NCBI GenBank assembly: GCA_947258845.1
Contig: CAMYJZ010000010.1
Span: 1-34,566, forward strand
DNA: 34,566 bases
Reading direction: 5' to 3'
Origin: an uncultured Ectothiorhodospiraceae bacterium
GTDB lineage: Bacteria; Pseudomonadota; Gammaproteobacteria; UBA9214
Under the pieces are notes generated by a model that saw only the letters and a list, made by a program, of their open reading frames with translations, made no database searches and had not been told where the DNA came from. The position numbers were made by a program, and so were the translations under genes. Positions 1 through 34,566 of this stretch are shown here, in pieces. The stretch's first letter is position 1, and each line of letters opens with the position of its first letter.

Positions 1-1
1 G

Positions 2-1924
2 ACCTTCTCCGGCTGTAAAGGTGACATCAAGTTCCCGCAGAACCGTCCGATCGACTGGGATGACCTCAGTTATTCACACGGCGGTACCAAAGCCAATCCT
101 GGCGGCCAGACCAAAGGTAACCCTGCCAGTGCAGGCACCCAGGCCGGTAATCGTAACGCTGCTGCAGAGGCCGCTGATGACGCCGCCGCCAAACCTTTCG
201 AGCCAACCGGTTGGGACAATATGCCTCACTGGGGTGGTATTTACGGCTACAAGGTTGTCAGTGAAGTCGAGAAATGGACCAACCACTTGCGTGAAGTAGA
301 AGGTGTCGACCTGGTTGCTGTGATGTCTGAAGCCGGTATCGCAGAAAACATCTATGCTGCTGAAAACCTGGTTGGTATGGACAACGGTCCTGACCTCTAC
401 TTCTCTTCTGATATGCACGAAGAAACCAACTTCCCGGTTGTTGTGACTGACCCACGTGGCAAGAAAGTTATCATCACTGAGAACCCGGAAGATATCGCGC
501 AGATCAGCAAGCTTAAAATTGAAGTCAAGAACGGCAGGATTGTTGAGTGGGAATTCACAGGTATCGATATCGATGAAAGCATCGAAGAAGATGCTGACAT
601 GGCAGACCTGGCTCACCAGACCGACCAGGAAATCGCTGACAAGATCGCCGCAGGTGATGCATCGAATCCATACAACGACAATGTGATCGTGAATCAGTTG
701 GATGAAGTGGTTGGCCAGACCAGTAACATCACGATTGAACGTAACCGCTTCACCACAGAATGGGATCCTGCCAGCAAGATCATGCCGGGCGTGATCGAAG
801 GTACCGGCCATGCGCTGGTCACTGACATGTTCCGCAGGCTGACGGGTGCCGATGTCGGTGGTTTACGTGGTTTCCGCTATACCAACAGCGTGCTGGATGG
901 CGATGACATCACGTATGCATCGATGTACCACATGTTCCCGATTGGTGCGCAGGTTGCAGTTGCGGCAATTCCTACGACGCCTGCTTCTGAAAAAGCATTG
1001 CCAACCGTTCAGTACTATGACGTCAGTGCCGGTTGTGACACTGCCATTGACTCCAACTGTAACGGTGTCGTGCTGTTCGACCAGGCCGACAACAAGCGTC
1101 ACTTTGTAGGTTTCCCGCGCAGCTTGCAGCAGGAAATGGAGCTGGGTATGAATTCGAGCCATAACCCGAACGTACCTGCATGGGGCGGTGGCTGGTCCTG
1201 GCAGTACTCCGGTATTACCTGGGATTCACAACCAGCCGGTGAGCAGTTTGCCAGATTTGGCCAGAAAGAAAGCGCGCGCATCAGCAATATCACGCTTTAT
1301 GATAATGCGAATGGTAACAATGGCCCGATTGATCAATCATCCGGTGCCAAGGTGACTTACGCTTCCTACTACTACCATGCAGACTCAAACCGCATTAACC
1401 GTAACCAGATCGTAACCAGGGGTTCCTGTACCAAGAACGGTTATGCCTGGCCTGTGGAAAGAACCAAATGCGCGGCTGAGTTAGGAGGCATCCGGATCCT
1501 GACCAAGACCAAGACCAAGACAGATGACGGTGACTACGTCATGGCTGACGGTGTTGAGTACGATGCGGGTATTGCCAGCGGTGACCTCCAGGTGCTGGAT
1601 GCGACAGAAGCCCTGGGTCGTTACATCAGCGATGCTTCCATCGATGTATATGACTGGACCGGCGGCGCCAAGGGTGCATTGCTGCATACAGTTGCAGGCC
1701 TGAACGGTACGTTCGAAGGTAATGACTTCATTTATCCTCGTGCGAACCTGATCAAGGCAGACGGTGCACCCGGTAATGACCTGACCGACTGTACTATTGA
1801 GTTTGGTTCACCATGTATCCAGCCTTTCCGTGGTGCAGAAGCCGGCCTTGGCATTAACACCAGCCTGCCTGCTGGCTACATCAAAGGTACTGCTGACACG
1901 CCTGCTCTGGAAGGTGAGTTCTAA
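2..1924 (+). CDS. 5'-nucleotidase / UshA-SoxB-like metallophosphoesterase superfamily protein, 5'-truncated by window edge
   Basis: Frame is open from base 2. Motifs: SEAGIAENIYAAENLVG, LYFSSDMHEETNFPVVV, GLRGFRYTNSVLDGDDITYASMYHMFPIGAQVAV, and a C-terminal WQYSGITWD region typical of the 5'-nucleotidase C-terminal domain. Followed by a strong terminator. Confidence 0.75.
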   Translation, partial: TFSGCKGDIKFPQNRPIDWDDLSYSHGGTKANPGGQTKGNPASAGTQAGNRNAAAEAADDAAAKPFEPTGWDNMPHWGGIYGYKVVSEVEKWTNHLREVEGVDLVAVMSEAGIAENIYAAENLVGMDNGPDLYFSSDMHEETNFPVVVTDPRGKKVIITENPEDIAQISKLKIEVKNGRIVEWEFTGIDIDESIEEDADMADLAHQTDQEIADKIAAGDASNPYNDNVIVNQLDEVVGQTSNITIERNRFTTEWDPASKIMPGVIEGTGHALVTDMFRRLTGADVGGLRGFRYTNSVLDGDDITYASMYHMFPIGAQVAVAAIPTTPASEKALPTVQYYDVSAGCDTAIDSNCNGVVLFDQADNKRHFVGFPRSLQQEMELGMNSSHNPNVPAWGGGWSWQYSGITWDSQPAGEQFARFGQKESARISNITLYDNANGNNGPIDQSSGAKVTYASYYYHADSNRINRNQIVTRGSCTKNGYAWPVERTKCAAELGGIRILTKTKTKTDDGDYVMADGVEYDAGIASGDLQVLDATEALGRYISDASIDVYDWTGGAKGALLHTVAGLNGTFEGNDFIYPRANLIKADGAPGNDLTDCTIEFGSPCIQPFRGAEAGLGINTSLPAGYIKGTADTPALEGEF

Positions 1925-1950
1925 GCAGTTACCATCTTTAGAAAAGCAAT

Positions 1951-1980
1951 AAGGCGGCTCCTTCGGGAGCCGCTTTCTTA
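1951..1980 (+). terminator. Rho-independent terminator of the 5'-nucleotidase-like gene
   Basis: GCGGCTCC-TTCG-GGAGCCGC perfect 8-bp stem with a TTCG loop, followed by TTTCTT; 27 bp downstream of the stop codon. Confidence 0.9.
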
Positions 1981-2533
1981 TGTGCCGAGTGTCCGGTTCT
2001 GGCCGGAACCGGATATACAGACTGATTCTTAGGGGGAATTACCTGCACTTCCTGTTTCACCCCTAATTGCTGTTAGAGGGAGTTATCTGATTGGCCGAAT
2101 GTTGCCCGGAAGTGATCATTCACGAAGCAAAATAGAATTGCTGAATTTGATTGATATGCGGTTTGTATGGATGGTTGCTGATCAATGCAGAGCTTCCTGT
2201 ATCGACGGATTGAGTGTTGTCCGTGGATTCTTCTTTCTGGCAAATGACCGCCTGTCACGCCCGTTGCTTATTGCTCTTCGCTCGTACTGTTCAATGCCGC
2301 CAGTCCCGGTCAGGCAAGGCAGAATTAAGGCGACAATTTTTCAATATAACCTTGCAGAGACCGACAGGTTAATTGCACGCGTAATTTGTGCAAATGCTTG
2401 CTGCGTTTCTTGGTGTACTATATATTCGATATGTAGTGACCGCGCGATCCCGGTATGGGCAGATAAAGCGGTTCCTTTCATTCGTCTGTTTCATTCAACG
2501 CCTGTTAAATAATTAATCAAGGGTTATCCCGTT

Positions 2534-3274
2534 ATGTTATATCGCACTGGTTTATTTATAGCACTGCTTGCCTGCTCTTCATTCGCCCTGCTCAATGCAG
2601 GTATAGTCAATTCGGTCGATGCCACCGCGAAGAATGCTGATAAAATACAGCAGCCGGTCCCGAACACGATTCATGGCAAGGTTACGGATATTATCGAGGC
2701 CGCCGGTTACACCTATGCCGAGGTGGATACCGGTAAAGAGAAAGTCTGGGCGGCAGCCTCCAAAACGTCGCTCGCACTTGGTGACATGATCGCATTTACG
2801 ACCGAGATGCCGATGAAGAACTTTCACAGCAACTCGATGAACCGCGATTTTCCCGTTATCTATTTTGTCAGCCGTTTTATTACCGGTGAAGAAGACCTGG
2901 CAGACACAAAAGCGGCAAAGGTTTCAGCGCATGGAAAAATCAAACCGGCGCCCGCAGCAAGTGCTGTCGTAGATATTGACAAGGTAGAGGGCGGTAACAC
3001 CATCGCGGAAGTCTACGCCGATAAGCAAAAGCTTGATGGCAAGGCAATACGCGTGCGGGGACAGGTCACCAAGTACACACCCAACATCATGAGCAGGAAC
3101 TGGCTCCATATCCGGGACAGCAGTACTCAGAATGATCTGACCATTACCACCGATAGCGTTGCAGCTGTCGATACCGTTGTTGTCATCGAAGGGAAACTGG
3201 CCCTGGATAGGGATTTTGGCCACGGTTATGTTTATCCACTTATAGTGGAAGGTGCCAGCGTAACAAAAGAATAA
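2534..3274 (+). CDS. Secreted OB-fold-like (nucleic-acid-binding/NrfJ-like) hypothetical protein
   Basis: 246-aa ORF with signal peptide MLYRTGLFIALLACSSFALLNAG, then IHGKVTDIIEAAGYTYAEVDTGKEKVWAA and KLDGKAIRVRGQVTKY...NWLHIRDSS, an OB-fold style pattern. Confidence 0.7.
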   Translation: MLYRTGLFIALLACSSFALLNAGIVNSVDATAKNADKIQQPVPNTIHGKVTDIIEAAGYTYAEVDTGKEKVWAAASKTSLALGDMIAFTTEMPMKNFHSNSMNRDFPVIYFVSRFITGEEDLADTKAAKVSAHGKIKPAPAASAVVDIDKVEGGNTIAEVYADKQKLDGKAIRVRGQVTKYTPNIMSRNWLHIRDSSTQNDLTITTDSVAAVDTVVVIEGKLALDRDFGHGYVYPLIVEGASVTKE

Positions 3275-3361
3275 ATCTCTGCCACGGGCGTGCTTTGACG
3301 CGGTTGGCCGGAACACGGCAAATCCGGTCGCTACAGGAGAATGCCGGAACCCCAAAGGCGC

Positions 3362-4300
3362 TTATTTCAGGGCCTCGTGCGCCTGCTGGTCGGCATGGTA
3401 GGAGGAGCGCACCATGGGGCCGCTGGCGACATGGGTGAAGCCCAGCTCGTAGCCGACCTCGCCGAGCCGGTCGAATTCGTCCGGGTGCACGTAACGCTCC
3501 ACGGGCAGGTGGTACACGCTGGGCTGCAGGTACTGGCCCAGGGTGAGCATGTCGCAGTCATGGGCGCGCAGGTCGCGCATCACCTGTTCCACTTCCTCGA
3601 TGGTCTCGCCCACACCCAGCATCAGGCCCGACTTGGTGGGCACCTCCGGGTGCAGGGCCTTGAAACGCTTTAACAGGTTCAGTGACCAGGCATAATCCGA
3701 GCCGGGACGTACCTTCCTGTACAGGCTCGGCACGGTTTCCAGGTTGTGATTGAAGACATCCGGGGGTGAGTCGATCAGGATGTCCAGTGCACGGTCCATG
3801 CGGCCGCGGAAGTCCGGTACCAGCACCTCCACCTTGATGTCCGGGCTGTGCTCGCGGATGGCCTCGATGCAGCTGGCAAAATGCGCTGCGCCGCCATCGC
3901 GCAGGTCATCGCGGTCGACCGAGGTCACCACCACGTAACGCAGACCCATCTGCTGGATGGTGCGCCCGAGGTTTTCCGGCTCATCCGTGTCCAGCGGGTC
4001 GGGACGGCCATGCGCCACGTCGCAGAACGGGCAGCGCCGCGTGCAGATGTCACCCATGATCATGAAGGTGGCCGTGCCACCGGCAAAGCATTCGCCGATA
4101 TTCGGACAGGAGGCCTCCTCGCACACCGTGTGCAGGCGGTTGTCGCGCAGCACGCCCTTGAGCCGGCCGACGGCCGGATCGGCCGGTGACTTCGCGCGGA
4201 TCCAGGCCGGCTTGCGCAGCGGTCGGGTGGTGGTCTCGATCTTGACGGGGATGCGGGCGGTCTTGGCCGCGCCACGCTGTTTCTTTTCGTTATTGATCAT
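3362..4300 (-). CDS. lipA: Lipoyl synthase
   Basis: [35 protein letters not shown] (radical SAM CxxxCxxC), [21 protein letters not shown]. Start overlaps the lipB stop by 4 bp (ATGA). Confidence 0.97.
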
Positions 4301-4953
4301 TTGTTCGGTTTATCCAGCAGGCGTTCAAGTTGTTGGTGAAATTCCGAGGCGACCTGTTCAAGTGTTGCACTGATGCCCAGATCGGACATCCGGGTGACCT
4401 GCAGGCCGGCAAAGCCGCAGGGGTTGATCATGGAGAAGGGTGCCAGGTCCATGTCCACGTTAAGGCACAGGCCATGAAATGAACAGCCCTTTCTGATGCG
4501 CAGCCCCAGGGCTGCAATCTTGCGGTCATCCACATACACCCCGGGGGCCTTGCGGCGGCGGTGGGCCTCGACGCCGTGTCCCGCCAGCAGATCGATCACC
4601 GCCTGTTCCAGCAGTTTTACCAGTGATTGCACGCCCAGCCCGCGCCGGTTGAGATCGAGCAGGGTATAGGCAACTAGCTGGCCGGGGCCGTGATAGGTGA
4701 CCTGTCCGCCACGATCGACCTGGATGACCGGGATATTGCCGGTGTCGAGCAGGTGCTCCTGTTTAGCGTTACGCCCCAGGGTAAATACCGGCGGGTGTTC
4801 CAGCAGCCAGAGTTCATCCGGCGTCGTGGCCGTGCGTGCGGCGGTGAAGGACTGCATATCGCGCCAGACCTTCTGATAGTCTGCCAGGCCCAGCCTGCGC
4901 AGCATTAAAGCCGCCGGACCGTAGTCGTCTCCTGTATCAGCCAATGCAGGCAT
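4297..4953 (-). CDS. lipB: Octanoyltransferase (lipoyl(octanoyl) transferase)
   Basis: [65 protein letters not shown]; adjacent to lipA. Confidence 0.96.
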
Positions 4954-4962
4954 GTGCCGTTA

Positions 4963-5232
4963 TCAGATGGCCATGATGACGTCGTCGTGATCGACCAGGT
5001 CCTGGTAGATCGCGTCGAGTTGCGCGCGGCTGGTGGCGCGTACCACGACAGTCACGGCGATGTAATTGCCCTGCTTGCTGTCGCGGGTACGGGTGGCGCC
5101 CTCGCTCAGGTCCGGGGCATGCCGGCGCACGATCTCGACGACCGTCACGTCCAGGTTGACGCCGGATTTCCCCATCGCCTTGACGGGGAAGTCACAGGGA
5201 AACTTCAGCGGGCTCTCTTCTTCGTCGCTCAT
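4963..5232 (-). CDS. ybeD: YbeD/DUF493 family protein
   Basis: MSDEEESPLKFPCDFPVKAMGKSG...VTVVVRATSRAQLDAIYQDLVDHDDVIMAI; conserved ybeD-lipB-lipA order. Start chosen at internal Met 5232 within the ORF ending at 5271. Confidence 0.88.
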   Translation of the reverse strand: MSDEEESPLKFPCDFPVKAMGKSGVNLDVTVVEIVRRHAPDLSEGATRTRDSKQGNYIAVTVVVRATSRAQLDAIYQDLVDHDDVIMAI

Positions 5233-5348
5233 GGTTTGCACTAACCGCGCCCTGACGGGCAGTACAGGCATTTTAACGTGCCAGCCGGGAGGAGTATAAG
5301 GCCGCCGCCGTGGAAATTGGGCTAAATCATTAAATTTACAAAGGTTAA

Positions 5349-5430
5349 ATAGCAGGGGCAGATCTACTTTCTGTCAGGCGGTAAGGCCTGTGCACGGCAG
5401 GCCGTGGGGATATAAATCTGTCCCCTGTTA
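5349..5430. repeat. REP-like imperfect inverted repeat element
   Basis: Left arm agcaggggcagat (from 5351) and right arm atctgtcccctgtt (to 5429) are imperfect reverse complements. An inner GGCCTG...CAGGCC hairpin lies between. Sits between ybeD and the DUF4124 gene stop. Confidence 0.5.
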
Positions 5431-5432
5431 CA

Positions 5433-5999
5433 TTATTTGCCGAGCCGGTGGGGGTGCCGCCGCCGGACGGAATCATGTTCGGGGTCTGGCTTGTACTTCG
5501 GATTACGGGTGGTGTTGGGTGGGTGTTTCCTGTCGTCCCGGTAATCCCGATGGCGGTCGGGGTCACGGTGAGTGCCCTGATCGTGACGGTAGGGCGGGTG
5601 AACGGGAACCGGATAGACGATGGCGGGTGCCGGTTCGTCCCTGTTTTCCTGTTCCTGTGCCTTCGCTGTCGCGGCTTCGGCCTGGCGTGCGGCGGTCTCG
5701 GCCTGGAGACTTTCCAGCCTGGCGCGTTCGTTTTCCAGGCGGCGCTTCTGCATGCGTTCAAGCTGCTGGACCACTGAATAATAATCGTCTCCCCCGGTGT
5801 TGCCCACCACGGGTACCGGTTCGACCTCGATCTGGCGCGCCTTGACCGAGCTGTTTTCCGGCGGGGACTCGCTGAAGTGGGTGACGCCGTCCTTGTCGAC
5901 CCAGGTGAAGATGGCACCGGCGAATGCCGGCATCAGCGGTGCGGCCAGCAGGAGCGAAGTTGCCAGGGCGGTGGCCTTTCTTGTGATAGTCAAGATCAT
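5433..5999 (-). CDS. DUF4124 domain-containing periplasmic protein
   Basis: MILTITRKATALATSLLLAAPLMPAFAGAIFTWVDKDGVTHFSESPPENSSVKARQIEV (signal peptide plus W-VDKDGVTHFSE-PP motif). Start placed at the internal Met. Confidence 0.75.
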   Translation of the reverse strand: MILTITRKATALATSLLLAAPLMPAFAGAIFTWVDKDGVTHFSESPPENSSVKARQIEVEPVPVVGNTGGDDYYSVVQQLERMQKRRLENERARLESLQAETAARQAEAATAKAQEQENRDEPAPAIVYPVPVHPPYRHDQGTHRDPDRHRDYRDDRKHPPNTTRNPKYKPDPEHDSVRRRHPHRLGK

Positions 6000-6056
6000 T
6001 CTCCTATGATACCGGTGGTACCGGACAAGTTCCCCGTTTCGCGGCCCGGGCATCAC

Positions 6057-7268
6057 TCAGAAATGCCTTGCCAGAGTGATCTGCGCATGGTCGTCAGCGA
6101 GGAAGCTGAACAGGGGGTCGCCCGGTGCGGCGCTGGAAAACAGCCGCAGCTCGAGTTCCACGGTCCAGTTGCCCCCCAAACGGCGGTTGGCCTCGAGGTT
6201 ATAGGACCGGGCGTTGTCCTTGCGATCGGCGATCACACCGAACAGGGCCTCGGTGGACTGGGCATCGTTCAGCGCCAGGCGCAGCCCGACCATGATGTCA
6301 TCCTCGAAGGGTGTCGGGGCGGCCTCGCCCCGGTCGTCGAAATGGTATTCGCCGATGAAGCCGAGGTCGGCCGCCGTGTCGAAGATGCCCACGGCGGTGT
6401 ATTCAAAACCGCCGACCAGTGCACTGTAGCGGTCTCCCTGACCGGAACGCGTCAGCCATTCCAGTTTCCACAGCCAGTCCCCCAGGGTTGCCTGCAGGTC
6501 GAGGCTGGTCTGGTCGATGGTTTCATACAGTGGTACCAGCACGGCTTCCCCGTTGCCCGAGAGGCCCGGGAGCAGACGCGGATTGCGTGCGGTGCCGGAA
6601 AAATGTGCCAGCCCGAAGTCCCAGTCACCGATGTAGTGTGACCAGCGAATGGCGAAGTCAACATGCCTGTCCCCGGCAGCGGAGGCATACCGGGGATGGT
6701 CGGTGTCGACATAAGGCAGGCTGCGGAGCCGGCCCTGCTTGCCCGGGAAGGTGCGCTCGCGAAATCCCGGTAGCATAAACAGGTCAACCGTACCCCAGTC
6801 ACGAATCAGCGCCAGGTTGACCAGCGGTTGGCCCAGTTTGTCTTCCTGGTCGATGTTCTCGACCAGATCGGTCTGGTTGATGATGTCGACCAGGTGCTGT
6901 GATTCCGCTACCCCCCAGAACACCTTGCTGATTCCGGCGCGCAGTTCCCAGCTGTCACCTGCCTTCTGCCAGACCAGTTCGCGTATGTCGGCATGGCTAC
7001 GCTCGGGATCATGCTGGTCCCAGCGCAGGAAGCCCTCGAGGGTGAGGCTTTGCTGCCCGTCGTCCCAGTCGGTGTAGTACTCCGGCTCGGTCACCAGGGA
7101 CAGGTTATCTCCGTGCTGGCGGGGATCCGCCGGATCGTGCTGGAACACCCGGGCCTCCGCCTGGATATAGCCCGACCAGGCACCGGCATGGAGCAGCACG
7201 GGTGCGGCGAGACCGGTGACCAGTGCCAGCAGCGCGCACCGGCGGGGGGAATGTCTGGAAATGATCAT
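6057..7268 (-). CDS. Outer-membrane beta-barrel protein (hypothetical)
   Basis: 403 aa with signal peptide, alternating aromatic/polar strands, Asp/Trp-rich turns and a terminal Phe (ITLARHF), typical of OM barrels. Confidence 0.7.
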   Translation of the reverse strand: MIISRHSPRRCALLALVTGLAAPVLLHAGAWSGYIQAEARVFQHDPADPRQHGDNLSLVTEPEYYTDWDDGQQSLTLEGFLRWDQHDPERSHADIRELVWQKAGDSWELRAGISKVFWGVAESQHLVDIINQTDLVENIDQEDKLGQPLVNLALIRDWGTVDLFMLPGFRERTFPGKQGRLRSLPYVDTDHPRYASAAGDRHVDFAIRWSHYIGDWDFGLAHFSGTARNPRLLPGLSGNGEAVLVPLYETIDQTSLDLQATLGDWLWKLEWLTRSGQGDRYSALVGGFEYTAVGIFDTAADLGFIGEYHFDDRGEAAPTPFEDDIMVGLRLALNDAQSTEALFGVIADRKDNARSYNLEANRRLGGNWTVELELRLFSSAAPGDPLFSFLADDHAQITLARHF

Positions 7269-7511
7269 GTCCTCGGGGCACTCCCTGGAAAGCGGGTGCT
7301 GACGGCCCTGGTCAGCGTCTCGACGGTCTTCGGGCGGACGAGAAAAAAACTTATTAATATCAATTAGTTGTATCGTGCCTGCGGCTGCCGGTCAGGACCG
7401 GGCCGGGACCCTGGCGTTCCCGCTAAAGCCGTATCATACGGCGGCCGATATCCCTTTCATAGTGCAGGGAAAACCATTTTATCCACGGAATACACACCAT
7501 GGGGGGCGGAT

Positions 7512-7688
7512 ATGGGCGTTGCAATTCACGATGAGGTGCTGAAAAAAACCAAGTCACGCCGCGGGCGCCGCAAGGGCGTGGCCGCGCTCAGGAAGCTGCG
7601 TCAGGCACTGGCCCGACGCAAGCTGGAAGAGATGCGTGACGAGGCCATGCTGCAGGAACAGATCTACGACGTACTCACTGACGACTGA
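7512..7688 (+). CDS. Small basic hypothetical protein (possibly PA3496-like)
   Basis: MGVAIHDEVLKKTKSRRGRRKGVAALRKLRQALARRKLEEMRDEAMLQEQIYDVLTDD; ATG preceded by a purine-rich ggggggcgga RBS-like stretch. Confidence 0.55.
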   Translation: MGVAIHDEVLKKTKSRRGRRKGVAALRKLRQALARRKLEEMRDEAMLQEQIYDVLTDD

Positions 7689-7951
7689 TTTGTCGGTTCT
7701 CGCATCCCACGGCACCTGTCTGCCAGGTGCCTGACAGACCCTTGTACTTCCTCCCCGCTGCCAATCGCGGCAGCCTGCCCTGTAAAAGTCCGCGCACAGG
7801 GCGTTTCGAATCAAATACCCGTATGGCCACCAGGACCATTTCGCTGCACTGCGATGTCGCAGTCAAGGACATCGTGACCGCGGCCCTGCGTGAATATGCC
7901 CACGCCGCCTGTCCCGAAAGGTGGTCCGTAGTGTGCGATTTGAAATCATTT

Positions 7952-8122
7952 GCCACGGAATCCACGGAATCCACGGAAGAACACGGAAAAATTAACATCA
8001 AAAGCCAATAATTGTAAAAACACAAACACAGCAATTACGTATTGGCTTGTCACTGGCAGGTGATGTGTTTTTTGAATTATTTCTGTATTTATATTTCCGT
8101 GTTCTTCCGTGGATTCCGTGGC
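7952..8122. repeat. Nested inverted-repeat (MITE-like) element
   Basis: Left arm gccacggaatccacggaatccacggaagaacacggaaa (7952-7989); right arm tttccgtgttcttccgtggattccgtggc (8094-8122) is its reverse complement minus one 9-bp unit. Inner pair aagccaata (8002-8010) / tattggctt (8040-8048). Confidence 0.8.
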
Positions 8123-8163
8123 GATTATCCCGATGGGTTCTCAGTTAACTATCCAGGACGCCT

Positions 8164-8448
8164 TTAATCCTTGATCCACTTCTCCAGGGCCGCGATTATT
8201 TTCTCGGCCTGGTCCTTGCTGGATATATTGAACTTGGATTTCTGCTGGTATTCGCCCGCGCGTTTCTGATAGCGGCGGATGGTGAACTTGTCCGGGCCGT
8301 ACTCCTCCTTGGAACGATTCCAGTCCTGGTAGCGGAAGATGATCGTGCACCAGGCGCCCTTGGTCAGGATTTCCTTGTCCAGCTCCTTGACGGTCTCGAT
8401 GCCGTCTTCCTCGTAGGTGACTGTCAGTTCATCTGCGGATGAGGCCAT
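8164..8448 (-). CDS. Conserved hypothetical small protein
   Basis: MASSADELTVTYEEDGIETVKELDKEILTKGAWCTIIFRYQDWNRSKEEYGPDKFTIRRYQKRAGEYQQKSKFNISSKDQAEKIIAALEKWIKD; well-composed acidic/basic protein. Start at internal Met. Confidence 0.7.
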   Translation of the reverse strand: MASSADELTVTYEEDGIETVKELDKEILTKGAWCTIIFRYQDWNRSKEEYGPDKFTIRRYQKRAGEYQQKSKFNISSKDQAEKIIAALEKWIKD

Positions 8449-8600
8449 GCGGTACTCCCGGTTAGTATTGTGAATGGGTGGTGGTTCGCCGGCCAGCCGC
8501 CGGTTGCTTGCGGCGGCCATCATACGGATTTATTCGTCCGGCGGAAGCGGTATCAGGTTACTGCATATGAATCAGATGGTTGAAGTCATATTCGGGGCAA

Positions 8601-8798
8601 TCATACCTCGGGTGGCTGCTCCGGCGGGATTTCCACAGGCTGACCGGGGGGGACCTCCGGCGGGGGTTCGGGCGTGGTCTCGGGCGGGCCCTGCGGGGGG
8701 ATGCCGGGCGGCAACTCGGGCTGGGGTTCCTCCGGAGGTGATCCCGGCGGGATCTCCGGATCTCCTGTATGAGTTGTGTGCGATACGTATCGGGTCAT
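8601..8798 (-). CDS. Small proline/glutamate-rich protein
   Basis: MTRYVSHTTHTGDPEIPPGSPPEEPQPELPPGIPPQGPPETTPEPPPEVPPGQPVEIPPEQPPEV; GGAGG Shine-Dalgarno (ctgtggaggtgtatgccATG) upstream of this Met. Confidence 0.6.
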   Translation of the reverse strand: MTRYVSHTTHTGDPEIPPGSPPEEPQPELPPGIPPQGPPETTPEPPPEVPPGQPVEIPPEQPPEV

Positions 8799-8880
8799 GG
8801 CATACACCTCCACAGTGTGCGGTACCGGCCACCTGTTTAAAGTGTAGACCCACATGCGGGTTCCTGTGCCGGCGGCATTG

Positions 8881-11307
8881 TCAGTGCATGACCAGGGCGG
8901 CGAGCGCGTACAACACCAGGGCCGCGATAATCACCGCGCTAAAGCCGAACTGGATTGCCAGCAGGGTGGCCAGCACCGCACTGAGTACCGAGGCGCAACC
9001 ATTGATGCCCCAGGCCCAGGGCACGAGGGCGGGTCGTTCCGCGGCGATCCGGGCCAACCCGAGCGGGAACGGCATTCCCATAAAAAACGCCAGGGGTGCA
9101 ATCAGGGCAATCGCCACCAGGATGCGGATGACCACAGGCAGATGCATCAGGGCGGCAAACACCGGGTCGAGCAGCAGCAGGTAGAGCAGGCCGAACAGGG
9201 CGATACCGGACACCGCCCCGACGGTTGCGAGGCGTACAAGCCGCGGGCGTGCGTTCCGGCGTGCCGTCCAGGCGCTGCCGACACCGGCGAACAACAGAAA
9301 CGCGGTCAGTACAATCGCAACCGCATAGAGGGGGTGGTGCAGGAACAGGATGAACTTCTGGATGAAGGCGATCTCGACGAACAGGAAGGCCAGTCCGATG
9401 GCGAAAAAGTAGAGCACCACCCGGGCGGGACGGACCATGGATGCCTGCCCGTCCCGGTCGCCGCGCAGAGTCAGCAGCGGCAGCAGTATCAAAACAAGGC
9501 TCAGCACCAGCGCCTGCAGCAGGGTGGCCATCAGCACCAGGTAACCCGCCTCCAGTAGCGGCAGCCCGCCCTGACCGCGCAGGGCAAGGATCTCCGGGAG
9601 TACGTCCCACTTGAAGAAATGGAAGAAATACGGGCGGTCGTCCGTGGCCGGCGCGATGTCGAACTTGTAGCGCTCTATGAATGCCGCCCCCCGGGCGCCG
9701 GTCAGTGCCGCGGCCGCCTGGTAAAACCAGGGCCGGGCGAAGACATTGACCCGGTTGGCCAGGTCTGCCGGCATGCCGGGAAACCAGGCCGTATCGAAGG
9801 CCCGGGTCCGGCAGAAGGCCTGCAGACGGGCAATCTCGTCCGCACTGAAGACGCCGTTCTTCACCAGCAGGGTACTGGTCTGCCAGCCGCGGATCAGCAC
9901 CAGCCGTTCTCCGGGTGCCGTAATGCCGGAGGCCTGCAGTGCCCGTACTGCGGTGGCCATGAGTTTCAGGGTGTCGCGCGGCGGCAGCTTGATCCAGCGG
10001 CTGATGGCCAGGTAGCCACCGGGCGCGACGCGTGCCAGGTAGTCCTGCAGTGCCTCGACCGTGTACAGGTAACTTTCATTGAGCGCGTGCAGGCCACTGC
10101 TGGAGGCGCCGAAGGCATCCAGCAGGGCGATCTGCACCAGGCCCCAGGTTTCCTGGCTGCGCCGGACAAAACCGCGCGCCTCGCCGGCGTGGATGCGGAC
10201 GGCGGGGTGATCGTAGAGCTGCCCGGCCCACTCGGCATGCTCTTCCCTGACCAGGGCGATCAGCTGTGGATTGAGTTCCACGGCATCGATGTGCGGCACC
10301 CCGTGGTTGAGTGCCTGCTGGACGTCCGCACCGGCGCCGGCTCCCAGCACCAGCACTCGCTGCGGTTCGGCCAGGTAATAGGGCAGGGCCGAGGTCAGGT
10401 CATCCAGGTAGGCCAGGGCCTGCCTCTGCGGATTGTGGTTGATGGCCGTCATGCCGTCGGCGTCGGTGAACACACCGAGTTGTGCGGGCAGGGGCGCGCT
10501 TGAATGCAGGCTGAGCCCGGGTGCATGACGCAACGGGACTTGCGGGCTTTCGACCACGCTGACCAGTCCCAGCGGACTGGAATGCTGCTCTATGATGCGG
10601 GTGCCGCCGATGCGCAGGGTCTGGTTCAGGGACTTGTAGGGTGATGGCTGCGGTGCCAGCCATTCAGCCGGCAGGGCGAGCAGCAGCAGGGCGGCAAGCA
10701 GGGGGCCGGCCTGCCAGCGGGCGTGCGATCCGTGGAGTTCGCGGGCGGCCACCAGGCTGGCCAGCAGGCCGAGTGCCCCGAGCAGTTTCAGCGCCGTACC
10801 GGGGAAGACAAGGAACAGCAGCAGAACGATACCGAGGCTGCCCAGCCCCGCGCCCAGCAGGTCAACGGCATAGACGTGCGCGATTGCCCGCCGGTAACGG
10901 GTGAGTGTCAGTGCCACCGCGTTGGCCGCGAACAGGAACGGCAGGGCAAGCAGCAGGTAGACCGCGAACAGGTACAGGGCCTGGTGCCAGTCCCAGAGAA
11001 TCTCCTCGACGTTTAGCGGCAGCTGTTGTGCCGCCAGGGTGCAGGCAACGGCGGACAGCCCGAACAGGGCCAGGTTGATGCGGTAGACCCCGCTGAATCG
11101 CGCCAGCAGCCAGGGCCGTGCCAGCGCGATGAAGGTACCGCTGGCGCCATAGCCCAGCAGTGCCAGGCTGATGATCATGTAGGCGAAGTGATGCCACTGG
11201 ATGATCGAGAACAGGCGCATCAGCAGGATCTCGTAGCCCAGTGCAGCGGCTGAAATCAGGCTGATGGAGATCAGCGGCGGACGCTCCAGTGTCCCGGGCG
11301 CTGTCAT
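8881..11307 (-). CDS. Multi-pass membrane protein fused to a spermidine-synthase-like methyltransferase-fold domain
   Basis: 808 aa; N-terminal TM helices, central VLVLGAGAGADVQQALNHGVPHIDAVELNPQLIAL...DHPAVRIHAGEARGFVRR (Rossmann/spermidine synthase core), C-terminal TM helices. Confidence 0.85.
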   Translation of the reverse strand: MTAPGTLERPPLISISLISAAALGYEILLMRLFSIIQWHHFAYMIISLALLGYGASGTFIALARPWLLARFSGVYRINLALFGLSAVACTLAAQQLPLNVEEILWDWHQALYLFAVYLLLALPFLFAANAVALTLTRYRRAIAHVYAVDLLGAGLGSLGIVLLLFLVFPGTALKLLGALGLLASLVAARELHGSHARWQAGPLLAALLLLALPAEWLAPQPSPYKSLNQTLRIGGTRIIEQHSSPLGLVSVVESPQVPLRHAPGLSLHSSAPLPAQLGVFTDADGMTAINHNPQRQALAYLDDLTSALPYYLAEPQRVLVLGAGAGADVQQALNHGVPHIDAVELNPQLIALVREEHAEWAGQLYDHPAVRIHAGEARGFVRRSQETWGLVQIALLDAFGASSSGLHALNESYLYTVEALQDYLARVAPGGYLAISRWIKLPPRDTLKLMATAVRALQASGITAPGERLVLIRGWQTSTLLVKNGVFSADEIARLQAFCRTRAFDTAWFPGMPADLANRVNVFARPWFYQAAAALTGARGAAFIERYKFDIAPATDDRPYFFHFFKWDVLPEILALRGQGGLPLLEAGYLVLMATLLQALVLSLVLILLPLLTLRGDRDGQASMVRPARVVLYFFAIGLAFLFVEIAFIQKFILFLHHPLYAVAIVLTAFLLFAGVGSAWTARRNARPRLVRLATVGAVSGIALFGLLYLLLLDPVFAALMHLPVVIRILVAIALIAPLAFFMGMPFPLGLARIAAERPALVPWAWGINGCASVLSAVLATLLAIQFGFSAVIIAALVLYALAALVMH

Positions 11308-11317
11308 CTCGGGGAGG

Positions 11318-12058
11318 CTAGTGCGTACCGGTCAAGGGGACGAAACGCACCGGCAGGATCTGGCGGGTGACCACTTCACCTTGCAGGTCTTTCTCGACCA
11401 GCACGAGTTGCTGGACCATGAAGCGGCTGCCGACCGGGACGATCATGCGCCCGCCATTCTTCAATTGTTCGATCAGGGGAGGCGGGATATGACTGGCCGC
11501 GGCGGTGACGACGATGGCATCGAAGGGAGCCTGTTCCTGCCAGCCATAGTAGCCGTCGCCAATACGCACGGTGATGTTTTCATAACCCAGCGCCTCCAGG
11601 CCGGCGCGCGCCTGCTGGCCCAGCGCCTCGATGATTTCGATGGTGTACACCCGGTCAACGAGTTCGGCGAGGATCGCAGCCTGGTAACCGGAACCGGTGC
11701 CGACCTCGAGAACCTTGTCGGCCGGTGTCATCTTCAGCAGGTCGGTCATGATGGCCACTATGTAGGGTTGCGAAATGGTCTGGCCGTGACCGATGGGCAG
11801 GGGCCGGTTCTCATAGGCGACATCCTGCAGCGACCCGGGTACCAGGGCGTGGCGCGGCACCGTGGCCAGGGCCTGCATGACGCGCGGGTCGAGTGCCTCC
11901 GTGTCCAGCTGCAGGCTGGTTCTGCGCACATCGGCCTCGATCTCCCGGATCATGTCCTGGCGTGCCTCCGCAAAGGGATCGTCGTCACCGGCCATGGCAC
12001 CCGCCAGGAGACAGGTCGTACAGACCATAAAGCTGATTATGCGGGCCGGTTTACGCAT
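11318..12058 (-). CDS. pcm: Protein-L-isoaspartate O-methyltransferase (signal-peptide-bearing)
   Basis: VPRHALVPGSLQDVAYENRPLPIGHGQTISQPYIVAIMTDLL...KVLEVGTGSGYQAAILAEL...APFDAIVVTAAASHIPPPLIEQLKNGGRMIVPVG. Confidence 0.93.
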   Translation of the reverse strand: MRKPARIISFMVCTTCLLAGAMAGDDDPFAEARQDMIREIEADVRRTSLQLDTEALDPRVMQALATVPRHALVPGSLQDVAYENRPLPIGHGQTISQPYIVAIMTDLLKMTPADKVLEVGTGSGYQAAILAELVDRVYTIEIIEALGQQARAGLEALGYENITVRIGDGYYGWQEQAPFDAIVVTAAASHIPPPLIEQLKNGGRMIVPVGSRFMVQQLVLVEKDLQGEVVTRQILPVRFVPLTGTH

Positions 12059-12221
12059 GACGTTGTGCTGCAAACTGTCGAATCGAATCTCCTGTGCTAA
12101 GCATAGTGCATCGGCTGGCCGGCTTCCCGCGAACGCTCTACAGCGGCCAGTTAGCGCCGCTACAGGGCGCTGGCTATAGTTAACAGTGTCCAGTCATCAT
12201 TTATCCCACAGCCCGGGTGTC

Positions 12222-14048
12222 ATGGAACATTCGCAGAGACCGGTCCTGATCTACGATGCTGAAAGCCCGCTGCGTGCCTGGCAGGCGCGCTACTGGCAGC
12301 GGTTGACCGGGAATGCCGTCGACTACCTGGCCTGCGGGGAACATGCGGTTCGATACCCGGAAATCCCCGCGGCGGAATGTCGCCGCACCATCCGGCTGAT
12401 TACGCCGCAGGGGCAGCACTTCACGGGTGCCGGCGCGGTGGCGCGGGTGTTGTCCCTGGGGGGGCGGCCCGTGGCCCGGCGTTGCCATCGTTACCTGCCG
12501 GGCTATGCCCGGGTCGCCGGGCATTTCCATGCCCTGGCCGCGCGCCATCCCGGTGCGACGTATGGACTTGCGCGGCTGCTGTGGGGGCGGGAGCGCCATC
12601 CACCCCGATACCAGCTGGTCAGCTGGCTGTTCCTGCGCCTGCTGGCGCTGATCTACCTGGCCGCGTTTGGTTCATTCGGTCTGCAGGCGGAGGGCCTGGT
12701 GGGCAGCCAGGGTATCCTGCCATTACAGCAGGACCTGCAGGCCATCAGCGCGGAGTACGGTGCGCGCGCTTACTGGTTATACCCGAGCCTGTTCTGGCTG
12801 AATGCCGGCGACACGGCCCTGCAGTTCGTCAGCCTGGCGGGGATCGGTGCCGCGCTGCTGCTGTTCGGGAACATCCTCACCCGGCTGATGTTGCCGCTGC
12901 TGTTCGTGCTCTATTTGTCGGTGGTCTATGCCGGCCAGGTGTTTTTCAACTTCCAGTGGGACTTCATGCTGCTGGAGGCCGGGTTCCTGGCCATGTTCCT
13001 GCCCTGGGGCTCGCCGCTGGTGATCTGGCTGTTTCACTGGCTGCTGTTCCGGGTGCGTTTCCTGTCCGGCATCGCCAAGCTGCAGAGCGGGGATCCGGCC
13101 TGGGCCAACTTCACCGCCCTGGACTACTACTTCGAAACCCAGCCGCTGCCGCATGCCGGGAGTTGGCTGGCGCACCAGCTGCCGGAGTTGATCCTGCGTG
13201 TCGGGGTGGGCTGGGTATTCTTCATGGAGTTGCTGGTGCCGTTCCTGGTGTTTCTGCCGCGGCGCCCGCGCCAGTTCGCGGCCTGGACCACCATCCTGAC
13301 CCAGGTTCTCATTATGCTGACCAGTAACCACAACTTCTTCAACCTGCTCAGCATCGCACTCTGCCTGTTGCTATTAGACGACCGCGCCCTGCAGCGCTTC
13401 CGTTTGCCGCTCGTGCGCCCGGGTTCTGGCTGGTTCGGCCGGGACAGGCCGAATAACGCAATCATAGGCCCGGGACGACTGGCGACGGCCAGTGCGGGAC
13501 TGCTGGCGGTGGCTATCGTGTCGTCCACGCTCACCATGATGTGGTCCACGCTGAGCAAGCAGCCATTGCCGGCCATAAATGAAGTCGTGGTCCGCGGCCT
13601 GGTGCAGTGGCATGTGATCAACAATTACCATGTGTTCCCGGTGATGACCACGGAACGTCCGGAACTCGTCATCGAGGGTTCCGGCGACGGGGAGACCTGG
13701 CAGGCCTACGGATTCCGCTACAAGCCGGGTGAGTTGACGCGCCGGCCGGTGTTCAATATCCCGCACCAGCCGCGCCTCGACTGGCAGATGTGGTTCGCGG
13801 CGCTGGCGCCCCCCTACACCCGGGTGTCCTACTGGATCCATGATTTTATCCAGCGCCTGCTGGAAGGTTCCCCGGACGTGCTGGCGTTACTGGAACACAA
13901 CCCGTTCCCCGGGCAGCCGCCGCGCTTCGTGCGCGCACGCCTGGAGCTCTACCGCTTCGCCAGTCCGGCGGAGAAAAAGTCGACCGGGCAGTGGTGGACC
14001 CGCGAGCCTGTGGGGCTCTATCTGCCGCCGCGGGAAAAGGGAGGGTAA
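12222..14048 (+). CDS. Lipase maturation factor family protein with N-terminal degenerate DCC (DUF393) domain
   Basis: N-terminus RPVLIYDAESPLRAWQARYW resembles DCC domains; LMF motifs LVSWLFLRLLALIYLAAFGSFGLQAEGLVGSQGILP, FFNFQWDFMLLEAGFLAMFLPW, RVRFLSGIAKLQSGDPAW, TSNHNFFNLLSIALCLLLLDD. A GTG start at 12186 is possible. Confidence 0.9.
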   Translation: MEHSQRPVLIYDAESPLRAWQARYWQRLTGNAVDYLACGEHAVRYPEIPAAECRRTIRLITPQGQHFTGAGAVARVLSLGGRPVARRCHRYLPGYARVAGHFHALAARHPGATYGLARLLWGRERHPPRYQLVSWLFLRLLALIYLAAFGSFGLQAEGLVGSQGILPLQQDLQAISAEYGARAYWLYPSLFWLNAGDTALQFVSLAGIGAALLLFGNILTRLMLPLLFVLYLSVVYAGQVFFNFQWDFMLLEAGFLAMFLPWGSPLVIWLFHWLLFRVRFLSGIAKLQSGDPAWANFTALDYYFETQPLPHAGSWLAHQLPELILRVGVGWVFFMELLVPFLVFLPRRPRQFAAWTTILTQVLIMLTSNHNFFNLLSIALCLLLLDDRALQRFRLPLVRPGSGWFGRDRPNNAIIGPGRLATASAGLLAVAIVSSTLTMMWSTLSKQPLPAINEVVVRGLVQWHVINNYHVFPVMTTERPELVIEGSGDGETWQAYGFRYKPGELTRRPVFNIPHQPRLDWQMWFAALAPPYTRVSYWIHDFIQRLLEGSPDVLALLEHNPFPGQPPRFVRARLELYRFASPAEKKSTGQWWTREPVGLYLPPREKGG

Positions 14049-14108
14049 CGCAGGGGAGGGATTGGCCGGCTGTCCGGTCGATCGATCCGGCATCAGCCGG
14101 TTGTCTGT

Positions 14109-16244
14109 TTACTCCATAATTCCGGCAAGTACGGCCTCGTCCTCGAAGTCGTGAGTAAAGTCCGTGCTGGGTTCCTGTACAAGATTGCCCTGTATGAAAT
14201 CGATGTTGTATTGCCAGAGTTTGACAAGGCAGTGGGCATCATCGACATGCTCGGCAATAGACAGTGTCCTGGTACTGCGTGCGAGGTCGACGATAGACCT
14301 TACTTTCTTCTGATTGTCCTTGTTGCTGGCCAGGTTGTTGATCAGCGAGCCGTCAATCTTCAGAAAATCCACGGACAGATGCTTGATCATTTCAGGCTTG
14401 TTGGCGTATCCGAAATGCTCGATGGCCACCTTGCAGTCAAGGGCCTGTACGGCCTTTACAAAGGTCTGTGTTTCCTGCGGTCTGCCTGCCGCAACCGATT
14501 CCGGTATTTCGAAAATAATGTGATCGCCCTTCAGGTCAAACTGCATGAGCTGCAGTTTGATCCACTCGGGGAGTTGCGGGTCAGTGATGGTCTCACCCGA
14601 CAGCTTGATGAAGAACGATATACTCCCCTTTTTCTTGTGCATGCCAGCCAGTGTCTTGAAGGCCATCTGGATCACCCGGCAGTCAATATCCCTGATCAGG
14701 GGCGACTTTTCGGCCATGGACAGGAATTGCCCGGGCAATATGCCATGACCATCCTCATCGAGGATGCGCAGCAGTACCTCGTAGTGTCCGTCTGATCGGC
14801 CATTCAGGCTGATGACCGGCTGGTAGACCAGGTAAAAGCGGTCCTCTTCTATTGTTCTCCTGACCATGTCATCCATTCTTTTTTCGACTTCATGATCAAT
14901 TTGCGCGTCAATGGTGGTGCTGTGGACATGGATCTGGTTGCCGCCGGATGTGCGGGCAAGTTCGCAGGCAAGGTCGGCTCGCGAATGCGCATTCTGGGCA
15001 TCCTTGACGTGTTCGTTGATGACGCATATGCCGATACTGCTGGTCGTGCTGACGATATGATCACCCGCGGTCATGGTGTGCTTTTCTATCCTGGCACGGA
15101 GGGTCTCGGCGAGCTGATAGGCACCTTCCTTGTAACCGTAATTATTCAGGATGGTGAACGTGTAGTCTCCAAACCGGGCAATCATGTTTTCGTGTCCGTA
15201 GACCTCCCTCGTCAGGCCGGCAATCTCCCTGATCAGGGTGTCGCTGGCGGCAACGCCGATCTTCTCGCGAATGGACTTGAAGTTATCGAGCAGGATAAAC
15301 GTCACCGCCTGGAAAAGCCCGGATTTGACGCTGGTGGTGATGTTCTTCTCAAGCACATCCATGAAATACTGGCGAGAGTAAAGTCCGGTCATTATGTCAT
15401 GGTGCTTGAGCGTGTCCGGCAATACATCGTCTGATACCTGTTCACCGCAGCTGCGAACCTTGATCTGTGTGCAGGGTTTGCTGTCAAATTCGATCGCGGA
15501 AAATTCAGCACCGGCTTCGGTAGGCTCTGCTTCATCCTGTACCACTCTGACCTTGAGCTTTGTAATGCCACGCCTGTGGTGCGGATTGTGTCCTAACTCC
15601 TCGAGAACCTGATCGGGGCCCAGGTCAATCCAGTTCGACAGCGGTTCGCCAATGATCTCGTCGTCGTCATCGAGGCCAAGCAAATTGCAGTATGAGCGAT
15701 TGGCGTAGATATGGTTGCCCTCGTGGATATACGCAATGGCACTGCGGCAGTCCTCCGTCAGGTCAATGCAGCGAACTTCCTTTTCGCTCAGGCTGTTTTC
15801 CAGTTCATTGATTCTGTGCTGCAGCCTGATTACCTCGAAGTCATTTTCCAGGCGGCTGACCCTGCGATGCAGCATGACGGCCCTGAGCTCCTTGTTAACC
15901 GTTCGCAGCAGTTGCTTCGACTGCCCGTTCTGGATGACGGCGGCCGCGCCGCAATTTTCAGCGGCGGTCGCGCTGCGCTTCGTCATTTTGTCGACGATCA
16001 CGATAAGCGGTATTTCAGCGGCATCCTGCGTGAGCAGGGCAATTACGGATTCCAGGTCGGGCATCCTGTCGCCCTTGCCGTAGAGAACGATATCCGTTGT
16101 CGTGGTCGCCAGCTGTTCTTCCAGCTGCTCGAGGGTTTCGGGCTGGAAAGAGTGCACCGTATAACCTGCCTCCTGTAGTACGGCGGCCTGTTGCTTGTAC
16201 CTGTCTCTTACACCTTCAACGATTAGAATGTGATGCGATACCAT
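14109..16244 (-). CDS. FimX-like protein: divergent receiver, PAS, degenerate GGDEF and degenerate EAL domains
   Basis: MVSHHILIVEGVRDRYKQQ (REC-like N-term); PAS-like CRSAIAYIHEGNHIYANRSYCNLLGLDDDDEIIGEPLSNWI; GGDEF site FGDYTFTIL; EAL site YQPVISLNGRSDGHYEVLLRILDEDG. Start at Met 16244 has a gagga RBS-like sequence. Confidence 0.85.
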   Translation of the reverse strand: MVSHHILIVEGVRDRYKQQAAVLQEAGYTVHSFQPETLEQLEEQLATTTTDIVLYGKGDRMPDLESVIALLTQDAAEIPLIVIVDKMTKRSATAAENCGAAAVIQNGQSKQLLRTVNKELRAVMLHRRVSRLENDFEVIRLQHRINELENSLSEKEVRCIDLTEDCRSAIAYIHEGNHIYANRSYCNLLGLDDDDEIIGEPLSNWIDLGPDQVLEELGHNPHHRRGITKLKVRVVQDEAEPTEAGAEFSAIEFDSKPCTQIKVRSCGEQVSDDVLPDTLKHHDIMTGLYSRQYFMDVLEKNITTSVKSGLFQAVTFILLDNFKSIREKIGVAASDTLIREIAGLTREVYGHENMIARFGDYTFTILNNYGYKEGAYQLAETLRARIEKHTMTAGDHIVSTTSSIGICVINEHVKDAQNAHSRADLACELARTSGGNQIHVHSTTIDAQIDHEVEKRMDDMVRRTIEEDRFYLVYQPVISLNGRSDGHYEVLLRILDEDGHGILPGQFLSMAEKSPLIRDIDCRVIQMAFKTLAGMHKKKGSISFFIKLSGETITDPQLPEWIKLQLMQFDLKGDHIIFEIPESVAAGRPQETQTFVKAVQALDCKVAIEHFGYANKPEMIKHLSVDFLKIDGSLINNLASNKDNQKKVRSIVDLARSTRTLSIAEHVDDAHCLVKLWQYNIDFIQGNLVQEPSTDFTHDFEDEAVLAGIME

Positions 16245-16529
16245 TCCTCGCTTGCCCCTTGACACTTCCGGCCCGCCCGACTCTGGCGTCGGACAGGTCT
16301 TGCACAACTACCTCTGATTACCCCTTTTTCGGCAAATTCGGGGGAGTCTTGATATATATATGGCCTTTTCGGGCAATCAGAATCGGGAAAAACCGGGCCT
16401 GGCCCCTTGATGATCTGGCTTCAACCGGCGCCCGCCCAGGGGTTTAGCGGCTCTGGCTGGCCTGCCGGAGCCCGGGCTGCATTGTTGCTTTGCCCTGGAG
16501 GGCTAGGAAAGCAGGGGGGGTTGGGAGAG

Positions 16530-16547
16530 AATGTATTCGGATACATT
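16530..16547. promoter_or_regulatory. Palindrome (candidate operator or 5'-UTR hairpin) upstream of bcp
   Basis: aatgtat-tcgg-atacatt, perfect 7-bp arms, 9 bp upstream of the ATG at 16557. Confidence 0.4.
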
Positions 16548-16556
16548 TGAGGGGGG

Positions 16557-17033
16557 ATGACCATGCTCAATGCAGGTGAACAGGCGCCAGCCATCGAGCT
16601 GCCCGATACCGATATGAAACCGCGCAGCCTGTCAGAATTCGCCGGCAGGTACGTGGTGCTGTATTTCTACCCCAAGGATGACACGCCTGGTTGCACCATA
16701 CAGGCCAGCGAGTTTACCGATCTCATCGACGAATTCGAGGGCGCGGATATCCAGATAGTCGGTATCAGTACCGACGACTGCTTCAGTCACCAGGCCTTTC
16801 GCGAGAAATACGGTCTCAGGGTGCTGCTGCTGGCGGATGTCGAACAAGAGGTCTGCAATCGCTACGGCGTGATCCAGGAGAAAGAGAAGCAGGGCATCAG
16901 GAAACTCGGGGTCGTCCGCTCGAGTTTTGTCATCGACCCGGCTGGGAAACTGGCCTATGTGGAATATGGCGTTACACCCAGGGACCATGCCAGAAAAATG
17001 CTGGAATTCGTCAAGGAGCATAGGCACGGATAG
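16557..17033 (+). CDS. bcp: Peroxiredoxin, BCP/PrxQ family
   Basis: VVLYFYPKDDTPGCTIQASEFTD, VGISTDDCFSHQAFREKYGL, VVRSSFVIDPAGKLAYVEYGV. Confidence 0.95.
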   Translation: MTMLNAGEQAPAIELPDTDMKPRSLSEFAGRYVVLYFYPKDDTPGCTIQASEFTDLIDEFEGADIQIVGISTDDCFSHQAFREKYGLRVLLLADVEQEVCNRYGVIQEKEKQGIRKLGVVRSSFVIDPAGKLAYVEYGVTPRDHARKMLEFVKEHRHG

Positions 17034-17080
17034 AGGAGGCAGGTTCATTAATTCGCAATAATGAATCTGCTCCTGTTCTG

Positions 17081-18184
17081 ATGCGTGTCCTCCTGCTGTC
17101 CGCGTATGACGCGTACAGTCACCGGCGCTGGCGCGAGGGCCTGGTGGCGGCATTTCCCGACTGGGACTGGAGCGTGCTCACGCTGCCGCCGCGTCATTTC
17201 AACTGGCGTATCCGCGGCAACAGTCTCAGCTGGGCGTTTACCGAGCAGGCCCGGCTTGCGCGGCCCTGCGATCTGCTGATTGCCACTTCCATGACAGACC
17301 TGGCCACCCTGAAGGGGCTGGTGCCGGGGCTGGCGGGCGTGCCGACCCTGGTGTATTGCCACGAGAATCAGTTTGCCTACCCGGTGGGGCGTGAGGAGAC
17401 GCTGCGTCTGGAGCCCCGCATGGTCAACCTCTACACCACGCTGGCCGCTGACCGGGTGGTATTCAATTCCGCCTGCAACCGCGATTCGTTTCTTGCCGGG
17501 GTACAGGCCCTGCTGGACAAAATGCCGGACGCGGTGCCACCGGGCATTGCCGGGCGGATCGGTGCGCGCAGCCGAATCCTGCCGGTACCGCTGGAGGCGC
17601 ACTGGTTTTCCCGGCGGCTGCCAGGGCCCGAAGCCGGTGCCCCGTTCACCATAGTCTGGAACCATCGCTGGGAATACGACAAGGCGCCGGAGCGCCTGTA
17701 TCAGGCCCTCCTGCAGCTGCGCGCGGCGGGTATCGAGTTCAGGGTGCATGTCATTGGCCAGCAGTTCCGCGAGCAGCCGCCGGTGTTTGCCGAAATGCAG
17801 CAGGCGCTTGCCGGTTGTATCGGGGAATGGGGCATGGTCCGGGATGCCGCGGACTACCGCGCGCTGCTGCGGCAGTCGCACGTGGTGCTGTCCACGGCCC
17901 GGCACGAGTTTCAGGGACTCGCGGTACTCGAGGCCGTGGCCTCGGGCTGCATCCCGCTGGTACCCGACCGGCTGGCCTACCCTGAATGGCTGGCTCCGGA
18001 ATACCGCTACCCGTCGTCGCCCGCTGATCCGGAACGGGAAAGCGGGGACATCGCCCGGCGACTTATGCTGCTCGCGGAGCAGCATACGCAGGGCGTGCTG
18101 CGCCCGCCGCCGGATGTCTCCGGCCTGTCCTGGTCACGCCTCGGGCCGGACTATGCGGCCGAGATCGGGCACCTGCTGTCGTGA
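17081..18184 (+). CDS. DUF3524 glycosyltransferase, homolog of tRNA-queuosine alpha-mannosyltransferase (QTMAN/GTDC1)
   Basis: MRVLLLSAYDAYSHRRWREGLVAAFPDWDWSVLTLPPRHFNWRIRGNSLSWAF, TSMTDLATLKGLVPGLAGVPTLVYCHENQFAYPV, then GT4-like C-terminus (WNHRWEYDKAPE, LSTARHEFQGLAVLEAVASGCIPLVPDRLAYPE). Confidence 0.88.
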   Translation: MRVLLLSAYDAYSHRRWREGLVAAFPDWDWSVLTLPPRHFNWRIRGNSLSWAFTEQARLARPCDLLIATSMTDLATLKGLVPGLAGVPTLVYCHENQFAYPVGREETLRLEPRMVNLYTTLAADRVVFNSACNRDSFLAGVQALLDKMPDAVPPGIAGRIGARSRILPVPLEAHWFSRRLPGPEAGAPFTIVWNHRWEYDKAPERLYQALLQLRAAGIEFRVHVIGQQFREQPPVFAEMQQALAGCIGEWGMVRDAADYRALLRQSHVVLSTARHEFQGLAVLEAVASGCIPLVPDRLAYPEWLAPEYRYPSSPADPERESGDIARRLMLLAEQHTQGVLRPPPDVSGLSWSRLGPDYAAEIGHLLS

Positions 18185-18691
18185 TCAGTACCCGTGGCGC
18201 CAGCCGGGCCCGTAACCGCGGTAGTGCCGGTAACCGGGACCGTAGTTGTACTCGTACCCATAGTCGGGCCGCAGGCGTTCATAATATTCATGTCGCTGCT
18301 CGGCTATTTGCTGTTGCCAGTCGCTGCGTGCCCGGTTCCATTGCCGGCGTGCTTCTGCGTCCGGGTTGTTCCACCAGCGGCGGGCGCTGCGATGGCGTTC
18401 CATGGCCTCCTTACGCGCATCTATTTGAGCCTTTCTGAGTTCGCGCATACGGTCCATGCGCCCGGTCCAGCGACTAACGCGGCTGGTTGTGGGCTGTTCC
18501 GCCTCTGCTGGTTCCGCCGCCGATTCGGCTTCCGGGGCTGCGGCCTGTTCGGCTTCCGGGGCCGCGGCCTGTTCGGTTTCCGGGGCTGCGGCGGGTTCGG
18601 TTTCCACGGCCCAGGCGCTACCCACCGTACCGGTCAGTGCCAGGCTGATCAGCACGGCAAGCGGCAGCTGTCTTGGGTTTCCTGTTTTCAT
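18185..18691 (-). CDS. Secreted low-complexity protein with Ala/Glu/Pro repeats and Tyr/Gly/Arg-rich tail
   Basis: Signal peptide MKTGNPRQLPLAVLISLALTGTVGSAWA; (EQAAAPEA)n; RYGYGPGWRHGY-like tail. Overlapping plus-strand frame rejected. Confidence 0.75.
   Translation of the reverse strand: MKTGNPRQLPLAVLISLALTGTVGSAWAVETEPAAAPETEQAAAPEAEQAAAPEAESAAEPAEAEQPTTSRVSRWTGRMDRMRELRKAQIDARKEAMERHRSARRWWNNPDAEARRQWNRARSDWQQQIAEQRHEYYERLRPDYGYEYNYGPGYRHYRGYGPGWRHGY
18522..18606 (-). repeat. 24-bp tandem repeat encoding 8-aa EQAAAPEA units
   Basis: Near-identical units ttcggcttccggggctgcggcctg / ttcggcttccggggccgcggcctg / ttcggtttccggggctgcggcggg. Confidence 0.8.
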
Positions 18692-18895
18692 GTTGACCTC
18701 CAAATGCTGATTGCCGGAACACCATCAGTGGTATCCGGCCATTGTTTGCGCCTGATCTCGATTTTATCCCTTCCGGGTTGCTGCAGCCTTGACGCCCGTC
18801 AATTCCGCCCGTGTCCCCGGCCCGGCTTGCAGCGGGTGTCGCCGGCGACTACGGTCAGTCTATGCTGGCGATCTACGGAATCGGATCAACTAACA

Positions 18896-19777
18896 ATGAC
18901 ATCGGACAGACAGACAGTCGTGCACGGCGGGCATTCAACCCAGCGGCCGCTGCCGCTGGTATTGCGGGGTATGCGCCTGCTGTTTTCCCGAATTGGGCCC
19001 GTACTTCCTGGCCTTATGGGACGCTGGGCCTACCGCTTGTGGTTCCGGACCCGGCGGTTCCCCGAGTCGGCCACCGGCAAACAGGCGAGCAGCCGTGCCC
19101 TGCGCAGCACCCTGCAGGTCAACGGCATCCCGGTTGCCGTCTATGCCTGGGGGCAGGGTCCGGTGGTGCTGTTCGTGCATGGCTGGTCGGGGCGTGGCAG
19201 CCAGGCCGCGGCCTTTGTCGAGCCCCTGACAGGCGCAGGCTACCGGGTGGTGGCGGTGGACGCCCCCGGGCATGGCAATTCGCCGGGTGATCGGACCACC
19301 CTGTTTGAATGTGCGGCCGTTTTGCAGGCGGTTGCCGGGGAGCAGGGTCCCGTGTACGCGGCGGTAACCCATTCCTTTGGCGGTATGGTGCTCGCCTATG
19401 CCATGCGCCATGGTATGGCGGTCGAGCGGGTGGTGATGATCAGTCCGCCTGCCGATCTGGAGTTTCTGCTCGACAGTTTTGCACAGTTGCTCGAAATGCC
19501 CGCGGCAGTGAGAGCCGTGTTGAGCTGCAAGCTGGAGCAGCGTTTTGATGCAGACCTCATGGACCGGGTCTCTACCGTACGCAACGTCAGTACCCTTGCC
19601 GTGCCTGCCCTGATCCTGCATGACGAGGATGATGCGAGCGTGCCCTGGCAGCAAGGTCAGCGGGTCGCTACTGCCTGGGCAGGCACCCGCTTCATCAAAA
19701 CGCAGGGCCTGGGCCACGGACGCATCCTGCGCGACCCCCAAACACTCGAGGCGGTTGTTGAATTCATTAAGGGCTGA
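18896..19777 (+). CDS. Alpha/beta hydrolase
   Basis: VVLFVHGWSGRGSQAAAFVEPLTGAGYRVVAVDAPGHGNSPG, VTHSFGGMVLAYAMRHG, ALILHDEDDASVPWQQG, GLGHGRILRD. Start at ATG 18896 (MTSDRQTVVHGG). Confidence 0.88.
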   Translation: MTSDRQTVVHGGHSTQRPLPLVLRGMRLLFSRIGPVLPGLMGRWAYRLWFRTRRFPESATGKQASSRALRSTLQVNGIPVAVYAWGQGPVVLFVHGWSGRGSQAAAFVEPLTGAGYRVVAVDAPGHGNSPGDRTTLFECAAVLQAVAGEQGPVYAAVTHSFGGMVLAYAMRHGMAVERVVMISPPADLEFLLDSFAQLLEMPAAVRAVLSCKLEQRFDADLMDRVSTVRNVSTLAVPALILHDEDDASVPWQQGQRVATAWAGTRFIKTQGLGHGRILRDPQTLEAVVEFIKG

Positions 19778-19833
19778 ACCGCGGGCACCCTGAGCTTGGA
19801 CTCCGTGTGCCCCCGCGTTATCCTGACAAGCAC

Positions 19834-20316
19834 ATGAAGCTTTATCTTGCACAACACGGTGAAGCAGAGACCAGTGAGGTCGATCCCGAACGCCCCCTGA
19901 GCGGACAGGGCCGGGAGGATGTACAGGCCATGGCTGCCTTGCTGGCCTCTTCCGGCGTGCGGGTTGAGCGTGTCTGGCACAGCGGCAAACTGCGCGCGCA
20001 GCAGACCGCACTGATACTGGCCGGCGAGTTGCTGACTGCTGGCAAGGCGGAGCCGATTGACGGGATTCGTCCGAATGACCCGGTCGAGGCCTTTGTTGCG
20101 GATGTCGACGTCTGGGAGCAGGACACCCTGCTAGTCGGCCACTTGCCATTCATGGCGCGCCTGGTGTCGCTGCTCCTGACCGGTAACCCGCAGCGGGACG
20201 TCGTGGATTATCAACCCGGTAGTGTCGCCTGCCTGGAACGGCGTGATGCTGATGCGTGGGTGCTGGCCTGGATGATCCGCCCGGATCTGCTGGCCAGGGG
20301 TGCCGAAGACCTGTGA
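19834..20316 (+). CDS. SixA-like phosphohistidine phosphatase (histidine phosphatase superfamily)
   Basis: MKLYLAQHGEAETSEVDPERPLSGQGREDV, VWHSGKLRAQQTALIL, DTLLVGHLPFMARLVSLLL. Confidence 0.88.
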   Translation: MKLYLAQHGEAETSEVDPERPLSGQGREDVQAMAALLASSGVRVERVWHSGKLRAQQTALILAGELLTAGKAEPIDGIRPNDPVEAFVADVDVWEQDTLLVGHLPFMARLVSLLLTGNPQRDVVDYQPGSVACLERRDADAWVLAWMIRPDLLARGAEDL

Positions 20317-20332
20317 AGCGGGAAGCACATCC

Positions 20333-20581
20333 ATGAGCCTGCGCGGCATCGTCCCCCCCGACCCGGAGACCGGCGTTTCCCAGGAACGCTTCGCGGTGAT
20401 CTTCACCCCGCGCCAGAACCGCAAGCGCTATCCGGCCGGCTGTGTCGAGATCTTCGAGACCGAGGCGGCAGCGCTGGCCGCGGCCGATCCGGACAACAAG
20501 CGCCACGCGGCGCGCGTGGTCGGGCCGTCCAAGTCGTCCGAGGGGCAGTTCCTGTATTACCTGCTGGAGTGGCTGGCATAA
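20333..20581 (+). CDS. Conserved hypothetical small protein
   Basis: MSLRGIVPPDPETGVSQERFAVIFTPRQNRKRYPAGCVEIFETEAAALAAADPDNKRHAARVVGPSKSSEGQFLYYLLEWLA; ATG 17 bp after the sixA-like stop. Confidence 0.7.
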   Translation: MSLRGIVPPDPETGVSQERFAVIFTPRQNRKRYPAGCVEIFETEAAALAAADPDNKRHAARVVGPSKSSEGQFLYYLLEWLA

Positions 20582-20879
20582 GCGGCTGTATTACTGAATA
20601 TTACGGCGTCTGCCGCACCTTCTGGTACGTTTAGTAAACGATGAAATAAATAACGATTTAATGCATGTGTTGCGTCGATCGGTTGAAACCTCAACCCAAA
20701 AAGATCTTTGCAGTCAGGATATGGAGACAAATCTGATTCTGGTGTAGGAATTGGCTTACATCAACTCCAGCAACAAATATTCACCTATCATGTGTAAATG
20801 GTAACAATATTGTGCGCAATGCCGAGTTGAGCTCTAACGACTGCTATACTATTAGATGCTCATTCATGGTGAATTAATC

Positions 20880-21023
20880 ATGAACAAATCACGTCAACCG
20901 GGTGCTGTGTGTGCCGTTTTGTCCACACTTTTCATCATGACAGCCAATGCACCATTTACTGGCCGCCTGCCAACAACCCCAGGCGGTAGTGACTGCCAGG
21001 CATATTACGATGACCAGCTGTAG
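20880..21023 (+). CDS. Possible short secreted peptide or remnant
   Basis: MNKSRQPGAVCAVLSTLFIMTANAPFTGRLPTTPGGSDCQAYYDDQL*; hydrophobic N-terminal segment; ends just before the PLD-like gene. Not in the supplied track (47 aa). Confidence 0.3.
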   Translation: MNKSRQPGAVCAVLSTLFIMTANAPFTGRLPTTPGGSDCQAYYDDQL

Positions 21024-21057
21024 ATTACTTGATCGGCCAATGCCAATATCAACCCAC

Positions 21058-23526
21058 ATGAATCCGCGTAGCCCCAATATTTCTCACGAGCACAGTGAAC
21101 AATACGGGAAAAAAGTAATTATTCGACTGGTTGCGTTCTGGGTTGCTTTCGTATGGGCTGTAAATTGTGCGGCCTCTCCTCCACCTTTATTGATTGCGGG
21201 ATTCCTGTCAAATCCGCTCGACGGTACCTCGGTGGAGAATACAAACCAGGCGGGCGAGGCCATCTTGTTGGTGAACACCACCGATACTGTGCTGGCCCTG
21301 GACAATTACGCTATCACTGATTTTGAACCCGGTGTCACAAACCAGGCTGTCTTTCCGCCGGGTTCTGTGCTGGGGCCATATGGGCGGCTGTGGATCGCCC
21401 GGGATGCCGCTGTATTTTTCCGCGACATGGGTTTTGCACCCGACTATGAGAGCGGGGCCCTGAATGGCGACCCCAATGTACCCAATCTGGATATTCCGCT
21501 AGATTTACTCTCACTGGACCACACAGGGGATGAGGTGGCGATTACCATCGCGGGTGATCACACCAATGTTGTTGATCTGGTGCTGATCTCTGCCGGTGAC
21601 AGTTACGACGATGCAGCGGTCCTCATCAATGCCAACTGGTCGGGTGCCGGTGTCGAACCGTATATTCCTCCAGTAATGGGTACACGGGGGACGCTCGAAA
21701 TGCGTAAGATTGTGGACAACCAGTTTGTCGATACGGATACGGCGGTTGATTGGATTTCCGAGACAGTGACGGTTACCTACCCCGTGCTCGGCCGGCGAAC
21801 CTTTCGCGCAGGCTGGCTGGTCGACGCCTATCTCGATGGTCCACTGGAGGTGACGGTACCCAGCACCTTTTCAGTCTATTTGTCACCGGACAATGCGTAT
21901 GAAGGGGTAAGAGATCTTATCCAGAGCGCCCAGGAGTCGATCCTGCTCAAGACCTATCTGTTTGATAGTCAAAGCATCACTAACCTGCTCATCCAGAGAC
22001 TCCAGGCCGGTGTTTCCGTCACGGTTCTCATGGATTTCGGAGATGAAAATCCTCGCAGTGCAAAAGACACCCCACTCAATCAAAGGGCCAGGCATGTGGC
22101 TGAACAACTGACGAACGCGGGTGGGCAGTTCTTCTATAAGCGCGCCCCCAGCAGTACACGTGCCAGCCGTTTTTACCTGATGCACGAGAAATCTATTATC
22201 GTCGACGGGGAGCGTGTGATGTGGGGTTCAGGAAATCCCTCACCGTCTTCATTCCCACCGGATGACAAGTCCGATGGCGTCACCTTCGCGAACCGCGATG
22301 GTTGGGCTATGACTGACGCACCCCCGATCGTTTCGTACCTGACCGACGTGTTCTATCAGGACCTGTCGGGATACGATATGTTTGAGTATCCGGCCGGGCC
22401 CGAGGGGCTAGAGGAGTTCCGCTGGCTGCAGGGCATGAAAACTGCCTTCAATGCCCTTCCCGACACGACCAGTTATGAGATTCGCCACCCTGAGCCGCTC
22501 GAGGTTCAGGGCGATATCGGCTACGAGCTTGTGCTTGGGCCCGAGAATGTCCTGATGCAGGGGCGTGGAAACCTCGACCTGGTTAATCGGGCCGGTGCCG
22601 GGGATGTTATCCTGGCGCAGGTAAACATAACCTCTACCTGGGACGGTGAGGCTGCACTCAATACACGGCTACAGTCCTACGTCGAGGCGGCCCGTCGTGG
22701 TGCCAGGGTACGTATATTGATCGATGGCTACCATGTTGTTACAGAGCGCAATCTACCTATCTATAACTACCTACTTGGTATTATAGCCGCCGAAGATATC
22801 GACCTAGAGACCCAGATGGGTCTTGCAGGCGCCAAACGTTTGCATAACAAGTTGATATTGGCCGAGATTAATGGTGAGAAATTTGCTTCAATCGGATCGC
22901 TCAATGAGAGCGAGAAAGCCTACAAGCTTACTCGCGAACTACAGATAATTGTGAAATCCGATGCAGTCCACACCTATCTGAGGAATATGTTCGATCTTGA
23001 CTGGGCCTGCAATGCGGATCCGGCTGAATGCATAGCTCCCGTGCAGCCCGATGCAGATCTCGATGGAATATTGGATTCTGTAGATAACTGTCCCTGGATT
23101 GCCAACAGTAACCAGCTCGATGCCGACAATGATGGTGTTGGTGACGCATGTGATAATGGTGATAGTGATAGCGATGGTCTGAATGATGCAGATGAGGTTG
23201 CTGCGGGCACCGACCCGCTGAATCCCGATACCGACGGGGACACTTACCTGGACGGCGAGGAGGTTGCGGCAGGTTCAGATCCGCTGGATCCAGCCTCGGT
23301 TCCCACGCCTCCTGATGGCGATCTGAATAACGACGGTGTGGTCAATGCTGCGGACGTATTGATTGCCACTCGCATTATATTTGGGTTTATTACAGCTACA
23401 CCGGATCAACAGCTGCGCATGGACGTTGCGCCTTTAGCTGATGGTGTGCCGATGCCAGATGGTGCGCTCAACACAGCAGACCTTTACATTATCCTGCGCA
23501 AGGCCACTGGCCAGATTAGCTTCTAG
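21058..23526 (+). CDS. Secreted phospholipase D-like protein: lamin-tail-like, two HKD-type motifs, TSP3 Ca-binding repeats, dockerin-like C-terminus
   Basis: MHEKSIIVDGERVMWGSGNPS and RLHNKLILAEINGEKFASIGSLNESE (HKD motifs); DADLDGILDSVDNCPWIANSNQLDADNDGVGDACDNGDSDSDGLNDADEV; DGDLNNDGVVNAADVLIATRII...DGALNTADLYIILRKATGQ. ORF opens at 20947; start uncertain. Confidence 0.85.
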   Translation: MNPRSPNISHEHSEQYGKKVIIRLVAFWVAFVWAVNCAASPPPLLIAGFLSNPLDGTSVENTNQAGEAILLVNTTDTVLALDNYAITDFEPGVTNQAVFPPGSVLGPYGRLWIARDAAVFFRDMGFAPDYESGALNGDPNVPNLDIPLDLLSLDHTGDEVAITIAGDHTNVVDLVLISAGDSYDDAAVLINANWSGAGVEPYIPPVMGTRGTLEMRKIVDNQFVDTDTAVDWISETVTVTYPVLGRRTFRAGWLVDAYLDGPLEVTVPSTFSVYLSPDNAYEGVRDLIQSAQESILLKTYLFDSQSITNLLIQRLQAGVSVTVLMDFGDENPRSAKDTPLNQRARHVAEQLTNAGGQFFYKRAPSSTRASRFYLMHEKSIIVDGERVMWGSGNPSPSSFPPDDKSDGVTFANRDGWAMTDAPPIVSYLTDVFYQDLSGYDMFEYPAGPEGLEEFRWLQGMKTAFNALPDTTSYEIRHPEPLEVQGDIGYELVLGPENVLMQGRGNLDLVNRAGAGDVILAQVNITSTWDGEAALNTRLQSYVEAARRGARVRILIDGYHVVTERNLPIYNYLLGIIAAEDIDLETQMGLAGAKRLHNKLILAEINGEKFASIGSLNESEKAYKLTRELQIIVKSDAVHTYLRNMFDLDWACNADPAECIAPVQPDADLDGILDSVDNCPWIANSNQLDADNDGVGDACDNGDSDSDGLNDADEVAAGTDPLNPDTDGDTYLDGEEVAAGSDPLDPASVPTPPDGDLNNDGVVNAADVLIATRIIFGFITATPDQQLRMDVAPLADGVPMPDGALNTADLYIILRKATGQISF

Positions 23527-23629
23527 TCTGCAGGCCTGGGTTTGGCCGGTTTCGGAAATACCAGGAAAATACCCGAATAATTTAGTCTGATGACCGGTTG
23601 CGACCCAAAACGAAAGTCCAGTATTATAT

Positions 23630-23659
23630 AAATGGCTCAAAAGCAAATGGCTCAAAAGC
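23630..23659. repeat. Perfect 15-bp tandem duplication
   Basis: aaatggctcaaaagc at 23630-23644 repeated at 23645-23659. Confidence 0.9.
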
Positions 23660-23913
23660 AGGTTGAAGCGGACGTTTATTTTTGCTGGCGAATTTGCTCT
23701 GATCGCTGCGCCTGATCCAGGTCACAAACTGTAGTTTTTCAAGGGACATATGGCTCCCATTTGAGGTTAACTCAGTTTGCAGCCGTTCTCGCAGAAATTG
23801 GCGAAGGCGCGCAAAACCCGGAGTGCATGCTGCCCACCTTTGCCATCTCGACGGCGGCGGTGCGGCATCCCGAGAGGGTAACCAGCGAGACGGACAACGC
23901 CCGGACACACAAT

Positions 23914-24825
23914 ATGACAATAAACAAACTTTGGATTTTACCGGGTATGGCCGTGGTGATCGGGATCTTCATGCTTGGCTGGATGATCGGGTCGGGCCGT
24001 GCGCCGGAGCAACAGTCACAGGGACTTGACCGGTCTGAGACACAGCCAATCACTACTGTTGGAAGCCAGGCTGACATAAAGCGGGATGGGCGTACTGCCA
24101 CTACTGCTGAACCTTTCGAGACACCGACCGCTTTGATCGCCCGTCAGAAGTCCAGACAGCTACCTGCCGGTGGGGCCAGGAATTCCCTCGTCGCTATGGA
24201 AAGAAGACTCATTTCATCTGCCACTGATGATCTGCAGGCAATTCTAAGGGTAACGCAAGACTACCGGGTGCTGTCGGCTGTCTCCGCCGGCTATAGAAAA
24301 AAAGCGGCTAGTGGTGTCAGCACACGCCCGCAGGCCACTACTGGCCTGACCGGCAATCCCCAAGACACCGGGGAGGCGGCTCTGGACTCAACCGCATCCT
24401 CTGACATGGGCAAACCCGGCAAGACGGCGTCCGGGGAGACGGCATTCCTCGCTCCCTCTAAGGATAATGCAGCCGATGAAGGATCGACTCCCCCGAGGTC
24501 GTCGCATACCACCACCACCAGCACAGCCATGGTCATGCAACATCAGGAGGCTGTCACTGAACAGTCGCCCGCGGACACTGCTGGCAGCAAGGGTCCCTGG
24601 GTTATCAATCTTGTTTCCGCACCGAGCAAGGCTGATGCGGACCGCATGACGAAAAAAGCCCTTACCAGGGATATTCTAACGGAACAGCAAGAAGTCACCG
24701 TCAAGGGCAAGCCATACTGGCGCGTCCAGATGACCGGCTTTGCAACTGCGGAGGACGCCAGAAACCATTCCGAGGCTGCCAGGGAAAAACTGGGGCTCAA
24801 GTCCGTATGGATCATGAAACGATGA
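23914..24825 (+). CDS. SPOR-domain protein, single-pass membrane anchored
   Basis: N-terminal TM MTINKLWILPGMAVVIGIFMLGWMIG; low-complexity linker; C-terminal GPWVINLVSAPSKADADRMTKKALTRDILTEQQEVTVKGKPYWRVQMTGFATAEDARNHSEAAREKLGLKSVWIMKR (SPOR fold pattern). Confidence 0.85.
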   Translation: MTINKLWILPGMAVVIGIFMLGWMIGSGRAPEQQSQGLDRSETQPITTVGSQADIKRDGRTATTAEPFETPTALIARQKSRQLPAGGARNSLVAMERRLISSATDDLQAILRVTQDYRVLSAVSAGYRKKAASGVSTRPQATTGLTGNPQDTGEAALDSTASSDMGKPGKTASGETAFLAPSKDNAADEGSTPPRSSHTTTTSTAMVMQHQEAVTEQSPADTAGSKGPWVINLVSAPSKADADRMTKKALTRDILTEQQEVTVKGKPYWRVQMTGFATAEDARNHSEAAREKLGLKSVWIMKR

Positions 24826-25084
24826 ATTCACTCTGGTCGTCGGGAATAATAACCTGGCTTTACGGGGTCGGACCTCGCCAACCTATTGAAGCAGCTTGAA
24901 TAAGCTTTAAATATAGTCTGTATTATTGCCTTAACGGGTCTTTTCCGGGGCCAAAATAATATGTTTAAGACGAACAGGCGCTAGCAATTTTATTGCATAG
25001 AAAATGGTGTGGTGATTAGAGGCCCCGAACACCATGGACGCGCCATATGGGGATCGAAAAAGGCGTTATAAGCCCTCAAAACAG

Positions 25085-25230
25085 CTCCTAACAGGGGCAA
25101 GTAACAAGTGATTCAGCGGGTTGTAGAGGTCCGACCCCCTAGAGCTTCAAAACCCCCTAGAGTTCCCCTCTCCTAACAGGGGCAAGTAACAAGTGATCCA
25201 GCGGGTTGTAGAGGTCCGACCCCCTAGAGC
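25085..25230. repeat. Two 61-bp direct repeats, near-identical, separated by 24 bp
   Basis: ctcctaacaggggcaagtaacaagtgat[t/c]cagcgggttgtagaggtccgaccccctagagc at 25085-25145 and 25170-25230; one mismatch. A 13-nt inverted copy ggggtcggacctc lies at 24864-24876. Confidence 0.9.
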
Positions 25231-25240
25231 CTGTCACTAG

Positions 25241-25504
25241 AGCCCTACGGAGGGTGCCCTGGCCCACTACGGCCAGGCCGAGGCCCTGGCACTGGATAAC
25301 CTGGAGATGAAGTTATGGCATGCCGTCTCGCTGGTCAATTCCGGCCGGATCGAGGCGGCCGCGCAGCTGTTCGAGAGCATATTCCGGCAGGACCGTGACT
25401 GGCAGGTGCTGTTGCCACGGCTGGCCGATGAGGAATTGATCGCTGTGGATGACGCGACCCTGTCGCGACTCGTCAACGTGCTGCCGCGCGAGGCCGTGCA
25501 CTGA
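25241..25504 (+). pseudogene. 3' remnant of a DUF1028-type gene C-terminal region
   Basis: In-frame SPTEGALAHYGQAEALALDNLEMKLWHAVSLVNSGRIEAAAQLFESIFRQDRDWQVLLPRLADEELIAVDDATLSRLVNVLPREAVH*, resembling the C-terminal EMxFWHAVxLAxxGR region of DUF1028 proteins. The frame is blocked by TAG at 25238, at the repeat edge. Confidence 0.6.
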
Positions 25505-25555
25505 AGCGAACCGGGAGCGATAATCAAACTGTCAACGAAGTGGAGGGGAATGCCA

Positions 25556-26065
25556 ATGAAAAGGCTGAACGCGAAGTGGTTGGGTGCGATGCTGCTGGTG
25601 TCGTGGCTGGTGCCGCTACCTGCGCTGGCTGCAGAGGATGTCCTGCCGGCCAGGCTGATGACGCTGGAGCTGGCACGGGATATTGCCCAGGGCACCGTCG
25701 ATGCCTGTCGGGAGATGGGCTACCAGGTTTCCGTGGTGGTAGTCGATCGCAGTGGCCGCACCATGGTGCTGTTGCGCGATGTGTTTGCGAACCAGTACAC
25801 CAATGAGCTGGCCCGGGGCAAGGCCAATGCCGTGGTGCTCGGCAGTGTCAGTACCGCCGAGCTGAAGGCCAACCGCGGCGATATCGCCGCCGAACTGAAC
25901 CTGCTGGACGGGATCATCATCCTGGAGGGCGGGCTGCCCATCCAGGTGGCCGGTTCCATGATCGGCGCCGTGGGGGTCAGCGGCGCGCCGGGCGGCGACA
26001 AGGACGCGGCCTGTGCGCAGAAGGGCCTCGACGCCGTGCAGGAGCGCCTGGAGTTCGCCGACTAG
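25556..26065 (+). CDS. GlcG/HbpS family heme-binding-like protein, secreted
   Basis: Signal peptide; LTLELARDIAQGTVDACREMGYQVSVVVVDRSGRTMVLLRD...GGLPIQVAGSMIGAVGVSGAPGGDKDAACAQKGLDAV. Confidence 0.92.
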   Translation: MKRLNAKWLGAMLLVSWLVPLPALAAEDVLPARLMTLELARDIAQGTVDACREMGYQVSVVVVDRSGRTMVLLRDVFANQYTNELARGKANAVVLGSVSTAELKANRGDIAAELNLLDGIIILEGGLPIQVAGSMIGAVGVSGAPGGDKDAACAQKGLDAVQERLEFAD

Positions 26066-26083
26066 GGTGTCGCCTGCACCGGT

Positions 26084-27118
26084 TCAGTTGCAGGTCAGCA
26101 CCAGCTTGCCGACGGTCTGTCCCGATTCCAGGTCGGTGTGTGCCCGGGCCACCTGTTCGAAGGGATAGCAGGTCACGGCCGGCATCCCGAGTCGGCCCTC
26201 ATCCAGCCAGTGCAGCAGCTGCTGCAGGCCGGACGCCATCAGGTCGGACTTGTCGAACAGAAAACTCAGGTTGAATCCCAGCACGCTGCGGTTGCGGGTG
26301 GTCAGGCTGAAGGGGCTGAAGCGCGGGGTACGCAAGTAGTTCCAGGCCAGCTTGAGCCGTCCGGGCATACCGCCCGTCTTGGGCAGCATGGTATGAAACC
26401 CGTAGACGACCAGCCGGCCGACCGGTGCCAGGTGTTGGTAGCTCTGTCCCAGGGTCGCGATGCCGTTGGCATCCAGGATGATGTCATATCCACCCGGGGC
26501 GAGGCGCTCGGCCTCGACCCACAGGTCCCGGGTCGACTTGTCGATGACGGCGTCGGCACCCAGCGCCTGGACCGCGTCGACCTTGTGCGCGGCACCGACC
26601 ACACCGATCACCCGGCAGCCGGCAATCTTGCCGAGCTGCACCAGCATGCTGCCGACACCGCCGGCCGCGGAATGCACCAGGATGGTCTCACGGGCACGCG
26701 GGTGGGCCAGTTCGAACAGGGCGAACCAGGCGGTCAGGGCAATCCCGGAAAACCCGGCGGCCTGTTCCAGTGTCAGTGGCCCCGGCAAGGTAAAGACCTG
26801 ATTGCGCGGGACCAGGAGCTGGGTGGCATAGGCGTTGAATCGGGTGATGGCCATCACCCGGGTACCGGGGGTCAGGTCGGTGACGTTGTCACCGCAGGCC
26901 CTGACGGCGCCGGCGACCTCGAAGCCGGGGGTGACTGGGTAGCCGACGTAGTGTTTTGCGGAGGCGTAAAGGCCCATGCGGGTCACGCAGTCCGCATAGT
27001 TCACGCCGATGGCGGCGACGTCTATGAGCACTTCACCGGGACCGGGCGACAGGTCCGGATGTTCCTCGATGGTCAAGCGGTCATAGCCGCCGGGTTTGTG
27101 AATGACGACCTTGCGCAT
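26084..27118 (-). CDS. Zinc-binding-type/quinone oxidoreductase (MDR superfamily, VAT-1-like)
   Basis: KPGGYDRLTIEEHPDLSPGPGEVLIDVAAIGVNYADCVTRMGLY, GFEVAGAV, ETILVHSAAGGVGSMLVQLGKIAGCRVIGVVG, GRLVVYGFH. Confidence 0.92.
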   Translation of the reverse strand: MRKVVIHKPGGYDRLTIEEHPDLSPGPGEVLIDVAAIGVNYADCVTRMGLYASAKHYVGYPVTPGFEVAGAVRACGDNVTDLTPGTRVMAITRFNAYATQLLVPRNQVFTLPGPLTLEQAAGFSGIALTAWFALFELAHPRARETILVHSAAGGVGSMLVQLGKIAGCRVIGVVGAAHKVDAVQALGADAVIDKSTRDLWVEAERLAPGGYDIILDANGIATLGQSYQHLAPVGRLVVYGFHTMLPKTGGMPGRLKLAWNYLRTPRFSPFSLTTRNRSVLGFNLSFLFDKSDLMASGLQQLLHWLDEGRLGMPAVTCYPFEQVARAHTDLESGQTVGKLVLTCN

Positions 27119-27169
27119 GTTTTGCCAGAGGGGATATGCAGGTACAGGCGGGCCACTGTGCCCGGTCGA

Positions 27170-27466
27170 TCAGCTGTCGTCGCTTCGCTTGTCTTTCCTG
27201 CCGCCCGTGTCGAGCTTGACCACCACGGAGGTCTGGGGTTCGTCGACAAACCGCGGCCGCATGGTCATTGGCCGCCCGGCCTCTTCCGCCAGTTCGGCTT
27301 CGCGGGCGGTGATCAGGCCCAGGCACTCGCGGATGCCCTTGACGGTATCGTCCGACAGCGGGTGGCGATAGCCGGGCCGGGTGTAGGTGTCCTTGGCGAT
27401 GTCGGTCAGCACGCGCTTCATTACGCGCAGGATGCGTTCTTCCTTGCCGGGTTCCTGCTCTGCCAT
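27170..27466 (-). CDS. Conserved hypothetical protein
   Basis: MAEQEPGKEERILRVMKRVLTDIAKDTYTRPGYRHPLSDDTVKGIRECLGLITAREAELAEEAGRPMTMRPRFVDEPQTSVVVKLDTGGRKDKRSDDS; start at internal Met of the longer ORF. Confidence 0.75.
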   Translation of the reverse strand: MAEQEPGKEERILRVMKRVLTDIAKDTYTRPGYRHPLSDDTVKGIRECLGLITAREAELAEEAGRPMTMRPRFVDEPQTSVVVKLDTGGRKDKRSDDS

Positions 27467-27542
27467 GTCTATACCTTGTCGAGAGTCGCCAGATGCGCAG
27501 GTGGATATTGTCGCATAGTTCCAGTATGAAACAGAGGGCGCC

Positions 27543-28136
27543 TTAGTCCTTGATATACATATAGCTCCAGGTACATCCGCCGAGTTTCCGCAGTGCCGCC
27601 AGCAGGGTCTCCACCGGCACGGCCTCGGAAGGGAAGATCCCCCAGATCTCGATGAAGGTGCGAGCGAAGCCACCGTGCCTGCGGAAATTGAGGTCATAGA
27701 GGCGTCCCCGGTGGCCGCATTCCGTGCAGATCCATTGCGTGTTACCGGGGTCCGTTTCCCAGCCGCGCAACAGCTCCGGCCAGCGCGACACTACCTGCCG
27801 GCAGTGCGGGCACCTGGGTGGCGGCGCCCGGGTGCCGGCGCGAAAGCGAATGCGGTTCCGGTTTGCCACCAGGCGCAGATGGCAAAAGCGGCCCTCGGCA
27901 CAGGCGGCTTCGCGCGCCGCGGCATCGTCCGGGGGTTCCAGTTCGATCAGGGGTGAACAGCCCAGGAAGGTCACCAGTTGCAGAAAGCGCTCTCCGACCA
28001 GGTGGTGCGTCCGGCCCTGGCAACGGAATGCCGCGCCGATCAGGCCAATGGATTCCAGTCCCTGCACCAGCTCATCGGTGTCGATGGCCGGAGCGTCAGC
28101 CAGCGAGGGATACAGGATCAGTTTGTCGGTGGCCAT
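27543..28136 (-). CDS. Conserved hypothetical protein with zinc-ribbon-like Cys pairs
   Basis: MATDKLILYPSLADAPAIDTDELVQGLESIGLIG... PRCPHCRQVV ... WICTECGHRGRLYDLNFRR. Confidence 0.75.
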   Translation of the reverse strand: MATDKLILYPSLADAPAIDTDELVQGLESIGLIGAAFRCQGRTHHLVGERFLQLVTFLGCSPLIELEPPDDAAAREAACAEGRFCHLRLVANRNRIRFRAGTRAPPPRCPHCRQVVSRWPELLRGWETDPGNTQWICTECGHRGRLYDLNFRRHGGFARTFIEIWGIFPSEAVPVETLLAALRKLGGCTWSYMYIKD

Positions 28137-28261
28137 GCGCATTAGTGGTGAATTGGCTGAATTGTCTTGCCTGGGGCGGCGGGAACCACCGCTGTTCCTG
28201 CGTGTCTGCATGCATCATAATAAGTGCCAGCCGTGCTGGCTGCTACCCGAGGCCGACCAAG

Positions 28262-28969
28262 ATGACATCTGGCGATGAGTTTTCTATCCATGCCCTGGAA
28301 CTGGGGCCCATGGAAAACTTCGTCTACCTGATCCACGATCATGCCACTGATCGGGCGGCCGTGGTGGATCCCGCCTGGGAGGTACCCGAGGTGCTGGCCC
28401 TGGCGCAGCGCCGGGGCATCACCATCACCGACATCCTGTTGACCCACAGCCACCATGACCACATCAACGGCATTGAGGCGGTGCTGGAGAGGTTCGACGC
28501 CCAGCTGCACTTGCTGAAGGACGAGGCGCGTTTCTGGGGTAACTACCTGGACCTGCCGACCCTGCATCACGGCGGCGACCGCATCGAGCTGGGCGAGACC
28601 GCCATCCAGGTGTTGCACACCCCCGGGCATACCCCCGGCTCTGCCTGTTACCACATCGGCGACAGCCTGATCACCGGGGACACCCTGTTCGTCTTCGGTT
28701 GCGGCCGCTGCGACCTGCGCGGCGGTGATCCCGAACAGATGTATGTCACTTTGAAGGACATGGCGGAACGGCTGCCTTCAACGACCCGGATCCACCCGGG
28801 CCACAATTACGCGGAGAAGAGCACCTCGACCCTGGAGGAACAGGTCGCGGGCAACCCCTTCATGCACTTCGATACCCGTGAGCAGTTCATCCAGTACCGC
28901 ATGCACTATCATGACCGGTATCGCGATTCGCCCTACGGCCCGGTACGCAAGGGCGAGGAAATGAAGTAA
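28262..28969 (+). CDS. MBL-fold metallo-hydrolase (glyoxalase II-like)
   Basis: LLTHSHHDHINGIEAVL, LHTPGHTPGSACYHIGDSLITGDTLFVFGCGRCDLRGGDPEQMY, RIHPGHNYAE. Start at ATG 28262. Confidence 0.93.
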   Translation: MTSGDEFSIHALELGPMENFVYLIHDHATDRAAVVDPAWEVPEVLALAQRRGITITDILLTHSHHDHINGIEAVLERFDAQLHLLKDEARFWGNYLDLPTLHHGGDRIELGETAIQVLHTPGHTPGSACYHIGDSLITGDTLFVFGCGRCDLRGGDPEQMYVTLKDMAERLPSTTRIHPGHNYAEKSTSTLEEQVAGNPFMHFDTREQFIQYRMHYHDRYRDSPYGPVRKGEEMK

Positions 28970-28994
28970 TCCACCCGGGATAAGGGAATCCGCC

Positions 28995-29486
28995 ATGCAC
29001 AACCGTTACCGCCAGTTCTACCGCTACCCCATACTGGCCCTGCTGATTGCACTGCTGGGCGCCTGCGCCACCCTGGGTCCCTACAAGGAGCCGCCGCGCG
29101 TTTCCCTGGCAAGTATCCAGCCGAAGCAGATGGGCCTGCTGGAGCAGCGCTATGGCCTGCAACTCAGGATTCTGAATCCCAATGACACGGCGATTCCTCT
29201 CGAGGGTCTGAGCTACACCCTGGAGATCAATGGCCGCGAATTCGCCTACGGGGTCAGCCGGCAGTCGGTCTCGATCCCGGCCTACGGCGAGGCCCTGCTG
29301 GACGTCGATGTGGTGAGCAATCTGCTGAACGTGCTGCAACAGGTGCAGGAGATGGGCGCCGAAAAGCGCAGCAGTCTCAACTACCGCCTGTCGGGGAAGA
29401 TGAACCTGGCCAGCCGGGTCGCTTCGCTGCCGTTCGACTACCAGGGTGAACTGAACTACCTGCCGGCGGATGCGGCCGCGCCCTGA
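28995..29486 (+). CDS. LEA type 2 (WHy domain) lipoprotein
   Basis: Lipobox-like LLALLIALLGACATL; YGLQLRILNPNDTAIPLEGLSYTLEINGREFAYGVS. Confidence 0.85.
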   Translation: MHNRYRQFYRYPILALLIALLGACATLGPYKEPPRVSLASIQPKQMGLLEQRYGLQLRILNPNDTAIPLEGLSYTLEINGREFAYGVSRQSVSIPAYGEALLDVDVVSNLLNVLQQVQEMGAEKRSSLNYRLSGKMNLASRVASLPFDYQGELNYLPADAAAP

Positions 29487-29496
29487 TGCCGCTGGC

Positions 29497-30498
29497 GTGA
29501 GCGGTTTCCGCGCCTGGCGGGTTCATGAACACCAGGGCGCCATCAGTGCGCGCCTGGAAACCCTCGAGGTCGATGAGCTCACGCCGGGTGATGTCACCCT
29601 GCGTGCCCGTTATTCCAGTGTGAACTACAAGGATGCCCTTGCCGTGACCGGGAAGGGCAGGATCATCAGGCGCTTCCCCCTGGTTGCCGGGATTGACGTT
29701 GCCGGGGTGGTGACTGATTCGGGCGATACCCGCTTCAGGCCCGGGGACGAGGTGCTGGTGACGGGTTGCGGGCTGGGTGAAGACCACGACGGCGGTTTCT
29801 CCGAGGTGGTGCGGGTGCCGGCCGACTGGGTGGTGCCGCTGCCCGACGGCCTGTCGCTGTTCGAGGCTATGGCCATCGGGACGGCCGGGTTTACCGCGGC
29901 CCTGGCCATCGACCGCATGGAACAGGCCGGTCAACAGCCGGACCACGGTTCCATCGTGGTCACGGGTGCCAGCGGCGGGGTGGGCAGCTTCGCGGTCGAC
30001 CTGCTGAATGCCCGTGGCTACCCGGTGACCGCAGTGACCGGCAAAGCCGATGCCGCTGACTATCTCAGGCAACTGGGTGCGGGCACGGTGCTTGACCGCC
30101 GTACCCTTGCCCTGGGTGAGCGGCCCCTGGAAAAGGCCCGCTGGGGCGGAGCCATCGATACCCTGGGCGGCGCGGTGCTGGCCTGGCTGACGCGCACGGT
30201 CGGTCCCTGGGGAACGATTGCCAGCATCGGCATGGCCGGCGGGACCGAACTCAATACCACCGTCATGCCTTTCATCCTGCGTGGTGTCAGTCTGCTGGGC
30301 ATCACCTCGGCCAACTGTCCCATGGCGCGCCGGCGCCGGGTCTGGCAGCGCCTGGCCGGCGATCTGCGGCCGCCGCACCTGCAGGAGATCGTCACCGGGG
30401 TGGTGTCCCTGGAGGAGTTGCCGGAGGTGTTCGAGCGGCTGCTCGCCGACCGGCACCGGGGCAGGACCATCCTGCGGATTGCCGGCAGCGCCGGCTGA
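29497..30498 (+). CDS. YhdH/AcuI-type acryloyl-CoA/quinone reductase (MDR superfamily)
   Basis: YSSVNYKDALAVTGKGRIIRRFPLVAGIDVAGVV, GFSEVVRVPADWVVPLPDGLS, VVTGASGGVGSFAVDLLNARGYPVTAVTGK, SLLGITSANCPMARRRRVW. GTG start 29497 or ATG 29470. Confidence 0.92.
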   Translation: MSGFRAWRVHEHQGAISARLETLEVDELTPGDVTLRARYSSVNYKDALAVTGKGRIIRRFPLVAGIDVAGVVTDSGDTRFRPGDEVLVTGCGLGEDHDGGFSEVVRVPADWVVPLPDGLSLFEAMAIGTAGFTAALAIDRMEQAGQQPDHGSIVVTGASGGVGSFAVDLLNARGYPVTAVTGKADAADYLRQLGAGTVLDRRTLALGERPLEKARWGGAIDTLGGAVLAWLTRTVGPWGTIASIGMAGGTELNTTVMPFILRGVSLLGITSANCPMARRRRVWQRLAGDLRPPHLQEIVTGVVSLEELPEVFERLLADRHRGRTILRIAGSAG

Positions 30499-30502
30499 AC
30501 TG

Positions 30503-31186
30503 ATGCCCGGGCTACGGCGGCCGGCCGATGAATATGGCAGCTTTCGGCGCGCGGTCCTCGCTGTTGCGCTGTTCATTGGCGCGCTCTGGGTCATCGAACT
30601 GGCCGATAATGCATTCCACCTGAACCTTGCCCATTTCGGCATCTATCCGCGCGAACCGACCGGTCTCCGGGGGGTGTTGTTTGCTCCCCTGATACACGGC
30701 AGCTGGGGGCACCTGATCTCAAACAGTGTCTCGTTTGCAGTGCTGGGGGTGGCGCTGCTGTATGGCTACCCGCGCTCCCGGGGCTACGTGCTGCTGCTGA
30801 TCTACCTGGGATCGGGTCTGGGTGTATGGCTGTTTGCCCGCAGCAGTTTTCATTTCGGTTCCAGCGGGCTGACGCACGGCATGATGTTCTTCATCTTTGT
30901 CAGCGGCATCCTGCGCCGCGACAAGCTGTCCATTGCCCTGGCGATGATCGTTTTCTTCCTCTATGGGGGGATGATCTGGAGCATTTTCCCCAACGAGCCG
31001 GGCGTGTCCTATGAGAGCCATTTCTTCGGTGCGCTGATGGGGCTGATCGCGGCTTTCCTGTTCAGGGGCATGGACCCGGTGCTACCGGTCAAGTCCTATG
31101 AATGGGAGGGTGAGGATCTCGAATGGTTTGATGAATCCAATGACGATCAATGGCATAGAGGTGAGGGCGACGACGACAGGTGGTAG
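30503..31186 (+). CDS. Rhomboid family intramembrane serine protease
   Basis: LIHGSWGHLISNSVSFAVLG, FHFGSSGLTHGMMFFIF (GxSG), YESHFFGALMGLIAAFLF (catalytic His region). Confidence 0.9.
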   Translation: MPGLRRPADEYGSFRRAVLAVALFIGALWVIELADNAFHLNLAHFGIYPREPTGLRGVLFAPLIHGSWGHLISNSVSFAVLGVALLYGYPRSRGYVLLLIYLGSGLGVWLFARSSFHFGSSGLTHGMMFFIFVSGILRRDKLSIALAMIVFFLYGGMIWSIFPNEPGVSYESHFFGALMGLIAAFLFRGMDPVLPVKSYEWEGEDLEWFDESNDDQWHRGEGDDDRW

Positions 31187-31281
31187 CGGGAGGCGTGCCC
31201 GGGGCGGCAGCTGCTAGACTGGGCAACATACAGTCGATTTCAGCCCCGGGCCCGCTGGCTGCCCGGGTTCAGGCGAGGTAC

Positions 31282-31749
31282 ATGACGATGAGACAATCCA
31301 CTTTGATACTGCTGCTGACGGGGCTTGTGCTGGGGGGCGGTGCCTGCACATCCACCCTGACGGGCGACGTCTATTCCAGATCCGAGGCCCGCCAGGAGCA
31401 GCGGGTCGAATTCGGCCAGGTCGAATACGTCCGGCCGGTGGTCATCGAGGGCACCCGGACACCGATCGGCGCGGCCAGCGGTGCCGCCGTCGGGGGTATC
31501 GCAGGCAGCTCGGTGGGTGGCGGCAAGGGTTCGGATATCGCCACCGTGGTGGGTGCCGTTACCGGTGGCCTGGCCGGTGCAGCGATCGAGGATTCGGTGA
31601 CCCGGCGCCAGGGTGTCGAGGTGACGGTGCGTCTTTCCAGCAATGACGTGATCGCGGTGGTCCAGGAGGCCTCGCCGCATGCCACCTTTCGTGTCGGTGA
31701 CCGTGTCCGGGTACTGTCTCGGAGTGGCGTGACCCGTATCACGCATTAA
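31282..31749 (+). CDS. Glycine-zipper 2TM lipoprotein (SlyB/Pcp-like)
   Basis: Lipoprotein signal LILLLTGLVLGGGACTS; GAASGAAVGGIAGSSVGGGKGSDIATVVGAVTGGLAGAAIED. Confidence 0.9.
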   Translation: MTMRQSTLILLLTGLVLGGGACTSTLTGDVYSRSEARQEQRVEFGQVEYVRPVVIEGTRTPIGAASGAAVGGIAGSSVGGGKGSDIATVVGAVTGGLAGAAIEDSVTRRQGVEVTVRLSSNDVIAVVQEASPHATFRVGDRVRVLSRSGVTRITH

Positions 31750-32378
31750 TCCGCATATTGCACCGGTCCGCGCAATTCCAGAACGCGCAGGACGGTGCAT
31801 AGCGCGGTCTGTGACAGCTTGAGTCCGTAATCGGACTGCAGGCGCCGGGCGGTCTCCTCCGGGCCCCGGGGGCGGGGCTCCATGCGTTCAATGAACCCGG
31901 TGACATCCTCGATCAGTGCCCACGGGTAGATCATCCAGCGCCACTTGATCACCCTGCGTCCGATGTAGTCGGGTTGATAGCTGGCAGTGGTCTTGTGCAG
32001 CAGGACCGCGGTCCTGATCTCCAGCGGTTCGTGGCCGGCCAGGTGGCTGATGGCCGCCGCGTAGGTGTCACCGGTGTCGGAGACATCATCGGCGATCAGT
32101 ACCCGCTTGCCGGTGATGTCCGTGCACAGCGAGTCCGTCACCTCGGCCAGCGGTTTCTTGCGTGCGCCACTGGCATAGTGCACCACGCGTATGCTGGTCA
32201 GGGCATAGACATCGAGGAAGTCGCACAGGATCCGGGCCGGCACATAGCCGCCGCGGGCGATGCCGACGATGACCTCGGGCTGGAAGCCGGATTCCAGGAT
32301 GGTGAAGGCGAGGCGGCCCGCAAGCCGGTACACGCGGCTCCAGGAGATCAGTTCGCAGGGCAGTGTTTCGGATGACAT
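31746..32378 (-). CDS. Phosphoribosyltransferase family protein
   Basis: EVIVGIARGGYVPARILCDFLDV, GKRVLIADDVSDTGDTYAAAISHL (PRPP-binding motif), WRWMIYPWALIEDV. Confidence 0.92.
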   Translation of the reverse strand: MSSETLPCELISWSRVYRLAGRLAFTILESGFQPEVIVGIARGGYVPARILCDFLDVYALTSIRVVHYASGARKKPLAEVTDSLCTDITGKRVLIADDVSDTGDTYAAAISHLAGHEPLEIRTAVLLHKTTASYQPDYIGRRVIKWRWMIYPWALIEDVTGFIERMEPRPRGPEETARRLQSDYGLKLSQTALCTVLRVLELRGPVQYAD

Positions 32379-32483
32379 AGGCTGTGGCGTCCATGACCGG
32401 GGTCACCCGCACGACAGTAGTCGCGTCACCGGTTATTATCAACAGCTCCCGGCGGGTCCGGCCACGCCTTCACCACCTGTGCC

Positions 32484-33044
32484 ATGAAACTGGAAACCCT
32501 GCCCGATTACCTGCGTCCCGGCCTCGCCATCGTCTCCATCGGCCTCAATCCCTCGCTGCCCTCGGTACGCGCGGGTTTTTATTTCGCCAATCCACGCAAT
32601 CGGTTCTGGCGAGCCCTGGATGGCAGTGGCCTGGTGCCGGAGTCGCTGGTTCCCGGCGTGGCGGCCATGGCCCGCCTGTTCGAGGAATACGCCATCGGCT
32701 TCACCGACGTGGTGAAGCGACCGACTGCCGGCGGCAGGGACCTGCGGGCAGCCGACTTCCGGGAGGGTGCGCCCGTGCTGCGGGCAAAGCTCGAGGACAG
32801 CGGGCCGCGTATCGCCTGGTTCCACGGCAAGCAGGCCTACTCCAGCTACCTGCGCTACACCGGCGGACCGCGGGGCCCGGTTGGGTGGGGTGAGCAGGAT
32901 ATTCGAATCGGTGTCAGCCGGGTATTCGTAACGCCCAACCCCAGTCCGGCCAACGCAGTGTTCTCGATGCAGGACCTGGTCGGACATTACCGGCGGCTGA
33001 AGGACTGGTGCGACCGGTTGGCGACCCAGGACGCGGATTGCTAG
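32484..33044 (+). CDS. mug: Mug/TDG-type mismatch-specific DNA glycosylase (uracil-DNA glycosylase superfamily)
   Basis: LAIVSIGLNPSLPSVRAGFYFANPRNRFWRALDGSGL, IGFTDVVKRPTAGGRDL, VFVTPNPSPANAVFSMQDLVGHYRRL. Confidence 0.9.
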   Translation: MKLETLPDYLRPGLAIVSIGLNPSLPSVRAGFYFANPRNRFWRALDGSGLVPESLVPGVAAMARLFEEYAIGFTDVVKRPTAGGRDLRAADFREGAPVLRAKLEDSGPRIAWFHGKQAYSSYLRYTGGPRGPVGWGEQDIRIGVSRVFVTPNPSPANAVFSMQDLVGHYRRLKDWCDRLATQDADC

Positions 33045-33108
33045 CGACGGCAGGTTTTTCCCAGTGATCTATACTTCATAATTGAACCTGTCAATGGAGG
33101 GGTTGATC

Positions 33109-33576
33109 ATGACTATTGCGTCTACTGTGTCAGACCGCCTGGCCGAATATGATGTCGCCTATGACGTACTGACGCACCCACATACCAGCTCAAGCGGGGA
33201 AAGCGCACAGGCCTCCCATATCCCCGGTAATCGTCTTGCGAAGTCCGTTATCCTGGAAGACGACCAGGGCTACGTTATGGTGGTTGTGCCTTCCAGTCAG
33301 CGCGTTGACCTCGGGGAGTTGCACCGGCAGCTCAACAGGAACCTGGGGCTGGCGAATGAGGGTGAGCTTGGGCAGTTGTTCAGGGATTGTGAAATCGGTG
33401 CGCTGCCGGCAATCGGGACCGCCTACGGCATTGAAACCATTATAGACGACACCCTCGCGGAGCAGCCGGATATCTATTTCGAGGCCGGTGACCACGAACA
33501 GCTGATTCATGTCAGTGCCGAGGCGTTTGAGGCCCTGCTGGGCGACAGCATCCGGCATGGCCGTTTCAGTCATTAA
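33109..33576 (+). CDS. YbaK/EbsC-family aminoacyl-tRNA deacylase-like protein
   Basis: YDVLTHPHTSSSGESAQASHIPGNRLAKSVILEDDQGYVMVVVPSSQRVDL...CEIGALPAIGTAYGIETIIDDTL. Confidence 0.88.
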   Translation: MTIASTVSDRLAEYDVAYDVLTHPHTSSSGESAQASHIPGNRLAKSVILEDDQGYVMVVVPSSQRVDLGELHRQLNRNLGLANEGELGQLFRDCEIGALPAIGTAYGIETIIDDTLAEQPDIYFEAGDHEQLIHVSAEAFEALLGDSIRHGRFSH

Positions 33577-34160
33577 TCACCACTGACCTGCACACCCGCG
33601 CCACGCGCGGGTGTGCAGGTCGTCCTGCCGCAGGCTCTGCCCTCAGAGTCCGAAGGCCCGGGTTCCCCAGCCGACACCCCCGGTGGTTGCCTCCGGGTGG
33701 TGATGGTGACGCGATTCCCGATATCCTCGACGCGCGTCTCCGGAACATCGATCATCAGCAGGATTTCCCCGTGGGCCAGGGCGTCGCGTAATTCATCGAT
33801 ATGGGTATTGGGCAGGCGGGTGAAGCGCTGGCCGGCCATAAAGCTGGCCAGCATCACGCCCAGCGGCAGCAGCAGCCAGGCATCGAGCCTGCCGACCACC
33901 AGCAAGGTGACCAGGACGCCCAGTGCCAGCCCGAAAACCACCAGGTTGCCATCCCAGAGGACAGCCTCAATGCGCCGCGAAGTGTCGTGAATTTGACGGT
34001 CGGATGCCCCTGGCAGTTCGCCCAGGTAGGTCCCGGAGTCCGCCAGGGCATGAATCTGCTCCGGGTCCACGCCGGCCTGGACCAGTTCATTGACCACGGC
34101 CAGGGCGTGATCCGTGTCCGGCAGCAGAAATAGAGTCGTCGGTCCATGGTCCACCTCCAT
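33573..34160 (-). CDS. Membrane protein with stress-protein-like (DUF1269-type) features
   Basis: MEVDHGPTTLFLLPDTDHALAVVNELVQAGVDPEQIHALADSGTYLGELPGAS followed by two adjacent TM segments (GNLVVFGLALGVLVTLLVVGRLDAWLLLPLGVMLASFMAG). Confidence 0.75.
   Translation of the reverse strand: MEVDHGPTTLFLLPDTDHALAVVNELVQAGVDPEQIHALADSGTYLGELPGASDRQIHDTSRRIEAVLWDGNLVVFGLALGVLVTLLVVGRLDAWLLLPLGVMLASFMAGQRFTRLPNTHIDELRDALAHGEILLMIDVPETRVEDIGNRVTITTRRQPPGVSAGEPGPSDSEGRACGRTTCTPARGAGVQVSGD
33586..33620. repeat. Perfect 15-bp hairpin
   Basis: acctgcacacccgcg (33586-33600) ccacg cgcgggtgtgcaggt (33606-33620); no clear T-tract on either side. Confidence 0.85.
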
Positions 34161-34455
34161 TGCAGTCAGGTGTAACCCGGCCCGTTCATCATTCTTGTTC
34201 CGGATCCTGTCAACTCATGCATAGTCCGCCCCCCGGAAACGGCAAGACCGGATTTAGTGGGGTATCGCGCGCGCTGCGGTGTGCCCTGCCGGTCGACGGG
34301 TCGTTTCCCGCCGGCCGGCATCCCGGCTGCAGCGGGTGTCCGCGGATTGCCTGTGCCTAATGACATATAAAACAGGAAGTTAATATCCGGGCGGTCCTGC
34401 GCCTGCGGGTGTGGTGGTGTCCTGGGTTGGTTTGCCGGGAAGGTGAGCATTTCTG

Positions 34456-34484
34456 TTGACAGGCATAGGCGCCTGCAACACAAT
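34456..34484 (+). promoter_or_regulatory. Sigma70-like promoter of tRNA-Tyr
   Basis: TTGACA (34456-34461), 17-nt spacer, CACAAT (34479-34484), then GC-rich discriminator agcggg. Confidence 0.65.
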
Positions 34485-34501
34485 AGCGGGCTTGCATTTT
34501 T

Positions 34502-34566
34502 GGAGGGGTTCCCGAGTGGTCAAAGGGATCAGACTGTAAATCTGACGGCTCAGCCTTCGGAGGTTC
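34502..34566 (+). tRNA. tRNA-Tyr(GUA), 3'-truncated by window edge
   Basis: GGAGGGG acceptor 5' half; anticodon stem TCAGA/TCTGA with loop CTGTAAA (anticodon GTA at 34536-34538); long class II variable arm; start of T-arm GGTTC. Confidence 0.93.

Follow-up and report, generated by a model that had tools for sequence, protein, structure and literature searches.

The window analysed here, a stretch of 34,566 nucleotides of bacterial DNA, contains a gene that raises the question of whether bacteria, like animals, place a sugar on queuosine (Q) in their tRNA. Animals salvage queuine, and in their tRNA-Asp the allylic 3-OH of Q bears mannose (PMC12518689). In our literature search, glycosylated queuosine was described from animals, and no bacterial report was found. 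The first-pass annotation had assigned the gene to the DUF3524/GTDC1 family, that of the tRNA-queuosine mannosyltransferase QTMAN, and had suggested with reserve that the bacterium may make a glycosylated queuosine or use the family on another substrate. The gene and its parts are as follows.

17081..18184, plus strand: QTMAN-family glycosyltransferase gene, 367 aa; ATG start, no internal stop, domain matches, orthologues in the genus
17084..17593, plus strand: QTMAN_N (PF12038), presumably the acceptor half of the GT-B fold; the profile is matched along its full length (E=1.0e-56 in the genome-level search)
17198..17221, plus strand: F-x-W-R-I-R-G-N motif, residues 40-47; W42, R43, R45, G46 and N47 invariant in an alignment of 22 homologues
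17360..17383, plus strand: H-E-N-Q-F-A-Y-P motif, residues 94-101; H94, E95, N96, Q97, F98 and P101 invariant in the 22 homologues
17645..18004, plus strand: GT4 donor-sugar-nucleotide domain (PF00534); Pfam match, and Foldseek matches to GT-B GT4 enzymes
17660..17683, plus strand: N-H-R-W-E-Y-D-K, residues 194-201; R196 and K201 invariant in the 22 homologues
17903..17932, plus strand: H-[ED]-F-Q-G-L-A-V-L-E, residues 275-284; the E-x7-E motif found in retaining GT4 enzymes

The frame is a real, intact gene under purifying selection, because orthologues from the same genus, at 83% identity, give a dN/dS of about 0.21-0.23 and take most of their substitutions at third codon positions. A profile search of the genome found it to be the sole QTMAN copy. 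The long antisense open reading frame at 17048-18085 was ruled out as a gene, since homologues carry several stops in that frame.

The proposed family membership was borne out and, judged by sequence profiles, can be regarded as established. PF12038 (QTMAN_N, formerly DUF3524) covers residues 2-171 along profile positions 1-168 of 168 (E=5.1e-56; 189.5 bits against a cut-off of 25), and the GT4 donor domain is matched at residues 189-308 by PF00534 and PF13692, each above its cut-off. Both motifs quoted in the first-pass annotation were recovered, LLLSAYDAYSHRRWREGL at residues 4-21 and VYCHENQFAYPV at residues 91-102. The NCBIfam profile search of the protein gave no model above its cut-off.

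The AlphaFold model (pLDDT 87.5, pTM 0.86) predicts a GT-B fold. When it was submitted to Foldseek, the nearest solved folds were GT-B GT4 enzymes, including PimA with GDP-Man (2gej, TM 0.68). The sequence search retrieved no solved structure of a homologue, and the profile search reached only distant GT4 enzymes. In GT4 enzymes, the C-terminal domain binds the sugar nucleotide through an Arg/Lys pair and the E-x7-E motif, and the active site includes a histidine of the N-terminal domain. The corresponding E-x7-E of the window protein is E276-x7-E284, with E or D at the first position among homologues. By analogy, H94 is a candidate for the active-site histidine, and R196 and K201 probably form the diphosphate-binding pair. 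The 22 aligned homologues are divergent, yet the N-domain motifs are invariant, and F-x-W-R-I-R-G-N together with H-E-N-Q-F-x-Y-P would be the best candidate for recognition of the modified anticodon.

The reading that we favour, with modest confidence, is that the protein glycosylates queuosine in tRNA, mannose being the likeliest sugar. Catalysis, a GDP-mannose donor and a queuosine acceptor are what we infer here. The protein would be a QTMAN-family glycosyltransferase of the GT-B/GT4 type, cytosolic and retaining. It would link a hexose to a hydroxyl of the queuosine cyclopentene-diol at position 34, the sugar probably being alpha-mannose and the donor GDP-mannose. The acceptor would be one or more GUN-anticodon tRNAs, and the bacterium would thereby make glycosylated queuosine. 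Supplied with GDP-alpha-mannose, a retaining enzyme would leave the mannose alpha-linked, which is its configuration in animal manQ.

The genes around the locus were then compared with those of its relatives. The immediate neighbours in the window are the following.

16557..17033, plus strand: peroxiredoxin (AhpC/TSA, PrxQ-like), upstream; no counterpart found in the compared loci of relatives
18194..19777, plus strand: alpha/beta hydrolase, downstream; true start probably within the open reading frame, relatives aligning from about residue 139-207
19807..20316, plus strand: histidine-phosphatase-like protein, downstream

The order QTMAN, alpha/beta hydrolase, histidine-phosphatase-like gene is kept in the window's own family, and no link to queuosine or tRNA was found among the flanking genes of that family. 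Elsewhere, the commonest neighbour is trpS (27 clustered loci; 30 by tblastn), and genes of translation or housekeeping (trpS, tsaB, adk) recur next to the gene across the loci examined. We rejected trpS as a clue to queuosine, since the tRNA of TrpRS, with its CCA anticodon, is no Q substrate; it indicates a translation neighbourhood only. In three Spongiibacteraceae genomes (Spongiibacter, Zhongshania), queA-tgt lies about 4.5 kb from QTMAN-trpS, and two more loci (L073 and L076) have queA near QTMAN. These lineages are related, so the proximity may go back to a single event or to two. In Marinobacter xestospongiae, a single gene separates manC from QTMAN.

Elsewhere in the window, 12186-14048 encodes a bacterial homologue of the lipase maturation factor LMF1, both of whose Pfam domains are matched (E about 1e-47); the family is known chiefly from eukaryotes. 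The 859-aa protein at 20947-23526 combines a lamin-tail-like stretch, PLD-like domains in two stretches and TSP3 repeats. On the minus strand, 8881-11307 encodes an 808-aa protein with a weak spermine-synthase domain at mid-protein and 86% conservation in the genus, and 28995-29486 encodes a bacterial LEA_2 (late embryogenesis abundant) domain protein.

The QTMAN family was found in 16 of 57 relatives of the host genome, whose closest named relatives are uncultured Ectothiorhodospiraceae, and it is patchy across Pseudomonadota (26 of 398 sampled genomes). At least 585 loci in the public genome collection encode relatives; the best 80 of these belong mostly to Marinobacter, Marinobacterium, Microbulbifer, Amphritea, Spongiibacteraceae and Mariprofundus, with one Myxococcales bin. 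In the tree, the window protein groups with its own family (support 100/98). The plasmid search returned no QTMAN homologue, and no contig in the viral search encoded a full-length one; on these two results, an origin of the window gene in a mobile element was rejected. The family is thus already known and large, and it is a demonstrated bacterial activity that would be new.

These data bear on a different reading, in which the GT4 enzyme has shifted to a substrate other than queuosine, such as an envelope polysaccharide or a small metabolite. Many GT4 enzymes build glycans, the window protein has weak profile matches to EpsE and RfaG, and manC, which is enriched among carriers (see below), also serves exopolysaccharide synthesis. 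However, the acceptor domain matches QTMAN_N from end to end, the recurrent neighbours belong to translation and housekeeping, and plasmid copies are lacking; we consider such a shift improbable.

Glycosylation of queuosine presupposes queuosine in the cell, and the first-pass annotation had held that a host without queuosine synthesis or salvage would speak against its proposal. At first sight the host is such a case, as the genome search found neither queA nor tgt in its assembly. However, queG, whose product serves specifically the final step of queuosine synthesis, was found (G000:C14:24154-25164, E=1.3e-148), as it is in all 33 good-quality genomes of the carrier and relative set. Two genomes of the same genus (G001 and G004) carry queA and tgt, and in this genus the two genes directly precede secD and secF (e.g. 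locus L120). The nearly universal secD was not found in the host assembly either, where the search gave only weak matches within proteins of about 1,060 aa. We therefore read the absence of queA and tgt as a likely assembly gap, since the adjoining secD is missing too and the same-genus genomes have all three; a true loss of queuosine, with queG in place, was rejected as the likely reading. The assembly comprises 160 contigs and 2.35 Mb, whereas two same-genus genomes of 95-100% completeness have 3.2-3.3 Mb; it is rated 94% complete, yet it is without queA, tgt, secD and manC. For these reasons, absences in it should not be trusted.

Across the phylum sample, queA was found in all 25 other QTMAN carriers. 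This co-occurrence (p=0.82) has no power as proof of a Q substrate, because 386 of the 398 genomes (97%) carry queA.

The supply of the donor was assessed through manC, which makes GDP-mannose and also serves polysaccharide synthesis. It scored above its cut-off in 24 of 26 QTMAN carriers versus 274 of 372 non-carriers, a mild enrichment (one-sided Fisher p=0.022, uncorrected for relatedness, with 13 genera). In the host assembly manC was not found, whereas both same-genus genomes tested (G001 and G004) have it; for its absence from the host, unlike that of queA and tgt, there is no more specific explanation than the general incompleteness of the assembly.

The choice of tRNA is less straightforward. 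In bacteria, GluQRS (YadB) glutamylates Q34 of tRNA-Asp (PMC4425180, PMC3542578). The host genome encodes GluQRS (TIGR03838; 377 bits against a cut-off of 276.7), as do, above that cut-off, all 19 gammaproteobacterial QTMAN carriers of the sample, the host included. Mutual exclusion of QTMAN and GluQRS, expected if both need Q34 of tRNA-Asp, was rejected by this coexistence. The tRNA-Asp target named in the first-pass annotation, taken from the vertebrate enzyme, is thus not transferable, because an enzyme acting on that very position is encoded in the same genome and in the gammaproteobacterial carriers. In bacteria, tRNA-Asp as the QTMAN target is contested and doubtful and cannot be assumed: either the two marks compete, or bacterial QTMAN takes another Q-tRNA or another hydroxyl.

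Queuosine might also be glycosylated in a manner unlike that of vertebrate QTMAN, on another tRNA (Tyr, His or Asn), on another hydroxyl or with a sugar other than mannose. This is suggested by GluQRS, which uses the cyclopentenediol of tRNA-Asp Q34 in the host and its fellow carriers, by the manC missing from the host genome, and by the likeness to the vertebrate enzyme, which comes from the Pfam profile only. However, GluQ modification may be partial, so that both enzymes could share tRNA-Asp, and nearly all carriers have manC. We regard a departure of this kind as rather unlikely, though it is the strongest competitor to the favoured reading of mannose on tRNA queuosine.

A further line of evidence came from phages. 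The window protein was compared by tblastn with 50,697 phage records at E up to 5; 19 records matched, 18 of them from one glycosyltransferase group. In the following phages, the gene lies among QueE, QueD, GTP cyclohydrolase (FolE) or TGT-like genes: ACP17 (host Acidovorax), PA5oct-like phages (Pseudomonas), Phosso (Sinorhizobium), X1 (Xanthomonas) and BUCT-ZZ01 (a Synechococcus phage). The phage loci are listed below.

L140:2287-3315, L148:7995-9056, L144:7995-9086, L146:7950-9110 and L145:7998-9164: phage glycosyltransferase loci
L150-L199: viral loci

Such 7-deazaguanine genes occurred in the fetched flanks of 41 of 50 viral contigs with the phage glycosyltransferase family; of 79 control loci centred on a recombinase gene, 2 had them. 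The PhiXhv branch is an exception to this clustering. In Xanthomonas phage PhiXhv-15 (L147:5747-8981), the glycosyltransferase adjoins a GlmS-like aminotransferase and an N-acetylglucosaminyl-malate-deacetylase-like gene, with no queuosine genes.

The similarity of the phage proteins to QTMAN is confined to the donor domain, with a profile probability of 99%. Local profile alignment gave no sign that the acceptor domains of phage and bacterial proteins share an ancestor, and a global alignment of them is meaningless. The structure search lists the ACP17 protein second among viral proteins, and no plasmid-encoded relative of it better than E=0.7 was found. The phage clusters support a 7-deazaguanine substrate for the window family and suggest that phage DNA contains a glycosylated 7-deazaguanine; our literature search found no description of the latter, in a limited literature that leaves its novelty unproven. 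They also bring up the idea that the bacterial enzyme acts on a free queuosine-type base or nucleoside, or on 7-deazaguanine in DNA, and not on tRNA. The location of the phage donor-domain relatives in DNA-modification clusters speaks for it, but the acceptor domains differ and the bacterial N domain belongs to a tRNA enzyme family, and we hold this to be highly improbable.

The hedged proposal of the first-pass annotation, glycosylated queuosine or another substrate, is therefore consistent with everything found, although not proven. It gained strength from host queG, same-genus queA and tgt, the manC enrichment, the proximity of QTMAN to queA-tgt in Spongiibacteraceae and the phage 7-deazaguanine clusters. 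Sugar-decorated queuosine in bacteria is a good and easily tested prediction. A wider picture, which we offer as tentative and short of an even chance, is that QTMAN-made sugar-queuosine is present, beside glutamyl-queuosine, in the tRNA of many Gammaproteobacteria and Zetaproteobacteria of the sea and of sediments, and that 7-deazaguanine in phage DNA is decorated by a phage glycosyltransferase family whose donor domain is related. If both were true, 7-deazaguanine glycosylation would be a widespread chemistry of tRNA and DNA. If the bacterial family does glycosylate queuosine, the role of the modification could be studied by straightforward genetics in natural carriers, of which there are hundreds. 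Because GluQRS is present in the same genomes, one could then ask cleanly on which tRNA and which hydroxyl the enzyme acts and whether the two marks compete. The DNA modification to which the phage clusters point could be tested by mass spectrometry of phage DNA.

Compared with known systems, the window protein resembles animal QTMAN/GTDC1, the tRNA-queuosine alpha-mannosyltransferase, in the whole N-terminal domain, the two-domain GT-B layout and the E-x7-E donor domain. It differs in being bacterial and 367 aa long, from a lineage that is predicted to make Q de novo and has GluQRS, and its substrate is a candidate only. The retaining GT4 enzymes PimA (2gej), PglA (8dqd) and RfaG (2iv7) share its fold and donor-domain motif but are without the QTMAN_N acceptor domain, and the fold matches have 10-18% identity. 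GluQRS is likewise a bacterial enzyme that decorates the Q34 cyclopentenediol (PMC4425180, PMC3542578) and is found with the QTMAN homologue in the host, the two not being mutually exclusive; however, it adds glutamate and has an unrelated fold, that of an aminoacyl-tRNA synthetase paralogue. The phage glycosyltransferase family (ACP17 ASD50404, PA5oct, Phosso, X1 and BUCT-ZZ01) has an acceptor domain that is not recognisably related and is encoded in phage 7-deazaguanine clusters, whereas its donor domain is alike and has the VPDRLxYxE stretch in common with the window protein.
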